DNA of 64,000 nt from an uncultured Clostridia bacterium (GTDB taxonomy: Bacteria; Bacillota; Clostridia; Lachnospirales; CAG-274), in the NCBI GenBank assembly GCA_947589665.1, contig CANQBJ010000002.1, forward strand, positions 1 through 64,000, read 5' to 3'. The first letter of the stretch is position 1, and each line of letters opens with the position of its first letter. Positions 1 through 64,000 of this stretch are shown here, in pieces. The notes under the pieces were generated by a model. It ran no database searches and was not told where the DNA came from. It saw only the letters and a list, made by a program, of their open reading frames with translations. Both the position numbers and the translations under genes were made by a program.

Positions 1-135
1 AAAAAATCAGAGCTGAGCGATGATGAACTGCGAAGGCGTAACATTGAGCTTGAAAAAGAAAATGCGGAATTGAAAAGAGCAAATGACATACTGAAAGACG
101 CACTGGGTTTTTTCGCAAAAGACCGGAAGAAGTAA
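1..135 (+). CDS. IS3-family transposase OrfA, C-terminal fragment
   Basis: The open frame from base 1 ends at TAA 133-135 and encodes 44 residues of a charged helix with leucine-zipper-like heptads (IELEKENAELKRAND), followed by ALGFFAKDRKK. This is the usual C-terminus of IS3/IS150-type OrfA, which binds the terminal repeats and multimerises. The N-terminal helix-turn-helix half is outside the window. Bases 105-111 read G GGT TTT in the OrfA frame, a canonical -1 slippery heptamer that would let ribosomes enter the OrfB frame. Confidence 0.85.
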   Translation, partial: KKSELSDDELRRRNIELEKENAELKRANDILKDALGFFAKDRKK

Positions 136-194
136 AGCCAAGAGAATTATATCTGTTTATTAAGGAAAATAAGCTTAAATATCCTGTAAATACT

Positions 195-1025
195 ATGTGC
201 AGAGTATTAAAAGTAAGCGAATCAGGTTATTACAGATGGTTAAAAAACAAAGACAAACCAAAGGCATGGCAGCTTCTTGCGGTCGAGATAAATGAGATAC
301 TCAACGCTCATCCCGATAATGATAATTATGGAGTTAAAAGGATGAAAACAGCTCTTGAACGTAAAGGCATAAAAACAAGTGAAAGAACTATATACAGAGC
401 AATGAAGAAATGTGGTCTGCTTCACAGGATAAGAAAGCCCCATGGTATAACAAAAGCAGATACCGAAACACAGGAAAGAGAAAACATCATAAAGAGGGAT
501 TTCTCGGCAGACAGACCATATACAAAGCTGCTTACAGATATAACAGAAATACAATGCTCAGATGGTAAACTTTATATTTCAGCCGTACTTGATTGCTTTA
601 ACGGAGAGATAGTGGCTCTTGAAATGCGTGATAACATGAAAAAAGAGTTGTGTATCGATACAATAAAGCAATTAAAAAGTATATGTAAAAAAGAGAACAA
701 AACGATTTTACATAGTGACAGAGGTTGTCAATACACCAGCTATACATTCAGAGAAGAGCTTGTAAAATGTGGATTGATACAAAGCCTGAGTGGAACAGGT
801 CATTGTTTTGACAATTCACGAATGGAGAGCTTTTTCGCAACATTGAAGAAGGAAAAGCTTTACAGGATACCAACCTATAAGATGACACGAGAACAAGTAA
901 AAACAGAGGTATTCCGTTATATCTTCGGATATTACAATACCATCAGGGTAAACAGCTTTAACCCTGATGGTATGCCTCCTGTTGCCTATAGAAAATCAAT
1001 GAGTGAAAAACTCTCAGCAGCTTGA
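195..1025 (+). CDS. IS3-family transposase OrfB (DDE integrase)
   Basis: OrfB catalyses strand transfer of the element. The frame carries an HTH_21-like N-terminal part and an rve/DDE core with D115 (LLTDITE), D175 (LHSDRGCQY) and E211 (NSRMESFF); all three catalytic residues are intact, so it may be active. The first ATG is at 195, but the same frame is open upstream to about 108 and encodes typical IS3 OrfB sequence (RKRPEEVKPRELYLFIKEN). The natural product is therefore probably an OrfA-OrfB fusion made by -1 frameshifting at G GGT TTT (105-111). It ends just before the presumed right terminus of the element. Confidence 0.9.
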   Translation: MCRVLKVSESGYYRWLKNKDKPKAWQLLAVEINEILNAHPDNDNYGVKRMKTALERKGIKTSERTIYRAMKKCGLLHRIRKPHGITKADTETQERENIIKRDFSADRPYTKLLTDITEIQCSDGKLYISAVLDCFNGEIVALEMRDNMKKELCIDTIKQLKSICKKENKTILHSDRGCQYTSYTFREELVKCGLIQSLSGTGHCFDNSRMESFFATLKKEKLYRIPTYKMTREQVKTEVFRYIFGYYNTIRVNSFNPDGMPPVAYRKSMSEKLSAA

Positions 1026-1162
1026 TTTGTTGCTATTCAGAATTTTGGGTGTTTTTTACTCTGCACTTTTCTTGACAATTCCATTGTTTATGCTAGTAAG
1101 GCGACCCTATCGACAGCCCAACGCAAATGTATTTTAAATTCAACGAAATGGTTGGGCTGCCA

Positions 1163-1183
1163 CTTCCCCTTGCGAAGGGGAAG
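1163..1183. repeat. GC-rich intergenic hairpin
   Basis: A perfect 9-bp stem, CTTCCCCTT/AAGGGGAAG with a GCG loop, is preceded by GGGCTGCC. It resembles the AGCTCCCC/GGGGAGCT hairpin at 56482-56505, which is also followed by GC-rich palindromes. It looks like part of a dispersed intergenic repeat family rather than a terminator, since no T-tract follows on either strand. Confidence 0.6.
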
Positions 1184-1265
1184 TTTAGGTTTATGCTTTT
1201 CAAAGTCGCTAATTTATTTGGAATTAACAACAACTAAGCTACTGTCACAGCCTTTGCGATGCATA

Positions 1266-1330
1266 ACCTCCCCTAGCGTTAGCGTCGGAGGGGAGGGGGA
1301 CCATGCGCAGCATGGTGGAAGGGTCGAGTT
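1266..1330 (+). repeat. Dispersed intergenic repeat, copy 1
   Basis: The unit reads CCTCCCC, a variable loop, GGGGAGGGGGACCA, a small palindrome, TGGTGGA, then GGGTCGAG. The same order of words occurs in reverse orientation at 56352-56402. Each copy has different loop sequences but conserved arms, the pattern of a mobile or RNA-structured intergenic repeat. No ORF here is credible: the short frames that cross it consist only of repeat sequence. Confidence 0.6.
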
Positions 1331-1408
1331 ACTGGCATAAACACAAATTTAATGCAACAACCCTTACTTATATACACAATTCATATCAAATAAAAAACAC
1401 CGATTTTC

Positions 1409-1542
1409 CCTCCCGCAGCCGCAGCGTGGCTAAAGCGGGAGTTTTGCCTCTTTTGGGGTCAGTAATTATGGAATGATATAACTTTGTACCCCAAAAGCCG
1501 TTCGGAGGGTATGGGAACCATCGGAAGGTTCCCATGTTTTTT
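1409..1542 (+). repeat. Cluster of three stem-loops in gene-free tract
   Basis: Three inverted repeats follow one another. The first is CTCCCGC.../...GCGGGAG followed by TTTT (about 1409-1444). The second is CTTTTGGGGT/ACCCCAAAAG with about 27 nt between arms (about 1449-1498). The third is ATGGGAACC/GGTTCCCAT (1511-1535), followed by a T-rich run, so it could terminate plus-strand transcription. The GGGAACC/GGTTCC arms recur at about 31729-31787. The stretch 1078-1785 holds no convincing gene. Confidence 0.55.
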
Positions 1543-1705
1543 GTTACTTTTTTTCAAAAAAAAGTAAATAAAAAATTTCTTATGCTTTTTAAAGAAAAAA
1601 GCATATTTATCTTAATTATTAAGATAAACAAAAATTTATCAAAAAACCACTGCAATAGCTTATTTTTTTAATTCTTAGTACATCTCTTTTGTAAGGCATT
1701 TTTCA

Positions 1706-1732
1706 AGCGTGTATCGATTTTATTGACACGCT
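1706..1732. repeat. AGCGTGT/ACACGCT hairpin, copy 1
   Basis: A 7-bp inverted repeat with an AT-rich loop (ATCGATTTTATTG). A near-identical hairpin with the same arms and related loop is at 31665-31689, also adjacent to a terminator. It lies next to the terminator at 1733-1758. Confidence 0.55.
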
Positions 1733-1758
1733 AAAAAGGGGCTGCAAAAGCAGCCCCT
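1733..1758 (-). terminator. Terminator of the secreted-protein/peptide operon
   Basis: The stem GGGGCTGC/GCAGCCCC has a 4-nt loop and is followed on the minus strand by TTTTT. It lies 28 nt after the stop codon of the 49-aa peptide gene, so it closes the two-gene operon 8245-1786. Confidence 0.85.
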
Positions 1759-1785
1759 CATACATATATTCATATTACAGGCAGA

Positions 1786-1935
1786 TCAGTTGCCGAACAT
1801 AGAGCTAAAGCTCTCTGTCATAGGCTCGCCGCCTTCGCCCTTGTTTATAAGTACAGGCGCGGTGCCGCTTGCCGTGATCACGTCCTGAACGCTTAATAAA
1901 TGAATTTCGATGCATGGCTTTATGTATGATCTCAT
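1786..1935 (-). CDS. YIKP-family small peptide, 49 aa, unknown function
   Basis: A 49-residue frame starts with ATG at 1935, preceded by GGAG 8 nt upstream, and begins 13 nt after the stop codon of the 2098-aa secreted protein. Its first 23 residues align without gaps to the 43-aa peptide encoded at 38429-38560. Shared positions include M1, YIKP at 4-7, I11, QD at 17-18, I20, T21 and S23; the C-terminal halves differ. There is no signal peptide or membrane helix. It contains one cysteine (C8) and ends in a Ser/Phe/Gly-rich tail. The same genomic setting (behind a large secreted protein and before a terminator) and the shared N-terminus support a real gene. The function is unknown; signalling, chaperoning or RiPP-like roles are only guesses. 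Confidence 0.75.
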   Translation of the reverse strand: MRSYIKPCIEIHLLSVQDVITASGTAPVLINKGEGGEPMTESFSSMFGN

Positions 1936-1948
1936 ATCGGCACACTCC

Positions 1949-4900
1949 TTACTGTAATGAATTATAGCTGTAAGTAACAGGTGCTGAGGTTATTCTGTTG
2001 CCTTTGACATCTGTCTTGTACGGTATTACCTCTATTTCCGCAGCAAGATCGCCTATATCGGTTATAGTAAAGGCATACATAAATTCATTGCTCAGCTTTG
2101 TACTCGTACCGGCTATTGATGTATAAACGATATTTGTAGGTTTAGTTTCGTAGGTCTTGCCATTTGCCTTGAATATGAAGCCTACATTCTGATAGTTGAT
2201 ACTGTCTACATCCGCTATAAACATAATACCGTTTGCTCCGACTCTTTCGGCTGTCAGATGCTTATCTGTCGGCTGCGGTTTTGTAGGTCCCTCGGTTGAG
2301 GTTTCTGTTGAGGTCTCCGTTGAAGTCTCGGTTGAAGTCTCCGTTGAAGTCTCCGTTGAGGTCTCAGTTGAAGTCTCAGTTGGGGTCTCCGTTGAGGTCT
2401 CAGTTGAGGTCTCGGTTGAAGTCTCAGTTGAGGTCTCGGTCTTATCGGAAGCAACTCCTGTTTCAAGAGCGGTAATACCGTTTATCTGATCCCAGTAAAC
2501 TGCCTTAAAATCACTGTGAACACTTACTGTCTGATTTTGCTCAACGGTAATGAGGACCTCCTTAGTTTCATCCTCAGAGTCGATACTGATAGTACCTACC
2601 TGTAATTTACCCTCATCATCAAGCAGACTGCAGTCTGCAACAACATACAAGTTAAGCTTGCCGTTATTATTCCTGCACTCAAGGAGGCTGTCGCCAAGAG
2701 CGACCTTTTCCTCTATCATATCTGACCACTTAAATACAGGCTTGGCATCGGGATCGCTTATGTTAAATTCTGTCTGGAACGCTATAGTATTGATATCCTC
2801 GTTCTTAAGCTGCAGTTCTATTGACGCTTCTCTGCCATCCTCAGACTTTGTGAATGTAAAGCCGTATTCATAAGGCGTGTCTGTGTCATCGGGAGAAGTA
2901 TCTCCTGTTTCCTCGGTACCTGCCATAAGGTCTGAGCTTTCGCTGTCCGCAGGTATAGATGCTGAGTAGTTGATATCATCTTCCGGCTCAGCAGTATTTT
3001 CTGCTGCTGCATTCGGCTCAGCTTCCATGCCTGTAACGGGATCTGCCTTTATCTCAATAGGCGGAAGCTCATCGGGTACAGTAACATTGAGAGTGTTACT
3101 TACCATACGCTCGCCTTCAAGAGTATGAGCATCGTCTACTCTGTAGAGCTCAGCGCTTATGACCTCGGGTATCTTCTGTCCTGCATCCAGGTCTTTCGGT
3201 TCTATCCAGTATATCCAGATACCGTCAGATACATCGCCTAATTCACCCTGTGCGGGAGGCTCTGCAAGAACTATCTGATAGCCGTTTACTATAGTCTTTT
3301 CATTTCTCTTATCGCCCTCCAGGAGCTTAACTACGTTGTATGCAGGACTGCCCTTATATTCTCCTGTGAATATTATGGAGCCTTCAGGTATAGTATAAGC
3401 CTCGGGATCGGAAGTATCATATGTATAAGCAGTCTTAAGTATGCCTATTCCGTCGGGAACAAGCTCTACATTATCATTTGTAGGACCTAATATGTTTACG
3501 CTGCTTACTGTAGCTGATGTGCCTTCATATACGACCTTTACAGAGGCTGCATTGTAGATATACATATATCCCGGCTCGCTCTCCTGGTTGAAGTAGAAGG
3601 TCTCTTCGCTGCTGCCGTCATAATCAACGTCCTTTGCCTTGGTCCAGTTGGAATTGTCCTCGCTTACATATACGGCAAACTTAGCGGCTGCGCCCTTGTA
3701 CTTGATAGCAGTTACCTGCTCGTTGCTGCCGAGATTGATTATAAATTCGGCATTGCCCTCTGTACCTTCAGGAACAGTGCCTGTGTAATCTGCCGCACTT
3801 CCCTGTCCTATTATGGAAGGAATAGCTGAAATATAAGTATCTTCACAGTACTCGCTATCACCGTCTGCCTTTACATAGGTGTCGGCAGTTGACTTCATAT
3901 TGGTTTCTATTGACCAGTTATCTCTGCCTATTGTACCGTCATGCTTTACCTTGACAGGCGCAAGCTCAACAGCATCGGTAGTGTTGAGGAGCTTATCATA
4001 GCCTATTACCTTGTATTCATAGACCATATTGTTGCCTGTAGTGATAACGTCTGTATATTTATTCTTATCAGCGGGAACAAAGGCAACGGGAACATCATTT
4101 CTTATGATCTCATAGCCCAGCATAGCCTCTCCGCCATTGCTGCTAAGACTAAATTCTATTTCGTTGGAAGTCACAACACTGTTTTCATGAGGTGTGACCA
4201 TAGTAACATCGACAGACGTATCTGCGTCCATACCCCTGCCGCCTGAAAGCTTGTAATCTCTTGCCTCGTTGTTGAAATACTGTATCTTCTTGTCCTCAAG
4301 AGGGAACTGTGATACATAAGCCTGAGTATCGGGGTCATAGGTGAAGCCCCATGCCTCAAAGAACGGTATAAGGTTTTTCTCTGCTGCCGCAGAAGCAAGT
4401 CTTATAAGATTGTCGCTTGTACTCTTGGTCATTACAAGAGGTATTGATGTGCTGCCTGAGGCCTCGCCCTCTGAGGTAGCCTCCTCCACAGCCTCTTCCT
4501 TGACTGCTTCACCGTTAGGGTCGGGAGCAAGAGCAGTATTTCTGCTGTATGCGTCCATACGGGCATAGAAGTTGTTTGCAAGCTGTTCGTCTAAACTGTC
4601 AAACATCTTATAATCGTAGTAGTTGTCATAATATGCGTGAAGCTGCCAGTACATTCCCAATGTCTTGCTCTTAGGCACGGCACCTATGCTGCTTCTTGTA
4701 ACTACGTCATATACATCTTCATAATTGATCCTGTCAAGTGACTGTGTCGCAAGAAGTGAGAAGAAGTTATTTGTAACCTCTGCAACTACGTAGTTCTTGT
4801 TATTGATAACATGACCCATTTCATGAGCAATACCCCAGCCTGTAAGCTGACCTGATGTCTTCTGACCCATATCGTCGGAGGTAACGGGAGTAAGTCCCGC

Positions 4901-7900
4901 AAGCTCAGGAACACTGCCGTATTCGATACCTATATGCTTACCGCTTGCATACATGAATGCACCTGCAAACATAGCGTGATAACGGATATTAAGTCTTTGC
5001 ATAGGATATCTGTTAGGGCTTGTAAACACAAGATTGCCCTTTTCGTCATAGTTTTCATTTTTATTTAAGCCCTTGTACTGATAGAACAGGTCTATCTGCT
5101 GCTCCATAGCCTCAATGGACTTTTCAAGCTTGGCTGCGCCGCCGTCTCCTATACCGGCAAGTATCTGAGAGGCTGGAACTGAGTACATCATATTGTCCAT
5201 AACTATTTCAGTCAGGTTGGCAACACAGTTCTGTGGATCGTATTCCTTTTCAGCCGTATGCTTTTCACTATGCAGAGTCTGAAGCTTATCAACATGGGTC
5301 TTAAGCTCATCAACGTACTTTTCAATGGCTGCTGTCCTTTCCTCACCTTTTATGCCTGCAACATTAAGCATAGGTATCTTGGTGCCGCCGCTTACTCTCA
5401 ATGTATAGTCGCGGTTGTTTGTGCCGTTCCACTGAACGTAAAGGGAACCGCCGTTTTCACGGTTTGCATATGTAGCAAGAGTAGGAACTGTAATTACGTT
5501 ACGTCCTACCTTAAGAGATGTTATCTCCTTGGACCAGCCGAAGGAGGAGTCATTGTGCATCTGCGTAGCAACAAGCTTAAGACTTGTATTAGTGTTCCTT
5601 GCGTCTGTAGCAGAACCCAGGTATATAACAAGCTCTGTACCTGTCTCTGCTGCAACTCCTATTGGCTGAAGGTCTGTAAGAGGCATTGCAAAATCATCGT
5701 GTCCGTCAAGCTTAGCTGAGACCTTAGTATCTATGTGTATAATGTCGTCAAGGTCCTTTGTCTTGAGAAGCTGCTCTGCATATTCAAGCTCAAGAAGAAG
5801 ATTGTCGCGCTCGGGATGAAGCTCGCCGCTTTCCTCGTCAACAACGTCAAGCTCATCTTTAAATCCCTTTATCATATCTTCCGTTACGTTGTCCTTAAGC
5901 TGTATATGCATATCATCTGCATACATATCATTTATTCTTGTGGCAATATCCTCATACTCATAAAATCTCATTTCGGCTATTGTAATAGACCTAGCGCCCC
6001 AGGCGATCTGTATACAAAGCTGGAAAGTATCTGACTTAACAGGATGCTCTGCGATCACGGTATAGAACGGATTGCCGTCGGGGTCCGCCTTCTTTGAAAG
6101 GCTTGCGTATACCTTCTGCCAATTGCCGCTTTCATCCTTATATCTTATAGCTGCTGAGGAATAAGAATAAGGCTGGCTTCCGCTTGGCGTAAAGCGTATA
6201 GTATCTATGGTATATTCCTGATCAAGAGTAATTATGGGGTTTGCATAATTCTGATAGGTATATCCTGTATCCCATTCCCAGACATAGGTATATGTATCCT
6301 GATTATTGTCTACGGGAGCATTGATATCTCCGTATATTATTTTCTCGTCGCTTTCAGTAAACTCTACCTTTTCTATGTGAGAGGTAAGCTCGCCTCTGCC
6401 CTGAGGCTTGTTTATAAGCTTACGCATAGGCATAGCTACGTCGTTTGATGCTGTCGGAGTAGCCTCCAGAATATCGTATTCTGAGCCTGCGCCGTAGCCG
6501 TTATGACCTATCACATAGACCTCATAGGTAACTCCTGCCTTAAGGTTAGTTATATTGTGGGAAGTAGCCGTAATGTTTTCTTCTACGGTTTCCTCCGTAG
6601 CGCCCTTTTCTTTATAATGGACGCTGTACCACTGGCTGTGCATAGTAGCCTTCCATGAAACAAGTATTGACTCTACATTTGCCTCTGCCTTGGCATTTTC
6701 CGTCTTTGGCGGCAGAGTACCCATAGAATCCATTTCTATAGACCTTGCCTCTGACCACTTGCTCTTCCAGTCGCCGCTTACGGAACGCACACGCACGGTA
6801 TAAGGTACATACTGCTTAAGGTCGCCTCCGTTAAGGGCGCCTACGTTCATTGAAGTCCTGTTTGTAGGCGTAGTCTGCTCTGCAGCGCCCTGGCTTACGC
6901 TTACCTCATATCCGTCTACATTGTGCTGAGGTGTCCACGTAACATTGAACTTGGGATAAAGGCCTGATTCTGTCTGCTTTACCTCTGTTATTTCAGGAAT
7001 ATTGAGCTCGGGCTCAGGTATCCTGCTTTCCATATTGTTTACAAACTCTACCTCGGCTATATCCACAAGCTTAGTGCTGGAGCCTGTAACCTTGATAGTC
7101 ACTTTCTTTATGGCAATACGCTTACCGATATTTATTACTACAGTACCGTCGCTTTCTACTGTAGCAGTACCGCTTGGGCTTGCGAAAAGGTCCGCAAATA
7201 TCGGAAGTATAGCTGCGGGCTCAGGCTTTGATGAAGTATCTTCTATTTCTATGACATAGGGCTGCTCATTGCCCTCCTCGTCAACACCTATTACTTCAAT
7301 ACTGCCTTTTGTAATACGGTTTTCTGAACCTACGGGCGGCTTTATAACGATACCCTGCGCCTGCTTTGCCTCTTCGGGAGCAGCGTCGTTTATATTAAGA
7401 GCCACCTCTACTGGATTATCTTCTGATATATCGGCATCTTCGTTCTTAGGAGCAAGCTGCACAGAATTGCCCTGGCTCTGTACCAGATCACTGACATCTC
7501 CACCCTTTACAACAGTATTTTCAGATACTTCGGGCTGAATATTTTCAGCTGAAATAATACTGAGGGGAACTACAGGCGTATTATCGCCCTTGTTGTGTGT
7601 AATATATGCAAGGTCTGCTACATTTATAGAGCCGTCGTTATTAAGGTCATATGTAACGGTTATATCGTTATCTGTAGTACCGCTGTCTATGACGTCCATC
7701 ATTGCCTGCTCGTCTTTTGTATCAACTGTGCCGTCGGCATTTACGTCGCCTATAGCCATAACAGCGTGCTGCGCTGAGCCGGGTCCGAGAAGATCGTTCT
7801 TCTGCTTGCTGTTGTTGATCTCTACCTTAGTCGTCATACCCTTCTGTATAACTATATCGGACTGAGTATATTTAGCATAGCCGGGAGCCTCGATAATGAG

Positions 7901-8245
7901 TGTATACTCCTTCACTCCCGTGTCTGTATCTACGGGAACATTGCTTATTACACCTGATGCAGAAGTACCCTCTGCATTTGTAATGATATCGGCGCTGTAA
8001 TTTGTATTGACATCCTCTTCATCATTAAGTACAACATGAAAGCTGTCGCCCGGCGCAGGAAGGTCGAGGTTCAGGCTTATTCCCAATGTGCTTACATCCG
8101 AAACGCTCTCCAGTGACCCTATATCGGAATCGTCGACAAGGTCTGCCTCTATATCGGCAGCAGGGACAATGGCGCTTTGAAGTAAAAGAGCTGATGTCAG
8201 GATAACTGCACTTATTTTCTTGAATAAATTCTTTTGGGATTTCAT
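1949..8245 (-). CDS. Giant secreted M60-like metallopeptidase with dockerin, FN3 and F5/8-type domains
   Basis: The start is set at ATG 8245, behind AGGAGC and opening a signal peptide (MKSQKNLFKK, then a hydrophobic stretch); a frame open to 8305 lacks this. The product is 2098 aa. Visible order: signal peptide 1-30; a PEGA-like surface domain about 60-150; two dockerin-type calcium loops about 162-225 (GDVNADGTVDTKD and YDLNNDGSINVAD); FN3-like repeats about 420-600; an F5/8-like beta-sandwich about 640-780; a zinc motif HEMGH near 1140 followed by EVTNN, as in M60/enhancin-like gluzincins acting on mucin-type glycoproteins; a second F5/8-like part; a cohesin-fold-like stretch about 1800-1930; twelve TSTE repeats; and a C-terminal domain. 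A role in host glycoprotein breakdown is inferred. The dockerin is N-terminal rather than C-terminal, which is unusual. Downstream it is coupled to the YIKP peptide gene. Confidence 0.85.
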   Translation of the reverse strand: MKSQKNLFKKISAVILTSALLLQSAIVPAADIEADLVDDSDIGSLESVSDVSTLGISLNLDLPAPGDSFHVVLNDEEDVNTNYSADIITNAEGTSASGVISNVPVDTDTGVKEYTLIIEAPGYAKYTQSDIVIQKGMTTKVEINNSKQKNDLLGPGSAQHAVMAIGDVNADGTVDTKDEQAMMDVIDSGTTDNDITVTYDLNNDGSINVADLAYITHNKGDNTPVVPLSIISAENIQPEVSENTVVKGGDVSDLVQSQGNSVQLAPKNEDADISEDNPVEVALNINDAAPEEAKQAQGIVIKPPVGSENRITKGSIEVIGVDEEGNEQPYVIEIEDTSSKPEPAAILPIFADLFASPSGTATVESDGTVVINIGKRIAIKKVTIKVTGSSTKLVDIAEVEFVNNMESRIPEPELNIPEITEVKQTESGLYPKFNVTWTPQHNVDGYEVSVSQGAAEQTTPTNRTSMNVGALNGGDLKQYVPYTVRVRSVSGDWKSKWSEARSIEMDSMGTLPPKTENAKAEANVESILVSWKATMHSQWYSVHYKEKGATEETVEENITATSHNITNLKAGVTYEVYVIGHNGYGAGSEYDILEATPTASNDVAMPMRKLINKPQGRGELTSHIEKVEFTESDEKIIYGDINAPVDNNQDTYTYVWEWDTGYTYQNYANPIITLDQEYTIDTIRFTPSGSQPYSYSSAAIRYKDESGNWQKVYASLSKKADPDGNPFYTVIAEHPVKSDTFQLCIQIAWGARSITIAEMRFYEYEDIATRINDMYADDMHIQLKDNVTEDMIKGFKDELDVVDEESGELHPERDNLLLELEYAEQLLKTKDLDDIIHIDTKVSAKLDGHDDFAMPLTDLQPIGVAAETGTELVIYLGSATDARNTNTSLKLVATQMHNDSSFGWSKEITSLKVGRNVITVPTLATYANRENGGSLYVQWNGTNNRDYTLRVSGGTKIPMLNVAGIKGEERTAAIEKYVDELKTHVDKLQTLHSEKHTAEKEYDPQNCVANLTEIVMDNMMYSVPASQILAGIGDGGAAKLEKSIEAMEQQIDLFYQYKGLNKNENYDEKGNLVFTSPNRYPMQRLNIRYHAMFAGAFMYASGKHIGIEYGSVPELAGLTPVTSDDMGQKTSGQLTGWGIAHEMGHVINNKNYVVAEVTNNFFSLLATQSLDRINYEDVYDVVTRSSIGAVPKSKTLGMYWQLHAYYDNYYDYKMFDSLDEQLANNFYARMDAYSRNTALAPDPNGEAVKEEAVEEATSEGEASGSTSIPLVMTKSTSDNLIRLASAAAEKNLIPFFEAWGFTYDPDTQAYVSQFPLEDKKIQYFNNEARDYKLSGGRGMDADTSVDVTMVTPHENSVVTSNEIEFSLSSNGGEAMLGYEIIRNDVPVAFVPADKNKYTDVITTGNNMVYEYKVIGYDKLLNTTDAVELAPVKVKHDGTIGRDNWSIETNMKSTADTYVKADGDSEYCEDTYISAIPSIIGQGSAADYTGTVPEGTEGNAEFIINLGSNEQVTAIKYKGAAAKFAVYVSEDNSNWTKAKDVDYDGSSEETFYFNQESEPGYMYIYNAASVKVVYEGTSATVSSVNILGPTNDNVELVPDGIGILKTAYTYDTSDPEAYTIPEGSIIFTGEYKGSPAYNVVKLLEGDKRNEKTIVNGYQIVLAEPPAQGELGDVSDGIWIYWIEPKDLDAGQKIPEVISAELYRVDDAHTLEGERMVSNTLNVTVPDELPPIEIKADPVTGMEAEPNAAAENTAEPEDDINYSASIPADSESSDLMAGTEETGDTSPDDTDTPYEYGFTFTKSEDGREASIELQLKNEDINTIAFQTEFNISDPDAKPVFKWSDMIEEKVALGDSLLECRNNNGKLNLYVVADCSLLDDEGKLQVGTISIDSEDETKEVLITVEQNQTVSVHSDFKAVYWDQINGITALETGVASDKTETSTETSTETSTETSTETPTETSTETSTETSTETSTETSTETSTETSTEGPTKPQPTDKHLTAERVGANGIMFIADVDSINYQNVGFIFKANGKTYETKPTNIVYTSIAGTSTKLSNEFMYAFTITDIGDLAAEIEVIPYKTDVKGNRITSAPVTYSYNSLQ
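2287..2438 (-). repeat. 12-bp tandem repeat encoding TSTE units
   Basis: About twelve in-frame 12-bp units encode (TSTE)n, with one TPTE variant, forming a Thr/Ser/Glu linker near residues 1936-1986 of the giant secreted protein. Units differ at third positions, so the array is not freshly expanded. Unit gain or loss by slippage would change linker length without breaking the frame. Confidence 0.9.
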
Positions 8246-8379
8246 AAAGTGCTCCTTTCTTGTATTTATTAAGGGATATAGGTTTGTACTGCACCTGCGA
8301 TACAATATACGGGGCTTGAGGCGGCCATATATCTACCGTCTGCACAGGCAACACCCACTCATCCTATTATATTAAGAAA

Positions 8380-8408
8380 ATTATAACATTATTTGACCCT
8401 TTGGTCAA
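8380..8408 (-). promoter_or_regulatory. Promoter of the giant secreted-protein operon
   Basis: On the minus strand TTGACC (8403-8408) is 17 bp from TATAAT (8380-8385). The -35 lies inside the palindrome TTGACC-cttt-GGTCAA (8393-8408), a likely operator. Two TTGTTC boxes sit 11 bp apart further upstream (8443-8448, 8454-8459, plus-strand reading). Confidence 0.75.
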
Positions 8409-8481
8409 GATTTTTTAATGTCGCGGACAAACCTTTTTAATATTGTTCACACTTTGTTCTAAATTATAAAATTATTGTAAC

Positions 8482-8517
8482 AAAAAAATGAATATCGCAA
8501 GCTATCTTGCGATATTC
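8482..8517 (-). terminator. Terminator of the DMT transporter gene
   Basis: A perfect 12-bp stem (GAATATCGCAAG with its complement) contains the TAG stop codon of the transporter in its loop and is followed by a T-run on the minus strand. Confidence 0.85.
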
Positions 8518-9404
8518 TTTCTGTTTACATATATGGATAATGTAAGTACCGCTGCCATAACAAGAAGTATGCCTATGCCGTCTGCAAAAGTAAATGCCAC
8601 CGAGAAGAACAGCGCCGATACAACGGCAGAAACCAAAGGCTCAAGAGCGCTCAGCACAACAGCTGACGTAGAGCCTATTTTTGCAACACCTGCAAGGAAC
8701 AGTCCAAAGGCAGTTATCGAACCGAATATAAGTATAAATAATATATAACCCATTTCGGCAAGACTTTGTATACGATAAAACTCCACAAGCCCCGAAAGCA
8801 GCAGTATAATAGCCGAAATAAGCGACGAAAAGCCAAGCAGATACATGGAGCCGTACTTTTTGATAAATCCTACGGGCTCTATGGTATAAAAGGCATATGC
8901 CAAGGCGCTTGTAATACCGAAAAATACTGCCTTTGGCGATATGGCAAGGCTATTTATACTGCCATGGGTAGATATTAAAAATATGCCTGCCATCGCTGTA
9001 ATTACGCAGATTATCTCAATAACACCGGGAAGCTTCTTATTTATAAATGCCATAGCTATAAGCACGAATACAGGCGCGGCATATTGCAGCACAGTACCCG
9101 TTGCCGCATTGGAATATCTTATTGCCTCATAGTATGAAAACTGCACATATGTACTACCTATTACAGCAAAAAACAGAAGTGTTGTAATATCCTTTTTATT
9201 CTTAAGGCATTCAAAGGGGTCTGTCCTCTTTTTGATAAGAGATACGGGCAGAAACACCGCAGCCATAGCCATCATTCTCAGAAGTACCACAAAAAGCGAG
9301 GGTATCTCGGATATTTTATAAAGCTCCTGGGCGGCTATGCCCCCAAGTCCCCAGCATACGGCAGCTATAGTGACCATTATGCAGCCCTTTTTGTTTTCAG
9401 ACAT
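8502..9404 (-). CDS. EamA/DMT-family membrane transporter
   Basis: A 300-aa protein with about ten hydrophobic helices arranged as two EamA repeats. The first contains WGLGGIAAQ near the N-terminus; the second follows a conserved AGIFLIST turn near the middle. DMT proteins export metabolites or amino acids across the cytoplasmic membrane; the substrate cannot be told from sequence. The start is ATG 9404 with AAAGGAGC 8-10 nt upstream. A candidate promoter TTGAAA-17-TAACAT lies at 9463-9435 on the minus strand. The gene is monocistronic, ending in its own terminator. Confidence 0.9.
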   Translation of the reverse strand: MSENKKGCIMVTIAAVCWGLGGIAAQELYKISEIPSLFVVLLRMMAMAAVFLPVSLIKKRTDPFECLKNKKDITTLLFFAVIGSTYVQFSYYEAIRYSNAATGTVLQYAAPVFVLIAMAFINKKLPGVIEIICVITAMAGIFLISTHGSINSLAISPKAVFFGITSALAYAFYTIEPVGFIKKYGSMYLLGFSSLISAIILLLSGLVEFYRIQSLAEMGYILFILIFGSITAFGLFLAGVAKIGSTSAVVLSALEPLVSAVVSALFFSVAFTFADGIGILLVMAAVLTLSIYVNRKNIAR

Positions 9405-9515
9405 TTCTATGCTCCTTTTATCAAAATTATATAAATGTTATCATTTTTATATATAGTTTTCAAGTATAGGAAATGTAAAATTTTAATAATTTTTTTGCCA
9501 TTTTAATGTTAATTA

Positions 9516-9544
9516 TTGACTTTATATTACAGTCGTGTTACAAT
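9516..9544 (+). promoter_or_regulatory. Promoter of eda-like gene
   Basis: TTGACT (9516-9521), 17-bp spacer, TACAAT (9539-9544). It lies 56 bp upstream of the chosen start codon. Confidence 0.8.
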
Positions 9545-9599
9545 CAAACTAGGCAAAATGCTGTATATAAATTAAAAAATGAAAGGTGGTTTATTCAAA

Positions 9600-10559
9600 A
9601 TGAATGATGTATTAAAGAAATTAAGCGCAATAGGTATCGTTCCCGTTGTAGTTATCAATGACGCCGATAAGGCAGTGCCTTTAGCTAAGGCTCTTGTAGA
9701 GGGCGGCATTCCCTGTGCAGAGGTAACTTTCAGAACAGCAGCTGCTGAAGAGGCTATAAAGAGAATGGCTGAGGCAGTTCCCGAGCTTATAGTAGGCGCA
9801 GGTACCGTACTTACCAAGGACCAGGCAGACAGAGCTATTGCAGCAGGTTCTCAGTTCCTTGTAAGCCCGGGCTTAGACCCTGAGATCGTTAAATATTGCA
9901 ACGAAAAGGGTTATCTTATCACTCCCGGTACTGCTAACCCAAGTGACCTTAACCATGCAGTGAACCTTGGTCTTGAAGTTGTTAAGTTCTTCCCTGCTGA
10001 GGCTGCAGGCGGTCTTAAGATGATAAAGAGTATGGCTGCTGCTTATACAGGACTTAAGTTTATGCCTACAGGCGGTATCAATGCTGCTAACTTAAACAGC
10101 TACCTTGAATATGAGAAGATCATATGCTGCGGCGGTAGCTGGATGGTTCCCGGCAAGCTTATTGACGAGGGCAAGTTCGATGAGATCGTTACACTTTGTA
10201 AGGAAGCTGTTTCAACTATGCTTGGTCTTGAAATGGTACACGTTGGCATCAATACTCCTGATGAGGCTTCCGCTATGGCTGTTGCAGAGAGATTTAACAA
10301 GCTCTTCAACTTCCCGATCAAGAACGGCAACTCTGCTGTTTTCGCATCAAGCGGCATCGAAGTCAGAAAGCAGATGTTCTTAGGCAAGAACGGACATATA
10401 GCTATTGCTACAAACTATATGGACAGAGCTATCAACTACATCGAGGCTATGGGCGGCGAGTTCGACTACAGCACAGCTGTTGTTAAGAACGGCAAGACTA
10501 CCGCTATATACTTAAAGGAAGAGTTCGGCGGATTTGCTGTACATTTAGTTCAGAAATAA
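9600..10559 (+). CDS. eda: KDPG/KHG aldolase fused to a VOC (glyoxalase-like) domain
   Basis: The first about 205 residues are a class I KDPG/KHG aldolase, which cleaves 2-keto-3-deoxy-6-phosphogluconate to pyruvate and glyceraldehyde 3-phosphate. E41 (AEVTFRT) and the Schiff-base lysine K129 (VVKFFPAEAAGG) are present. Residues about 210-319 form one vicinal-oxygen-chelate module (LEMVHVGINTP ... GHIAIATNYMDRA) of unknown catalytic ability. The family's usual length is about 210 aa, so this is a fusion. ATG 9600 is preferred over 9579, since the purine-rich AAAGGTGG at 9581-9588 is an ideal ribosome site for 9600. The gene stands alone between a strong promoter and a terminator. Related fusions exist in Clostridia as far as I recall. 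Confidence 0.9.
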   Translation: MNDVLKKLSAIGIVPVVVINDADKAVPLAKALVEGGIPCAEVTFRTAAAEEAIKRMAEAVPELIVGAGTVLTKDQADRAIAAGSQFLVSPGLDPEIVKYCNEKGYLITPGTANPSDLNHAVNLGLEVVKFFPAEAAGGLKMIKSMAAAYTGLKFMPTGGINAANLNSYLEYEKIICCGGSWMVPGKLIDEGKFDEIVTLCKEAVSTMLGLEMVHVGINTPDEASAMAVAERFNKLFNFPIKNGNSAVFASSGIEVRKQMFLGKNGHIAIATNYMDRAINYIEAMGGEFDYSTAVVKNGKTTAIYLKEEFGGFAVHLVQK

Positions 10560-10579
10560 TCAATCCATATGTGAATTTT

Positions 10580-10605
10580 GGCTGCCGCAATGCGGCAGCC
10601 TTTTT
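10580..10605 (+). terminator. Terminator of eda-like gene
   Basis: GGCTGCCGC/GCGGCAGCC with a 3-nt loop, followed by TTTTT. Confidence 0.9.
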
Positions 10606-10724
10606 ATGTACATCACGATTTTAATATAACATATCCATATTCTACACATATCCTATTTATGCACTTTATGTAAAAGTCTGTAAAAAAATGAAGATGATAA
10701 TTTCAATATTACTATTGCAAATAT

Positions 10725-10754
10725 TTGTCAAATATGGGAAAATATATGTATACT
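10725..10754 (+). promoter_or_regulatory. Promoter of the glycosyltransferase operon
   Basis: TTGTCA (10725-10730), 18-bp spacer, TATACT (10749-10754). It supports the ATG at 10776, because the longer upstream reading frame would start inside the promoter. Confidence 0.55.
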
Positions 10755-10775
10755 TATTACCAAAGAGGCAAAATT

Positions 10776-11633
10776 ATGGATCTATCAATCATAATAGTCA
10801 ACTATAATACAAAGGCACTTACCGAACAGACAGTACGTTCCGTTATGGACACTACCTCTGCCATAGACTATGAGATAATAGTAGTTGACAATTCTTCAAA
10901 GGAAAAAGAATATTTTACTATGGATAACCCCAGGGTAAAAATTCTCAGCAGGGTCGAGAACAAGGGCTTTGGTCATGCCTGCAACATAGGTACGAATATG
11001 GCTATAGGAAGATATATACTCTATCTCAACTCCGATGTCATTATGCAAAACGGCACCTTAAGGGGAGCAGTGGAGTATATGGACAAGCACAGGGACATAG
11101 GCTGTCTGGGTATAAGAACACTGCTCAGAGACGGTACCTTTGACCACGGCTGCAAGAGAGGCTTCCCCTCTCCCTTCAACAGTCTGTGCTATGTACTTGG
11201 CTTACATAAGCTTTTCCCCAAGATAAAGAAATTCGGCGGATATACCTTAAGCTATCTCAGTAATAACGAAACAAATGAGGTAGACAGCGTAAGCGGAGCC
11301 TTTATGCTTATACCCAAGTCTGTACTCAACAAGGTAGGGCTTTTTGACGAAAGCATATTTATGTACGGAGAGGATATAGACCTTTGCTACAGGATAAAGC
11401 AGGCAGGCTATAAGGTAGTCTACTATGCCGATGTATGGATGATACATCTTAAGGGTCAGAGCGGACTTCATACCAAAAGCCCCGTTGTTATAAAGCATTT
11501 TCACGACGGTATCAAGCGTTTCTATGATATGTACTATAAGGACAAGCATAATTTTATAGTTACGTTTCTGATGCACAGCGCAATAAATATAAGATATGTG
11601 ATTGTGCTTTTACGCTCAAAGCTTGCAAAATAG
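10776..11633 (+). CDS. Glycosyltransferase family 2 (rhamnosyltransferase-like)
   Basis: A 285-aa GT-A enzyme: nucleotide-sugar-binding start MDLSIIIVNYNTKA, metal-binding NSDV near residue 87, and the acceptor-side motif GEDIDLCYRIKQAGYKVVY typical of WbbL-like rhamnosyltransferases. It probably adds a sugar to a lipid-linked surface glycan at the inner membrane face. The start at 10776 has AGAGG 6 nt upstream and begins exactly at the GT2 fold. It is first in a run of three GT2 genes and one small membrane protein (10776-14258). The donor sugar is unknown. Confidence 0.88.
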   Translation: MDLSIIIVNYNTKALTEQTVRSVMDTTSAIDYEIIVVDNSSKEKEYFTMDNPRVKILSRVENKGFGHACNIGTNMAIGRYILYLNSDVIMQNGTLRGAVEYMDKHRDIGCLGIRTLLRDGTFDHGCKRGFPSPFNSLCYVLGLHKLFPKIKKFGGYTLSYLSNNETNEVDSVSGAFMLIPKSVLNKVGLFDESIFMYGEDIDLCYRIKQAGYKVVYYADVWMIHLKGQSGLHTKSPVVIKHFHDGIKRFYDMYYKDKHNFIVTFLMHSAINIRYVIVLLRSKLAK

Positions 11634-11646
11634 AAAGAGTGATAAT

Positions 11647-12549
11647 ATGAGTATCGATATCCTTATGGCAGCCTATAACGGAGAAAAATACATAGGCGAA
11701 CAAATAGAGAGTATACTTTGCCAGACAGTAGGTGACTGGCGGCTTCTGATATGTGACGACTGTTCGCAGGACAGCACGGCTGAAATAATAAAAGAATACT
11801 GTTCAAAGTATAAAGGTCGTATCCTTCTCTATGAAAATGAAAAAAATTCCGGTTCTCCCTGTTCCAATTTTTTCAGGCTTATCAGAATGTCTGACGCAGA
11901 CTATATATTTACGTGCGACCAGGACGATATCTGGAAGGCGGATAAGATAGAAAAGACCCTTAAGGCCTTTGATAACGACAGTATACCCACTCTTGTGCAT
12001 ACAGACCTTACTGTAGTTGACGAAAGCAAAAAAACGATACGCTCCTCTATGATAAGGTCACAGCACATAAATGTCAAAAGAAACAGACTTAACGAGCTTA
12101 TAGTACAGAATATAGTAACAGGCTGCACTATGGCAATAAACAAAAGCCTTGCCGACATACTTAAGGCTCCTGATAATATTCCCGTACACGACTGGTGGAT
12201 AGCCGTATCGGCTGCCATATACGGGCAGATCAAATTCATAGACGAACAGACTGTATATTACAGGCAGCACGGCGACAATCAATGCGGCGCTCAGGATATG
12301 GACAGTACGGAATACCTTGCAGGCAGATTTAAGGACAAAAGCAGATCAAGGCATATGCTTGAGCTTGGCTATATTATGGCAGAAGAGCTTATGGACAAAT
12401 ACGATATACCCGCGGAGTATATCCCTATGCTCAGGGAATATTCATCTATGCCCGAAAAAAGCAAGCTAAAAAAAATAAATACCCTTTTCAGATACAATAT
12501 CTGGAAAGGCGGTTTAATTAGAAAGCTGGGACAGCTTTATTTCCTGTAG
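11647..12549 (+). CDS. Glycosyltransferase family 2
   Basis: A 300-aa GT2 enzyme opening with MSIDILMAAYNGEKYIGEQI, followed by LICDDCSQDST and the metal-binding TCDQDDIWKADK. The DQDD form is common in enzymes annotated as rhamnosyl- or RfbF-like transferases. ATG 11647 is chosen, 13 nt after the previous stop and behind AGAAAGAG; the frame extends upstream into the preceding gene but that part lacks homology. It probably acts with its neighbours on one surface glycan; the acceptor is unknown. Confidence 0.88.
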   Translation: MSIDILMAAYNGEKYIGEQIESILCQTVGDWRLLICDDCSQDSTAEIIKEYCSKYKGRILLYENEKNSGSPCSNFFRLIRMSDADYIFTCDQDDIWKADKIEKTLKAFDNDSIPTLVHTDLTVVDESKKTIRSSMIRSQHINVKRNRLNELIVQNIVTGCTMAINKSLADILKAPDNIPVHDWWIAVSAAIYGQIKFIDEQTVYYRQHGDNQCGAQDMDSTEYLAGRFKDKSRSRHMLELGYIMAEELMDKYDIPAEYIPMLREYSSMPEKSKLKKINTLFRYNIWKGGLIRKLGQLYFL

Positions 12550-12558
12550 GAGGCAATT

Positions 12559-13965
12559 ATGAAGTCAATGAATACGGCTGTTGTTAAAAAAATAATACGC
12601 TACGGCAAAGACAAGGGCTTAATGTCTCTTGCGATAAAGCTTAAGGAAAGAGCAGGCTATAAAATTGCCGCGCAGAAATACATAAAAAGCCATACTCTTA
12701 CACAGGCGGAGATCGAAAAGCAGAAAAGCGCAAGCTATGACAAGGATACTCTCATAAGCATATGTGTTCCTCTCTACAACACCGAAAAGGAATATCTTGA
12801 GCAGATGCTTACATCTGTTATAGACCAGACCTATCCCCACTGGGAGCTTTGCCTTGCCGACGGAAGCTCGGCAGAATACACATATATAGAAGCAATTGTA
12901 AAGGGCATAGGCGACAGAAGGATAAAATATAAAAAGCTGCCCTGCAACAAGGGTATAGTCGAAAACAGCAACGAGGCATGCGCCATGGCAACAGGAGAAT
13001 ACATTGCCCTTCTGGATCATGACGATGTGCTTGGCATAGACGCTCTCTACTATGTCAAAGAGGAAATTGACAAGGACGCAGACTACATATACACAGACGA
13101 GGCAAGCTTTTCAAGGTCTGTCAAAAAGCCGGATATAATACATTTCAAGCCTGATTATTCAATATTTAATCTAAGAGGCAATAACTATATATGCCACCTT
13201 TCAGTGTTTAAAAAATCACTTTTTGATGCTGTAGGCGGTTTCAGGCAAGGCTATGACGGAAGTCAGGATCATGACCTTATATTAAGACTTTGCGAAAAAG
13301 CAAATAATATAGTGCATATACCAAGAGTGCTGTATTTCTGGAGAATACATCCCGACTCCGTGTCTATGGACATAAGCGCCAAGCCCTACTGCCTTACTAC
13401 AGGCATAAGAGCAGTGGAAAGTCATCTGGAAAGGATGAATATAAAAGCTGAGGTAACGAACGCTGCGGAAAACGCTTCCGTATACAGAGTTAAATACATA
13501 AGCTGTGTAAAGCCTTCTGTCATAAACAACATTGAGAACATAAAAGGTGTTACAAACGAATATATTATCGTGGCAAGTCCTGAGATCACAGTAAGCGCCG
13601 AGGCACTAAGAGAAATATGCAGCATACTGCGGCTAGACGGTGTGGGAATGGTCGGCGGTATGGTCACTGAAAAGGGAAAAATAAAATATGCCACACTTAA
13701 AACACAGGGAAACAAGCTTATATCGGAATATGAAAATATGCCTGTAATAAGCGAGGGCTATATGAAAAGGCTCAGATATGCCCAGTCAGCAGAGGCTCTG
13801 CCCTGCCGTTTCTTCGGTATAAGACGTTCCGTACTGGAGGGTATGGGATATTTTGACGACAGCCTTTGGGAGGATAACAAGACTGTAGATATGTGCCGCA
13901 GGCTCAGAAAATGCGGCTATGAAATAGTATTCAGTCCTTACGCTACGGCTGAGATAAAGAGGTGA
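12559..13965 (+). CDS. Glycosyltransferase family 2 with N-terminal helical extension
   Basis: A 468-aa protein with about 55 basic helical residues, then a GT2 core: ISICVPLYNTEKEYLEQML, LLDHDDVL (metal site) and SQDHDLILRLCEKA. The last about 150 residues form a second, GT2-like half with GMVGGMV and FFGIRRSVLEGMGYFDDS, possibly a degenerate duplicate lacking a DxD motif. The ribosome site TAGGAGG precedes ATG 12559, 9 nt after the previous stop. It is likely part of the same glycan pathway. Confidence 0.88.
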   Translation: MKSMNTAVVKKIIRYGKDKGLMSLAIKLKERAGYKIAAQKYIKSHTLTQAEIEKQKSASYDKDTLISICVPLYNTEKEYLEQMLTSVIDQTYPHWELCLADGSSAEYTYIEAIVKGIGDRRIKYKKLPCNKGIVENSNEACAMATGEYIALLDHDDVLGIDALYYVKEEIDKDADYIYTDEASFSRSVKKPDIIHFKPDYSIFNLRGNNYICHLSVFKKSLFDAVGGFRQGYDGSQDHDLILRLCEKANNIVHIPRVLYFWRIHPDSVSMDISAKPYCLTTGIRAVESHLERMNIKAEVTNAAENASVYRVKYISCVKPSVINNIENIKGVTNEYIIVASPEITVSAEALREICSILRLDGVGMVGGMVTEKGKIKYATLKTQGNKLISEYENMPVISEGYMKRLRYAQSAEALPCRFFGIRRSVLEGMGYFDDSLWEDNKTVDMCRRLRKCGYEIVFSPYATAEIKR

Positions 13966-13970
13966 AAGAA

Positions 13971-14258
13971 ATGCATATTATCCTATTCAATATACTCAGT
14001 GGTATATTTGGCATTACTGCCCTTCTTATACCTGTGCTTTCCAGCTTCAGAAAGGGAAAATACAGCTATCTGCCTGTTGCAAGCCTGAGCGCCTATATTC
14101 TGGCTCTTATTTTCCAGATACTCGGTATAGGCGAAAGGGTCAGCCTACAGGACTGGTCTGCCCTTGCAGATACCATAGAGGCGATTTCATTTACTGCCGT
14201 ACTCTTTGCCGCCGTTATCATAGTGCTTAATATCGTGCTGGTCAGAATAAAGAACTGA
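13971..14258 (+). CDS. Small membrane protein, unknown function
   Basis: A 95-aa protein with three predicted membrane helices (residues about 3-20, 30-50, 70-92) and a short basic tail. I do not recognise the family. ATG 13971 is preferred over GTG 13962, because AGAGGTG at 13957-13963 is well spaced only for the former. It overlaps no gene but sits 5 nt after the third glycosyltransferase, so it is probably co-translated with it. An accessory role in glycan assembly is inference from position only. Confidence 0.75.
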   Translation: MHIILFNILSGIFGITALLIPVLSSFRKGKYSYLPVASLSAYILALIFQILGIGERVSLQDWSALADTIEAISFTAVLFAAVIIVLNIVLVRIKN

Positions 14259-14285
14259 AATTTTATATCTCTTTTCTGTATTATC

Positions 14286-14314
14286 TTGACAAAATCACTG
14301 TTTAATGTTATGCT
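14286..14314 (+). promoter_or_regulatory. Promoter of the riboswitch-metK transcript
   Basis: TTGACA (14286-14291), 17-bp spacer, TATGCT (14309-14314), about 20 nt upstream of the SAM-I aptamer. Confidence 0.8.
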
Positions 14315-14334
14315 ATTAACTGAACCAAATATTT

Positions 14335-14434
14335 ACTTATCAAGAGCGGCGGAGGGACAGGCCCTGTGAAGCCCGGCAACCGGTCATAATGACAGCGGTG
14401 CCAATTCCTGCGGTTTATTCCGAAAGATGAGATT
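14335..14434 (+). ncRNA. SAM-I (S-box) riboswitch
   Basis: The S-box core words are present in order: CTTATCAAGAG, GGAGGGAC, GGCCC, GAAGCCCGGCAACC, GGTGCCAATTCC and GATGAGA. This aptamer binds S-adenosylmethionine and, in the bound state, favours the terminator just downstream. It precedes metK, the enzyme that makes SAM, giving direct product feedback. Confidence 0.95.
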
Positions 14435-14441
14435 TTAGAAT

Positions 14442-14464
14442 AAGCCTTTTAAAAGGCTTTTTTT
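14442..14464 (+). terminator. Riboswitch expression-platform terminator
   Basis: AAGCCTTTT/AAAAGGCTT stem followed by a T-run, directly after the SAM-I aptamer and before metK. It is the regulated OFF structure. Confidence 0.9.
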
Positions 14465-14525
14465 ATTGCATTTTTCAGAAACAATATCAGTAAAAGCATA
14501 AAGGTAGTTTACAGGAGGAATTTCA

Positions 14526-15695
14526 ATGAAAAGATTTTTTACTTCAGAATCTGTAACAGAGGGACATCCCGACAAGATATGCGATCAGATATCAGATGCT
14601 GTGCTGGATGCCATATTAGCTCAGGACCCTATGGCAAGAGTTGCCTGTGAGACCATGACTACAACAGGTCTTATAATGGTGGCAGGCGAGATCACAACAA
14701 ACTGTTATGTAGACATTGACGAAATCGCAAGAGAAACCGTCAGAGAAATAGGCTACGACAGAGCCAAATACGGATTTGACTGTGACAGCTGCGCGGTGAT
14801 AACATCACTTAAGGGACAGAGTCCCGACATTGCGCAGGGCGTCAACTCTTCTCTTGAGGCAAGAAAGGGAGATGCCGATGCAGACGATACAGGCGCAGGA
14901 GATCAGGGTATGATGTTCGGATTTGCCTGTGACGAAACAGAGGACTATATGCCTATGCCTATATACTATGCTCACAAGCTTGTAAAGAAGCTAAGCGAGG
15001 TCAGAAAAAACGGTTCACTGCCCTATTTAAGACCTGACGGCAAGAGCCAGGTAACCGTTGAGTACGACGATGACAAGGCAGTCAGGATAGACAATGTTGT
15101 AATATCCACACAGCATAGTCCCGATGTCGAACACGATCAGATAGAAAAGGATATTATAGAACAGGTAATAAAGGCTGTAATACCGTCAGAGCTTTTGGAT
15201 GAAAATACTAAATATTATGTAAATCCCACAGGCCGTTTCGTAATAGGCGGACCCCAGGGCGACTGCGGACTTACGGGCAGAAAGATAATAGTAGACACCT
15301 ACGGCGGATATGCAAGTCACGGCGGCGGTGCTTTCAGCGGCAAGGACCCCACTAAGGTAGACCGTTCTGCCGCCTATGCCGCAAGATATGTTGCAAAGAA
15401 TATCGTAGCAAGCGGCATTGCAAGGAAATGCGAAATACAGCTTGCCTATGCCATAGGCATAGCTCAGCCTCTTTCAATACTTGTAAATACCTATGGTACG
15501 GGAAAAATATCCGATGATGAGATAGTTGAGATCGTAAAGGCTAATTTTGATTTAAGACCTGCCTCTATTATAAAGAACTTCGATTTAAGACGTCCTATAT
15601 ATAAGCAGACTGCAGCCTATGGTCACTTCGGCAGAAGTGATATAGACGTACCTTGGGAAAAAACAGATAAGGTAAGCGTATTTAAGGTATATTGA
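14526..15695 (+). CDS. metK: S-adenosylmethionine synthetase
   Basis: A 389-aa MetK, which joins methionine and ATP to give SAM in the cytosol. Signatures are [16 protein letters not shown] near the N-terminus, [12 protein letters not shown] (ATP site) around residue 118, and [19 protein letters not shown] (P-loop-like) around 260. The length is normal for the family. The start is ATG 14526 behind ACAGGAGGA. It is controlled by the SAM-I riboswitch and ends at a strong bidirectional hairpin. Confidence 0.98.
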
Positions 15696-15756
15696 TGTGA
15701 TAGCCGCAGTATATGATCACGGCTGTACGTCAAATATCCATTTTTCATAAAAAATT

Positions 15757-15794
15757 GACCCCCAAAATCAGATATCGATCTGACTTTGGGGGTC
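15757..15794. terminator. Bidirectional terminator between metK and DUF3006 gene
   Basis: GACCCCCAAA/TTTGGGGGTC with an inner TCAGAT/ATCTGA stem. The minus strand continues with AATTTTTT. It separates convergent transcripts. Confidence 0.8.
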
Positions 15795-15815
15795 GTTACA
15801 TTTTGGTCTGCTTTT

Positions 15816-16028
15816 TTAATTAAATAAGCTGTTCAGAAGTGTGTCCATTTCCTCTTTGCGCTTTTTTGTTCTTTCCCTGTCTATTGTATAGGTACTGCCG
15901 TCATATACAATGCAGTCGCCCTCTTTTGCATCGGGGAGAACGGTTTTTTCCAGTTCAAGCATACTCCCGTCCTCGCTCTGACACACTATTATATTTCCTT
16001 CTATCCTGTCTGTATAATAGATTTTCAT
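15816..16028 (-). CDS. DUF3006 small protein
   Basis: A 70-aa protein: beta-rich start MKIYYTDRIEGNIIVC, then a charged helix (RERTKKRKEEMD). This matches the DUF3006 family, typically encoded next to ComEC-like metallo-beta-lactamase hydrolases, as here. The start at 16028 has AAGGCGG upstream, which overlaps the end of the MBL gene, so the two are translationally coupled. Its role is unknown; a partner of the hydrolase is inferred from conserved adjacency. Confidence 0.8.
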   Translation of the reverse strand: MKIYYTDRIEGNIIVCQSEDGSMLELEKTVLPDAKEGDCIVYDGSTYTIDRERTKKRKEEMDTLLNSLFN

Positions 16029-16039
16029 AATACACCGCC

Positions 16040-17074
16040 TTACGGGTTGCACACCTTACATGGGCTGTAGCCCAAAGCTTTAAGAGCATCTGAATAGCCT
16101 GTATATATTTCCTTATTTTCCGGTTTTGTTTTTATACCGTAGATACAAGTGGTCTTATGATATTTCATACTGTTTTTATTCAGAATATAAGACGCAGCAG
16201 CTTTTTGATCAGCTCTATTACTTCCGCTAGCCTGCCGGGCCCCACCTCCCGAACTCTCCGTTGCAAAGGTGATACCGCTGCCTGAGCTTAAAGCCGTTAT
16301 CGTACCGTTTTCATCAGTCCTGTATATCTGTATATTCTTATCCTTAAGCTTATTCAGCGTAACCTCTGCAGGATGACCATAGCTGTTGTCCTTTCCTACC
16401 GATATGACCGCATATCTTGGATTTACCTTTTCTAAAAATGTCAAGCTTGTGGAAGAAGCGCTTCCGTGATGTCCCACCTTAAGTACATCGGCTGAAATAT
16501 CTATACCTGAAGATACGATGTCCGATTCCTCCTCGGACTCCGCATCACCTATAAACACAAAACGGTCATTGCCATTTACAAGCTTAATGGCAACTGAGTT
16601 GTTGTTAAGCTCGTCTGTACAATATTTCTTAGGACCGATAACAGTAAAGTCAAAATCTCCCAATTCATATGACGCACCTACAACAGGCTCTATGACCTTT
16701 GCCTTGCTGTTCATTATTGCTCCCGCCATATTTTCAAAGCATTTTGTAGCGGCAGATACCTTTGGCATAATGATATTTTCAACCTTAAAGGAATTGATAA
16801 CATCGTCTATGCCTCCTATATGGTCGGCATGAGGGTGAGTAGCTATAACGTATGTAAGCTTATTTACTCCGTTATCCTTAAGATACTGCTTTATCATTTC
16901 GCCGTCATCCTCTTCGCCGCCGTCTATAAGCATATATATGCCGTTGCTCTCAACAAGCATACAGTCTGCCTGACCTACGTCTATAAAATGCACCTTTTCC
17001 TCTGTCTTGTCCGCCGCATATACAGGCGCCGCCATAAGTATAAGTACAAAAAGTAAAGCGATAGTTCTTTTCAT
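16040..17074 (-). CDS. Secreted metallo-beta-lactamase-fold hydrolase with C-terminal Ada-like metal-binding domain
   Basis: A 344-aa protein with a signal peptide (1-21). The ComEC/Rec2-type MBL core has THPHADHIGG (H80, H82, D84, H85), FIGDAESEEE and GHHGSASSTS. The C-terminal about 45 residues carry KYHKTTC ... GYSPCKVCNP, a cysteine pattern seen in secreted nucleases and Ada-type zinc modules. A nuclease or phosphodiesterase acting outside the cell is likely; the exact substrate is unknown. The ribosome site is AAAAGGAG. It is followed by the DUF3006 gene, its usual neighbour. Confidence 0.88.
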   Translation of the reverse strand: MKRTIALLFVLILMAAPVYAADKTEEKVHFIDVGQADCMLVESNGIYMLIDGGEEDDGEMIKQYLKDNGVNKLTYVIATHPHADHIGGIDDVINSFKVENIIMPKVSAATKCFENMAGAIMNSKAKVIEPVVGASYELGDFDFTVIGPKKYCTDELNNNSVAIKLVNGNDRFVFIGDAESEEESDIVSSGIDISADVLKVGHHGSASSTSLTFLEKVNPRYAVISVGKDNSYGHPAEVTLNKLKDKNIQIYRTDENGTITALSSGSGITFATESSGGGARQASGSNRADQKAAASYILNKNSMKYHKTTCIYGIKTKPENKEIYTGYSDALKALGYSPCKVCNP

Positions 17075-17112
17075 AAAATTCTCCTTTTGGAAAAGCCCCG
17101 CTTATGCAAGGC

Positions 17113-17778
17113 TTATTTCCCCACTAAATCTGATGTATTTATAATTTCGAGTACCTCGTCTGTAGCATTGTCTATAAAGTATATGTCCACAGTCGCATCC
17201 TCCTGAGGTATGCCGCTCAATACCTGATATGACGCGCTTACCATATAAAGCTCAAGAGCAGCTATAGACTTTTCATAGGTGATAGTATCAGAACACCTTA
17301 TTTCAAATCTGCTCAGGTCCCCGCTGTACTGTATATCCACTATAGACGGATATTTCTCCTTATCGGACTTTATCCTGTTTACGGTATCTATTACCTGATT
17401 CCTAAGTGAAAGCACAAAGGCATCGTAGCTACTTTGCGACATAAGGGCGGAAACATAGCCTGTCTGCGTGTCTATGCTTATGTCATTTGCGCCCCAGTCC
17501 CTGACCTGCTGCTTAATGGCGTCCTCTGTTTCGTTTATTCCAAAGTACTCGGGAGATATAATCATTCTAATCATATTATCCTCCTCCTTTACAATGCGGG
17601 CATCTATATCCACACCCTTTTCAGAAGAAAGCTCCTCTGTTGTACTTTCAGTATATTCTGCAGAAGTCTCTTCCGTGAACTCAGAGTTATCAATATCTTC
17701 AATGTTTGCAGTTTCAACTGCCGAACAGCCGCACAATACACATAATATAAGCACTGTCCCCGTTATTTTCCTCCACAT
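17113..17778 (-). CDS. Putative lipoprotein, unknown function
   Basis: A 221-aa protein with a lipobox (LCGC, C18) after a short hydrophobic signal, a Thr/Glu-rich linker to about residue 50, then a mixed alpha/beta domain without a family I recognise. The ribosome site GGGAGG lies in the perfect 12-nt complement described at 17779-17854, so translation from read-through mRNA may be blocked. An own promoter (17857-17829) begins transcripts that lack the blocking arm. It is transcribed in the same direction as the efflux operon upstream and the MBL gene downstream. Confidence 0.8.
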   Translation of the reverse strand: MWRKITGTVLILCVLCGCSAVETANIEDIDNSEFTEETSAEYTESTTEELSSEKGVDIDARIVKEEDNMIRMIISPEYFGINETEDAIKQQVRDWGANDISIDTQTGYVSALMSQSSYDAFVLSLRNQVIDTVNRIKSDKEKYPSIVDIQYSGDLSRFEIRCSDTITYEKSIAALELYMVSASYQVLSGIPQEDATVDIYFIDNATDEVLEIINTSDLVGK

Positions 17779-17854
17779 AAAAACCTCCCGCTTATGTATA
17801 ATAAGATATTTTCCTTTTATTTACCTTAAGTATACATTATATCGGGAGGTTTTT
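17779..17854 (-). promoter_or_regulatory. SD-sequestering inverted repeat and internal promoter
   Basis: AAAAACCTCCCG (plus 17779-17790) and CGGGAGGTTTTT (17843-17854) are perfect 12-nt complements. In the minus-strand RNA the downstream arm contains the lipoprotein Shine-Dalgarno. A promoter TTGAAA (17857-17852), 17 bp, TATACT (17834-17829) overlaps the upstream arm, so transcripts from it would lack that arm and leave the SD free. The structure may alternatively serve as a long-loop terminator of the efflux operon. Confidence 0.6.
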
Positions 17855-17864
17855 CAATAATTTT

Positions 17865-19031
17865 TTACATTACAAGGTTTGAATTGTTAAACTGCATTAC
17901 AAGAAGATCGTAGGAACGTGCCGCTGAGTCCATCTGAGCCTTCAGCTGCTCTATAGAGTACTTGAACTGGTCAAGCTCTATTTGTGTTATCTTGCCAAGC
18001 TTAAGCTGAGTTTCCTTTACTACAAGCTGCTCCTCCATATCCCTGAGATTTGCCTTGTTCTGAGCGTATGTGCTCTCTGTATTCTTTATATTGTCATACA
18101 GTGATGTAATGGCAGCCGTAAGTGCTGTCTTTGTATCACTGAGACCTCTGTTTGCCTGATTATACTGTGAATCAATAGTTTCCTTATCGCTTGTCGTAAC
18201 ACCTGTGCTGCCTCTGTAGCCGTAGGTATCAGAGGTATACTTTGCAACATCTACAGTGTCCTCAAGCTCCTTTAAAGTCTGATTTGAGCTAAGAGCCCTT
18301 GCTATAGTTGTATCCAGATCAAGCTGAGAGCTTACAGGTGTAAACTCCTTATCCTCAACTATGATATTGTACTTCTTGTTTACGCTTTCGCCCATAAGCT
18401 GATTAAGACTTCTGAAGGCTGCTGACATAGAGTTTTCAAGACTAAGCTTGCTTGCCACAAGATTTTCATGAGCAGTTACCTGAGCATCATACTCTACCTG
18501 ACTTACCTTACCAACCTTAAGCATTACCTTATAAATCTCAAGCTGTCTTTCACTAAGCCCTATTCCCTCGTCATAAAGCTCTATACTTTTTTCGGCATCC
18601 TTAAGTCCGTAGAAAAGCTGCTTTATATTATACTCTATCTTGCTCTTTTCAGCCTCTTTGTCCGCATCATAATTCTTAAGACTGTTTGTAAGGTTTCTGA
18701 GAGCTATTGAGTATGAAACGGTGGATGTAGCGTCTACAGAGCTTTGCCATGCATACTTTGTTACCATTTCATTTATCTCGGCGATCTCCTGGCTTTCATC
18801 CAGGTTTTTTAAATTCCTGCTGTAGGCAATAGCCTTTTCCACTGCTTGATCTACCGTAAGGTCAGTTACGGTGCCGTCGTCCACTGCGTTATTGCCGTAG
18901 GTGGAGCCTATGACCTTTACCTCGCCGTTCTTGCTTGTTCCTATGGATGAAAGTCTGTCGGCATATACGGGACTTGAAGACGTAATTACCGCAACTGCCA
19001 TGGCAGTACATAATATTCTTTTACTGTTCAT
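17865..19031 (-). CDS. TolC-family protein
   Basis: A 388-aa protein with a signal peptide and two long alpha-helical hairpin repeats rich in Q, K, L and E (for example LGKITQIELDQFKYSIEQLK near the C-terminus), the outer-membrane-efflux-protein pattern. In diderms TolC is the outer channel of tripartite pumps; here it is the third gene of a MarR-MFP-RND-TolC operon and overlaps the RND gene by 11 nt. The length is shorter than E. coli TolC, and the beta-barrel strands are not obvious by eye. Its role in a presumably monoderm cell is unclear; such genes do occur in Clostridia. Confidence 0.82.
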   Translation of the reverse strand: MNSKRILCTAMAVAVITSSSPVYADRLSSIGTSKNGEVKVIGSTYGNNAVDDGTVTDLTVDQAVEKAIAYSRNLKNLDESQEIAEINEMVTKYAWQSSVDATSTVSYSIALRNLTNSLKNYDADKEAEKSKIEYNIKQLFYGLKDAEKSIELYDEGIGLSERQLEIYKVMLKVGKVSQVEYDAQVTAHENLVASKLSLENSMSAAFRSLNQLMGESVNKKYNIIVEDKEFTPVSSQLDLDTTIARALSSNQTLKELEDTVDVAKYTSDTYGYRGSTGVTTSDKETIDSQYNQANRGLSDTKTALTAAITSLYDNIKNTESTYAQNKANLRDMEEQLVVKETQLKLGKITQIELDQFKYSIEQLKAQMDSAARSYDLLVMQFNNSNLVM

Positions 19032-22000
19032 TTGTCACTGCTCCTTTCTTTAAGGCCTTTTTAGCCTCTTTCCTCATTCTTTTATCCTCGTCCTTCTGAG
19101 ATACCCTTCTTCTGTGCTTTTTCCTGAATTTATTCTTTACTGAATTAATTCCGGAATAGAGAAGAGGTATGAACAAAAGTGTAATAAGCGTACCTATTGT
19201 AAGACCGAATACTATAACTATACCCAAACTTTGGTTTGTTTCCATACCTGAGCCAATGGCAAGGGCTACGGGAAGCATACCTATAACGGTTGTAAGAGTA
19301 GTCATAAGTATAGGTCTAAGTCTGTCGCGTCCTGCCTCTGCAAGAGCCTCGTTTACTCCCAGCTCCTCGTCATTTTCAAGAAGCTGATTGGTATGGTCAA
19401 CAAGCACGATACCGTTGTTAACTACCATACCTACAAGCATTATAAGTCCCATATATGCCGAAGCCGTAAGGCTGTTGCCCGTAACAAGAAGTCCTAAAAT
19501 ACCGCCTGTAATGGACATAGGCATTGAGAACATTATAATAAAGGGATATACAAAGGACTCAAACTGTGACGCCATAACCATATAAACCAGGAGTATAGCT
19601 ACTACTATACAGGTAAACAGGTCTGAAAATGTGTCCTGCATCATTTCCATTATGCCGCCGAACTCATAGGTATAGCCCTCTGGGAATACGTAATTGTCAA
19701 GTACCCGCTGTACCTGTTCTCTCTGGGCGGAGCCATCAAGACCCTTTATCTCGCCTGTAAGCTCTATGTATTTCTGCTGATTTTCTCTGGTGATTGTAAG
19801 TGCGCTTTCGCCCATTTCGATGCTTGCCACCTCTGTAAGAGGAATAGTGGCACCTGTAGGCGTAGTGACGTTGATATTATTAAGGTCCTTTATGTACTCT
19901 ATATCATCATCGGGGTACATTATCCTGACATCGATCTCCGTACCACCTGTCTTGTATTCCGTAGCAACGGAGCCTGAATTTGCTGCGCTTATGGCAGAAG
20001 CTATAGTCCTTGTATTAAGACCGTACTGGGCTGCCTTTGCCCTGTTTATTACAATGCTTGCCTCCGAAGATGCGTCATCAAGTGAGGATTCTACATTTGA
20101 GGCATTGGGTATCTTTGAAAATTCCTCCATAAGCTCGCCGCTTATTTCTCTGAGGGTATCGTTATCATCGCCCTTTATCTGTACATTAAAGCCATTGCCT
20201 GCCAATGAACCCATAGACATACCGCTGTCGCTTACCTCTATTTCGCAGCCTGCTATATTCTGAAGCTTGCTTTCGATATCGTCTGCTATTTCCTCGCTGG
20301 AGCGTGTTCTGTCCTCCTTGTCGCCTACATCGTAATTAAGCGAAACGGTGGAGCCTGTGCTAAATCCCATCATACCGCCTACGGATGCATACATCCTTTC
20401 GGTCTCCGGAACATCGCCTATTCTCTCAAGGAGGGTGTTAAGCATAGCCTCGCTTGTTTCATAGTCTGTACCGTTGGGAAGAGTAGCTGTAACGCTTATT
20501 GAACCCTCGTCTGTAGATGCCATAAGGTCTGAACCTACCAGGGGCACGCAGAAAAGTGAGCCTACGAATACCGCTATAATTATAAATGTACTTCTTATCC
20601 TGTGATTAAGACACATTGTTATAAGCTTTGCGTAGCCCCTGTCCATTTTATCCAGGAAGCTACCTACGCCTTTATCAAGCTTATCGATAATGCCGCCTTC
20701 CTTGTGCTTTTTGCTTTCCTCATAGCGCATAAGCACTGCCGAAGCCATAGGCACAAAGGTAAGAGCCGTCACAAGGGATGCGGTAAGAGCAAAGCATACG
20801 GTATATGATATCTCCTTCATAATATCGCCCATTGTACCCGGCATAAATGTAAGAGGAAGGAAAACGGCAACTGTTGTAAGGGTGGAAGCCGTAATTGCCA
20901 TTGATACCTCTGAGGAGCCGTGATATGCCGCCTCAAAGGCGCTCAAGCCTTCGGACCGCTTCTTGAATATATTCTCAAGTACAACTACCGAGTTATCCAC
21001 AAGCATACCTATGGCTATTACCACACCGCCCAGGGACATCATATTAAGGGACATACCGCTCAGATACATAAGAGCGAATGTAGCAAATATTGATGTAGGG
21101 ATAGATACACCTATAATAAGGGACATTCTTACACTTCTCAGTATTATAAGGAGTACGAATATAGCTATGAATGCCGCCTGAAAGGCTGTGCTAACCATAT
21201 TGTTTATACCAAGCTCTATGTACTCTGCCGTGTTCGTAAGCATGGTCAACTCAAAATCCGGATACTGCTTCTTTATGTCATCCATAGTCTTGAGAATACT
21301 CTTGCTCACGGTAACGATATTGGCATCGCTTTGCTTGGAAAGAGCATACATACAGCCCTCTTCACCGTTTATAAGGGTCTTGGAGCTTTTATCCTTCTCC
21401 ATTTCTTTTACCTCGGCAACATCCTTTATCATAACATTGTTGCCTGTCTTTGTAGTAATGAAGGTATTCTTTATATCCTCTAATGAATTGAATTCACCCT
21501 CTGTCCTCAAAGCGATCTCGGTTGTACCCTGCTTAAGAGAGCCTGAAGGCATATTCGTATTTTCCGCCGCAAGGGCTGCGGAAATGGTATTGATCGTAAT
21601 TCCGTAATTCTGCAGCTTATTCTGGTCAACTATTATCCTGACCTCTTTATCTGTACCGCCCATAAGTGATACAGAAGATACGCCGTCTATCTTTTCAAAC
21701 ATTGAAGAAACATTGTCGTCAAGAAGATTGTAGAGGGTATCTACATCATACTTGCTGCTTGTGACACCTACCATAATACTCTGGGCATTCATATCCATCT
21801 TCATTACAGTCGGATCGTTAGCATCGTCGGGCAGCATTGCCCTTACTCTGTCCAGTCTGTCTCTCATATCGTTTGTGGCAATATCTATATCCGTACCATC
21901 AACAAACTGTATGGCTACTATTGAAGAGCCTGAAGAGGACTGTGACGTAATGGTATCGACACCTGTTATGGTGGCAAGCTGCTCCTCTATAGGCTTTGTT

Positions 22001-22182
22001 ACAAGCTCCTCCATTTCCTCGGGAGCCGCTCCTGTGTAATTGCACATTACAAGAGCAACGGGTAAATCTACATTGGGTGTCATAGCAAGCTCTAAGTTGT
22101 TATAGGCTATGAAGCCGCCTAAGAACACAACTAAAGTCGCCATAATTACCGTAACTTTTCTTTTAATACAGGTTTTTATCAT
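19021..22182 (-). CDS. RND-family efflux pump (HAE1/SwrC-like)
   Basis: A 1053-aa inner-membrane proton-driven transporter with the RND layout: TM1, a large extracytoplasmic loop (residues about 35-330), TM2-6, a second loop and TM8-12. The TM4 motif reads GMLVDNSVVVLENI; the second aspartate of the AcrB pair is Asn, as in SwrC-type Gram-positive RND proteins. The C-terminus is a basic cytoplasmic tail. The start codon overlaps the MFP stop (ATGA), showing translational coupling. Likely substrates are drugs or amphiphiles, possibly secreted lipids; the specificity cannot be told. Confidence 0.93.
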   Translation of the reverse strand: MIKTCIKRKVTVIMATLVVFLGGFIAYNNLELAMTPNVDLPVALVMCNYTGAAPEEMEELVTKPIEEQLATITGVDTITSQSSSGSSIVAIQFVDGTDIDIATNDMRDRLDRVRAMLPDDANDPTVMKMDMNAQSIMVGVTSSKYDVDTLYNLLDDNVSSMFEKIDGVSSVSLMGGTDKEVRIIVDQNKLQNYGITINTISAALAAENTNMPSGSLKQGTTEIALRTEGEFNSLEDIKNTFITTKTGNNVMIKDVAEVKEMEKDKSSKTLINGEEGCMYALSKQSDANIVTVSKSILKTMDDIKKQYPDFELTMLTNTAEYIELGINNMVSTAFQAAFIAIFVLLIILRSVRMSLIIGVSIPTSIFATFALMYLSGMSLNMMSLGGVVIAIGMLVDNSVVVLENIFKKRSEGLSAFEAAYHGSSEVSMAITASTLTTVAVFLPLTFMPGTMGDIMKEISYTVCFALTASLVTALTFVPMASAVLMRYEESKKHKEGGIIDKLDKGVGSFLDKMDRGYAKLITMCLNHRIRSTFIIIAVFVGSLFCVPLVGSDLMASTDEGSISVTATLPNGTDYETSEAMLNTLLERIGDVPETERMYASVGGMMGFSTGSTVSLNYDVGDKEDRTRSSEEIADDIESKLQNIAGCEIEVSDSGMSMGSLAGNGFNVQIKGDDNDTLREISGELMEEFSKIPNASNVESSLDDASSEASIVINRAKAAQYGLNTRTIASAISAANSGSVATEYKTGGTEIDVRIMYPDDDIEYIKDLNNINVTTPTGATIPLTEVASIEMGESALTITRENQQKYIELTGEIKGLDGSAQREQVQRVLDNYVFPEGYTYEFGGIMEMMQDTFSDLFTCIVVAILLVYMVMASQFESFVYPFIIMFSMPMSITGGILGLLVTGNSLTASAYMGLIMLVGMVVNNGIVLVDHTNQLLENDEELGVNEALAEAGRDRLRPILMTTLTTVIGMLPVALAIGSGMETNQSLGIVIVFGLTIGTLITLLFIPLLYSGINSVKNKFRKKHRRRVSQKDEDKRMRKEAKKALKKGAVTNEQ

Positions 22183-23672
22183 TTCTTAGCCCCCTTGCCC
22201 TTGGCAGGAGCCTCATTATTATCTGTGGCAGCCTCTGTTGTCTGCTCTATCTCTACTCCGTTGTCCGTCACTATGTTTATGGCATCGCCGTCTGCAAGAT
22301 ATGTCTGACCCTTTACGACTACCTTGTCTGTAGCCTCAATGCCTGAGGTCACCTCAATGGTGTCGCCTGTGTCTATACCTATGGTAACGGTCTTTCTGAC
22401 AGCGGTATTTCCGTTTTCTGCTACAAATACATAGTATTCCTCACCGTTCTTGTCAAGAACTGCATCCCTTGGCAGTACAAAAGCGTCGTTGCTTGTGGAC
22501 TTGGCAAAATGTACCTCAGCAAACATACCTGCCTTTAAAGTGCCTGTAGTGTTGGGGATATTTATTTTTATAGTATATGTGCCGTCGGTATTTGCTCCGG
22601 GGGGTATCTCCGTAATAGAGCCTGTAAACTCCCCGCCCTCTGTCAAAGAAGGAATATTGATAGTAACTGCATCTCCCACATTTACGCTTGTGGCTATCTG
22701 CTCTGATACATTGACCTCAACCTTAAGAGATGAAAGGTCTACTATCTGGTAGCCCACTCCTGCTGCCATAGCGCCTGCTGTGACGTTCTTCTTGAGAACG
22801 GTACCGCTTATGGGACTTGTGACTGTGCAGTAGTCTATCTGCTGCTTTGCGTTCTCCACAGCTACCGTTGCTGACTTCTGAGCCGCAAGGGCAGTATTGA
22901 GAGCGTCATTTGCCCTCTTTGTATTTTCTGCCGTAGTTTCATTGGCAAGTATATTGTATGAGGTATTTGCCTGATTTAAAGCGTCCTCGGCACTCTTTAC
23001 TCCAAGCTCCGCCTTATCCTTAGCATTGTTAGCTGTAGTAAGGGTATTTGCAGCTGTGTCAAGGGCAATCTTAAGGTTGTTAAGAGTGTCCTCGGCAAGT
23101 CCTCCTACATCGTAAAGCTGCTTGTTTATGTCGTAGTCATTCTTTGCCTTGTCATAATTTGTCTGGGCATTTGTCACTGCTATTTTGGCGTCCTCTACAG
23201 ACTTCTTTGCATTCTCAAGAGCCGTCTGGGCATTGGTAATGGCACTCTTGGCACCCTCAAGCTGTGACTTCATAGTCGCTCCGTTTGCCGTGGTAACACC
23301 TGTTCTTGCAGACTGCACGCCTGCATTGGCTGAATTAAGTGAAGCCTGAGCGCTCTTAAGAGCAGTCTGATAATCCTTGTCATCTATCTTATAAAGTACG
23401 GCGCCCTTTGTAACGGTATCGCCTACCTCAAAATATGTAGCTGCAACCGTTCCCTGAGCCTTGGCAGTCACGTCAACAGTTTCGGCAGCCTGTATAGTAC
23501 CTGAATACATATACTCGTCCTTAACTGTGTTTATGGTAGGATTGGCAACCTCTACGCTGGTAGCCTTTTTCTCCTGTTCTGTTTCGGGCATACCGCCCTT
23601 TGGTCCTCCGCCGCAGCCTGAAAGCATTGCAATACATAAAGCCGCAGCCGTAAATCTCAAATACTTTTTCAT
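22179..23672 (-). CDS. RND-associated membrane fusion (HlyD-like) lipoprotein
   Basis: A 497-aa periplasmic-adaptor-type protein with a lipobox (LSGCG) in the first 25 residues. A biotinyl-lipoyl half motif follows (GTVAATYFEVGDTVTKGAVL), then an unusually long Ala/Lys/Asn coiled coil (about 95-265), the second half motif (TSPISGTVLKKNVTAG) and a beta-barrel/membrane-proximal domain. It bridges the RND pump with TolC or the cell wall. The ribosome site TGGGAGG lies before ATG 23672. The C-terminus is a Lys/Gly-rich tail. Confidence 0.92.
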   Translation of the reverse strand: MKKYLRFTAAALCIAMLSGCGGGPKGGMPETEQEKKATSVEVANPTINTVKDEYMYSGTIQAAETVDVTAKAQGTVAATYFEVGDTVTKGAVLYKIDDKDYQTALKSAQASLNSANAGVQSARTGVTTANGATMKSQLEGAKSAITNAQTALENAKKSVEDAKIAVTNAQTNYDKAKNDYDINKQLYDVGGLAEDTLNNLKIALDTAANTLTTANNAKDKAELGVKSAEDALNQANTSYNILANETTAENTKRANDALNTALAAQKSATVAVENAKQQIDYCTVTSPISGTVLKKNVTAGAMAAGVGYQIVDLSSLKVEVNVSEQIATSVNVGDAVTINIPSLTEGGEFTGSITEIPPGANTDGTYTIKINIPNTTGTLKAGMFAEVHFAKSTSNDAFVLPRDAVLDKNGEEYYVFVAENGNTAVRKTVTIGIDTGDTIEVTSGIEATDKVVVKGQTYLADGDAINIVTDNGVEIEQTTEAATDNNEAPAKGKGAKK

Positions 23673-23735
23673 ACATAACCTCCCAGATTTGCTTTATAAT
23701 TTTATTATTAAAAATTTTTAACACAGATCAAATTA

Positions 23736-24158
23736 TCATATAAGCTTCTTGAGTATGCTTACAAGTGAGCTTTTTTCCTCCTCGGTAAGATGACCGTAGA
23801 GCTTATTTTCAATATCCTTGGCAGAGTTTTGTACAAACTCCGTTATTTCCCTGCCCCTTTCACCTAATCTCAATATTTTATTGCGGGCGTCTGTTTTGCT
23901 TTGCTCTCTTACTATCAGTCCGTTCTTTATCATTGTATTTATCATACTGGAAACAGATGATTCCTTAACACCCATTTCCTTGCTGAGTGTCTTCTGATTG
24001 ACAGAACCGTCCTCCACAAAACGTATTATGCCGAGTATGGCTGCCTGCATAACTGAAATATTGAATTTCTTAAGTATTTCATTTTGCAGGAGCATACATT
24101 TGTGGGATGCCTGATAGAGCAAGGGTGTGATACCCATATTTATGTTCAGATCCTTCAT
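23736..24158 (-). CDS. MarR-family transcriptional regulator
   Basis: A 140-aa winged-helix regulator with the MarR core: KFNISVMQAAILGIIR, the recognition region LSKEMGVKESSVSSMINTMIKNGLI and the wing DARNKILRLGERG. It is first in the efflux operon and probably represses it through the palindrome TTAGAATTCTAA, which lies between the promoter and the gene. MarR proteins release DNA on binding small phenolic or drug-like ligands; the ligand here is unknown. Confidence 0.93.
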   Translation of the reverse strand: MKDLNINMGITPLLYQASHKCMLLQNEILKKFNISVMQAAILGIIRFVEDGSVNQKTLSKEMGVKESSVSSMINTMIKNGLIVREQSKTDARNKILRLGERGREITEFVQNSAKDIENKLYGHLTEEEKSSLVSILKKLI

Positions 24159-24179
24159 TTATTTCACCTCACAATAAAC

Positions 24180-24228
24180 TTAGAATTCTAACCTTTTTGA
24201 TTGTACTCCTTATTATCAGCGATGTCAA
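24180..24228 (-). promoter_or_regulatory. Promoter and MarR operator of the efflux operon
   Basis: TTGACA (24228-24223), 17-bp spacer and TACAAT (24205-24200) form a near-consensus promoter. The perfect 12-bp palindrome TTAGAATTCTAA (24180-24191) begins 8 bp past the -10, over the expected start of transcription. A MarR dimer bound there would block RNA polymerase. Confidence 0.85.
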
Positions 24229-24255
24229 TATTTTTTTTATGAATTTTCCATTAGA

Positions 24256-24302
24256 ATAAAAAAGTTAAGATTTGCTTAATAAATACAAGCAAACCTTAAC
24301 TT
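24256..24302 (-). terminator. Terminator of the Cthe_2159-like lipoprotein gene
   Basis: AAGTTAAGGTTTGCTT pairs with its near complement across an 9-11 nt loop and is followed by TTTTTTATT on the minus strand. It insulates the MarR promoter from upstream transcription. Confidence 0.85.
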
Positions 24303-24312
24303 GAAATATATA

Positions 24313-26088
24313 CTAAAATGTCATATTTTGCGGTGCTGAGGTAATTTTTTTCGGTGATCTTTCGCCTTTTGTGCCAAAACCACCTCTGCCAAAGGCTCTG
24401 CCGCTGTTACCGTAGGAAGTGACGCCCTTCTGAGCCGTTATTTCGGCAGCGGACTTGTCATCTGTGTTTACGGTGTATTTCTCGCCTTCCTTTATATTCT
24501 CGGAAGATAATATGATATTCTGAAATTCCTTGGCAGACTTCATTTCGCCTATAACATTGCCCTTGCTGTCCTTTACCGCAACGGAGGTGCCTGCAGGCTG
24601 TACGCTGTCAAGGGTAATATTCAATACATTCTGCTTTCCGCCGTCGGGACACTGTGCCATTCCGGCTGCGCCTAATGCTATAACGCTTCCGCCGTTTATG
24701 CTGCCCTTTCCTGCATAGTCAAGAGCACCGTTACCGCTGTTGGAAGGTCCGTCTATAGCTACAACACCACCGTTTATGCTGAGATCGCCATTGGAATCTA
24801 TGCCGTCTCCGTTGGCGTCTATATGTATAGTACCGCCGTTTATTATTACCTGATGCTCTTCGCCGTCGCTGACTCCGCCCATCATTTCAGAGCCTGAGCC
24901 GCCACCTGCATTTATGCCATCGTCTTCACTTTTTATATTGATGCTGCCGCCGTTTATAGTGGCTATGGCCTTTGACTCAATGCTTTCGTCCCTTGTATCT
25001 GCGCTTATGTCTCCGCCGTTTACAGTGAGATCCCCCTCTGCCTTTATGCCCTTGCTTTTCGTAGAATTAATGACTATGCTGCCGTTTTCTATAGTTGTTA
25101 TATTTGCTGATTTTATACAATGGTCGTTAGAAATTATATTAATGCTGCCGCCCTTTATCGTTATATCGTCATCAGCCTTTATACCCTTGCTGCTTGGAAA
25201 TTCCGTAGTAGCTTCCGTTGAACTCTCGCTTACATCTGCTGTACTGCTGCCTGCAGTTGTGCTTTCCGTCATATCCTCCCTTATTGTTGTTCCTTCAGGC
25301 ATATTTTTCCTATGGCCTCTGAAGTCCTCGGACATCTGCGGTCTTTCGCCCTCAGGCATTTGAGGAGGCTGTCCGTCTATTTTAGGCATTTCACCCATCT
25401 GAGGTCTTTCACCATTGCCGAAGGGCATACCGCCTCTGCCCATAGGCTCATTGTCCGTACTCTCGGCAACCTCTCCCGTTGCCGTTACATTCAAAGCGCC
25501 GCCTTCTATATTTACATTCCCTTCTGCCTGAATACCGTCCTGCTCTGATATTATCGTAACGCTGCCGTCCTTTATTGTAATATCGTCATTGGTATGTATG
25601 CCGTCGCCTACCGAATTTATGTTTACACTGCCCTTTTCTATCTCAACGCTGTCATCAGACGCAATACCGTGGTCATAGTTTGCCTTTATATTCAGAACAC
25701 CGCTGCCCTGTAATACTATATCATCATTGGAAAATATGCAGCCCTTTCCCTCTGATGTATATTCCTTACCGTCTGTAAGAGTATTTTCACTGCCCTCTGC
25801 GGTCTCCACCGTAAGCTTGCTGCAATTCTTTCCGTATATGGCAGGTCCGCTGCTGTTTTCGATATTTACATTATTAAGTATGAGCCTAACGCTGTCCTTA
25901 GTGTCAATGCTTATCATACCCTTGTAATCTCCGCCAAGAGTATAAGTACCTCCCTTTGTTATATTATAAGTATTCTCCTTTATGCTTCCAAGATTTACGC
26001 TTACTGCCGTACCTGTATCTGCAGAGGTTATGCTGCAGCCTGATATAAGCATAGCCGCAGTGATAATCAACGCTGTTTTTCTTTTCAT
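24313..26088 (-). CDS. Carbohydrate-binding-domain lipoprotein (Cthe_2159/DUF4353-like)
   Basis: A 591-aa protein with a lipobox (LISGCS). Most of the chain consists of short beta-strand repeats of the form DDITIKGGSINI/DGINAGG, a right-handed beta-helix as in Cthe_2159-type proteins, reported to bind cellulose and pectin-like glycans. Residues about 205-305 interrupt this with a Gly/Met/Pro/Glu-rich, then Ser/Thr-rich, low-complexity insert. The C-terminal part has TSVAVKDSKGNVIGEMKS and a Gly/Arg-rich tail. ATG 26088 is chosen behind GGGGAG. It is anchored at the cell surface; the ligand is inferred. Confidence 0.85.
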   Translation of the reverse strand: MKRKTALIITAAMLISGCSITSADTGTAVSVNLGSIKENTYNITKGGTYTLGGDYKGMISIDTKDSVRLILNNVNIENSSGPAIYGKNCSKLTVETAEGSENTLTDGKEYTSEGKGCIFSNDDIVLQGSGVLNIKANYDHGIASDDSVEIEKGSVNINSVGDGIHTNDDITIKDGSVTIISEQDGIQAEGNVNIEGGALNVTATGEVAESTDNEPMGRGGMPFGNGERPQMGEMPKIDGQPPQMPEGERPQMSEDFRGHRKNMPEGTTIREDMTESTTAGSSTADVSESSTEATTEFPSSKGIKADDDITIKGGSINIISNDHCIKSANITTIENGSIVINSTKSKGIKAEGDLTVNGGDISADTRDESIESKAIATINGGSINIKSEDDGINAGGGSGSEMMGGVSDGEEHQVIINGGTIHIDANGDGIDSNGDLSINGGVVAIDGPSNSGNGALDYAGKGSINGGSVIALGAAGMAQCPDGGKQNVLNITLDSVQPAGTSVAVKDSKGNVIGEMKSAKEFQNIILSSENIKEGEKYTVNTDDKSAAEITAQKGVTSYGNSGRAFGRGGFGTKGERSPKKITSAPQNMTF

Positions 26089-26238
26089 ATCTGTCTCCCC
26101 TTTCATCTTTATGCACTTATGATAATATTTTATTTTTAAATTAAAATAAAAAGAAAATTAAAAATTAATTAAAATTGGTTGCTATTTCCGTATTTTATGA
26201 TAAAATTTAACCATAAGAGTGAATACGGAGGGTTGCAT

Positions 26239-27183
26239 ATGAAATATATAAACGAATTAAAAGAGGGAGAAAGAGTAGTCGACTTCTATCTCTGCAAGCA
26301 AAGACAGAGCAACAAGTCAACAAGAACAGGCAAAAATTATCTTTCACTTACACTGGCGGATAAAACAGGCATCATAAACGGCAAGGTATGGGATATCTCA
26401 AGAGATATACAGTCCTTTGAAGAAGGAGATTACATCAAGATAGACGCTATGGTACAGGTCTTCAACAAGGACCTCCAGCTCAATATAAAGAGGATAAGAA
26501 AGGCTCAGGAGGGAGAGTATGACGAGGCTGACTATATACCCACCACAGAAAAGAATGTAGATGAGCTTTATAAAAAGCTGGAGGCATTTATTTCATCAGT
26601 AAAGGAGCCTTACATAAATAAACTCCTTACCAATATTTTCATAAAGAATGAAAATATCTCCTCAGCCTTTAAAAAGCATACTGCGGCAAAGGCAATGCAT
26701 CACAACTATATGGGCGGTCTTATAGAACATACCATATCCGTAACGGAAATTTGCGACTTCTTTGCCTCACACTACGAAAACGTAAACAGGGATGTGCTTA
26801 TAGCATCGGCACTTCTCCACGATATAGCAAAACTCAAGGAGCTTTCCGATTTTCCCAACGTAGACTATACAGATGACGGAGAGCTTATAGGCCATATAGT
26901 AATGGGCGCCGAATTTATAGGCAGGGAGGCAGACAAGATAGAAGGCTTTCCGCACCAACTCCGCTCACTTATACAGCACAATATATTGGCTCATCACGGT
27001 GAGTACGAATACGGCTCACCTAAGCTGCCCAGAACACTTGAGGCATTTCTCCTCCACTGCGCAGATGATACGGACGCAAAGGTAAAAATGATTGAAACAA
27101 CTATTGCAGACAGTGATTTGAACGGTCCCTGGGCAGGCTATAATAAAATACTTGCAAGGAATATAAGAAAGACAGAGTTTTAA
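26239..27183 (+). CDS. YhaM-like 3'-5' exoribonuclease (OB + HD domains)
   Basis: A 314-aa protein with an N-terminal OB-fold (about 10-95: LTLADKTGIINGKVWD) and a C-terminal HD phosphohydrolase domain (HTISVTEICDF, LLHDIAKLKEL, HHGEYEYGSPKLPRTLEA). YhaM-type enzymes trim RNA and single-stranded DNA 3' ends in Firmicutes. ATG 26239 is preferred to 26179, since ACGGAGGG lies 7-14 nt upstream and the OB domain starts there. A weak promoter TTGCTA-16-TAAAAT is visible at 26179-26206. rlmD follows 2 nt after the stop codon. Confidence 0.9.
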   Translation: MKYINELKEGERVVDFYLCKQRQSNKSTRTGKNYLSLTLADKTGIINGKVWDISRDIQSFEEGDYIKIDAMVQVFNKDLQLNIKRIRKAQEGEYDEADYIPTTEKNVDELYKKLEAFISSVKEPYINKLLTNIFIKNENISSAFKKHTAAKAMHHNYMGGLIEHTISVTEICDFFASHYENVNRDVLIASALLHDIAKLKELSDFPNVDYTDDGELIGHIVMGAEFIGREADKIEGFPHQLRSLIQHNILAHHGEYEYGSPKLPRTLEAFLLHCADDTDAKVKMIETTIADSDLNGPWAGYNKILARNIRKTEF

Positions 27184-27185
27184 TA

Positions 27186-28550
27186 ATGAACATCAAAAAG
27201 AATGATATCTGCACTATTACAATTACAGATATAGGGACTCACGGCGAGGGTATAGGCAAGATCGACGGATATACGCTTTTTGTCAAAAACACACTTCCGG
27301 GTGAGGATGTAAGGGTACTTGTAGTAAAGGCAAACAAAAGCTATGGTTACGGCAAGGTCCTCAATATAATAACGCCTTCGCCCCACAGGATAAGTCCGCC
27401 CTGCGAGGCAGCAGGAAAATGCGGAGGCTGTACCCTGCAGCACCTTGAATATTCGGAACAGCTTAAGCTCAAGCAAAATAAGGTAAAGCAGAATCTTATG
27501 AGAATAGGCGGCTTTGAAGATATTGAAGTTGAGCCTGTTATAGGTATGGAGGAGCCATGGCATTACAGGAATAAGGCACAGTATCCCATAGAGCGTGACA
27601 AAAGCGGCATAAAGATGGGCTTTTATTCTTTGGGAACTCATAATATCGCAGAATGCAGCAGATGTCTTATAGGAAGCAATTCAAACGAAAAAATACTGAA
27701 AGCAGTAAAAAGCTTTATTGAAAGCAATAATATTTCTGTCTACAATGAAGAAACAGGCAAGGGGCTTGCAAGGCACATCCTTATAAGAGAGGGATATTTC
27801 ACAAAAGAAATAATGGTGTGCCTTGTTGTAAACAGCAGCAGCTTTAAATATAAAAAGGAACTTATCTCCGCATTAAACGGAATTGACAGCATTAAGTCCA
27901 TAGTTATAAATTACAATACTGTAAGATCCAATGTCATTATGGGAAGCAGATGTGAAACTATATGGGGCAGGGACTATATTGCAGACAAGATAGGAGACCT
28001 GACCTTTAAAATATCCGCTCTTTCCTTCTTTCAGGTAAATCCGTTGCAGACCTATAAGCTTTACTCAAAGGCGCTGGAATTTGCCAACCTTAAGGGCAGT
28101 GAAACAGTAATTGACGCCTACTGCGGCATAGGCTCTATATCCCTGTTCCTTGCGCAAAGAGCCAAAAAAGTATACGGCATTGAAATAGTAGATGCCGCAA
28201 TAGAAAACGCAAAGGAAAACGCTATACTTAACAGTATAGAAAATGCAGAATTTTATACAGGCAAATCAGAAGAGATCGTACCAATGCTTTATGACAAGGG
28301 CATTACACCCGATGTTATGGTAGTAGACCCTCCACGTAAGGGCTGTGATAAAAGCCTTCTTGAGCTTATGCTCAGAATGGAGCCTAAAAAAATAATATAC
28401 GTCAGCTGCGACAGCGCAACCCTTTCACGTGACCTTAAAATCCTCTGCTCAACAAATGAGTATAAAATAGAAAAGGTACAGCCTGTAGATATGTTTCCTA
28501 TGACATATCACGTGGAGTGCGTGGTTCTGTTGACTAAAATACATAATTGA
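27186..28550 (+). CDS. rlmD: 23S rRNA (uracil-5)-methyltransferase, RlmCD/RlmD type
   Basis: A 454-aa SAM-dependent enzyme with a TRAM domain (about 1-60), an iron-sulfur cluster motif C73-x5-C79-x2-C82 with a further cysteine pair near 157-160, and a Rossmann methyltransferase core. The core contains DAYCGIGSISLFLA, VVDPPRKGCDKSLLELM and the nucleophile in YVSCDSATLSRDL. It methylates uracil C5 in 23S rRNA. It is co-transcribed with the YhaM-like gene (2-nt gap). The C-terminus HVECVVLL is echoed by a decayed frame at 29830-29967, beyond the foreign-looking islet. Confidence 0.93.
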   Translation: MNIKKNDICTITITDIGTHGEGIGKIDGYTLFVKNTLPGEDVRVLVVKANKSYGYGKVLNIITPSPHRISPPCEAAGKCGGCTLQHLEYSEQLKLKQNKVKQNLMRIGGFEDIEVEPVIGMEEPWHYRNKAQYPIERDKSGIKMGFYSLGTHNIAECSRCLIGSNSNEKILKAVKSFIESNNISVYNEETGKGLARHILIREGYFTKEIMVCLVVNSSSFKYKKELISALNGIDSIKSIVINYNTVRSNVIMGSRCETIWGRDYIADKIGDLTFKISALSFFQVNPLQTYKLYSKALEFANLKGSETVIDAYCGIGSISLFLAQRAKKVYGIEIVDAAIENAKENAILNSIENAEFYTGKSEEIVPMLYDKGITPDVMVVDPPRKGCDKSLLELMLRMEPKKIIYVSCDSATLSRDLKILCSTNEYKIEKVQPVDMFPMTYHVECVVLLTKIHN

Positions 28551-28576
28551 TAGTGTAAAAATGCTTGAAATATAAT
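28547..28576 (+). promoter_or_regulatory. Promoter of the SRA-like/Nudix pair
   Basis: TTGATA (28547-28552, overlapping the rlmD stop codon), 18-bp spacer, TATAAT (28571-28576). Confidence 0.6.
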
Positions 28577-28637
28577 GCTACCTACCCTAGTAGAAAGATA
28601 CTATAGATAATCCAAAAGCAAATGGAGGAATGAAAGA

Positions 28638-29402
28638 ATGTTTAATCCAGGATTAAAGATCGGTGAAACAATAAAGAATAGTGACATCGTTGAAACGTTT
28701 CAGTGCGGTAATATGGGTGGAATGCGTCGTTCAAAAGCGACAAATACACTTGTTATCATTTCAGACTATACAAAAGGAATCTATCATGATAAGTGGATCG
28801 GCGGAGTCCTCCATTACACCGGAATGGGGAAATCGGGCGATCAGGATATCAATTGGGCTCAGAATGCAACTCTTGCTAATTGCAGGAATAACGGTGTTGA
28901 TGTTCACTTGTTTGAGGTTATGAATGAAGGAGAATATGTTTATTGCGGCCGAGTTGAATTAGTGGATAATCCCTACACTGAAATGCAGCCAGGTGAAGAC
29001 GGAATTGACAGAGAGGTATGGATGTTCCCAATTCGCCCAGTGCCGGATAATGACGTGAAGAAACCAGATATATTTGTTTTTTCAGACATGGAGGATTATA
29101 AAACTCGTGGAAAAAATGTTGATGCTGAATATGCAAAGATTCTGGCAGAGAAAAAGAAACGCGGTAAAAAATCGAAATCGGTTGCTCCGGTGACAGCACC
29201 TGTAGCTCCAAAGCCTGAGCCCAAGCCACCGGTTGTAATACCGCCTGAGATTGTTGGAAAGAAAGTTAAGCATAAGACTTTTGGTGTTGGGACAATAACA
29301 GCCATTAGCGGCACATCTATTGATGTGAATTTTGAGAAAATAGGACTAAAAAAGATGGGATATGAGTTCTGCATGGAAAAGAAAATGCTTGAATTCATTT
29401 AA
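28638..29402 (+). CDS. SRA-like (ScoMcrA-type) modified-DNA-reader protein without nuclease domain
   Basis: A 254-aa protein. Residues about 1-145 match what I recall of the SRA-like domain of McrA-type HNH restriction enzymes (LHYTGMGKSGDQD, NNGVDVHLFEV, REVWMFPIRPV), which reads modified bases. The HNH nuclease that usually follows is missing. A Lys/Pro/Val-rich linker (about 165-205) instead leads to a small SH3/Tudor-like beta domain (VKHKTFGVGTITAISG). Six of eight arginines use CGN, while rlmD nearby uses almost only AGA/AGG, suggesting transfer. The ribosome site GGAGG lies before ATG 28638. A Nudix gene follows after 8 nt. A role in defence or repair is inferred. Confidence 0.75.
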   Translation: MFNPGLKIGETIKNSDIVETFQCGNMGGMRRSKATNTLVIISDYTKGIYHDKWIGGVLHYTGMGKSGDQDINWAQNATLANCRNNGVDVHLFEVMNEGEYVYCGRVELVDNPYTEMQPGEDGIDREVWMFPIRPVPDNDVKKPDIFVFSDMEDYKTRGKNVDAEYAKILAEKKKRGKKSKSVAPVTAPVAPKPEPKPPVVIPPEIVGKKVKHKTFGVGTITAISGTSIDVNFEKIGLKKMGYEFCMEKKMLEFI

Positions 29403-29410
29403 ATTTAGCG

Positions 29411-29812
29411 ATGAAAACAATAAAAGTAGTTGCAGCGGTTATATGCGATTCGCTGCAGGAGAAGAAAAAGATATTTGCTACGGCCAGAGGCTATGGTGAG
29501 TTTAAAGGTCAGTGGGAGTTCCCAGGTGGAAAGATTGAATCCGGTGAGACTCCTCCGCAGGCTCTTGTAAGAGAAATACAGGAAGAGCTTGATACAAAGA
29601 TTAACGTTGGTGATCTGATCGGGACCATCGAATACGACTATCCAACGTTTCACCTTTCGATGGATTGCTTCTGGTGTGAGATCGTGACCGGAGAGCTAAA
29701 GCTTCTGGAGGCAGAGGATGCTAAGTGGCTATCGAAGAAGGAATTGTATAGTGTTCATTGGCTTCCAGCAGATATTACGCTCATTGAGAAGATCGAGCAT
29801 CAAATGGGCTAA
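29411..29812 (+). CDS. Nudix hydrolase, MutT-like
   Basis: A 133-aa protein with the full Nudix box from GKIESGETPPQALVREIQEE continuing to L, plus GQWEFPGG and the C-terminal W-L-P-A-D motif of MutT/NudG-like pyrophosphohydrolases. Such enzymes remove oxidised or modified nucleoside triphosphates. It starts 8 nt after the SRA-like gene, so the two form an operon. Together they suggest paired handling of modified nucleotides: one protein reading modified DNA, one clearing modified dNTPs. This pairing is inference. Confidence 0.9.
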   Translation: MKTIKVVAAVICDSLQEKKKIFATARGYGEFKGQWEFPGGKIESGETPPQALVREIQEELDTKINVGDLIGTIEYDYPTFHLSMDCFWCEIVTGELKLLEAEDAKWLSKKELYSVHWLPADITLIEKIEHQMG

Positions 29813-29829
29813 GGTGGATTTGTTTGGTA

Positions 29830-29967
29830 GGAGCCGTTAATGACTTGCTTGGTAGGAGCCTCTACATTCATAGCATTGTCTCAGAGCATGTGGAAACAAT
29901 CTGCCTTCTTAACATTAAGAAACAAACCAGATTTGCAGGCTATGAAATAGTCTGTGAGCGAACATAG
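29830..29967 (+). pseudogene. Decayed 3' end of an RlmCD-like methyltransferase gene
   Basis: The frame through 29830-29967 has no start codon or ribosome site but encodes SEHVETICLL near 29881-29910. This resembles the C-terminal HVE[CT][VI][VC]LL of RlmCD-type methyltransferases, including the intact rlmD just before the islet. It ends at TAG 29965-29967. It may be the leftover of the element or recombination event that inserted the SRA-like/Nudix pair. The match is short, so confidence is limited. Confidence 0.4.
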
Positions 29968-30019
29968 CTTAAACTATACAATTTACGAAAAATAAAAATA
30001 AGAAAAGAGCGTAGTACAA

Positions 30020-31390
30020 ATGTCTTACAAAAACACAGCGGTATTTGAAGATATGCCTGTATCAAAGGCAGTATATACAATGGCGATACCTACCATAATA
30101 GGTCAGCTTATAGTACTTATATACAATATGGCAGACACATTTTTCATAGGGCGCACAAATAACCCCTATATGGTCGCCGGAGTATCTCTTATTCTTCCCA
30201 TATTCAATATTCTGATATCTATAGCGGGACTTGCAGGTGTCGGCGGAGGTACCCTTGTATCCCGTCTTTTAGGCAAAAAGGACGCAGAGGAGGTCAAGAA
30301 GGTATACAGCTTCAGCGTATATCTGGGAGTAGCTGTGGCGGCTCTTTTTTCACTCATGGTGTTTCTGTTTATGGAGCCCCTTATGGCACTTCTGGGGGCA
30401 GGAGAAGAAACTTATACATATGCGTCGGGCTATGCCTTTTGCGTAATAGTACTGGGCGGTGTTCCCACAGTACTTTCAAACGTACTCTCCACTCATCTGA
30501 GAAGCGCCGGCGAATCCGGAAAAGCAGGCTTTGGCATAACAATGGGCGGTATTATAAACATTGTGCTGGATCCCCTGTTTATGTTTGTACTTTTCCCAAA
30601 GGGAATGGAAATAATCGGAGCAGGTATGGCAACCTGCCTTTCAAACTGTATTTCCTGCGCTTACTTTATATTTGTTCTTATAAGAATGGGGGATAATTCG
30701 GTACTTCGCCTTTGCTCTCCCGCCAAGCTGCCAAAAGCAGAAAACATAGGCAGTATATTCTGCGTAGGTCTACCCTCCGCCATAGCCACATTCCTATTTG
30801 ATATGGATTATATTGTAATAGACAGGCTTATGGCAGGATATGGCGATATGGCTCTTGCCGCCGTAGGCATTGTTTTAAAGGCTGAGCGTCTGCCTCTTAA
30901 TGTCGGCATAGGAATATGTCAGGGTATGATGCCTATAGTTGCCTACAACTATTCGGCAAGAAACTACAAGCGTATGAATGCAGTCAAAAATTATTCCTGT
31001 ATGATCGGCATAATTTTTGCCATAATAAGCGTTACACTGTATGAAATATTTGCGGGACAAATTATGAAAATATTTATAAGCAACGCACAGACAGTCGCTC
31101 TTGGCACAGGCTTTCTGCGTATACGCTGCCTGGCTACGCCTCTTATGTTTTTAAGCTTTTTCCATGTATATCTTTTCAACGGCTTCGGAAAGGGAGGCTA
31201 TGCGCTTTTCCTCGGTGTAATGCGCTGGCTTGCCTTTAACATACCAATGCTGTTTATACTTAACTATATTATAGGTATGCAGGGCATAGTATGGTCACAG
31301 TTTACGGCAGATATACTTACCGTACTGCTTTCGGTTACCGTTTACAAAATATTTGAAAAAAAGTCCGATATGCGGATTGCCAATGTCTAA
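30020..31390 (+). CDS. MATE-family efflux transporter
   Basis: A 456-aa protein with twelve hydrophobic helices in two homologous halves; typical MATE words are MADTFFIGR, GVGGGTLVSRLLGKKDAEEV and GICQGMMPIVAYNYSARNYKR. It exports cationic drugs or metabolites by Na+ or H+ antiport at the cytoplasmic membrane. The ribosome site is a weak AAGAAAAGAG before ATG 30020. A 77-aa protein gene follows 17 nt after the stop. A second, divergent MATE gene lies on the opposite strand at 31927-33273. Confidence 0.93.
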   Translation: MSYKNTAVFEDMPVSKAVYTMAIPTIIGQLIVLIYNMADTFFIGRTNNPYMVAGVSLILPIFNILISIAGLAGVGGGTLVSRLLGKKDAEEVKKVYSFSVYLGVAVAALFSLMVFLFMEPLMALLGAGEETYTYASGYAFCVIVLGGVPTVLSNVLSTHLRSAGESGKAGFGITMGGIINIVLDPLFMFVLFPKGMEIIGAGMATCLSNCISCAYFIFVLIRMGDNSVLRLCSPAKLPKAENIGSIFCVGLPSAIATFLFDMDYIVIDRLMAGYGDMALAAVGIVLKAERLPLNVGIGICQGMMPIVAYNYSARNYKRMNAVKNYSCMIGIIFAIISVTLYEIFAGQIMKIFISNAQTVALGTGFLRIRCLATPLMFLSFFHVYLFNGFGKGGYALFLGVMRWLAFNIPMLFILNYIIGMQGIVWSQFTADILTVLLSVTVYKIFEKKSDMRIANV

Positions 31391-31407
31391 AAAAAGGAAG
31401 TGAGATC

Positions 31408-31641
31408 ATGGACAAATACGAGGAGGAAATTTTATCAAGGCTGTATCAGTCCTATGTAATGGGCGGAGACGTTTATTCCTATGCTTACAATACGGAAAAT
31501 GCCCATAAGGTAGAAATCAAAAAAGGAGCCATAAAGCTCCTTGAGGAAAAGGGATATCTGGAAATACTGTCATTAGGTGATAAAAAAGCACGAATTGCCA
31601 TAACCGATGCAGGGATAGAATACGGAAACAACAATTATTAA
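31408..31641 (+). CDS. Small winged-helix-like protein
   Basis: A 77-aa protein with helices followed by a beta-wing-like end (GAIKLLEEKGYLEILSLGDKKARIAITDAG), resembling a small winged-helix DNA-binding domain. I cannot name the family. AAAAGGAAGTGAG precedes ATG 31408. It shares a transcript with the MATE gene and ends at a terminator, so a regulatory link with that pump is possible but not shown. Confidence 0.75.
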   Translation: MDKYEEEILSRLYQSYVMGGDVYSYAYNTENAHKVEIKKGAIKLLEEKGYLEILSLGDKKARIAITDAGIEYGNNNY

Positions 31642-31664
31642 AGGACTGCTTTCGCAGTCCTTTT
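31641..31664 (+). terminator. Terminator of the MATE/small-protein operon
   Basis: AAGGACTGC/GCAGTCCTT with a TTTC loop, then TT. Confidence 0.85.
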
Positions 31665-31814
31665 AGCGTGTCGATAAAATCGACACGCTTGAAAGAAATG
31701 CTTGCATTTCTTTCAGTTCAATTAAGGTGGGAACCAGCCGTGTTTTCCGCAATTTTGGTGTTTAACACCAAAATTACAGAAAGGTTCCTGTCCTCGGAGG
31801 AAATGAATTCCTCC
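31665..31814. repeat. Cluster of nested intergenic hairpins
   Basis: Four perfect stem-loops follow the terminator: AGCGTGTCGA/TCGACACGCT (31665-31689), TGAAAGAAATGC/GCATTTCTTTCA (31690-31715), AATTTTGGTG/CACCAAAATT (31751-31775) and GGAGGAA/TTCCTCC (31796-31814). The third lies inside arms GGGAACC ... GGTTCC, which also occur at 1511-1535. The first matches the hairpin at 1706-1732. No ORF is credible here. Confidence 0.65.
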
Positions 31815-31899
31815 TGCGGATTAAAGTCTGCGACGCTTTTTTACAAGCTGTTCTTTATTTTAATTCATATTTACTATCGAAATATTGTTTTTTCGACGG

Positions 31900-31931
31900 T
31901 CTGAAAGGACTGCCTTCGCAGTCATTTCAGA
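31900..31931 (-). terminator. Hairpin at the end of the second MATE gene
   Basis: TCTGAAA-GGACTGC/GCAGTC-ATTTCAGA stem overlapping the stop codon of the minus-strand MATE gene. Its core GGACTGC/GCAGTCC is the same as in the terminator at 31641-31664 on the other strand. Confidence 0.65.
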
Positions 31932-33273
31932 CTTTTGAGAATTCTCTTTTCCGCACTATTAAATAACACATAAAATGGACAAGAGCCGTAAGCGCCCATG
32001 AAATGGGATATGATATATAAAGGCTCATAAGCGTATGATGCCACCTGAAAATAGTAAATATCCACACAACTCTGAAAGCGCAAGCTCCTATAAGAGATAC
32101 TGTCATAGGCAGTATGGAATAGCCCATTCCTCTTATTGCTCCGGCAAATACGTCCATAGCGCCGCAGAGGAAATATGTAGAGGCTATTATGGAAAGCCTT
32201 ATAAGACCATACTGTATTACCTCAGCATCTGAGGAATATATACCTAAAAGATGATTGCCCATAAGGTATGCACCATTACCCATTAAAAGACCTATTATGG
32301 AAACAATAACGACGCATTCCATAAGCAGCTTGTCGATCCTTTTGTACTTGCCTGCGCCCATATTCTGCCCTGTAAAGCTTAAGGCAGTCTGATGAAGAGC
32401 GTTCATTGAAACATATACAAAGCCTTCTATATTGCTTGCAGCCGTATTGCCTGCCATAATAACAGAGCCGAAAGAATTGATTGATGACTGTATAAGTACG
32501 TTTGACACATTGAAAATAACGCCCTGCAGGCCTGCGGGAACACCTATTCTCAGCATAAATATAAGCTTGCTTTTATGTATTCTCAGCTTTGAAAGATAAA
32601 GTCTGCATATACCGTCATTTTTAATAAGGCACCTTATAATAAGCGCCGCCGAAATAGTCTGGGATATAATAGTTGCAAGAGCTACGCCTGCCACTCCCAT
32701 ATGGCAGACTATTACAAAAAACAGATTCAGTATAACATTGACTATTCCCGCAAGTATAAGAAAGTACAAGGGTCTTTTGGTATCGCCTATAGCTCTTAGT
32801 ATAGCTGCGCCGAAATTATAGAGCATAAAAGCAGGCATACCGCAGAAGTATATTCTCATATAAAGTGCCGCCTGATCAAGTACATTGTCGGGCGTACCCA
32901 TAAGAGTAAGCATAGGCTTTGCAATAAGCACACCCAAGAAAATAAGGACAATACCGCCTACCAATGCAGTAAGCACTGCCGTATGTATGGTCTGCTGTAT
33001 ATTTTCCTCGTCCTTGGCGCCGTAAAACCTGGCAACAAGTACATTGGCGCCGACAGACACACCTATAAAAAGATTGACCAGAAGATTAATAAGGGAACTT
33101 GTAGAACCTACAGCGGCAAGAGCCGTACTTCCCGTAAATCTTCCCACAACAATAATATCCGCCGCATTGAATAAAAGCTGCAGTATGCTTGAAAGCATAA
33201 GAGGTATGGCAAACATAAATATCTTGCCCAGCAAGGGTCCGTTGCACATATCTATTTCATAAGACTTTTTCAT
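31927..33273 (-). CDS. MATE-family efflux transporter
   Basis: A 448-aa protein with twelve membrane helices; hallmarks are LLFNAADIIVVGRFTGSTALAAVG, GVSVGANVLVARFYGAKDEE and QTALSFTGQNMGAGKYKR. It belongs to a different MATE branch (DinF/NorM-like) from the pump at 30020-31390. The ribosome site GGGAG lies 10 nt before ATG 33273. The substrate is unknown. Confidence 0.93.
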   Translation of the reverse strand: MKKSYEIDMCNGPLLGKIFMFAIPLMLSSILQLLFNAADIIVVGRFTGSTALAAVGSTSSLINLLVNLFIGVSVGANVLVARFYGAKDEENIQQTIHTAVLTALVGGIVLIFLGVLIAKPMLTLMGTPDNVLDQAALYMRIYFCGMPAFMLYNFGAAILRAIGDTKRPLYFLILAGIVNVILNLFFVIVCHMGVAGVALATIISQTISAALIIRCLIKNDGICRLYLSKLRIHKSKLIFMLRIGVPAGLQGVIFNVSNVLIQSSINSFGSVIMAGNTAASNIEGFVYVSMNALHQTALSFTGQNMGAGKYKRIDKLLMECVVIVSIIGLLMGNGAYLMGNHLLGIYSSDAEVIQYGLIRLSIIASTYFLCGAMDVFAGAIRGMGYSILPMTVSLIGACAFRVVWIFTIFRWHHTLMSLYISYPISWALTALVHFMCYLIVRKREFSKV

Positions 33274-33300
33274 TATACATTACTCCCATTTTCAACAAAT

Positions 33301-33335
33301 TAAAAGGGTATCGCAATTATTAATTGCGACAGCCC
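33301..33335 (-). terminator. Terminator of ispF
   Basis: TCGCAATT/AATTGCGA core, extended by AGGG/CCCT, followed by TTTTAATTT on the minus strand. Confidence 0.7.
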
Positions 33336-33337
33336 TG

Positions 33338-33814
33338 TTAAATTTCAATAAGACAGACAGCCTTTGAGGAAATTCCTTCGCCCTTTCCCGTAAAGCCAAG
33401 CTCTTCCTCTGTAGTTGCCTTTACATTGATACGATCTGCGTCAATGTCCAAAGCCTCAGCCAGATTTTTCTCCATCTGCTCTATATAAGGACGCATCTTA
33501 GGTCTCTGAGCTACTATTATTGAATCGATATTTATTATCTTAATGCCCTTTTCGTCCATTTTTTCCTTAACGCATTTAAGGAGCTTAATACTTGATATGC
33601 CCTTGTACTGAGGGTCAGTATCGGGAAAAAGCTTTCCGATGTCTCCCATTTTGGCTGCGCCTAAGAGGGCGTCCATAATAGCGTGTATAAGCACATCTGC
33701 GTCTGAGTGACCCAGAAGTCCCTTTTCATAGGGGATATTCACTCCCCCAAGTATCAGTTCTCTGTTTTCCGTAAGTTTATGTACATCATAACCAAGTCCG
33801 ACTCTCATACCCAT
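33338..33814 (-). CDS. ispF: 2-C-methyl-D-erythritol 2,4-cyclodiphosphate synthase
   Basis: A 158-aa MEP-pathway enzyme forming ME-cPP for isoprenoid synthesis. Zinc ligands lie in GYDVH and [28 protein letters not shown]-type sequence ([16 protein letters not shown]) is near the C-terminus. Length is normal. ATG 33814 is chosen with AGGTG 8 nt upstream; ATG 33808 is also possible. It lies 19 nt after the AbrB-like gene, probably in one transcript with it. Confidence 0.95.
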
Positions 33815-33833
33815 ATGTTTCACCTGCTTTATA

Positions 33834-34145
33834 TCAGAATATATCTTCCAGCTCAAAGCTGTTTCCCTTTTGCGGAGCCTCTGTTTCCTCCAGCCTGAAC
33901 CCCGCAATTTTAGCAAGCTCTCTTACGGTATTTTTGGAGACCTTTTTACCCTTGTATTCTATAAGGTCCTCCATATCTCCCGTAAATATGTCCGAAGGCA
34001 TATACTTTTTAAGCACTATCATATCGTTTGATGTGAATATTTCAAGAGCATCGCCGTCTTTTATATTGAAGCTTTCTCTTAACTCACTTGGCAGCACCAT
34101 ACGTCCCAGCTGATCTACTTTTCTTACTATTCCTGTTGATTTCAT
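33834..34145 (-). CDS. AbrB/SpoVT-family transcriptional regulator
   Basis: A 103-aa protein with the swapped-hairpin AbrB DNA-binding fold ([20 protein letters not shown] ... [10 protein letters not shown]) in the first 50 residues and a short C-terminal regulatory tail. Upstream lies TTGACA-17-TAATAT. Inverted words ACCAAAT and ATTTTGGT flank the -10/start region, so autoregulation is likely. The genes under its control are unknown; ispF is next in the same direction. Confidence 0.92.
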
Positions 34146-34183
34146 GTTAATACCTCCATACCAAAATGTGCTTTTATATTATG

Positions 34184-34212
34184 ATATTAACATATTTGGT
34201 AATTTTTGTCAA
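34184..34212 (-). promoter_or_regulatory. Promoter of abrB-like gene
   Basis: TTGACA (34212-34207), 17-bp spacer, TAATAT (34189-34184). ACCAAAT in the spacer and ATTTTGGT about 20 bp downstream (about 34159-34166) form a split inverted repeat, a candidate operator. Confidence 0.75.
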
Positions 34213-34222
34213 CATAAATCGC

Positions 34223-34792
34223 TTACTTTTTTCTTTTTTCTGCAATAATTGATCTTACCTTCTTTACGGAACCCCTTGCCTTCCTTATGGAGCTTTCGCC
34301 AAAAAGCCTGCCCCACTGTGTTGTGATCTCAAGAGCGGCGGCATATTTATCCGCCAGTGTAACTGCCAGTGATTCCTTATACTTGGGAAAGCCTAAGCAA
34401 AGAGGCCACATATGCTTTGCTATAGCGTCCGCCTCTCTTTCGCTGAGGTCATCGGCAAGCCTTGTGGCATTCCTCACGGCAAGGCGAGGGTGTAAGAATG
34501 CGTGAAGCTGCGGTGTTTCCTTTTTATGCCAGTCATACCAGTAGAGATCGTGCAAAAGCCCTGCCCTTGCGGCAGCCCTGGGATCGGCATCTATCTTCTT
34601 TGCTATCTTAAAGCTATAATATGCCACATTAAGGCTGTGCTGCAATCTGGATGTTCTGAAATGCTGGTCATAATTATCAAGCCTTTTGACATTTTTGCTG
34701 TTAAAAAATTCATCAATATATTTTCTGAACTCTACCACATCAGGATCAGACAGATCATTCAGGTCGATCCTGGAGCCAATTGCTTTTTTCAT
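34223..34792 (-). CDS. HD-domain phosphohydrolase
   Basis: A 189-aa protein with HD-superfamily metal motifs: RLQHSLNVAYYSFKIAKK, LLHDLYWYDWHK and the later HMWPL, DKYAAALE. Small soluble HD proteins of this type are often annotated as uncharacterised or nucleotidase-like. The ribosome site GGGAGAAAAG lies before ATG 34792. It stands 17 nt after the YesL-like gene on the same strand. Confidence 0.85.
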   Translation of the reverse strand: MKKAIGSRIDLNDLSDPDVVEFRKYIDEFFNSKNVKRLDNYDQHFRTSRLQHSLNVAYYSFKIAKKIDADPRAAARAGLLHDLYWYDWHKKETPQLHAFLHPRLAVRNATRLADDLSEREADAIAKHMWPLCLGFPKYKESLAVTLADKYAAALEITTQWGRLFGESSIRKARGSVKKVRSIIAEKRKK

Positions 34793-34809
34793 ATACTTTT
34801 CTCCCTATT

Positions 34810-35439
34810 TTAACGCATATCCTCAAAACTGTCCATATCCATTTCGGGGATATACTTTCTGAACAAATGCATAAACATAAGTGATGTCAGTATGGCATAA
34901 AAGCCTGCGCATACAAATATGAGTATGTAAAACCTGAATACTACCAGAATTGCCGCCACAAAGAGGACAAAGCAGGTAATAGTGGTCATAAGGTGCCTGT
35001 TTGCCATAAAGAACGCAGTCTTGAAAAGCTGCACTGTCTTAAACTCAAAGCGTGAAAGTATAGGGTATATATATATTGTTACGATAGTAAGCTCGTACAA
35101 TATTACAAACTGTATGGGAAACAATATAGAACCCAATACCGTTGAGCGGTCAAGCATAAGTATATTGATAAAAAGCGCCACTGATATTATACCCAATATT
35201 ATCTCGACTAATGTTGCCTGAAAGAAATTTTTTCTGAAGCTTCTGAAAAAATCCCTTGAAACGTAGCCTTCCCTGTTTGAAAGCTGACGTGTAGTTACAT
35301 AGTAGAGAGCCGTTGTAGCCGCTCCCATTGTGATTATTGGCAGACTGCATATAAGCCACAGCACCGTAAGTATTATCAGGTCAGCAAGCAATGTTCCCCA
35401 TTTATAGAATTTGCTGTCAGGTCCCAGCCATTTTTCCAT
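34810..35439 (-). CDS. YesL-family (DUF624) membrane protein
   Basis: A 209-aa protein with about five membrane helices and the DUF624 pattern (GTLLADLIILTVLWLICSLPIITMGAATTALYYVT is the first hydrophobic block, residues about 17-51). YesL proteins are commonly found beside carbohydrate ABC transporters; none is here. ATG 35439 is chosen, since GGAGGAAT lies just upstream and the family starts there, although the frame is open to 35523. Function unknown. Confidence 0.85.
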   Translation of the reverse strand: MEKWLGPDSKFYKWGTLLADLIILTVLWLICSLPIITMGAATTALYYVTTRQLSNREGYVSRDFFRSFRKNFFQATLVEIILGIISVALFINILMLDRSTVLGSILFPIQFVILYELTIVTIYIYPILSRFEFKTVQLFKTAFFMANRHLMTTITCFVLFVAAILVVFRFYILIFVCAGFYAILTSLMFMHLFRKYIPEMDMDSFEDMR

Positions 35440-35629
35440 AATATTCCTCCATTTTTTAATATGATACCTTTGTCTGTATATTATTTTACCCCATTTCTCA
35501 CTAAAAATCAATACAGACTTCAAAATACGCTTATATGTATCAAAGCATATGCTTCAACACATTATATCTAGCAAGGATTAACATTTGGATATTCCGCAGG
35601 CACTGTTTTATATTTTCCATACCCTTCTA

Positions 35630-36022
35630 TCATTGTAATACCTTGAGCAAAGCTTCCTGCAAAAGCTTTGAAAAGTTTATATTTTTTTCCAGTGCGGCGG
35701 CGTTAAGCCAAGCAGGCAATGTAATTGTTCTGCTTACAGATCGATTGTTTATTCTTTCCCTTACGGTTGGCATAAATATTTCCACCAGAAAAGGAAGAGC
35801 GTTTTCACTGCGTTCTATATTTTCTATTGACGAGGGTTCGGGTATCGGCTCTCCGTCCTGTTCCAGTCCCCAAATGTGTAAACCCAAAGCTTCTTTTGCG
35901 TTCCTAACGGCTTCTTCCGTGGTGTCGGCGCAAGTAAAACATCCGGGCAGGTCGGGGAAGTAAACAGAAATTCCGTCATCGGCATATTCCAGAATACCTA
36001 TATATGAATAAGTGTCTTTCAT
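35630..36022 (-). CDS. hicB: HicB-family antitoxin
   Basis: A 130-aa protein with a degenerate RNase-H-like HicB fold (YIGILEYADDGISVYFPDLPGCFTCADTTEEAV) and a C-terminal ribbon-helix-helix DNA-binding tail (RTITLPAWLNAAALEKNINFSKLLQEALLKVL). It neutralises the HicA toxin and represses the operon. It begins 14 nt after hicA, with toxin first and antitoxin second, the usual HicAB order. Confidence 0.93.
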   Translation of the reverse strand: MKDTYSYIGILEYADDGISVYFPDLPGCFTCADTTEEAVRNAKEALGLHIWGLEQDGEPIPEPSSIENIERSENALPFLVEIFMPTVRERINNRSVSRTITLPAWLNAAALEKNINFSKLLQEALLKVLQ

Positions 36023-36036
36023 GGTTATATCCTCCT

Positions 36037-36234
36037 TTATTCTATAATTATACCGGCTTGTTTGGCAATGCTTTTAACAGTTCCGATAGGGATATGTTTT
36101 TTAGGGTGAGGCAAAGTCACTCTTCCCTTTTTGGTTGGGTGTTTAAATTGATGATGGTCTCCATCGCAAGCCACTTCATACCAGCCATCGGCTTTTAATA
36201 GCTTTAAAATTTCTCTTGAAGAATAGCTTTTCAT
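36037..36234 (-). CDS. hicA: HicA-family mRNA interferase toxin
   Basis: A 65-aa double-stranded-RNA-binding-fold toxin. The catalytic histidine lies in GDHHQFKHP (H27/H28), followed by the positively charged KKGRVTLPHPKKHIPIGTVKSI core. It cleaves mRNA when free of HicB. Length and motifs are complete, so the toxin should be active. The promoter carries a palindromic operator. Confidence 0.94.
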   Translation of the reverse strand: MKSYSSREILKLLKADGWYEVACDGDHHQFKHPTKKGRVTLPHPKKHIPIGTVKSIAKQAGIIIE

Positions 36235-36258
36235 TAGTTTATTCCTCCTTGTGGTATA

Positions 36259-36287
36259 ATATTAACACATATTTTTATATGTGTCAA
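36259..36287 (-). promoter_or_regulatory. hicAB promoter and operator
   Basis: TTGACA (36287-36282), 17-bp spacer, TAATAT (36264-36259). The spacer is the perfect palindrome ACACATAT-TTTT-ATATGTGT (36265-36284), the likely binding site of the HicB dimer. Confidence 0.85.
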
Positions 36288-36357
36288 TATTCCAAAACTT
36301 TCCGCTCCTGTATATAAAACATCAATTTTATTCTGCGACTTCTTTTTCCGGTTTTAC

Positions 36358-36390
36358 AAAAAAAGAGGAACTATCCTTTGATAATTCCTC
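36358..36390 (-). terminator. Terminator of rpsB-tsf
   Basis: GAGGAATTATC/GATAGTTCCTC, 4-nt loop, then TTTTTTT on the minus strand. Confidence 0.88.
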
Positions 36391-36458
36391 ATATTAAACA
36401 AATATTTATTTGTCCCGATACAGAGCAGCTTAAAACGGCTGTCTGAAATGCGTAAGCT

Positions 36459-37391
36459 TTACTGCATAGCCTTAGCTACCTCTTCAGCAAAGTTTTCATT
36501 CTTCTTCTCAAGGCCTTCGCCTGTTTCAAATCTTATAAAGCTCTTAACGGTAACGTCTGTACCGATCTCCTTTGAAACCTCCTTAAGATACTGGCCTACA
36601 GATATCTTGTCGCCTAAAACGTATTCCTGCTCTAACAAGCAGAAGTCCTTTAATTCCTTGTTAAGCTTACCTGCAAGCATTTTTTCAAGAATATTTTCGG
36701 GCTTGCCTGCATTCTTAGGATCGTTCTTAGCCTGCTCAAGCAATATTTCCTTTTCGTGAGCAATGAACTCATCGGGAACATTATCCTTGCCGACAAACTT
36801 AGGATTCATAGAAGCGATCTGCATTGCAACATTCTTGCCTGCTGTGAAAACAGCGTCGTCCTTGGAGTCTGTAGCCATTTCCACAAGAACAGCGATCTTG
36901 CCGCCTGCATGGATATAAGATACAAGGTAGCTGCCGCCATTGTTTACGATCTTCTCAAATCTTCTGATATTAAGGTTCTCGCCGATAACGGATATCTTCT
37001 CTGTAAGAGCGTCCTTAACTGTCTTGCTCTCGTCCTCTACCCACTTCTCTGTAAATAATTCTTCAACATCCTTGGCATCTGACTTAGATACCTGAACAGC
37101 GATATTATTTACAAATGTCTTGAATAAGTCGTTCTTTGCAACGAAGTCGGTTTCACTGTTTACCTCAACAACTACGCCAACTGAATTATCCTCAGGAATA
37201 TAAGCATAGCTTATACCCTCAGCGGCGATCCTGCCTGCCTTCTTCTCGGCATTGGCAAGACCCTGCTTTCTTAAGACCTCAATAGCCTCCTCGATATTAC
37301 CGTCAGTTTCAACAAGAGCATTCTTGCAAGCGCTCATGCCTACACCTGTTATTCCTCTTAATTCCTTAATTAAAGCAGCTGTAACAGCCAT
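36459..37391 (-). CDS. tsf: Elongation factor Ts
   Basis: A 310-aa EF-Ts, the guanine nucleotide exchange factor for EF-Tu. The N-terminal UBA-like motif is GVGMSACKNALVETDGNIEEAIEVL in full at residues about 16-40; the EF-Tu contact TDFVAKN is near 80. It follows rpsB after 83 nt, the conserved bacterial order. An intergenic hairpin (37432-37458) may lower its transcription relative to rpsB. Confidence 0.98.
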   Translation of the reverse strand: MAVTAALIKELRGITGVGMSACKNALVETDGNIEEAIEVLRKQGLANAEKKAGRIAAEGISYAYIPEDNSVGVVVEVNSETDFVAKNDLFKTFVNNIAVQVSKSDAKDVEELFTEKWVEDESKTVKDALTEKISVIGENLNIRRFEKIVNNGGSYLVSYIHAGGKIAVLVEMATDSKDDAVFTAGKNVAMQIASMNPKFVGKDNVPDEFIAHEKEILLEQAKNDPKNAGKPENILEKMLAGKLNKELKDFCLLEQEYVLGDKISVGQYLKEVSKEIGTDVTVKSFIRFETGEGLEKKNENFAEEVAKAMQ

Positions 37392-37431
37392 ATTTTCGTC
37401 CTCCTGTTTATTTTAGATTATTTTTTAAAAG

Positions 37432-37458
37432 AAAGGCTTCAGCCTTGTGGCTAAAGCC
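37432..37458 (-). terminator. Attenuator-like hairpin between rpsB and tsf
   Basis: AGGCTTTAGCC pairs with GGCTGAAGCCT and is followed by TTCTTTT on the minus strand. The imperfect T-tract suggests partial termination. Confidence 0.65.
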
Positions 37459-37474
37459 TGATAAATTTCAGATA

Positions 37475-38230
37475 TTATTCCTCAACCGCTGATTCTTCCT
37501 CAACAGCCTCTTCTACTGTTTCCGTTTCCTCAGCGGGAGTATTCTGCTCGCCCTGCTTAGACTCAATAACAGCGTCGGCTATTCTGCCTGCAATAAGCTT
37601 TACGGCTCTTATGGCATCATCATTGCCGGGGATAACGTAATCGACCTCTTCGGGATCGCAGTTGGTATCAACTATAGCCACAATAGGTATGTCCAGATTG
37701 TGAGCCTCCTGTACTGCTATCTTTTCCTTTCTTGGGTCAACTATGAAAAGACAGTCGGGTATTCTTGTCATTTCCTTGATACCGCCAATGTTTCTGTCAA
37801 GCTTTTCCTTTTCGTGCATAAGCTTGGCAACCTCTTTCTTGGGAAGGAGGTCCATTGTGCCGTCCTCTATCATAGCGTCAAGCTCTTTAAGTCTCTTAAT
37901 TCTTGTCTTGACAGTTGAGAAGTTGGTAAGCATACCGCCTAACCATCTCTCGTTTACATAGTACATACCGCATCTCTGAGCCTCTTCCTTAATAGAGTCC
38001 TGAGCCTGCTTTTTAGTACCTACGAAAAGCACCTCGCCGCCGTCTGCAACTATTTCTGCTACAGCCTTGTAAGCCTCCTCGACCTTCTTTACTGTCTTCT
38101 GAAGATCGATGATGTAGATACCGTTTCTCTCAGCAAAGATATACTCTGCCATCTTAGGGTTCCATCTTCTTGTCTGATGTCCGAAGTGAACGCCTGCCTC
38201 CAATAACTGCTTCATTGAAATAACACCCAT
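37475..38230 (-). CDS. rpsB: 30S ribosomal protein S2
   Basis: A 251-aa S2: [32 protein letters not shown] and the conserved [23 protein letters not shown]. The acidic Glu/Val C-terminal tail (about 25 residues) is common in Clostridia. GGAGGATG precedes ATG 38230. The 5' leader can form a long stem (38259-38318), a possible autogenous control site. Confidence 0.98.
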
Positions 38231-38258
38231 TATTTCATCCTCCTTTTGGTTTTTCCTC

Positions 38259-38318
38259 TATAGGTCTATGACAAGAAACACAATACCTGCGTCACCCTTC
38301 TTACCAAACCGACCTATA
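38259..38318 (-). ncRNA. Candidate rpsB leader RNA structure
   Basis: TATAGGTC and GACCTATA (8-bp perfect stem) enclose 44 nt, including GGTGACGC-rich sequence, between the rpsB promoter and its ribosome site. Ribosomal-protein operons often carry leaders bound by their own product; whether S2 binds this one is unknown. Confidence 0.45.
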
Positions 38319-38339
38319 TGTGTTTTCACAACAGTTGAT

Positions 38340-38368
38340 ATTATAACATATATTTACAGCCAATGCAA
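38340..38368 (-). promoter_or_regulatory. rpsB promoter
   Basis: TTGCAT (38368-38363), 17-bp spacer, TATAAT (38345-38340). Confidence 0.8.
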
Positions 38369-38387
38369 GCATTTTATTAATTTTAAG

Positions 38388-38421
38388 AAAAAACATAGGG
38401 GACAGCCCTGAGACTGTCCCC
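38388..38421 (-). terminator. Terminator of the second secreted-protein/peptide operon
   Basis: GGGGACAG/CTGTCCCC with an 8-nt loop, followed by TATGTTTTTT on the minus strand, 8 nt after the stop of the small peptide gene. Confidence 0.88.
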
Positions 38422-38428
38422 ACAAATT

Positions 38429-38560
38429 TTAGAAGAAATCGACTTCGCCGAATTTAATGCCGTTAAATTTACTCTTAAGCTGACCTACGGCGCTTATAGT
38501 TATAATATCCTGTGAGTTGATGCTTGTTATAATTAATTCGGGTTTAATATATTTTTTCAT
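38429..38560 (-). CDS. YIKP-family small peptide, 43 aa, unknown function
   Basis: A 43-residue frame starts at ATG 38560 with GGAGG 9-10 nt upstream, 15 nt after the stop of the 832-aa secreted protein. It aligns without gaps to the 49-aa peptide at 1786-1935 over the first 23 residues (M1, YIKP 4-7, I11, QD 17-18, I20, T21, S23), then diverges into a tail rich in K, F and G ending in DFF. No signal peptide is visible. Identical placement behind a secreted-protein gene and before a terminator supports a functional pair. No modification enzyme or transporter is nearby, so a RiPP role is not supported directly. Confidence 0.78.
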   Translation of the reverse strand: MKKYIKPELIITSINSQDIITISAVGQLKSKFNGIKFGEVDFF

Positions 38561-38575
38561 AACACAATTTCCTCC

Positions 38576-41074
38576 TTAATCTAAGCTTACAGCCGCAGTG
38601 CCGCCGCTGACATTTACTTCTTCGTAGTCGGATGCATTATTGTATTCATCTGCTGTACAAGCTTTGATATAAGCATAAGCATCCGTTGAATACAATTTAT
38701 TGATTATAAGTCCGAATGTACTATCACCAGTATTGTCGGCAGTGAGCCTATATTTATATGTTGCACCACTAGAATTAGCCTTATAAATACATGTATTTTT
38801 ATCATCATAGGCAACATAGCTGGCAGAGTTACTAGGTTTGGACAAACCATTAGGGAAGTTTATATTTGTACCTATTCTTATATATGTATTCTGAGGACTG
38901 CTTGGAACTATAACGTCAAAGAGAAGATATGCCTTTTCTCCTTCAACCTTTAAAATATCGTCTATAAAAGCTGTTGAGACGGAGCTGTTTTCAGCAGTAG
39001 CAGCCGGATTATTTTCTACTGTTTCACCGTTCATTACATGTGAACTCTCAAAACGTTCGTAATTCGTAGCAGATGTATTAATTTGAGTATTTTTACCCTT
39101 TACATAAGACGCTATACCCTTTATCTGGGCTTTGAACTCCCATTCATTATCACTGAAGGAGCTTACGCAGGTATGATTTCCTAATTGTGATGTAACAGTA
39201 GCAGTTCCGTTTGTAACAAGAGTATCCCCTACTTTAGCAGTAGCCTCATAATTACCCATTTTAACTGTTTCACCTATTGTACCGGAAATTACACCTAAAT
39301 TGTATCCCTGACCAACAAAACTGCTTTTGCCGGCATCGTCAAGCTTGCCTACAATAATGTTATTATTATTAAAAGCTGTTATACTTCCCGCTACAGCAAA
39401 TCCGGTATTTCCATATATAGCGCAGCCAAGCAAACCAAATGTGTTACCAGAGTATTTACTTGCATTGTGAACAGCAGCGTTACCGGGGATTTCATCATCT
39501 GCATTTATATTCTTTATAACGGTGCCGCCCTTTATATAAAGATATCCCTCGTTATGTATACCGCACATAACCTTTTCGGATACTGAAGAATCGGGACCTT
39601 CTCTTCCGTCTATAGTAACATTATCGAGTGTAAGAGTTGCATTTCTTTCTACTCTTATTATTGCTGTTGAAACATTTCCTGCTCCGTCCTTATGATATAT
39701 AGGACCGCCTGTAAGAGTAACCTGACCTTCTGTGATCGTTACACAATTATTTGAATTTGTGCTGGCTACGGTAATTCCCTCCTGAGGTACGGTTACAGTT
39801 ATGCCTGTATAAGTACCTTTAATAGTGAGGTCTGTATATGTTTTGTTTTCAAGTGTGCAGGGTGTATGTATATCCTCAACAGGAGCTATGTTGATTTTAC
39901 ATTCCGCAGAAAAAGTATCTGATGTTGTAGCTTTGACAGTAGCGGTACCTGAACCCGTTGCAGTTATGATTATAGTATTTGAATCACCCGGCTTTGCCTT
40001 ATATGTTATAGGTCCCGTCGTTTCCCAACTTGCTACGGTTGTATGACCTGCTGCACAATATATCTGTGCTGTAAGTTCCGCTGTTCTTTGACCTTCTCTC
40101 ATACTGAGATTAATTTCATCTACATTGAAATGTATTTCGTGTATATGCTCGTCTTCCGCTCTTCTGAAATGCCACTTGCCATTATAGAACATACCTGTAA
40201 ATTCTTTGCCGTCTATTTCAGTCACTATGTCATGAGTGGGATTGGCAACAAGATTTGCGCCCTCTTTGGCAGTAACGCTAATACTGTCTGTTTTATCCGT
40301 AACTGTACCGCCTGTAGCATTCTCAATAATACCTGCGTTATATTCGCCCGAAATATTATATGAGCCAACCAAAGCACCTGTCATAAGTCCGCCGTTTATA
40401 GTAACGATACCACGCATATTATACAATGCTTTTCCCGCATCATATACAGTACCGCCGTTAAAATTTACAGAACCACTATATGCCATAATAGCAGCGCCGC
40501 CGCGTACAGTAATGCTATGTATAGAACCGCCGTTGACATTTACCGTTCCTGTACTGAATATTGTAGAACCGTATACAAAAGCGCTATCTGTATTGATATA
40601 AGCTATCTCTGCTCCTTTTTCGATATTCAATTCTGCATCTTCGGCAACCTCAATACCATATGTAAGGCTTTGTGTTTTATCACTACTGCTCGGTATGCCT
40701 TCAACATCTTTGCCCCTGCCGTATATAGTAATATCGGCAACAGTAAGGCTTGCATTTTTAGCTACCTTTATAATAGAGGCTGAGCTTGCATTTGTATCAT
40801 TTTTGTGGTAAATATGTCCGCCTGTCAGTTTGACATAACCATCCGCAATAGTGATACAATCTTTACTTCCGGCACTTTTAACTGTAATGCCGTTTTCGGG
40901 TACTGTTATTTCTAAAGGAGCTTCCTTATCAGCAGAACCATGGATAACAATTTCTGTATGGTTTCCCTCAGAAAGTGTGGTATTCTCTGAAATCTCCTCT
41001 GCCGCCATAGTCATAACGGACATAGCGAAAGCTGCCACAGCTGTCAGTAAAAACAGCTTAAAAAATTTCCTCAT
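38576..41074 (-). CDS. Secreted beta-helix-like protein with internal duplication
   Basis: An 832-aa protein with a signal peptide (1-24). Two homologous blocks, about 30-290 and about 405-640, share the words ITV..EGITV.S, C[IV]TI..G.V.LTGG.IYHK and LTV..[IV]TI.GR. Their short strand repeats suggest a pectin-lyase-type right-handed helix. Between them (about 310-400) is a Big_2-like immunoglobulin domain (GSGTATVKATTSDTFSAEC). The last about 190 residues form a separate domain. No catalytic residues or anchor motif are recognisable; it could be an adhesin or glycan-binding protein. AAGGAGG precedes ATG 41074. Upstream are its own promoter, a terminator and the candidate invertible promoter. 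Confidence 0.82.
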   Translation of the reverse strand: MRKFFKLFLLTAVAAFAMSVMTMAAEEISENTTLSEGNHTEIVIHGSADKEAPLEITVPENGITVKSAGSKDCITIADGYVKLTGGHIYHKNDTNASSASIIKVAKNASLTVADITIYGRGKDVEGIPSSSDKTQSLTYGIEVAEDAELNIEKGAEIAYINTDSAFVYGSTIFSTGTVNVNGGSIHSITVRGGAAIMAYSGSVNFNGGTVYDAGKALYNMRGIVTINGGLMTGALVGSYNISGEYNAGIIENATGGTVTDKTDSISVTAKEGANLVANPTHDIVTEIDGKEFTGMFYNGKWHFRRAEDEHIHEIHFNVDEINLSMREGQRTAELTAQIYCAAGHTTVASWETTGPITYKAKPGDSNTIIITATGSGTATVKATTSDTFSAECKINIAPVEDIHTPCTLENKTYTDLTIKGTYTGITVTVPQEGITVASTNSNNCVTITEGQVTLTGGPIYHKDGAGNVSTAIIRVERNATLTLDNVTIDGREGPDSSVSEKVMCGIHNEGYLYIKGGTVIKNINADDEIPGNAAVHNASKYSGNTFGLLGCAIYGNTGFAVAGSITAFNNNNIIVGKLDDAGKSSFVGQGYNLGVISGTIGETVKMGNYEATAKVGDTLVTNGTATVTSQLGNHTCVSSFSDNEWEFKAQIKGIASYVKGKNTQINTSATNYERFESSHVMNGETVENNPAATAENSSVSTAFIDDILKVEGEKAYLLFDVIVPSSPQNTYIRIGTNINFPNGLSKPSNSASYVAYDDKNTCIYKANSSGATYKYRLTADNTGDSTFGLIINKLYSTDAYAYIKACTADEYNNASDYEEVNVSGGTAAVSLD

Positions 41075-41122
41075 AATGTCGTCCTCCTTAAATATTTTTT
41101 GTATTGCCCTATTTGTGGTTTA

Positions 41123-41151
41123 ATTATACCATATTATGAACAAATAAGCAA
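41123..41151 (-). promoter_or_regulatory. Proximal promoter of the 832-aa secreted protein
   Basis: TTGCTT (41151-41146), 17-bp spacer, TATAAT (41128-41123). GAACAA at 41138-41143 lies in the spacer and an inverted TTGTTC at 41175-41180 lies upstream; similar boxes precede the other secreted-protein operon. Confidence 0.7.
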
Positions 41152-41218
41152 GGTTTTTTAACAATTTACAAATTTTGTTCATATTTTAGGATAAAAATAA
41201 TTCTATGTGAATGTATAT

Positions 41219-41244
41219 AAAATAAAAAATTCTCCTTTCGGAGA
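41219..41244 (-). terminator. Terminator between invertible promoter and secreted-protein gene
   Basis: TCTCC-GAAA-GGAGA stem followed on the minus strand by ATTTTTTATTTT. Transcripts from the promoter at 41394-41366 would meet it before the secreted-protein gene. The stem is short (5 bp), so read-through is possible. Confidence 0.65.
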
Positions 41245-41264
41245 TAAATGTCGCATTTTGTCAC

Positions 41265-41455
41265 GCTACTTATTATATAATTAAGTCGCATTAAGTATAT
41301 GCAAAAACTTAAGAAATATACGCGTTTCAGACAACTGATTGAAATTATTTTCTTATGTACATATTATTATACGCAAAAGAAATAGTGTTGTCAAGACGTA
41401 TTTTTATAAAAAAAGAAAAAAAGTGCATAGGCGACTTAATTATATATTGTGTCGC
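41265..41455. promoter_or_regulatory. Candidate invertible promoter flanked by recombinase sites
   Basis: Two 25-bp sites in inverted orientation, 41265-41289 and 41431-41455, each consist of 5-bp inverted arms (GCGAC with GTCGC or GTAGC) around a 15-bp AT-rich core. They share the 16-bp perfect word GCGACTTAATTATATA. The 141 bp between them carry TTGACA-17-TATAAT on the minus strand (41394-41366) and TTGAAA-17-TATTAT on the plus strand (41339-41367), with overlapping -10 boxes. A tyrosine recombinase gene begins 18 bp outside the right site. Inversion would swap which promoter faces the recombinase and which faces the secreted protein. Confidence 0.75.
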
Positions 41456-41473
41456 ACTGATTGGAGGTAAATT

Positions 41474-42040
41474 ATGAATCTTACACATCCTATAAGGGAT
41501 AATAAAGATATTAAAAAGCTCAAGAATTATTTTCTTATGAGAGAAGAATACAGGAACTATATGCTCATTACATTCTGTCTTAATACCGCTCTAAGAATAA
41601 GTGACATTTTAAATATGAAATGGTCGGATATTCTGGACGGCAATAATAAGATACGCTCCCATGTGGTCCTTAAGGAAATCAAGACCGGAAAGACTTCGGA
41701 AATACTCATTAACAGCAGTATAAAGGAGGCTGTAAGGCTTTACCTTAAAAACTGTGACAAGAGCAGGAGCATATATCTCTTTGACAACGGGAACGGCTAT
41801 CATATTTCCCGCTCTCAGGCTCACAGAATAATACACGCCGGAGGTGTAGGGGCAGGCATAGGCAACGACATAAGCTGTCATTCGCTCAGGAAAACCTTTG
41901 GATATCACGCTTGGAAAAGCGGTGTGCCGCCTGCATTGCTTATGGAAATATACAACCATAGCTCATATGCCGTTACAAAGAGATATTTGGGAATAATACG
42001 AGAGGATAAAGATGCTGTATTCAGCAAGATATTATTATAA
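41474..42040 (+). CDS. Small tyrosine recombinase (FimB/FimE-sized invertase candidate)
   Basis: A 188-aa protein consisting only of the tyrosine recombinase catalytic domain. The residues are complete: R41 (TALRISDIL), K70 or K73, H136 and R139 (CHSLRKTFGYH), H162 (IYNHSSYAVTKRY) and nucleophile Y171. The absence of a core-binding arm and the length resemble FimB/FimE-type DNA invertases rather than phage integrases of about 380 aa. GGAGG lies at 41462-41466. It lies beside the inverted recombination-like sites at 41265-41455 and probably acts on them. Transcription would come from whichever promoter of the switch faces right. No phage genes are nearby. Confidence 0.88.
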   Translation: MNLTHPIRDNKDIKKLKNYFLMREEYRNYMLITFCLNTALRISDILNMKWSDILDGNNKIRSHVVLKEIKTGKTSEILINSSIKEAVRLYLKNCDKSRSIYLFDNGNGYHISRSQAHRIIHAGGVGAGIGNDISCHSLRKTFGYHAWKSGVPPALLMEIYNHSSYAVTKRYLGIIREDKDAVFSKILL

Positions 42041-42078
42041 TATCCTGCATCTTGAAAATAGGGGAAATTTTGTCATGG

Positions 42079-42152
42079 AATACGGCTTGCGGCTTGCTAC
42101 ACCGAAATAATTATCCCTTTTAACAAGTATAGCTTGCAAGCCGTATTTTATT
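42079..42152 (+). terminator. Hairpin after the recombinase gene
   Basis: AATACGGCTTGC/GCAAGCCGTATT, 12-bp perfect arms with a 45-nt loop, followed by TTTATTG. It makes the recombinase gene monocistronic and separates it from the convergent YqxD-like gene. Confidence 0.6.
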
Positions 42153-42165
42153 GTCCAAAAACCAT

Positions 42166-42630
42166 TTATTTATAATTCTGATTTTCCGACAGAGCCTTCT
42201 GCACAAGCCTTTCAAAAGAATTCAAAAATCTGATATCGTCCTCTTCCGTTCTCTTTTTAGGTCCTTTGATATGCACCTTTTTATGACTTCTGCGTGCCGA
42301 TTTTACAATATGCCTTGACATAAGCATATCGTCTATATTTTCGTCTGTATACCACCTTCCGCTCTGGTGTATGGCATAGGCTCCCTTGCCCAGCGCCATT
42401 GCGCCTACTCCATAGTCCTGTGTTACTACTATATCTCCCCTGCTGCATTTGTTTATAAGCAGAAAATCTACAGAATCCGCTCCCGCATCGGCAACAGTCA
42501 CCTCTGAATAATCCGATGCGAGAATATGGTTCGTATCACATATAAGCATAACAGGTATATTATATTTTTTTGCAATTTCCTCTACCTGCGCCCTTACAGG
42601 ACAGGCATCTGCGTCAACGTATATTTTCAT
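42166..42630 (-). CDS. YaiI/YqxD family protein (DUF188)
   Basis: A 154-aa PIN-like protein with the family start MKIYVDADACPVRAQVEEIA, VTVADAGADSVDFLLINK, DIVVTQDYGVGAMALGKGA and FLNSFERLV-type C-terminus. The aspartates resemble a nuclease site, but activity is not established. Its start overlaps the stop of the epimerase gene (ATGA), so it is translated with the polysaccharide operon. Confidence 0.92.
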   Translation of the reverse strand: MKIYVDADACPVRAQVEEIAKKYNIPVMLICDTNHILASDYSEVTVADAGADSVDFLLINKCSRGDIVVTQDYGVGAMALGKGAYAIHQSGRWYTDENIDDMLMSRHIVKSARRSHKKVHIKGPKKRTEEDDIRFLNSFERLVQKALSENQNYK

Positions 42631-43550
42631 TCTTTTGCTGATGTTCCGTTCTGCTCAGAGGCTGTCTTTTTTTTGGGTCTTTTGTCAAAGTAAGCCGTTT
42701 CCTCTCTTTTTCTGAAATTGAGGTTACCCTCCGTAAAATATATAGCCTCTCTTGTATTATAGTAATTCAGCTTTGTGGCGGCGCTTTCGTCATAATAAAA
42801 GGTGCCGAAGGCCTTCCACAGTGTTAAGCTTTTCTTAAAATAGTGCTTGACCACCTTGCCAAGCATTGGCGATCTGATTATTTTTTTGCCGTGTGCCTCG
42901 CATATAAGCTCGACCATATCCGCTGTGGATATATACTCTCCGTCCATAATATTGAATGTACCGTGCAAGCCATTCTCCAGCACTTCACATATAAAGCGTG
43001 CAAGATTGCCTATATATATAAGGCTCTTTCTGTTATAGGTATCGGGGACTACAGGGGAATATTTTGCAAAGGTCCTGAGCAGGTTGTAATTGCCCTTACA
43101 GCCGGGTCCGTATACCATAGGCGGTCTTAATATAGCCAGCTTGAAATTATCCGATCTCAGGTCTTCAAGACGCAATTCTGCCCCAAGCTTTATAAATCCG
43201 TACATCGATGAGCAGTTGACATCTTCGGTATCTTTGGTTATTACCTCATTCATATAATCGTATACCGCCATTGTACTCATAAATACAAAGTGCTTTACTC
43301 CGTCTGCAATAGCCTTCTTTGCTATCTCCACAGACAGATTTTTATTTATTTCAATAAAGGGCTCCATTTTTTTATTTTCTTTACTATGTACTAATGCCGC
43401 ACAATGTACAATGGCATCTGCACCCTTAAAGCTAAGCCCTTCCGTACCGTTTCTTACCGAAACGCACTGGGCGTCGTGACCGCGGGCATTTAAAAGGTCA
43501 CAGGTCATATTTGCTATATAGCCGGTTTTTCCTGTCAGTATTACTCTCAT
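42627..43550 (-). CDS. NAD-dependent epimerase/dehydratase (extended SDR)
   Basis: A 307-aa extended SDR. The Rossmann start MRVILTGKTGYIANM has a glycine-rich variant (GxTGYIA), the catalytic YxxxK is YGFIK with STMAVYD before it, and RPPMVYGPGCKGNYNLL follows. The basic tail (RKREETAYFDKRPKKK) is unusual. It probably converts a nucleotide sugar for the surface polysaccharide made by the adjacent genes. It overlaps the genes on both sides by 4 nt. Confidence 0.9.
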   Translation of the reverse strand: MRVILTGKTGYIANMTCDLLNARGHDAQCVSVRNGTEGLSFKGADAIVHCAALVHSKENKKMEPFIEINKNLSVEIAKKAIADGVKHFVFMSTMAVYDYMNEVITKDTEDVNCSSMYGFIKLGAELRLEDLRSDNFKLAILRPPMVYGPGCKGNYNLLRTFAKYSPVVPDTYNRKSLIYIGNLARFICEVLENGLHGTFNIMDGEYISTADMVELICEAHGKKIIRSPMLGKVVKHYFKKSLTLWKAFGTFYYDESAATKLNYYNTREAIYFTEGNLNFRKREETAYFDKRPKKKTASEQNGTSAKE

Positions 43551-44131
43551 TTTTTCCCTTCCCTTACACCGTCTGCCGTAAATACGGAAAATACAGTCTT
43601 TATTATTATCCTTATGTCAAACAAAAGGCTCATTCTTCTTACATATTCTCCGTCATAGGCTGCCTTTACAGGTATTGGCAGTTCATCTCTGCCGTTTACC
43701 TGAGCCCAGCCCGTAAGTCCGGGAGTAATGTCATTTGCCCCGTATTTATCTCTTTCTTCAATAAGATCATATTGATTGTACAGAGCAGGACGAGGCCCTA
43801 CTATGCTCATATCTCCCCTCAGTATGTTGAAAAGCTGAGGAAGTTCGTCAAGACTTGATTTTCTGAGGAATTTACCAATTTGGGTAATATATGCCTGGGG
43901 GTCCTTAAGCATATGGGTAGGCATATCCTTAGGTGTTTCCGCCTTCATTGTCCTGAATTTGTATATATAAAATTCCCTTTTGTGTATACCTATCCTCTTC
44001 TGTCTGAATATGATATTTCCGCCGTCCTCAAGCTTTACCGCTATGGCTATTATTACAAAAAGCCAGCTTAAGGCTATTATGGCGGCAAGGCTTAATGCAA
44101 GGTCAAGCGCTCTTTTTACCCTTACATACAT
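43547..44131 (-). CDS. Sugar-phosphate transferase (PglC/WcaJ-like phosphoglycosyltransferase)
   Basis: A 194-aa monotopic phosphoglycosyl transferase with one N-terminal re-entrant hydrophobic helix, KFRTM, the catalytic SLDELPQLFNILRGDMSIVG and GPRPAL, and LTGWAQVNGRDELP. It transfers a sugar phosphate from a UDP-sugar to undecaprenyl phosphate, the first membrane step of surface glycan assembly. The length equals the minimal PglC type. GGAGG precedes the start, which lies 2 nt downstream of the FlaA1-like gene stop. Confidence 0.94.
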   Translation of the reverse strand: MYVRVKRALDLALSLAAIIALSWLFVIIAIAVKLEDGGNIIFRQKRIGIHKREFYIYKFRTMKAETPKDMPTHMLKDPQAYITQIGKFLRKSSLDELPQLFNILRGDMSIVGPRPALYNQYDLIEERDKYGANDITPGLTGWAQVNGRDELPIPVKAAYDGEYVRRMSLLFDIRIIIKTVFSVFTADGVREGKK

Positions 44132-44133
44132 GG

Positions 44134-46053
44134 CTACATTACCTCCGAGTGAAAATTAGGTACTATTTCCTTTATGATATCCCTTACCTTTTCGGGAGAA
44201 TTAAAGCAAGCGTCATAAAGCTTATCCAGAAGTCTGCTGAAATTGTCATAGTCCATTTCCACAGGCTTGGCAACAAATATCTTATTGTTGTAGGCTGCCT
44301 GCATACTGTCCTTTTCCTCATCCATTATAAGCTCTTCGTAAAGCTTTTCACCGGGGCGAAGTCCCGTATACTCTATCTTTATGTCCTTGTCGGGTATAAA
44401 GCCCGAAAGCCTTATAAGATTTCTGGCAAGCTCATCTATCTTAACAGGCTTGCCCATATCCAGCACAAATATCCTTCCGCTTTTGCCTAAGCCCGCTGCC
44501 TGAAGCACAAGACGGCAAGCCTCCGGGATAGTCATAAAAAATCTTGTGATGTCCTTGTGCGTAACCGTAACGGGGCCTCCCGATTTTATCTGCTTTTTGA
44601 AAAGCGGTATAACACTTCCGTTGCTGCCAAGCACATTGCCGAAACGCACTGCTACAAACTTTGTATCGCTGCGCTCTGCATAAGCCTGTATTATAAGCTC
44701 TGTGATCCTCTTGGTGGCGCCCATTACATTTGTAGGATTTACCGCCTTGTCCGTAGAGAGGAGTACAAAACGGTCGCACTTGTATCTGTCGGCGCATTTT
44801 GCCACGTTAAGAGTGCCGAATACATTGTTCTTAACAGCCTCGGCAGGAACATATTCCATAAGGGGAACGTGCTTATGCGCAGCTGCGTGGAACACAACAT
44901 CGGGTCTGTATTCCTCAAATACTCTCTCTATACAGTCCACATCTCTTACAGAGCCTATCCTCACAAGCATATCTATGTCCTTATACTTGTTTATAAGCTC
45001 ATTGTAAAGCTCATAGGCATTATTCTCGTATACGTCAAATATAATAAGCTTTTTAGGGGCAAACTTCACTATCTGACGGCAAAGCTCGGAGCCTATGGAA
45101 CCGCCTCCGCCCGTCACAAGTACAATTTTGCCCTCAAGGTATTCGGATATGGACTTTACATCTATCTGTACCTCATCTCTGAAAAGCAGATCGGTAATAT
45201 TTACATCCCTTAATATCTGATAGCCCCCGTCTGATATATCACTTAAGGGCGGTATCATCTTAAGGGTACAGTCCGTCTGCGAACAGAGGTCCATTATCCT
45301 CTTTACCTGAACATTGGTAGCGGAGGGTATGGCAACTATTATTTCCTCTATTTCGTACTCCTGGGCAAGTCGGGGAATATTTGCCGTGTCATAGGTCACT
45401 CTTACACCCATTATGTTTGTATTATTCTTGTTGTAATCGTCATCTACGACTATAACGGCTATCCTGTCCTCGTAGCCCTTTTCATCATTGATTATGCTCC
45501 TGACTACATTATATCCCGCATAGCCTGCTCCTATTACCATAACTCTCTTAAGTCCGCTTTTCTTTGAAAAGGAATGCTCAATATTTATAAAGGTCCTCTT
45601 TATAAGCCTGTAGCCTGAGCGGGAGAACACAAACAGGACTATATCGAATATCCATGCCACCATTATCATTCTCTTGGGGAGCATATAGCCCTCTATGACA
45701 TTTGAGAGTATAAAATAATAAAAGCCGTATACCAAAGCAAAGATAATGGTATCTGCTATTATTATCTTGTATATATCGTCTATGGTAGCATACTTCCAGA
45801 GATTGGAATAAAACTTGAAAACACCGTATACTAAAAGACATACGGGCGTCACGAACAAAAAGGTATATTTATACCACTGCCACACCTGTAAGGGTATGAG
45901 CATACCCTTTTCGCCGGGAAGTCCCGGAATAGTGCCGCCATACCACAGGCATATTGCAATAAGTATAGATACATTTATAAGCACAACATCCAGCAGAGCA
46001 TAGAGAAACATTTTGCTCCTCTGATCTCTTGCCCTATCCGATAATCTGACCAT
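44134..46053 (-). CDS. Polysaccharide biosynthesis protein, FlaA1/CapD-like nucleotide-sugar dehydratase
   Basis: A 639-aa protein with four N-terminal membrane helices (about 15-150), a CoA-binding-like Rossmann fold (VMVIGAGYAGYNVVRSI) and an SDR dehydratase domain (VTGGGGSIGSELCRQI, STDKAVNPTNVMGATKR). Members act on UDP-GlcNAc-type sugars, as 4,6-dehydratases making UDP-diNAcBac or related precursors. ATG 46053 is chosen behind GGCGGAGGAAG, 1 nt after the ligase stop. It probably supplies the PglC-like transferase next door. Confidence 0.93.
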   Translation of the reverse strand: MVRLSDRARDQRSKMFLYALLDVVLINVSILIAICLWYGGTIPGLPGEKGMLIPLQVWQWYKYTFLFVTPVCLLVYGVFKFYSNLWKYATIDDIYKIIIADTIIFALVYGFYYFILSNVIEGYMLPKRMIMVAWIFDIVLFVFSRSGYRLIKRTFINIEHSFSKKSGLKRVMVIGAGYAGYNVVRSIINDEKGYEDRIAVIVVDDDYNKNNTNIMGVRVTYDTANIPRLAQEYEIEEIIVAIPSATNVQVKRIMDLCSQTDCTLKMIPPLSDISDGGYQILRDVNITDLLFRDEVQIDVKSISEYLEGKIVLVTGGGGSIGSELCRQIVKFAPKKLIIFDVYENNAYELYNELINKYKDIDMLVRIGSVRDVDCIERVFEEYRPDVVFHAAAHKHVPLMEYVPAEAVKNNVFGTLNVAKCADRYKCDRFVLLSTDKAVNPTNVMGATKRITELIIQAYAERSDTKFVAVRFGNVLGSNGSVIPLFKKQIKSGGPVTVTHKDITRFFMTIPEACRLVLQAAGLGKSGRIFVLDMGKPVKIDELARNLIRLSGFIPDKDIKIEYTGLRPGEKLYEELIMDEEKDSMQAAYNNKIFVAKPVEMDYDNFSRLLDKLYDACFNSPEKVRDIIKEIVPNFHSEVM

Positions 46054-46054
46054 A

Positions 46055-47872
46055 CTATTCTTCCTCCGCCGTATCTGCCGCTCCAAAGCCCATGCCAAGC
46101 ATAGACCAGAATACAGGCGCAACAGATACAACACTGTCTGTTGTAAGCCCTGCAAAGAGATATGCTATCACTCCCGCCATTAAGCCAAGCCTTATTGCCG
46201 TAAGGGCTGAGGCATTGTTCTCTGCAAATACCGCCTTTATAGTCTTTACTATAAAGAGTATATACAGTGCCATAAGAACAATAAGCGAAAGCACACCTGT
46301 ATTTATTCCCGTCTGTAAATATATATTATGAGGCTTATCCACTATCACATAGGGATTGCCAAGAAATTTAAGCTTGCTCTTTACGTCCTGCTGAGGAAAT
46401 TCCAGCGCAAAGCTGTCAGGTCCTGAACCCAGTATAATATGGTCTTTAAGCAGAGGTATACTTCTGGACCATATATAGCCTCTGTTTGAACCAAGTCTTT
46501 CAACACCTTCAAAGCCAAAGCTCTCCGCAGGAGCCGATGTATCTATTGCATTGCCAAATTTATCCAGTATGCGAAGAACACCGTCTACCTCGCCGAACAT
46601 AAAGTAGGTCTCAGTACCGCCTGCATCCTCTGCCATTACAGTTGCATAATTTTTATATAAATACATATTCCAGGTTATGCCGTCCTCTTTGAAAATATAC
46701 TGCTTTCCACCCTCTGTTTCCATATCCTTTATATCAACAGGCTCCAGAACAGTGCCGTTATGCATAAACTGCGTTGCCTGCTCGGCATAGTCTATGGAGT
46801 AAACTCCGCCCTTTGTAATGATATCGCCTTTCATACCGTCTACATCGATATCCTCATAATAGCTAGCGGAGACCTGTATAGCTTCACTGTTATTTAATGC
46901 ATTGGATATCACCCTTATTTTCTGTGCTATCACGCTGTTTGTGACAAAGAGCAAAACTGCAACTATAATACAGGCGATTATTCCCGCTATGGTAAATGCA
47001 AGTGCCTTTTTGCTCCTGAGCTTGAAAACATAGTAGCATACTGCCACTGCGGAAGTAAAGCCTATGCCTGCGGCAATACCAAGTATACCGCCTACGGAAT
47101 GAGTGCCTACCGCACATGCACCAAGCATAATTGCAAGGGCTGTCATTACCCACTTTATCTTCTTTTTGGCAGGCATAAAGAATGCCATAACGCCTATGGC
47201 AGAAAACATCATACCGAAGTACATACCTGCGCAGTTGGGATTGTAAAGAGTTGAAAATACGGAGTCAAACCTTATATTAAGGGGCTTTCCGTTATAAAGA
47301 CTTCCCATTATCACCTTTGCGCCGATATCCGTCGTAAATATATTAAAGCCCAAAAGCTGGAGAAAGCCTACTATACCTACTAAAAAGCCTGATATCATAA
47401 GGCATATGACAGCTATGCCAAGTCTGTTCCTGTTTCTTGAAAATGCCATGGCTATTACCATAAATACCATATAGCACAGCCATACCCAGAATCCCTCGTA
47501 TCTTTCTGAAATGCCATTGAAGGAGGTAGACTTATAGCTTGAAAAAAGAGCAGACAAAAGAGCAAGTATAATATATACTCCTGCCAGTATAACGGGCTTT
47601 GACTTAAAGTTTATAGTAAAACCGTCCCCGCTGAATATCTGAAATGCCATAAAAACAGCCATAACTACGCCCATTACAATAATAAGCACGGATTTGCCGT
47701 GGGAAAAAATATCATTTACGGTATTTCCCGAACGTATTATATTGTATTCATCGGCGCTTACCCCTACCTGATTAAGCCTGCATACAACAGGTATGACCGC
47801 CACTACTATACATAAAAAAATGCCCATTAATATATCGGAAGAGCTTAGTTTATTCATATCTGTCTTACTCAT
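46055..47872 (-). CDS. O-antigen ligase/Wzy-type polymerase family protein
   Basis: A 605-aa protein with about 11-12 membrane helices. A large extracytoplasmic loop (about 285-440, all beta-like, starting near the VSASYYEDID word) precedes the ligase signature GSGPDSFALEFPQ and DKPHNIYLQTGINTG. Such enzymes polymerise or ligate undecaprenyl-linked glycans outside the membrane. ATG 47872 is chosen with AGAGGTGATAG upstream. The loop is longer than in classical WaaL, suggesting an extra binding domain. It is first of the polysaccharide genes after rex. Confidence 0.9.
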   Translation of the reverse strand: MSKTDMNKLSSSDILMGIFLCIVVAVIPVVCRLNQVGVSADEYNIIRSGNTVNDIFSHGKSVLIIVMGVVMAVFMAFQIFSGDGFTINFKSKPVILAGVYIILALLSALFSSYKSTSFNGISERYEGFWVWLCYMVFMVIAMAFSRNRNRLGIAVICLMISGFLVGIVGFLQLLGFNIFTTDIGAKVIMGSLYNGKPLNIRFDSVFSTLYNPNCAGMYFGMMFSAIGVMAFFMPAKKKIKWVMTALAIMLGACAVGTHSVGGILGIAAGIGFTSAVAVCYYVFKLRSKKALAFTIAGIIACIIVAVLLFVTNSVIAQKIRVISNALNNSEAIQVSASYYEDIDVDGMKGDIITKGGVYSIDYAEQATQFMHNGTVLEPVDIKDMETEGGKQYIFKEDGITWNMYLYKNYATVMAEDAGGTETYFMFGEVDGVLRILDKFGNAIDTSAPAESFGFEGVERLGSNRGYIWSRSIPLLKDHIILGSGPDSFALEFPQQDVKSKLKFLGNPYVIVDKPHNIYLQTGINTGVLSLIVLMALYILFIVKTIKAVFAENNASALTAIRLGLMAGVIAYLFAGLTTDSVVSVAPVFWSMLGMGFGAADTAEEE

Positions 47873-47987
47873 TTCTATCACCTCTACAAAATTTGCATAA
47901 TTATATATATAATAACACAAATACGGTTTTTTTACAATATAAAAGACATTATGTTTATGAAATTTTAACATAATGTCCTGTATTTTT

Positions 47988-48626
47988 CTATTTGCTGTTT
48001 TCAAGCTCGCTCAATTTATAGGAAAGCGTCATTACACTGTCTGTTAGATGAACATTTTCCACAACTACGTCGTCCGGTGTTCTCAGGTCTATATGAGAAT
48101 AATTCCATATACCCCTTATGCCGTTCTTCACCAGTATTGATGTTATCTGAGAGGCATTTGTCTTGGGAATGGAAAGTACGGCTATGTCCACACTGTTCTT
48201 ATTCAGGAAGGCATCCAGCTCGCCTACGTCCTGAACACGCATATTGCCTACCTCCATACCTATTTTATTGGGGTCCTTGTCAAATATTCCTATGAAATTA
48301 AAGCCCCTTCTTGAAAAATTGCCGTAGTTGGCAAGAGCCTGTCCAAGATTGCCTGCTCCTATTATGACCATATTGTATTGCCTGTCCAGACCCAGTATCC
48401 TTTTTATCTCCTCATAAAGCAGTTCTACGTCGTAGCCGTAGCCTCTCTGACCGAAGCGTCCGAATTTGTTGAGGTCCTGCCTTATCTGTGAGGCGGTGAT
48501 ATGCATTTTTTTACTTAGCTCTCCGGAAGAGATTCTTGTAATGCCGTTGTCAAGCAGGTCTCCTAAATATCTGTAGTATCTGGGGAGCCTTTTGACAACG
48601 GCTATGGATATTTTATCTTCCTCCAT
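47988..48626 (-). CDS. rex: Redox-sensing transcriptional repressor Rex
   Basis: A 212-aa Rex with an N-terminal winged helix (ISIAVVKRLPRYYRYLGDLL, ITASQIRQDLNKFGRFGQRGYGY) and an NADH-binding Rossmann fold (VIIGAGNLGQALANY). It senses the NADH/NAD+ ratio and represses fermentation genes. ATG 48626, behind GGAAGGACGG, is preferred; ATG 48644 would add six residues. A consensus promoter lies at 48696-48668. Confidence 0.96.
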   Translation of the reverse strand: MEEDKISIAVVKRLPRYYRYLGDLLDNGITRISSGELSKKMHITASQIRQDLNKFGRFGQRGYGYDVELLYEEIKRILGLDRQYNMVIIGAGNLGQALANYGNFSRRGFNFIGIFDKDPNKIGMEVGNMRVQDVGELDAFLNKNSVDIAVLSIPKTNASQITSILVKNGIRGIWNYSHIDLRTPDDVVVENVHLTDSVMTLSYKLSELENSK

Positions 48627-48667
48627 TTTTATCCGTCCTTCCATATTTTACCTTTTCACATTGAGTT

Positions 48668-48696
48668 ATTATAAAATACAAAGACTTTTTTGTCAA
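48668..48696 (-). promoter_or_regulatory. rex promoter
   Basis: TTGACA (48696-48691), 17-bp spacer, TATAAT (48673-48668). Confidence 0.85.
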
Positions 48697-48718
48697 TTAA
48701 TAAATATTAAACAAAATA

Positions 48719-49444
48719 TTAAGAAGTATATTCCGGAGCGTCCCTGAGAATACTGTACGGCGTCATCATACCCAGTATATGCCCGTCATGTCTGCCGTTT
48801 GAAGTGAAGAACACCACCGCCAGCTTTTTCATCGACCTGACATCTATACTAAAAAGATTGGATATTTCGTATATATTTGCGCCGGCAGGGGCAAAGGCAA
48901 AGTATTCGTTAGTGTGATTGTTTATATCCAGATAGTCCCTAATTTCGTTAAGCAAAGTGGTCTCGGTAATATTTATGGATTTTTTGTCGCAAATATAGGA
49001 ATATATGGCATTATCGCTGAATACTCCCACAAGTCTGTCTCCGTCGAAAACAGGCGCATGGGTAAAGCCGCTTTCGTTCATATAGGTGCTGACCTCGGAT
49101 ATCCTGTCTGTCAGACCTACCGTATACATATTTTCTCTCCTTACCGCATAGCTCAGAGCCTTTACGGGGGATTTTATTCTCTGTACACATCTTTCAAGCA
49201 CGCTTACCATATCGTCGGAGGGTATGACGGGAGATATGTCCCTTACTCTCGGCGTGTGTACAAGGAAATTCCGTACAACTCTGCAATATTCTATATCCTC
49301 CTTGAATTCCCTCAGCACAGGTATTGCCGTAAGCCTGTTTATTACGGGAGAGCCTTCGGGAAGCTTGGGGAAATAATTCTCGCGTCCCGCTTTTTCCAGC
49401 TGTCTGTAAAGCTCCAGAAATTTCTCCGTATTGTTCTTATACAT
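48719..49444 (-). CDS. CBS-domain protein co-transcribed with metal ABC importer
   Basis: A 241-aa protein with an N-terminal helical region (1-110, including EYCRVVRNFLVHTPRV) and two CBS motifs (about 110-165: VGLTDRISEVSTYMNESGFTHAPVFD; and about 185-235). CBS pairs bind adenosine nucleotides and often regulate transporters. It starts 4 nt after the permease stop codon, so it is the fourth gene of the metal importer operon. A nucleotide-gated control of the importer is inferred. Confidence 0.85.
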   Translation of the reverse strand: MYKNNTEKFLELYRQLEKAGRENYFPKLPEGSPVINRLTAIPVLREFKEDIEYCRVVRNFLVHTPRVRDISPVIPSDDMVSVLERCVQRIKSPVKALSYAVRRENMYTVGLTDRISEVSTYMNESGFTHAPVFDGDRLVGVFSDNAIYSYICDKKSINITETTLLNEIRDYLDINNHTNEYFAFAPAGANIYEISNLFSIDVRSMKKLAVVFFTSNGRHDGHILGMMTPYSILRDAPEYTS

Positions 49445-49448
49445 ATTG

Positions 49449-50240
49449 CTACCTCTTTCTCACTATGAGTATGACTACAAGCGTACATATGCCTATCAGA
49501 ACTATGGTTCCTCCCGGCTTAAGATCGTAAAAAGCCGTTAATATAAGCCCTGCCAATGTAAATATGACTGCAAATACAACGGAAAGCACAGTATTGTGCA
49601 GATAGCTTTTTGAAATAAGCATAGCACATGCCACCGGAATTATCATAAGCGATGATATTACAAGGGAGCCTACAGTCCTTGCGGCTATAGATACGACTAT
49701 GGCAGTAAGTATCGTAAACACAAGGTTTATACTCCTTACAGGCACTCCGGAAAGATATGCGCCCTCCTCGTCAAAGGCTATATAAAAAAGCTCTCTGTAA
49801 AGCAGCAGCATTATTGCGATAACGGCTATGCTCAGCACTATTACCGTTACAAGCTCAAAGTTGGATATTGCAACAACAGAGCCGAAAAGAAAGCTGTTAA
49901 AGCCTGCACTGCTTTTGACAAAGCCTGAGGCGACTGCAGCTACGCCTACGGCAAAGCTCAGTACCACAGCCGTTGCCATTTCAGAATAATTGGGAAAGCT
50001 GCGTCTTATATATTCTATGGTAAGAGCGGAAAGCACAGAAAATATTATTGCTGTGATGACAGGACTCAGGCTCAGGCATAAGCCTATCGTAACACCGGCA
50101 AGTCCCGCATGGGACAGAGCATCTCCTATAGTGGAAAGTCTTTTAAGCACAATTATATTTCCTATAAGAGGTGTTATTACAGATATGAACAGGGCTACTG
50201 CCATTGCTCTTTGCATAAATGCAAGTGTGAATATTTCCAT
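49449..50240 (-). CDS. Metal ABC transporter permease (ZnuB family)
   Basis: A 263-aa permease with about eight membrane helices; family words are IVLKRLSTIGDALSHAGLAGVTIGL and FDEEGAYLSGVPVR. It forms the channel for zinc or manganese uptake with the ATPase at 50250-50969. The ribosome site is AGGAGG-like, and the gap to the ATPase gene is 9 nt. Metal specificity cannot be told. Confidence 0.94.
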   Translation of the reverse strand: MEIFTLAFMQRAMAVALFISVITPLIGNIIVLKRLSTIGDALSHAGLAGVTIGLCLSLSPVITAIIFSVLSALTIEYIRRSFPNYSEMATAVVLSFAVGVAAVASGFVKSSAGFNSFLFGSVVAISNFELVTVIVLSIAVIAIMLLLYRELFYIAFDEEGAYLSGVPVRSINLVFTILTAIVVSIAARTVGSLVISSLMIIPVACAMLISKSYLHNTVLSVVFAVIFTLAGLILTAFYDLKPGGTIVLIGICTLVVILIVRKR

Positions 50241-50249
50241 AATGACCTC

Positions 50250-50969
50250 CTAGTGATGGTGATGATGCAGATTTACAAAGGAACGGCTTGTAAACTCCTG
50301 TGATGACAAAAGCTCTCCGCTGCCGTCCTCGGAAAGTATAAGCACCTTGTTGGAATGATATATAACGGAGGAAATGTCATGAGTTACCATAACTATAGTG
50401 ATCCCTCCCGCATTCAGCTCTCCCAGAAGACAGCATATGGAATCTACCGCCTTTATGTCTATACCTACTGTAGGCTCGTCTAAAAATATGATATCGGGAG
50501 ATGCCGCAAGAGCCTTTGCTATAAACACTCTCTGCTGCTGACCTCCCGAAAGATTGCCTATTTTGTTGCGGGCATATCCCGCCATACCAACTCTGTCAAG
50601 AGCATTGTATACCTTTTCCTTGTCCTCGGCATTATATCTCTTGAACAAGCCCTTTTGGGAATATAGCCCCAGCGAAACTATTTCCTCTACAGTTGCGGGA
50701 AAATCCTTGTTAAATGAAGTCGCTTTCTGTGATACATAGGCTATTTTGGAAAAGCTTCTGAACTGTGAGGAGTCTGTGCCGAAAAGCCTTATACTGCCCT
50801 CCGTAGGCCTGAGCCTGTTGAGTATAAGCTTTAAAAGAGTGGATTTGCCTGTGCCGTTTGTACCTACAACGCACAGAAAATCCCCGCGGTTTATACTGAA
50901 GGATATCCTGTGAAGTATGCTTTTGTCAGGATAGCTGAAGGACAGGTCCTTCACCTCTAATATTGCCAT
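50250..50969 (-). CDS. Metal ABC transporter ATP-binding protein, natural His5 tail
   Basis: A 239-aa ABC ATPase with Walker A (GTNGTGKSTLLKLIL), signature (NLSGGQQQRVFIAKAL), Walker B (IIFLDEPTVGID) and H-loop (VMVTHD). It ends in SFVNL followed by five histidines. A cluster of surface histidines is natural in zinc-handling proteins and may sense or buffer metal here. It starts 3 nt after the stop of the binding-protein gene. Confidence 0.95.
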   Translation of the reverse strand: MAILEVKDLSFSYPDKSILHRISFSINRGDFLCVVGTNGTGKSTLLKLILNRLRPTEGSIRLFGTDSSQFRSFSKIAYVSQKATSFNKDFPATVEEIVSLGLYSQKGLFKRYNAEDKEKVYNALDRVGMAGYARNKIGNLSGGQQQRVFIAKALAASPDIIFLDEPTVGIDIKAVDSICCLLGELNAGGITIVMVTHDISSVIYHSNKVLILSEDGSGELLSSQEFTSRSFVNLHHHHH

Positions 50970-50972
50970 ATA

Positions 50973-51839
50973 TCATTCATCTCCGAAAGCCAGCTTTAGA
51001 TTTTCAAGGTTTTGCTCCATTACGCTTACATAGTCCTCAGGACTGCCCTCTGAGGCAGGTCCCTCAAAGGGATCGAGAGGCAGGAGCCTACATCCTGCTT
51101 CATCGGCTATGGTCTGCATTACCTTAGGCGATGCAAGCTTTTCATAGAAAATATACTTTATATCATTTGCCTTTATATAGTTTACTATCTCCTCTACCCT
51201 GGACGGCGACGGTTCGCTTTCCGCCCCTATTCCTTCAACGGCGATCTGCTCTATGCCGTAAGCGTCACAGAGATAGCCGTAGGCCTCATGAGATACTACT
51301 ATTTTTCTCTTCTCCTTTGGTACAGCATCTATCACGCTTCTGTATTTTTTGTCAAGAGCGTCCAGCTTCAGCACACAGGCATTGTAATTTTCCTCATAGT
51401 ACAGAGAATTACCTACATCAATATAGCTAAGCTTGTCTGTAATAGTTCTGCACATAGTCTTGACATTAAGAGGATCAAGCCATATATGGGGATCACTGCC
51501 CTTTTTTTCTATGCCCTCGGAAAGCTCTACAAAATCTACATCAGAGCCTTCCAGAGATGCCTTTACCTTGTCTATCCAGCCTTCCATACCCATACCGTTA
51601 TAGAAAAGCACCTCTGCATCGTTAAGCCTTGCCATATCCTGTACGGTAGGCTCCCAGTCGTGGGGTTCCGTACCCGCAGGCACCATATTGTATATATCCG
51701 CCATACCTCCGGATATGTCCGATGCAAAGTCGTACAAGGCATAAAAGCTTGTGTATATTCGGGGTCTGTCACCCATTTTATTGACTCCGCAGCCTGCAAG
51801 CAGGAGAACAAGAGCTATAGCCGTAATAATTTTTTTCAT
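50973..51839 (-). CDS. Metal ABC transporter substrate-binding lipoprotein (ZnuA-like)
   Basis: A 288-aa lipoprotein (lipobox LLAGC, C18) of the cluster-9 metal-binding family. Ligand motifs are GTEPHDWEPTVQD, DPHIWLDPLNVK, VVSHEAYGYL and the late LLPLDPFEGP region. The His-rich loop typical of ZnuA is short or absent, so manganese is also possible. It is first of the four-gene operon. An extended -10 (TGTTATAAT) lies at about 51862-51854 on the minus strand; no clear Zur box was seen. Confidence 0.94.
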   Translation of the reverse strand: MKKIITAIALVLLLAGCGVNKMGDRPRIYTSFYALYDFASDISGGMADIYNMVPAGTEPHDWEPTVQDMARLNDAEVLFYNGMGMEGWIDKVKASLEGSDVDFVELSEGIEKKGSDPHIWLDPLNVKTMCRTITDKLSYIDVGNSLYYEENYNACVLKLDALDKKYRSVIDAVPKEKRKIVVSHEAYGYLCDAYGIEQIAVEGIGAESEPSPSRVEEIVNYIKANDIKYIFYEKLASPKVMQTIADEAGCRLLPLDPFEGPASEGSPEDYVSVMEQNLENLKLAFGDE

Positions 51840-51897
51840 ATAAAATCTCCCTTATTATAACACCCATATTTTCTATATATATCAATATACCATTATT

Positions 51898-51955
51898 TTG
51901 CCATTATTTCAAGATACTTTATAATTTGTTAGCACTCTTTTTAAATGAGTGCTAA
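51898..51955 (+). promoter_or_regulatory. Heat-shock promoter with CIRCE operator (HrcA)
   Basis: TTGCCA (51898-51903), 16-bp spacer and TATAAT (51920-51925) are followed by a perfect CIRCE element TTAGCACTC-N9-GAGTGCTAA (51929-51955) over the expected start site. HrcA bound at CIRCE represses this promoter until heat or misfolding inactivates HrcA. Confidence 0.9.
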
Positions 51956-51962
51956 TTTTCTC

Positions 51963-51990
51963 TTGACATTTTCAAACTTGTATGTATAAT
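51963..51990 (+). promoter_or_regulatory. Second htpG promoter
   Basis: TTGACA (51963-51968), 16-bp spacer, TATAAT (51985-51990), just past the CIRCE element, so less directly blocked by HrcA. Two tandem promoters are inferred. Confidence 0.7.
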
Positions 51991-52035
51991 TATATATGAG
52001 AGAGTTCTACTTTTAATTTTCAAGGAGATGTTATT

Positions 52036-53892
52036 ATGATGGAAAAAGGCAATTTATCAATCAACAGTGAAAATATTTTCCCAATTATCAAGAAATGGTT
52101 ATACTCAGATACAGATATATTTCTCAGAGAGCTTGTGAGCAACGGCTGTGATGCCATAAACAAGCTTAAAAAGCTTAAGTCCATGGGCGAGGCAAATGTA
52201 AGCGACAACGAGGAATACAGAGTTACTGTCAGACTTAACGAGGAAGAAAAGACCATACAGGTCATAGACAACGGCTTAGGAATGACGGCTGACGAAATAA
52301 AGGAGTATATTACTCAGATAGCCTTTTCGGGAGCAAGTGACTTTATAGCCAAGTATCAGGATAAAATCGAGAACGGCAGCGATATAATAGGTCACTTCGG
52401 TCTGGGCTTCTATTCAGCATTCATGGTAGCTGAAAAGGTAGAGATAGATTCAAAGAGCTACATACCCGATGCCCCTGCCGCAAAGTGGATATGCGACGGC
52501 GGTGTGGAGTATGAAATAGGCGACAGCGACAAGGTGGACAGAGGTACTGTGATCACCCTGCACATAGACGATGACAGCAAGGAATTTCTTAACGGCTGGA
52601 AGCTTAAGGAAATTCTTGCCAAATACTGCTATTTTATGCCTGTTGAGATATATTTTGAGGAAGAGAAAAAGGATAATGAGAACAAAGAGGACAATACAAG
52701 CGAGGCTGAGGAAAAGCCTGTAAACGATACTGCTCCTCTCTGGCTCAAGAAGCCTTCAGAATGTACGGACGAGGAATACAAGGCATTTTACCACAAGGTA
52801 TTTTCCGACTTCAACGACCCTCTCTTCTGGATACATCTGAATATGGACTATCCCTTCAGATTAAAGGGCATACTTTACTTCCCTAAGCTCAAGCATGAGC
52901 TGGAATCAATAGAGGGTCAGGTAAAGCTCTATAACAATCAGGTATTCATAGCAGACAATCTTAAGGAGGTCATTCCGGAATTCCTTCTGCTTCTTAAAGG
53001 CACTATCGACTGCCCCGACCTTCCTCTCAATGTCAGCAGAAGCTTCCTCCAGAACGACGGCTATGTTACAAAGATGAGCAAGTACATTACCAAAAAGGTA
53101 GCTGACAAGCTCAATTCACTTTTCAAGAAGGACAGAGCCGAGTACGAAAAGTTCTGGGAGGATATAAGCCCGTTTATCAAATACGGTGCTATGAGAGAGC
53201 ATGAGTTCTATGAAAAGGTAAAGGACATACTGCTTTTCAAGACTACAGACGGAAAGTATGAAACTCTAAGTGAATATACTGATAACAACAAGGAAAAGGC
53301 TGAAAACAAGGTATTCTACGTAAGCGATATACAGCAGCAGGCTCAGTATATAAAGATGTTCAAGGATCAGGGCATGGAGGCTGTAGTGCTGGATACTAAG
53401 CTGGATATACCTTATGTCAGCTTCCTTGAGGCATACAGCGGCGGCACACAGTTTGCAAGAATAGATTCAGCCGTATCCGATATGCTTAAGTCCGATGAGG
53501 AGACCTCTGTAGACAAGGATGCTCTTGAAAAGCTTTTCAAGAGTGTGCTTGGCAAGGATGACCTTAAGATAAGCGTAGAGGGACTTAAGGACGAAGGTGT
53601 ATCTGCTGTGATAGAGCTTAGCGAACAGTCAAGACGTATGCAGGAAATGAGCGCAATATACGGTATGGGAAACAGTACATTTCCCTCCGATGAGACCCTT
53701 GTGCTAAACGGCAACAGCAGTATTGTCAAGCTCCTCCTTGATATAAAGGACAGCAGGAAGGAAGAGGCTGATATGATATGCCGTCACATATACGATCTTG
53801 CCGTAATGAGCCACAAGCCCCTTTCCATGGAGGCAATGACAGAATTTATTGCAAGAAGCAATAAAATTATGGAGCTTTTGGCAGAAAAATAA
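52036..53892 (+). CDS. htpG: Chaperone HtpG (Hsp90)
   Basis: A 618-aa Hsp90: GHKL ATPase start (FLRELVSNGCDAINKLKKL), DNGLGMTADEI and GHFGLGFYSAFMVA, middle-domain catalytic-loop sequence (LPLNVSRSFLQND), and a C-terminal dimerisation domain with MSAIYGMG. A charged, acidic linker lies near residue 215 (EEEKKDNENKED). The start follows CAAGGAGATG; the second Met at 52039 is also possible. Control by HrcA at the CIRCE element is clear. lon follows in the same direction after its own promoter. Confidence 0.97.
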   Translation: MMEKGNLSINSENIFPIIKKWLYSDTDIFLRELVSNGCDAINKLKKLKSMGEANVSDNEEYRVTVRLNEEEKTIQVIDNGLGMTADEIKEYITQIAFSGASDFIAKYQDKIENGSDIIGHFGLGFYSAFMVAEKVEIDSKSYIPDAPAAKWICDGGVEYEIGDSDKVDRGTVITLHIDDDSKEFLNGWKLKEILAKYCYFMPVEIYFEEEKKDNENKEDNTSEAEEKPVNDTAPLWLKKPSECTDEEYKAFYHKVFSDFNDPLFWIHLNMDYPFRLKGILYFPKLKHELESIEGQVKLYNNQVFIADNLKEVIPEFLLLLKGTIDCPDLPLNVSRSFLQNDGYVTKMSKYITKKVADKLNSLFKKDRAEYEKFWEDISPFIKYGAMREHEFYEKVKDILLFKTTDGKYETLSEYTDNNKEKAENKVFYVSDIQQQAQYIKMFKDQGMEAVVLDTKLDIPYVSFLEAYSGGTQFARIDSAVSDMLKSDEETSVDKDALEKLFKSVLGKDDLKISVEGLKDEGVSAVIELSEQSRRMQEMSAIYGMGNSTFPSDETLVLNGNSSIVKLLLDIKDSRKEEADMICRHIYDLAVMSHKPLSMEAMTEFIARSNKIMELLAEK

Positions 53893-53904
53893 GCTTTTAT
53901 GCTA

Positions 53905-53969
53905 TTGAAATAACATTTGATTTAAGGTATAATTAATATGAGGTAAGTTAGTAAAGTACAGTTTGTACT
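53905..53969 (+). promoter_or_regulatory. lon promoter with downstream palindrome
   Basis: TTGAAA (53905-53910), 17-bp spacer, TATAAT (53928-53933). A palindrome AGTACA-gtt-TGTACT (53955-53969) follows near the transcription start and may bind a repressor; it is not a CIRCE or CtsR site. Confidence 0.75.
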
Positions 53970-54003
53970 GTGGAGAATAAATTTTTTTGCGAGGTGTTGT
54001 TTT

Positions 54004-56307
54004 ATGGAGAATATGAGAGTAATGCCTGTATTATTGCTTGATGAAACAGTTCCCTACCCCAAATGCAATTATACTATAAGTGTAGACGAGGATAAGTACC
54101 TTGAGGCAATAAAGGCCGCTATGGGTACCGACAGTTATATTATGCTTGTAAACGCCAAGTTTTATGACAACGGTATTACGGAGGGAAACATTTTCAGAAT
54201 AGGCACTGTGGCTAAGATAAAGAATGCCATAAGGGGTCTGGACGGCGGTATAAAGCTTTCCGTCAGATGTACGGAAAGAGCATATATCGACAGCGTTCAG
54301 AAGAATAAGGAGCTTTCACTTTGTCAGCTTGAATCAATGGTCGAGATAAATACGGCCGATGAGGAAAAGACAAATATTACAATAGAGCTTTTGCAGGAGC
54401 TTTTTGCAAAGTACAGAGGCTCTGTACCTATACTCCAGCCCCAGCTTATAAATGAAGTCAAGTCCATAAGAGACCTGGGTACTCTCTGTGACAAGCTTGC
54501 CGATAAGCTTGTAAAGAGCTTTGCGGATAAGAGAGCCGTTTTAGAGGAAACGGACATTTACGAAAGAGCCCTTCTCACTATTCGCCTTATTGAAAAGGAA
54601 ATAAAAAGAGCCGATATCAAAAATGATATCATAATGAAGGCAAGAGAGAATATGGAGGATGCTCAGAAGGAATATTTTCTTCGCGAGGAGCTTAAGGCAA
54701 TAAACGAGGAGCTTGGCGACAAAAGTGGCGTAGGCGAGGAAATTGCAGGCTACAGAAAGAAAATGGCTGAACTCGATATGCCCGAATATGCCATAGAAAA
54801 GCTTGAAAAGGAATTTGACAGGCTCAAAAGAGTTACACAAGGTACGGCAGAGGGTTCTATTATAAGGGACTATATAGACAATGTCCTTTCTCTCCCCTGG
54901 GGAAAGATGACCACCGAGAGCAAGTCTCTTAAAAAGGCGGAGCAGATACTTAACAAGGATCACTACGGTCTTGAAAAGGTAAAGGAAAGAATCATAGAAT
55001 ATCTTGCGGTAAGGCTCAATGTTGAAAATCCCAATGCGCCTATACTCTGTCTTGTAGGCCCTCCCGGTGTAGGAAAGACATCTATTGCCAAGTCCGTAGC
55101 AAGAGCTTTGGGCAGAGAATATGTCAGAATGAGCCTTGGCGGCATAAGTGACGAGGCTGAGATAAGAGGACACAGAAGAACATACTTAGGCGCTATGCCC
55201 GGAAGAATAATAGCGGCTATAAAGCAGGCAGGCGCATCCAATCCCCTTATGCTTTTAGACGAGATAGACAAAATGGGCAGAGATTACAAGGGCGATCCTT
55301 CAGCAGCCTTCCTTGAGGTGCTTGACGGTGAGCAGAATGTGAATTTCAGGGACAACTATATCGAAATGCCTTATGATTTGAGCCGTTGTCTTTTCATATG
55401 TACTGCCAACAGTCTTGACACTATTCCCGCACCTTTAAGGGACAGACTTGAAATAGTGGAGCTTTCAAGCTATACTGCCGAGGAGAAATACCATATTGCA
55501 GCCGAATATCTTGTTCCCAAGCAGCTTAAGGAAAACGGCCTTACAAGAGCCCAGCTCAGAATAAGGAAGGACGCTATAGACGAGATAATAGACTGCTATA
55601 CCCGTGAGGCAGGCGTGAGAACTCTTGAAAGACTTATAGGTTCAATATGCCGCAAGGCTGTAAAGCTTCAGCTTGAGGACGAAACTCCCGTTGTGGTTAC
55701 AAAGAAGAATCTTACCGACTTTTTAGGCAAGAAGAGATTTCATCCCGAAACCATCAACTCAAAGAATGAAATAGGTGTTTGCAAGGGTCTTGCATGGACA
55801 TCCGTAGGCGGCACTACTCTTGATGTGGAGGTAAATATACTCAAGGGAAGCGGCAACTTTAAGATAACGGGTAATGTAGGTAAGGTCATGGAGGAAAGCT
55901 ATAACGCAGCCCTCAGCTATATAAGAGCCAATGCCGAGGCATTGGGAGTGGATATAGACTTTGACAATACAGACGTTCATATCCATATCCCCGAAGGCGC
56001 TACGCCAAAGGACGGTCCTTCAGCAGGCATCACCATGGCAACTGCCATGATATCCGCTATGACCAAAACTCCTATAAGAGCCGACATAGCCATGACAGGC
56101 GAAATAAGTATAAGAGGCAAGGTAATGCCTATAGGCGGACTTAAGGAAAAGGTACTTGCCGCTAAGAGAGCAGGCGTTAAGAAGGTCATAATACCTGTGG
56201 AAAACGCTCCCGACTTAGAGGAAATACCGGAGTACGGCAGAGAAAATATGGAATTTGTTCTGGCTGAGGCTATGAACGAGGTACTTACAAACAGTTTAAT
56301 AAGATAA
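54004..56307 (+). CDS. lon: ATP-dependent protease Lon
   Basis: A 767-aa LonA protease: N-terminal substrate-binding domain (1-200), AAA+ module with GPPGVGKT around residue 350 and LLDEIDKMG, and a serine-lysine protease domain with S673 (DGPSAGIT) and K716 (GGLKEKVLAAKRAG), 43 residues apart as in E. coli Lon. It degrades damaged and regulatory proteins in the cytosol. It starts with GAGGTG before ATG 54004. The order htpG-lon puts two stress genes side by side, each with its own promoter. Confidence 0.97.
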   Translation: MENMRVMPVLLLDETVPYPKCNYTISVDEDKYLEAIKAAMGTDSYIMLVNAKFYDNGITEGNIFRIGTVAKIKNAIRGLDGGIKLSVRCTERAYIDSVQKNKELSLCQLESMVEINTADEEKTNITIELLQELFAKYRGSVPILQPQLINEVKSIRDLGTLCDKLADKLVKSFADKRAVLEETDIYERALLTIRLIEKEIKRADIKNDIIMKARENMEDAQKEYFLREELKAINEELGDKSGVGEEIAGYRKKMAELDMPEYAIEKLEKEFDRLKRVTQGTAEGSIIRDYIDNVLSLPWGKMTTESKSLKKAEQILNKDHYGLEKVKERIIEYLAVRLNVENPNAPILCLVGPPGVGKTSIAKSVARALGREYVRMSLGGISDEAEIRGHRRTYLGAMPGRIIAAIKQAGASNPLMLLDEIDKMGRDYKGDPSAAFLEVLDGEQNVNFRDNYIEMPYDLSRCLFICTANSLDTIPAPLRDRLEIVELSSYTAEEKYHIAAEYLVPKQLKENGLTRAQLRIRKDAIDEIIDCYTREAGVRTLERLIGSICRKAVKLQLEDETPVVVTKKNLTDFLGKKRFHPETINSKNEIGVCKGLAWTSVGGTTLDVEVNILKGSGNFKITGNVGKVMEESYNAALSYIRANAEALGVDIDFDNTDVHIHIPEGATPKDGPSAGITMATAMISAMTKTPIRADIAMTGEISIRGKVMPIGGLKEKVLAAKRAGVKKVIIPVENAPDLEEIPEYGRENMEFVLAEAMNEVLTNSLIR

Positions 56308-56351
56308 TGTTACTAAGGCTGTCGTATTTAATTTTTGTTTATGTTAATAAT

Positions 56352-56402
56352 GACCTCTCCACCAACCTTCGGTTGGTCCCCCTCCCCTGATTAGGGGAGG
56401 CT
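56352..56402 (-). repeat. Dispersed intergenic repeat, copy 2
   Basis: Reverse-oriented copy of the repeat at 1266-1330: CCTCCCCT, a short loop, AGGGGAGGGGGACCA, palindrome, TGGTGGAGAGGTC. The variable loops differ from copy 1 while the arms match. Confidence 0.65.
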
Positions 56403-56481
56403 ATGAACCGGAAGGCTATGACAATATCTTAGGTATTGTTTTTCCTAAGTAACTAAGGCATTTTGCAAAGCGTATTACTAA

Positions 56482-56570
56482 AGCTCCCCATTCGCAAGGG
56501 GAGCTGTCAGCCGCGGCAAAAGTTTAAACAAAAAATAGCTGTGAACGGGGCTGACTGAGAGGTCGAGCTT
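56482..56570 (+). repeat. Related palindromic repeat
   Basis: AGCTCCCC/GGGGAGCT (56482-56505) is followed by GTCAGCC (56506-56512) and GGCTGAC (56549-56555) as inverted arms, then GAGAGGTCGAG. It resembles the AGCTCCC...GGGAGCTGTC...GACTGAGAGG repeats common between genes of gut Clostridia as I recall them. Confidence 0.6.
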
Positions 56571-56601
56571 ATTCCTTAAACACAAATATATCAAAATCAA
56601 A

Positions 56602-56655
56602 AAGGAACTGTCGCAATTTGTTTTCTTTAATTCCAAGTGCGGCAGTCCTTTTTTA
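56602..56655 (+). terminator. Terminator upstream of truA
   Basis: AAGGAACTGTCGCA pairs imperfectly with TGCGGCAGTCCTT across a 22-nt loop, then TTTTA. It ends transcription coming from lon. Confidence 0.65.
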
Positions 56656-56707
56656 TTTGCAATTTTTGTTTTATTAGAGTATACTTAAATAAAAAACGAG
56701 GTCGCAT

Positions 56708-57436
56708 ATGAATTACAAAATAACAATAGAATACGAGGGTACAAGATATAACGGCTGGCAGCGACAGAAAAACGCTCCCGATACGATACAGGGTATCATA
56801 GAAAGCGCAATATATTCCGTTACGGGAGAGAGAACTGATGTAAACGGTTCGGGGAGGACAGACGCAGGAGTTCATGCTTTGGGTCAGACAGCTAATTTCA
56901 AGCTGAGCAGAGAATGTGATTTCATTATGGACAGGCTCAACGAGGCTCTTCCCGCCGACATAAGGATAACAGACTGCAAGGCTGTTGACGACAGGTTTCA
57001 CGCAAGGCTGAACGCCAAGGGCAAAACCTATATCTATAAAATAGATACAGGCAAAAAGCCCAATGTATTTACAAGAAGAACAGTAAATCATTTTCCCTAT
57101 TATGTAAATATTGAAAATATGAAAAAGGCTGCCGCCTATATGGTCGGGGAAAAGGATTTCAAGGCATTTTGTTCAAATAGGCGGACTAAAAAATCCACTG
57201 TAAGAAATATATATTCCATAGATATAGAACAAAACGGCAGCGAGATATCATTTATCTTTAAGGGAAACGGTTTTCTCTACAATATGGCGAGGATAATGAC
57301 AGGCACACTTTTGGACGTGGGTACGGGCAAATTTACACCCGAATATGTTAATGAAATAATAGAGTCCAAGGACAGATCAAAGGCAGGCATAACAATGCCG
57401 CCCAGAGGTCTTGCTCTTGTAAGCGTGGATTATTAA
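56708..57436 (+). CDS. truA: tRNA pseudouridine synthase A
   Basis: A 242-aa TruA, isomerising uridines 38-40 in tRNA anticodon arms. The catalytic aspartate is D52 in GSGRTDAGVHALGQ; YEGTRYNGWQRQ and NGFLYNMARIMTGTLL are also conserved. Length is typical. The start at 56708 follows a weak AACGAGG. It stands alone between repeats and the epimerase gene. Confidence 0.97.
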   Translation: MNYKITIEYEGTRYNGWQRQKNAPDTIQGIIESAIYSVTGERTDVNGSGRTDAGVHALGQTANFKLSRECDFIMDRLNEALPADIRITDCKAVDDRFHARLNAKGKTYIYKIDTGKKPNVFTRRTVNHFPYYVNIENMKKAAAYMVGEKDFKAFCSNRRTKKSTVRNIYSIDIEQNGSEISFIFKGNGFLYNMARIMTGTLLDVGTGKFTPEYVNEIIESKDRSKAGITMPPRGLALVSVDY

Positions 57437-57506
57437 AAATTTGTTGAAAAAAAGTATATTTTATGATTAAATATATATAAGAAATAAATTTTACGAGGTG
57501 TATATT

Positions 57507-58652
57507 ATGGATAAGATAAAGGTTATGAGTATATTCGGCACACGTCCCGAGGCAACCAAAATGGCTCCTCTTATAAAAGCTATGGACAAGTGTGACGAAA
57601 TAGAACAGATAGTATGCGTTACGGCTCAGCACAGAGAAATGCTCGATCAGGTACTTGAGATATTTGACCTTAAGCCCGACTTTGATCTGGATATTATGAC
57701 AAAACGTCAGACGCTTACGGATATTACCGTAAAGGCGCTTACCGGTCTTGAAGAGGTAATGTCAAAGGCAAAGCCCGATCTTGTGCTTGTACACGGCGAT
57801 ACTACCACTACCTTTGCAGGCTCTCTTGCCGCCTTCTACAGCGGTATCAAGCTGGGACACGTAGAAGCAGGTCTGAGGACCTACGACAAAACTCAGCCCT
57901 TCCCAGAGGAAATGAACAGAGTACTTACGGGACATATGGCAGATCTGCACTTTGCGCCTACAAAGCTTGCCAAGGAGCATCTTCTGAAAGAAAATATAAG
58001 CCCAGAGGGTATATTTATTACGGGAAATACTGCCGTAGACTGTCTTAAGACTACAATTACGGATAATTTTGTATTCGATGTGGATATACTGAATAAAATA
58101 GATTATAAGAACAAGAGAGTTATAACTATGACTGCCCACAGAAGGGAAAACCTTGGCGAACCTCTTGAGAATATATGCAGGGCTGTTTTAAGGCTAGTAA
58201 ATGACTATGATGATATTGAAGTGGTATATGCGGTACATCCCAACCCGGCAGTAAGAGATGTGGCTGACAGAGTCCTCGGCGGACACGACAGAATACACCT
58301 TATCGACCCTATAGACATCAGAAATATGCATAACCTTATGAACTTAAGCTATATGGTAATGACCGACAGCGGCGGACTTCAGGAGGAGGTACCTTCTATG
58401 GGTAAGCCTGTTCTTGTACTGAGAAATGTTACCGAAAGACCCGAGGGAGTTGAGGCAGGCACTCTTAAGCTGGCGGGAGTTCATGAAGATGAGATATATG
58501 CTGAGGCTAAGGAGCTTATGGACAACAAGGACGCCTACAGCAAAATGGTTGCTGCCAGAAATCCTTTCGGCGACGGCTATGCGGCAGAAAGGATCGTTGA
58601 GGCTATAAGATATCACTTCGGTTTCAGACAGGACAGACCCGAAGACTATTGA
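57507..58652 (+). CDS. wecB: UDP-N-acetylglucosamine 2-epimerase (non-hydrolysing)
   Basis: A 381-aa WecB/MnaA-type enzyme converting UDP-GlcNAc to UDP-ManNAc. Signatures: SIFGTRPEATKMAPLIKAM at the start, VHGDTTTTFAG, GHVEAGLRT and MTDSGGLQEEVPSMGKPVLV. ATG 57507 is preferred to GTG 57498, which lies inside the ribosome site ACGAGGTG. UDP-ManNAc feeds wall teichoic acid or capsule linkage units, fitting the other surface-glycan genes in the window. Confidence 0.95.
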   Translation: MDKIKVMSIFGTRPEATKMAPLIKAMDKCDEIEQIVCVTAQHREMLDQVLEIFDLKPDFDLDIMTKRQTLTDITVKALTGLEEVMSKAKPDLVLVHGDTTTTFAGSLAAFYSGIKLGHVEAGLRTYDKTQPFPEEMNRVLTGHMADLHFAPTKLAKEHLLKENISPEGIFITGNTAVDCLKTTITDNFVFDVDILNKIDYKNKRVITMTAHRRENLGEPLENICRAVLRLVNDYDDIEVVYAVHPNPAVRDVADRVLGGHDRIHLIDPIDIRNMHNLMNLSYMVMTDSGGLQEEVPSMGKPVLVLRNVTERPEGVEAGTLKLAGVHEDEIYAEAKELMDNKDAYSKMVAARNPFGDGYAAERIVEAIRYHFGFRQDRPEDY

Positions 58653-58669
58653 TCGATTCCTTGTGAGGT

Positions 58670-59560
58670 ATGAATATGGAATATGATTTTTTGACTTTTT
58701 ATATGATGTTTTTCATATACAGCTTTCTGGGTTGGTGTTTTGAAAGCTGTTATGTATCCATTAAGGAAAAGAAATGGGTAAACAGAGGCTTTATGACTAT
58801 ACCTTTTCTGCCTATATACGGCTTTGGCGCCGTAAGTATATTATTTGCAGCGCTGCCCTTTATGACAAGCCCGATACTTGTGTTTGCAGTGGCATTGTTT
58901 ACGGCTACCCTGCTTGAGCTTTTTACGGGCTTCGTTATGGAAAAGCTTTTCAAGGCAAAATATTGGGACTACAGCAAAAACTTTATGAACTACAAGGGTT
59001 ATATTTGTCTTAAATCCAGTATCACCTGGGGTTTTATGGGAATGCTTATAGCCTATGTCATAAATAAGCCCGTAGCCGATTTCGTATTTTCTTTGACAAG
59101 GCCGTTTACACTATGTGCCGCAGCTGTGCTTACTGTCATATTTGCAGTCGACTTTGTACATTCCTTCAATGCCGCTTACAGTCTGAGAGAAATGATAATG
59201 TCCAACGAAAAGCTTATGTCAGAGCTTATGGATATTAGAGAAGAGGTCGCAAAGGCATTAGAAAACGCAGAAGAAAGAAGAGCCGCTGCCGCAGCCGAGA
59301 TAAAGAAAAAAATGGAGTCTGCCCTTTCCTATACGGAATTTGACGACTATATCAGGATAAAATTAAGTGAATTAAAGGATACTGACTTTGAAAATCCCAT
59401 AACCAAATTACACGAAAGAATAAGCGCTTTAAGAGAAAATGTTTCCTACATCGACAACAGAAGGACAGCTTTGTTAAAGCGTAACCCAAGCGCCAAATGC
59501 AGCAGCGAATTTCTTGCAGAGCTAAGAGAACACATTAAGAGAAAAAAATCAGATCATTAA
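58670..59560 (+). CDS. Putative ABC-transporter-permease-like membrane protein (CmpB family)
   Basis: A 296-aa protein. The first 170 residues form about five membrane helices with the family words FIYSFLGWCFES, WVNRGFMTIPFLPIYGFGAV and ELFTGFVMEKLF. The remainder is cytoplasmic and coiled-coil-like, rich in Glu and Lys (about 180-296). It is annotated in many Clostridia as a putative ABC transporter permease, but no ATPase partner is present and the role is unknown. Its 3' end overlaps the convergent DUF454 gene by 12 nt. Confidence 0.85.
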   Translation: MNMEYDFLTFYMMFFIYSFLGWCFESCYVSIKEKKWVNRGFMTIPFLPIYGFGAVSILFAALPFMTSPILVFAVALFTATLLELFTGFVMEKLFKAKYWDYSKNFMNYKGYICLKSSITWGFMGMLIAYVINKPVADFVFSLTRPFTLCAAAVLTVIFAVDFVHSFNAAYSLREMIMSNEKLMSELMDIREEVAKALENAEERRAAAAAEIKKKMESALSYTEFDDYIRIKLSELKDTDFENPITKLHERISALRENVSYIDNRRTALLKRNPSAKCSSEFLAELREHIKRKKSDH

Positions 59561-59875
59561 AATCTCTCTTATATATCCTATAATTACAGGATAAAACAAA
59601 AGCCACAGTGTTATGACAGCCATTATAAAGGCTGTTACACCTACTATATACATTATTTTATATCTCAAGGGCACGGAATTATAGAATTTTCGTGCCTTTA
59701 AAAACCTTTTATGGAATACGGAATGTAAATACCACTGTCTAAAGCGGGGTGATCCCTTTGAAAAGCATATGTATGCCACAAAAAGAAAGGGTATCGTAGG
59801 CACAACAGGAAGAAGTGTACCGATAATACCCAGTATTAAAGATATAAATCCCAGTATGACAAGTATTGTTTCCAT
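59549..59875 (-). CDS. YbaN-family (DUF454) inner membrane protein
   Basis: A 108-aa protein with two or three membrane helices and the family pattern LGIIGTLLPVVPTIPFLFVA followed by CFSKGSPRFRQWYLHSVFH. Function unknown across the family. It starts where rsmI ends (1-nt overlap), the last gene of the minus-strand cluster starting at tmk. Confidence 0.9.
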   Translation of the reverse strand: METILVILGFISLILGIIGTLLPVVPTIPFLFVAYICFSKGSPRFRQWYLHSVFHKRFLKARKFYNSVPLRYKIMYIVGVTAFIMAVITLWLLFYPVIIGYIREILMI

Positions 59876-60705
59876 TAACTCTTTACTTCCTTATACACAT
59901 CTCTCTTGCCGATATTTCTGTCCTTGGCAACCTGTTTCATAGCAGTCTTTTCGTCAAGTCCCTCTGAAATATATATGTCAAAATGCTCCTTTATGCTCAT
60001 TTCATCATATTTCATAAGCTCTGCATTTTTTATTTCCCCAGGGTCTGCGCCCTCTATTACTATTACAAATTCACCCTTTGGCTCATTTGCCGTAAAATGC
60101 TTTATTATTTCCGAAAGACTTCCTCTCTCCACTGATTCGTGTCTTTTGGTAAGCTCCCTTTCAACGGCGCATTTTCTGTTGCCCACAGCAGTATACAGCT
60201 CCTCAAGAGTATTCAGAAGATGATGAGGCGCCTCGTAAAACACAGTTGTTCTGGTCTCCTTCTTAAGTCTGCCAAGCACCTCTGCCCTCTGCTTTTTATT
60301 CTTGGGCAGAAAGCCCTCGAATACATAGCTGCGGCAGCTTATTCCGCTTAATACCACAGCAGTTACCACAGCCGTAGGTCCCGGAACGGCAGTTACCTCT
60401 ATGTCATTTTCGTAGCACAGCCTTATGATATCCTCGCCGGGGTCGGATATGCCCGGCATACCCGCATCGGTAACAAGGGCAATATCCTTCCCTGCCTTAA
60501 GCATTTCTATAAGCTGAGGGCCTTTGCTGTCCTTGTTATGCTCATAATAGCTTGTCAGTCCTGTCCTTATATTGAAGTGATTAAGGAGCTTAAGGGTATT
60601 TCTCGTATCCTCCGCCGCAATAAGATCGACTTCGGAAAGTATTCTGACTGCTCTGTAGGTCATATCCTCCATATTGCCTATGGGTGTGCCGCATACATAT
60701 AACAT
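59875..60705 (-). CDS. rsmI: 16S rRNA (cytidine-1402-2'-O)-methyltransferase
   Basis: A 276-aa tetrapyrrole-methylase-fold enzyme: YVCGTPIGNMEDMTYRAVR, EDTRNTLKLLNHF, TDAGMPGISDPGE and VPGPTAVVTAVVLSG. It 2'-O-methylates C1402 in the 16S decoding centre. It starts 9 nt after the tRNA methyltransferase gene, in the conserved Firmicutes order. Confidence 0.97.
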   Translation of the reverse strand: MLYVCGTPIGNMEDMTYRAVRILSEVDLIAAEDTRNTLKLLNHFNIRTGLTSYYEHNKDSKGPQLIEMLKAGKDIALVTDAGMPGISDPGEDIIRLCYENDIEVTAVPGPTAVVTAVVLSGISCRSYVFEGFLPKNKKQRAEVLGRLKKETRTTVFYEAPHHLLNTLEELYTAVGNRKCAVERELTKRHESVERGSLSEIIKHFTANEPKGEFVIVIEGADPGEIKNAELMKYDEMSIKEHFDIYISEGLDEKTAMKQVAKDRNIGKRDVYKEVKS

Positions 60706-60714
60706 AGTATTCTC

Positions 60715-61446
60715 CTATTTACCGTAAATTTCTCTTACCTCGTCACTGTAGCTGCCGTCAGACTTATAGACCACAAGGGGCAGTCCGCTCTTAAGCCCTG
60801 CTCTTCCGCCTTTTACAAATTCTATAAGCACAAGTACGGGAGCCTTGCTTTCGGTAGTCTGTACAAATCTGATAAACTTAGGCTCCATAATATATTTCCT
60901 TGCAGTGCAGAATATATCGCAAAGTCTTTCGGACCTGTGTACCATATAAAATCTGCCGCCGTACTTAAGCATTTTATTGGCAGCAGAAAATACGTCCTCC
61001 ATATTGCACATTATCTCGTGCCTTGCTATTGCCACAGGTCCTATATCGTTTACAAAGCCTGTGCCTACGGGAGTATATGGCGGATTGCAGGTAACGACAT
61101 TAAAGCTGCCTAAATCAAAATATTTATCCGACAGCTTTATATCTCCTTCAATTATTGTTATTTTATCCTCAAGACCGTTAAGCGCAACAGAACGCCTTGC
61201 CATATCAGCACTTCTCGGCTGCAATTCTATGGCATAGAAATGTTTTCCTGGGGTCTTAGCCTCCAGAAGTATGGGTATAACTCCCGTTCCCGTACACATA
61301 TCCAATACCTTTTCGCCCTTTTTTACTTTGGCAAAGCCGCTCAGAAGTACTGCATCTATACTGAAACAGAAGGCATCTGTACTCTGTATTATCTTGTAGC
61401 CCTTTCTGTTGAGGTCGTCTAGCCTCTCGTTTTCCAAAAGTTCCAT
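60715..61446 (-). CDS. tRNA1(Val) A37 N6-methyltransferase family protein (YfiC/TrmN6-like)
   Basis: A 243-aa SAM-dependent methyltransferase with VLDMCTGTGVIPILL (SAM loop) and the adenine-N6 motif NPPYTPVG. Homologues methylate A37 of tRNA-Val or act as uncharacterised N6-methyltransferases. The stop codon of ricT overlaps its start by 1 nt, so it is tightly coupled with ricT and rsmI. Confidence 0.92.
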   Translation of the reverse strand: MELLENERLDDLNRKGYKIIQSTDAFCFSIDAVLLSGFAKVKKGEKVLDMCTGTGVIPILLEAKTPGKHFYAIELQPRSADMARRSVALNGLEDKITIIEGDIKLSDKYFDLGSFNVVTCNPPYTPVGTGFVNDIGPVAIARHEIMCNMEDVFSAANKMLKYGGRFYMVHRSERLCDIFCTARKYIMEPKFIRFVQTTESKAPVLVLIEFVKGGRAGLKSGLPLVVYKSDGSYSDEVREIYGK

Positions 61447-62315
61447 TAATCAAGCAATTCCTTTAAGTCCTCGGCAGATATCTGCTCTTCCCTGTAGTGC
61501 TTTCTCTTCACGATAGTTATTTCCTCAGGCGTGAAAAAGCTTATAGTTACATCATTCTTAGGCGGTTTTCTTATTGCCGTCTTTATTATCTGCTTTAATA
61601 CATTTACATTGAGTACCTCGCCCTCGCCTTCGGGAGTATCGATAATATCTCCCTCTCTGGGAAGATTTTTGAGCAGCTCCTCATAGGCCTCCTGCTCATA
61701 CTTAAGACAGCACATAAGCCTTCCGCATATGCCTGATATCTTTGATGGATTAAGGGACAGTCCCTGATCCTTTGCCATCTTGATGCTTACAGGGTGAAAA
61801 TCCCCTAAAAATGTAGCGCAGCAAAGAGTTCTGCCGCATATGCCTATGCCATTGAGCATCTTTGCCTCATCTCTTACGCCTATCTGTCTTAACTCTATCC
61901 TTGTTCTGAATATAGCCGCAAGGTCCTTTACAAGCTCTCTGAAATCTATTCTGCCGTCTGCCGTAAAGTAAAAAATAAGCTTGCTGTTGTCAAAGGTAAG
62001 CTCTGTATCTATAAGCTTCATTTCAAGACCGTGTTTCTTTATTTTTTCGATACAGACAGAAAAGGCCTCCTTTTCCTTTTCCTTATTTCTTTTGTTCTTT
62101 TCCTTGTCCTCCTCAGTGGCAATACGCATTACCTTCTTTAAGGGAGAAACTATTTCATCCTCGCTTATCTCTCTGTTGGACAGAACAACGGTACCAAATT
62201 CAACACCGCGCACTGTCTCCACTATAACATTTTCACCATTAGGTATGTCCATATTGTCGGGGTCAAAGTAATATACCTTGCCCGCCGGTTTAAATCTTAT
62301 GCCTACTACTATCAT
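61446..62315 (-). CDS. ricT: PSP1-domain regulator RicT (YaaT)
   Basis: A 289-aa PSP1 protein. The N-terminal part has YYFDPDNMDIPNGENVIVET; the central cysteines lie in GICGRTLCCATFLG and GICGRLMCCLKYEQ, the CxxxxCC pattern that binds iron-sulfur clusters in the B. subtilis RicAFT complex. RicT helps mRNA maturation by RNase Y and affects sporulation and competence. It lies 1 nt after holB. Confidence 0.95.
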   Translation of the reverse strand: MIVVGIRFKPAGKVYYFDPDNMDIPNGENVIVETVRGVEFGTVVLSNREISEDEIVSPLKKVMRIATEEDKEKNKRNKEKEKEAFSVCIEKIKKHGLEMKLIDTELTFDNSKLIFYFTADGRIDFRELVKDLAAIFRTRIELRQIGVRDEAKMLNGIGICGRTLCCATFLGDFHPVSIKMAKDQGLSLNPSKISGICGRLMCCLKYEQEAYEELLKNLPREGDIIDTPEGEGEVLNVNVLKQIIKTAIRKPPKNDVTISFFTPEEITIVKRKHYREEQISAEDLKELLD

Positions 62316-62316
62316 A

Positions 62317-63300
62317 TCATTTCTCCTTTATCTTAAAAAACAATGTTTCCAGAAGAAGCTGAGCATTTCCGTTATTCCTCAGCTTTACTCTTGTGTCCTC
62401 TATAGCCTCGCATCTCTTTATAAGAGCAGCCGAGCCTGAGCTTTCTGCAACGGTAAGTATCTCAGTAAGCTTATCGGACTGAATGAGCCTGCCTTCATCT
62501 CCTGTTTTTATATATACAAGGGCATCCCTGTACAACATATACATAATTTCAAGTATGCTGTCCAGAGCCTTCCTGTTCTCTTTTATTTCATCTACGATGT
62601 CATAAAGCCCTATCATATCGGCAGCTTCAAGCCTTACGGTTATCTCCGCCGCCTTATCCCTTATCTCCCTGAATTCCTGAGAATCAATAAGCTCCTTTGC
62701 CCTTCCTATATTTCCCATGGAATATCTTGCATATAGCTCTGCCTGTTCTCTGTCTATACCCTGCTCTGACACAAGATACTCTGCTACGGTATCATAAGGC
62801 AGCGCCTTGAGCTTGAAAATAATACAGCGCGAAAGTATCGTCACAAGGAAGTTATTATAATTTTCGCTCAGCAGTATAAAAATACCGTATTCAGGCGGCT
62901 CCTCAAGAGATTTTAAAAAGGCATTCTGAGCGGCCTCGTTCATTTTATGAGCCTCTGGTATTATAAATATTTTATACCTGTTCTTATAGGGCTTAAGAGC
63001 AAGATTTTTCACTATCTGATCCCTTACATCGTCTACCGATATGACCGTTGTTTTATGGGTCACATATATAACATCGGGATTGTTGCCCTCATCAAAGGTC
63101 TTGCAGCTTATACAGGCATTACACGGCTCAGTACCGCCCTTTTCACAGTTAAGCATCTTGGCAAAGGCTTTTGCTAGACTCATTTTGCCTATACCGTCGG
63201 GGCCGTCAAATATATAGGCATGATTTACTCTGTTGTTTTTTACAGAGTTTTTTATATGCTCTATTATTTCACTGTGTCCCACAATACGGTCAAAATCCAT
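62317..63300 (-). CDS. holB: DNA polymerase III subunit delta'
   Basis: A 327-aa clamp-loader subunit: IFDGPDGIGKMSLAKAFAKM (P-loop), a four-cysteine zinc module (LNCEKGG, EPCNACISCKTF), PEAHKMNEAAQNAFLKSLEEPP and the SRC motif LSRCIIFKL. It opens the beta clamp with delta and tau/gamma. The conserved gene order tmk-holB-ricT supports the call. Confidence 0.96.
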   Translation of the reverse strand: MDFDRIVGHSEIIEHIKNSVKNNRVNHAYIFDGPDGIGKMSLAKAFAKMLNCEKGGTEPCNACISCKTFDEGNNPDVIYVTHKTTVISVDDVRDQIVKNLALKPYKNRYKIFIIPEAHKMNEAAQNAFLKSLEEPPEYGIFILLSENYNNFLVTILSRCIIFKLKALPYDTVAEYLVSEQGIDREQAELYARYSMGNIGRAKELIDSQEFREIRDKAAEITVRLEAADMIGLYDIVDEIKENRKALDSILEIMYMLYRDALVYIKTGDEGRLIQSDKLTEILTVAESSGSAALIKRCEAIEDTRVKLRNNGNAQLLLETLFFKIKEK

Positions 63301-63311
63301 ATGCCTTACCT

Positions 63312-63944
63312 CTAAATACTGTTCTTTTTCATAAGCTCGTCTATGTATGCAACTATATGGTCATGTATTTCTTCAACACTTTCAAGAGCGTCTATTACCT
63401 TTATCCTGTCCTTGAATCTCTTTGAGAGCCTTACATAGCCGTCATACACTCTTTGATGAAATCCTGCCTTTTCCATTTCTATCCTGTCCAGATCAGTCTG
63501 CTTTTCCTTGCGCAGTATACCGTCCTCGGGCTTAAGTCTCAGAAAGAAGGTGATATCGGGCTCAAGCTCGCCTACGGCATACCTGTTTATACCCTTTATG
63601 AGCTTTTCGCCCATACCTCTGGCAAAGCCCTGATATACTATACTGCTGTCCAGATATCTGTCACTTATCACTATACCGCCGTCATTTAAGGCAGGTATTA
63701 TGACCTCCGAGGTATGCTGGGCTCTTGCCGCCGCATACAGAAGAGCCTCTGTGATATCCGTCATTTCGGCATTATTCTTATCTATAATAATATCTCTTAT
63801 CTTCTCGCTTATAGGAGTACCGCCCGGCTCTCTTGTACACACTACCTTAAAGCCCTTATCCCTAAGATATTTCTCAAGGAGCTTTATCTGTGTTGTCTTG
63901 CCGGCGCCGTCGGTTCCCTCTATTGTTATAAAAAGACCTGACAT
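63312..63944 (-). CDS. tmk: Thymidylate kinase
   Basis: A 210-aa dTMP kinase making dTDP. The P-loop is EGTDGAGKTTQIKLL, the thymidine-binding REPGGTPISEKIRDII follows, and DRYLDSSIVYQGFARGMG is the DR(Y/H) motif. ATG 63944 is chosen behind GTAGGAGG; the frame is open to 63980 without a ribosome site. It heads the tmk-holB-ricT-rsmI cluster and lies 10 nt after the SDR gene. Confidence 0.97.
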   Translation of the reverse strand: MSGLFITIEGTDGAGKTTQIKLLEKYLRDKGFKVVCTREPGGTPISEKIRDIIIDKNNAEMTDITEALLYAAARAQHTSEVIIPALNDGGIVISDRYLDSSIVYQGFARGMGEKLIKGINRYAVGELEPDITFFLRLKPEDGILRKEKQTDLDRIEMEKAGFHQRVYDGYVRLSKRFKDRIKVIDALESVEEIHDHIVAYIDELMKKNSI

Positions 63945-63954
63945 AATATGCCTC

Positions 63955-64000
63955 CTACCTTGCCAGCCAGCCGCCGTCAACTGCCAATGTAAAGCCGTTT
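63955..64000 (-). CDS. Short-chain dehydrogenase/reductase, C-terminal end
   Basis: Partial gene running out of the window. The last codons encode NGFTLAVDGGWLAR and a TAG stop, the classical SDR C-terminus (G-x-T-L-x-V-D-G-G). The substrate is unknown. It is probably co-transcribed with tmk. Confidence 0.7.
   Translation of the reverse strand, partial: NGFTLAVDGGWLAR

Follow-up and report, generated by a model that had tools for sequence, protein, structure and literature searches.

Invertible promoters located beside small tyrosine recombinases are well known, and most of those described drive another gene, leaving the recombinase outside the loop. The fimS/FimB–FimE and ipuS/IpuA systems of E. 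coli combine a small single-domain recombinase with a short promoter segment, inverted repeats and surface-protein outputs; in both, the promoter drives a non-recombinase gene, ipuR–upaE in the case of ipuS (PMC6083910). In gut Clostridia, inverted-repeat segments beside tyrosine recombinases are represented by the invertons of group 139 (invertase group 35) and group 145, and nearby invertases are generally not positioned to be driven by the inverton promoter, with group 145 as a potential exception (PMC11892184). The RecV switches and Cdi7 of C. difficile, 154–230 bp in length, are further clostridial tyrosine-recombinase inversions; RecV serves several distant switches, and only Cdi7, which contains an ORF, adjoins its own recombinase gene (PMC5903667).

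The locus considered here lies in a 64,000-nucleotide stretch of the genome of an uncultured Clostridia bacterium (the window). It shares its general components with these systems, but differs from fimS and ipuS in that its promoter would drive the recombinase itself, with any payload gene following behind. The same geometry sets it apart from the gut invertons as their survey describes them, and in contrast to RecV each recombinase has a private pair of sites. No described recombinase whose own promoter is inverted, with a payload behind it, was found in the open-access literature. It is probable, at roughly three chances in four, that the locus is a self-contained, self-inverting and self-limiting recombinase switch.

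Organization of the proposed switch in the window

The module and its recombinase consist of the following features, from left to right:

41221–41244, minus strand: terminator-like hairpin (TCTCC-GAAA-GGAGA with a T run), pointing leftward, left end of the module
41249–41264, plus strand: direct repeat TGTCGC-N4-TGTCAC immediately next to the left site, candidate binding sites for accessory factors
41265–41289, plus strand: left recombination site, with a predicted 7-bp overlap at 41274–41280 (TATATAA)
41290–41430, no strand: presumed invertible segment of 141 bp between the sites, with flipped forms in relatives
41339–41367, plus strand: weak promoter-like TTGAAA-17-TATTAT directed at the recombinase, not conserved
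41394–41366, minus strand: consensus promoter TTGACA-17-TATAAT, facing away from the recombinase (OFF form)
41431–41455, minus strand: right recombination site, with a predicted 7-bp overlap at 41440–41446
41463–41467, plus strand: ribosome-binding site GGAGG of the recombinase, read from the sequence
41474–42040, plus strand: tyrosine recombinase of 188 aa, catalytic domain only (PF00589)
42079–42147, plus strand: inverted repeat AATACGGCTTGC / GCAAGCCGTATT with a T run, 3' of the recombinase, read by eye

The preliminary description of this DNA had pointed to two inverted 25-bp sites and to two opposed promoters with overlapping −10 boxes, and all of these were recovered at the positions and with the spacing it gave. 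The site arms, 25 nt each and 141 nt apart, are complementary at 21/25 positions (84%). When the 400-bp intergenic region was shuffled with its dinucleotides preserved, a pair at 21/25 arose in 1/1000 shuffles, and a perfect promoter on either strand in 6/2000 shuffles of that region. By itself the inverted pair reaches significance without being decisive; the case is made by comparison with other copies. The plus-strand TTGAAA-17-TATTAT is found only in the window copy among 29 homologous modules; being peculiar to it, this weak promoter may be a product of chance, or perhaps provides basal recombinase expression. Downstream of the recombinase, the AATACGGCTTGC / GCAAGCCGTATT repeat with its T run likely marks the end of the transcript.

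The site half ATAATTAAGTCGC has exactly two perfect occurrences in the 2.23-Mb genome, namely the window sites in inverted orientation. Since it is found nowhere else without a mismatch, the window recombinase has no obvious target elsewhere, and a genome search returned no further pairs of these sites; a candidate trans target at C5:592 was inspected and dismissed. Inside the segment, beside the left site at about 41295–41325, lies a conserved block, TATATGCAAAAA-N-TAAGNAAATATRCG, which recurs in many modules.

The leftward (OFF) transcript was also considered as a possible regulatory RNA. Rfam returned zero matches on the window switch, and folding of the OFF transcript gave a z-score of −1.7, with 10/200 shuffles folding equally well, which leaves no case for RNA structure other than the hairpin. 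A 15-nt perfect direct repeat, AATTATTTTCTTATG, occurs at 41343–41357, near the predicted start of this transcript, and at 41525–41539 within the recombinase coding sequence. The OFF transcript would carry the complement of these 15 nt (0/1000 shuffles) and could pair with the recombinase mRNA through them. In the two nearest relatives the corresponding match is 12 nt (8/1000 shuffles) and 10 nt (94/1000), and it is absent elsewhere; with weak matches in only these two, an antisense OFF transcript was ruled out as a general feature.

The recombinase

The encoded protein is a tyrosine recombinase by both profile score and catalytic residues (R-K-H-R-H/W-Y). It matches PF00589 over residues 22–172 with E = 1.7e-27 and 96.7 bits against a cut-off of 27.1, and alignment to 4a8e places an intact set at R41, K73, H136, R139, H162 and Y171; the six positions are kept in 37–38 of 38 aligned proteins. 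At 188 aa, restricted to the catalytic domain, it is of FimB/FimE-like size (about 200 aa), which bears out the earlier description of a FimB-sized enzyme beside the switch. Its scores of 42.4 and 42.9 bits against the FimB/FimE models NF007370 and NF007371 fall far below their cut-offs (221 and 222) and place it outside that subfamily. Small plasmid-borne tyrosine recombinases of Bacillota of about 187 aa (for example WP_013603294.1 of B. subtilis plasmids) share 43–44% identity, the same length and the same catalytic residues, and at the two plasmid homologues inspected by eye no upstream module was recognised.

Homologous modules in the genome and the family

Comparison of sequences establishes a module with site pairs, matching cores and leftward terminators, which occurs in both orientations among relatives and is missing at the orthologue of the neighbouring surface-protein gene. 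The order is constant: leftward terminator, site, promoter, site, ribosome-binding site and recombinase, present in 5 copies in the window's genome. A 301-bp stretch spanning the window switch matches three other places in this genome, and four close paralogues of the recombinase (72, 68, 67 and 55% identity) are each preceded by a module with a perfect leftward TTGACA-17-TATAAT and a leftward T-run hairpin. At five paralogous loci Rfam found nothing but tRNAs.

A survey of 48 genomes of the family collected 41 recombinase loci, 29 of which, in 14 genomes, carry an upstream inverted pair matching at least 18/22; these 29 modules are related to each other, and counts over them are not independent. 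Site columns 7–13 are identical between left and right in all 29 modules, and between modules their identity is 0.47–1.00. For the 6-bp core, identity is 1.00 within a pair versus 0.70 between modules, a level reached by 0/5000 permutations. A core that is identical within pairs and variable between them fits strand exchange by a tyrosine recombinase, and the 7 bp of columns 7–13 are inferred to be its overlap. A pair of regulator-binding sites was rejected as an explanation, as it would not demand a core matched within pairs. The window copy has the core-matched inverted repeats around a promoter that characterize an inverton.

The flanks of the sites are asymmetric. Leftward hairpins were found by our own terminator scan in 18/29 modules, against 1.9 expected from shuffles, and rightward ones in 8/29; the hairpin sequences differ from copy to copy. 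In 17/29 modules the motif TGTCRC-N4-TGTCAC flanks the left site on its outer side, always in the same register; the right site is flanked by it in 2/29. This left direct repeat would stay put on inversion and could set its direction.

Several related loci depart from this arrangement. At G011_C30 (L082) there is a single site: the ribosome-binding site follows immediately on the left site with its accessory repeat, as though this copy had lost the segment. Among the Lachnospiraceae homologues the close inverted pair is mostly absent. Recombinase homologues without a close pair (L085–L088 of G009; Lachnospiraceae loci, for example L126 and L149, where the csrA identity was read by eye) often adjoin a csrA-like gene, which at G009_C5b is followed by a flagellin-like gene. 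Viral contigs gave 8 recombinase matches at 39–48% identity, 2 of which, judged by eye, have a comparable inverted pair; such a pair lies upstream of related recombinases at L125, L143, L151, L198 and L201, which comprise Clostridial contigs and two labelled viral. After the stop codon in L100, L062, L067, L065 and L063 there is a conserved, hairpin-capable stretch, TAAAATTRCRG ... TTTTTCATGTTC ... CTGYAATTTTA, on which Rfam gave zero matches where it was scanned.

Orientation of the promoter

The promoter faces away from the recombinase in 25/29 modules, perfectly matched in 23 and with one mismatch in 2. No promoter is present in 2/29, and in the other two, G011_C26 and G025_C11, a perfect promoter faces the recombinase. 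The G025_C11 segment aligns to that of G023_C44b, from the same genus, with a score of 65 as its reverse complement and 20 as it stands, the maximum over 500 shuffles being 37. G011_C26 is the only module that is clearly nearer to all others when reversed, and its alignments are weak singly, reached by 0 to 3 of 500 shuffles depending on the partner. Neither flipped copy has, at the same place, a close orthologue in the opposite orientation. Because these two modules face the recombinase and also align better reversed, flipped and unflipped forms both occur among relatives. The search of related genomes for an inverted form, which had been put forward as a check on the switch, thus returned two examples.

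The gene behind the recombinase

A co-directional gene follows the recombinase in 21 of 28 modules, mostly less than 200 bp away. By a crude rule, 14 of these genes begin with a signal peptide; two are Wzz-like in our own reading of the sequence and two are HTH-looking. In relatives this gene is likely the payload of the switch, and surface-protein phase variation is probably real in the family, exerted through it. None of the four readable copies in the window's genome has a co-directional gene in this position.

Proposed mechanism

In the proposed switch, the recombinase would act on the two sites upstream of its own gene and invert the 141 bp that carry one strong promoter. In the OFF form, this promoter would fire leftward into the terminator and yield only a short RNA, roughly 135 nt long. 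In the ON form, reached by inversion, it would drive the recombinase and any gene behind it. The ON form of relatives would thereby often be a phase-variable operon of recombinase and surface gene (a secreted, Wzz-like or HTH protein), and that of the window's genome would express the recombinase alone, nothing co-directional lying behind it. Since ON would produce the very enzyme that ends ON, this state should be short-lived, in keeping with the preponderance of OFF forms seen among assembled copies. Flipping in this strain, activity of the promoter and self-limitation are the parts of the model that we infer.

It is unlikely that the family switches while the window copy is a relic locked in the OFF form. 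Such a reading would accord with the outer arms, which are the less alike part of the window site pair, with the missing payload, and with the fact that the second orientation has not been seen in the single assembly of this species; yet the reading frame is intact with all six catalytic residues, and matching cores, a consensus promoter and private sites are all retained.

Autonomy and possible mobility of the module

The self-inverting switch must also be weighed against a minimal mobile element, some 0.8 kb in length, whose sites would serve movement and whose promoter flipping would be a by-product. The C49 and C1 copies are 95.6% identical over 804 bp, a likeness bounded by the hairpin and the stop codon, outside which the flanks are unrelated; C57 and G004_C5, which lie in different contexts, agree at 86% over 809 bp, and related recombinases occur on many Bacillota plasmids. 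However, inspection by eye of the unit ends found neither a terminal repeat nor a target duplication, and certain loci keep their flanks and are orthologous between species (G000_C46/G001_C2; G003_C5/G004_C2/G002_C93), so that movement must be rare. Moreover, the two sites are located to the same side of the gene in inverted orientation, which implies inversion, not excision. That the unit is primarily a mobile element is thus improbable, and we retain the switch as the preferred reading.

The adjacent surface-protein gene

To the left of the module lies a divergent gene, which the preliminary description had taken as the output of the switch:

38576–41074, minus strand: secreted repeat protein of 832 aa, a neighbour and probably no target
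41123–41151, minus strand: the surface gene's own promoter TTGCTT-17-TATAAT, outside the module, conserved in G001

In the sister species G001, the orthologue of this gene (78% identity) has the same TTGCTT-17-TATAAT close to it, and its upstream region is occupied by two tRNA genes, with no module. G001 also preserves the gene order (surface gene, small peptide, rpsB, tsf), including the 47-aa peptide gene (38420–38561) between surface gene and rpsB, which is 83% conserved in the same place. Over the promoter of the surface gene lies an inverted repeat, TTATACCATATTATGAACAAA / TTTGTTCATATTTTAGGATAA (41124–41144, 41174–41194), a possible operator.

The left neighbours of the other copies in the genome are unrelated (a ferredoxin gene beside a tRNA, fumarase, RqcH-like); the C49 copy is near its contig end. 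Across modules, left neighbours lie on either strand and include a HAD hydrolase. On the other side, G002, G003 and G004 retain the genes found to the right of the window module (YaiI-like, epimerase, sugar transferase, capD-like) without an adjacent recombinase. With a leftward hairpin intervening and neighbours conserved where the recombinase is missing, the module stands as a unit of its own, shielded from the gene to its left, and the surface gene is probably not a target of the switch.

The least probable reading is the one originally proposed, in which the surface-protein operon to the left and the recombinase to the right exchange their strong and weak promoters whenever the segment inverts: the OFF promoter does face the surface gene on the same strand about 290 bp away, a weak forward promoter is present and read-through of a terminator with a 5-bp stem is conceivable, but a leftward terminator (41221–41244) with counterparts in 18/29 modules stands between, the gene's own promoter is conserved in the switch-less G001, left neighbours elsewhere are unrelated and on either strand, and the weak promoter is not conserved. 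Control of the surface gene by the switch falls with this exchange, given the G001 orthologue without a switch and the unrelated left neighbours of other copies. What survives of the original phase-variable switch is an invertible-promoter module with feedback on its recombinase, for which the 29 modules, matched cores and two flipped copies speak.

Implications for uncultured gut Clostridia

The target of the switch is corrected by these results: in relatives, attention belongs with the gene that follows the recombinase rather than with the divergent gene. More speculatively, and with less than even confidence, these modules may be autonomous cassettes of about 0.8 kb with private sites that have spread in uncultured gut Clostridia, duplicated as units and repeatedly gained surface payloads, and whose transient ON state would make them pulse generators and not two-state switches. 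With a loop closed on the recombinase, many copies and private sites, the family would be a naturally occurring system in which to test self-limiting DNA switches. It may serve equally for studying how recombinases are matched to their overlap sequences, and for the phase-variable surface genes of those gut Clostridia that are known from assembled metagenomes only.
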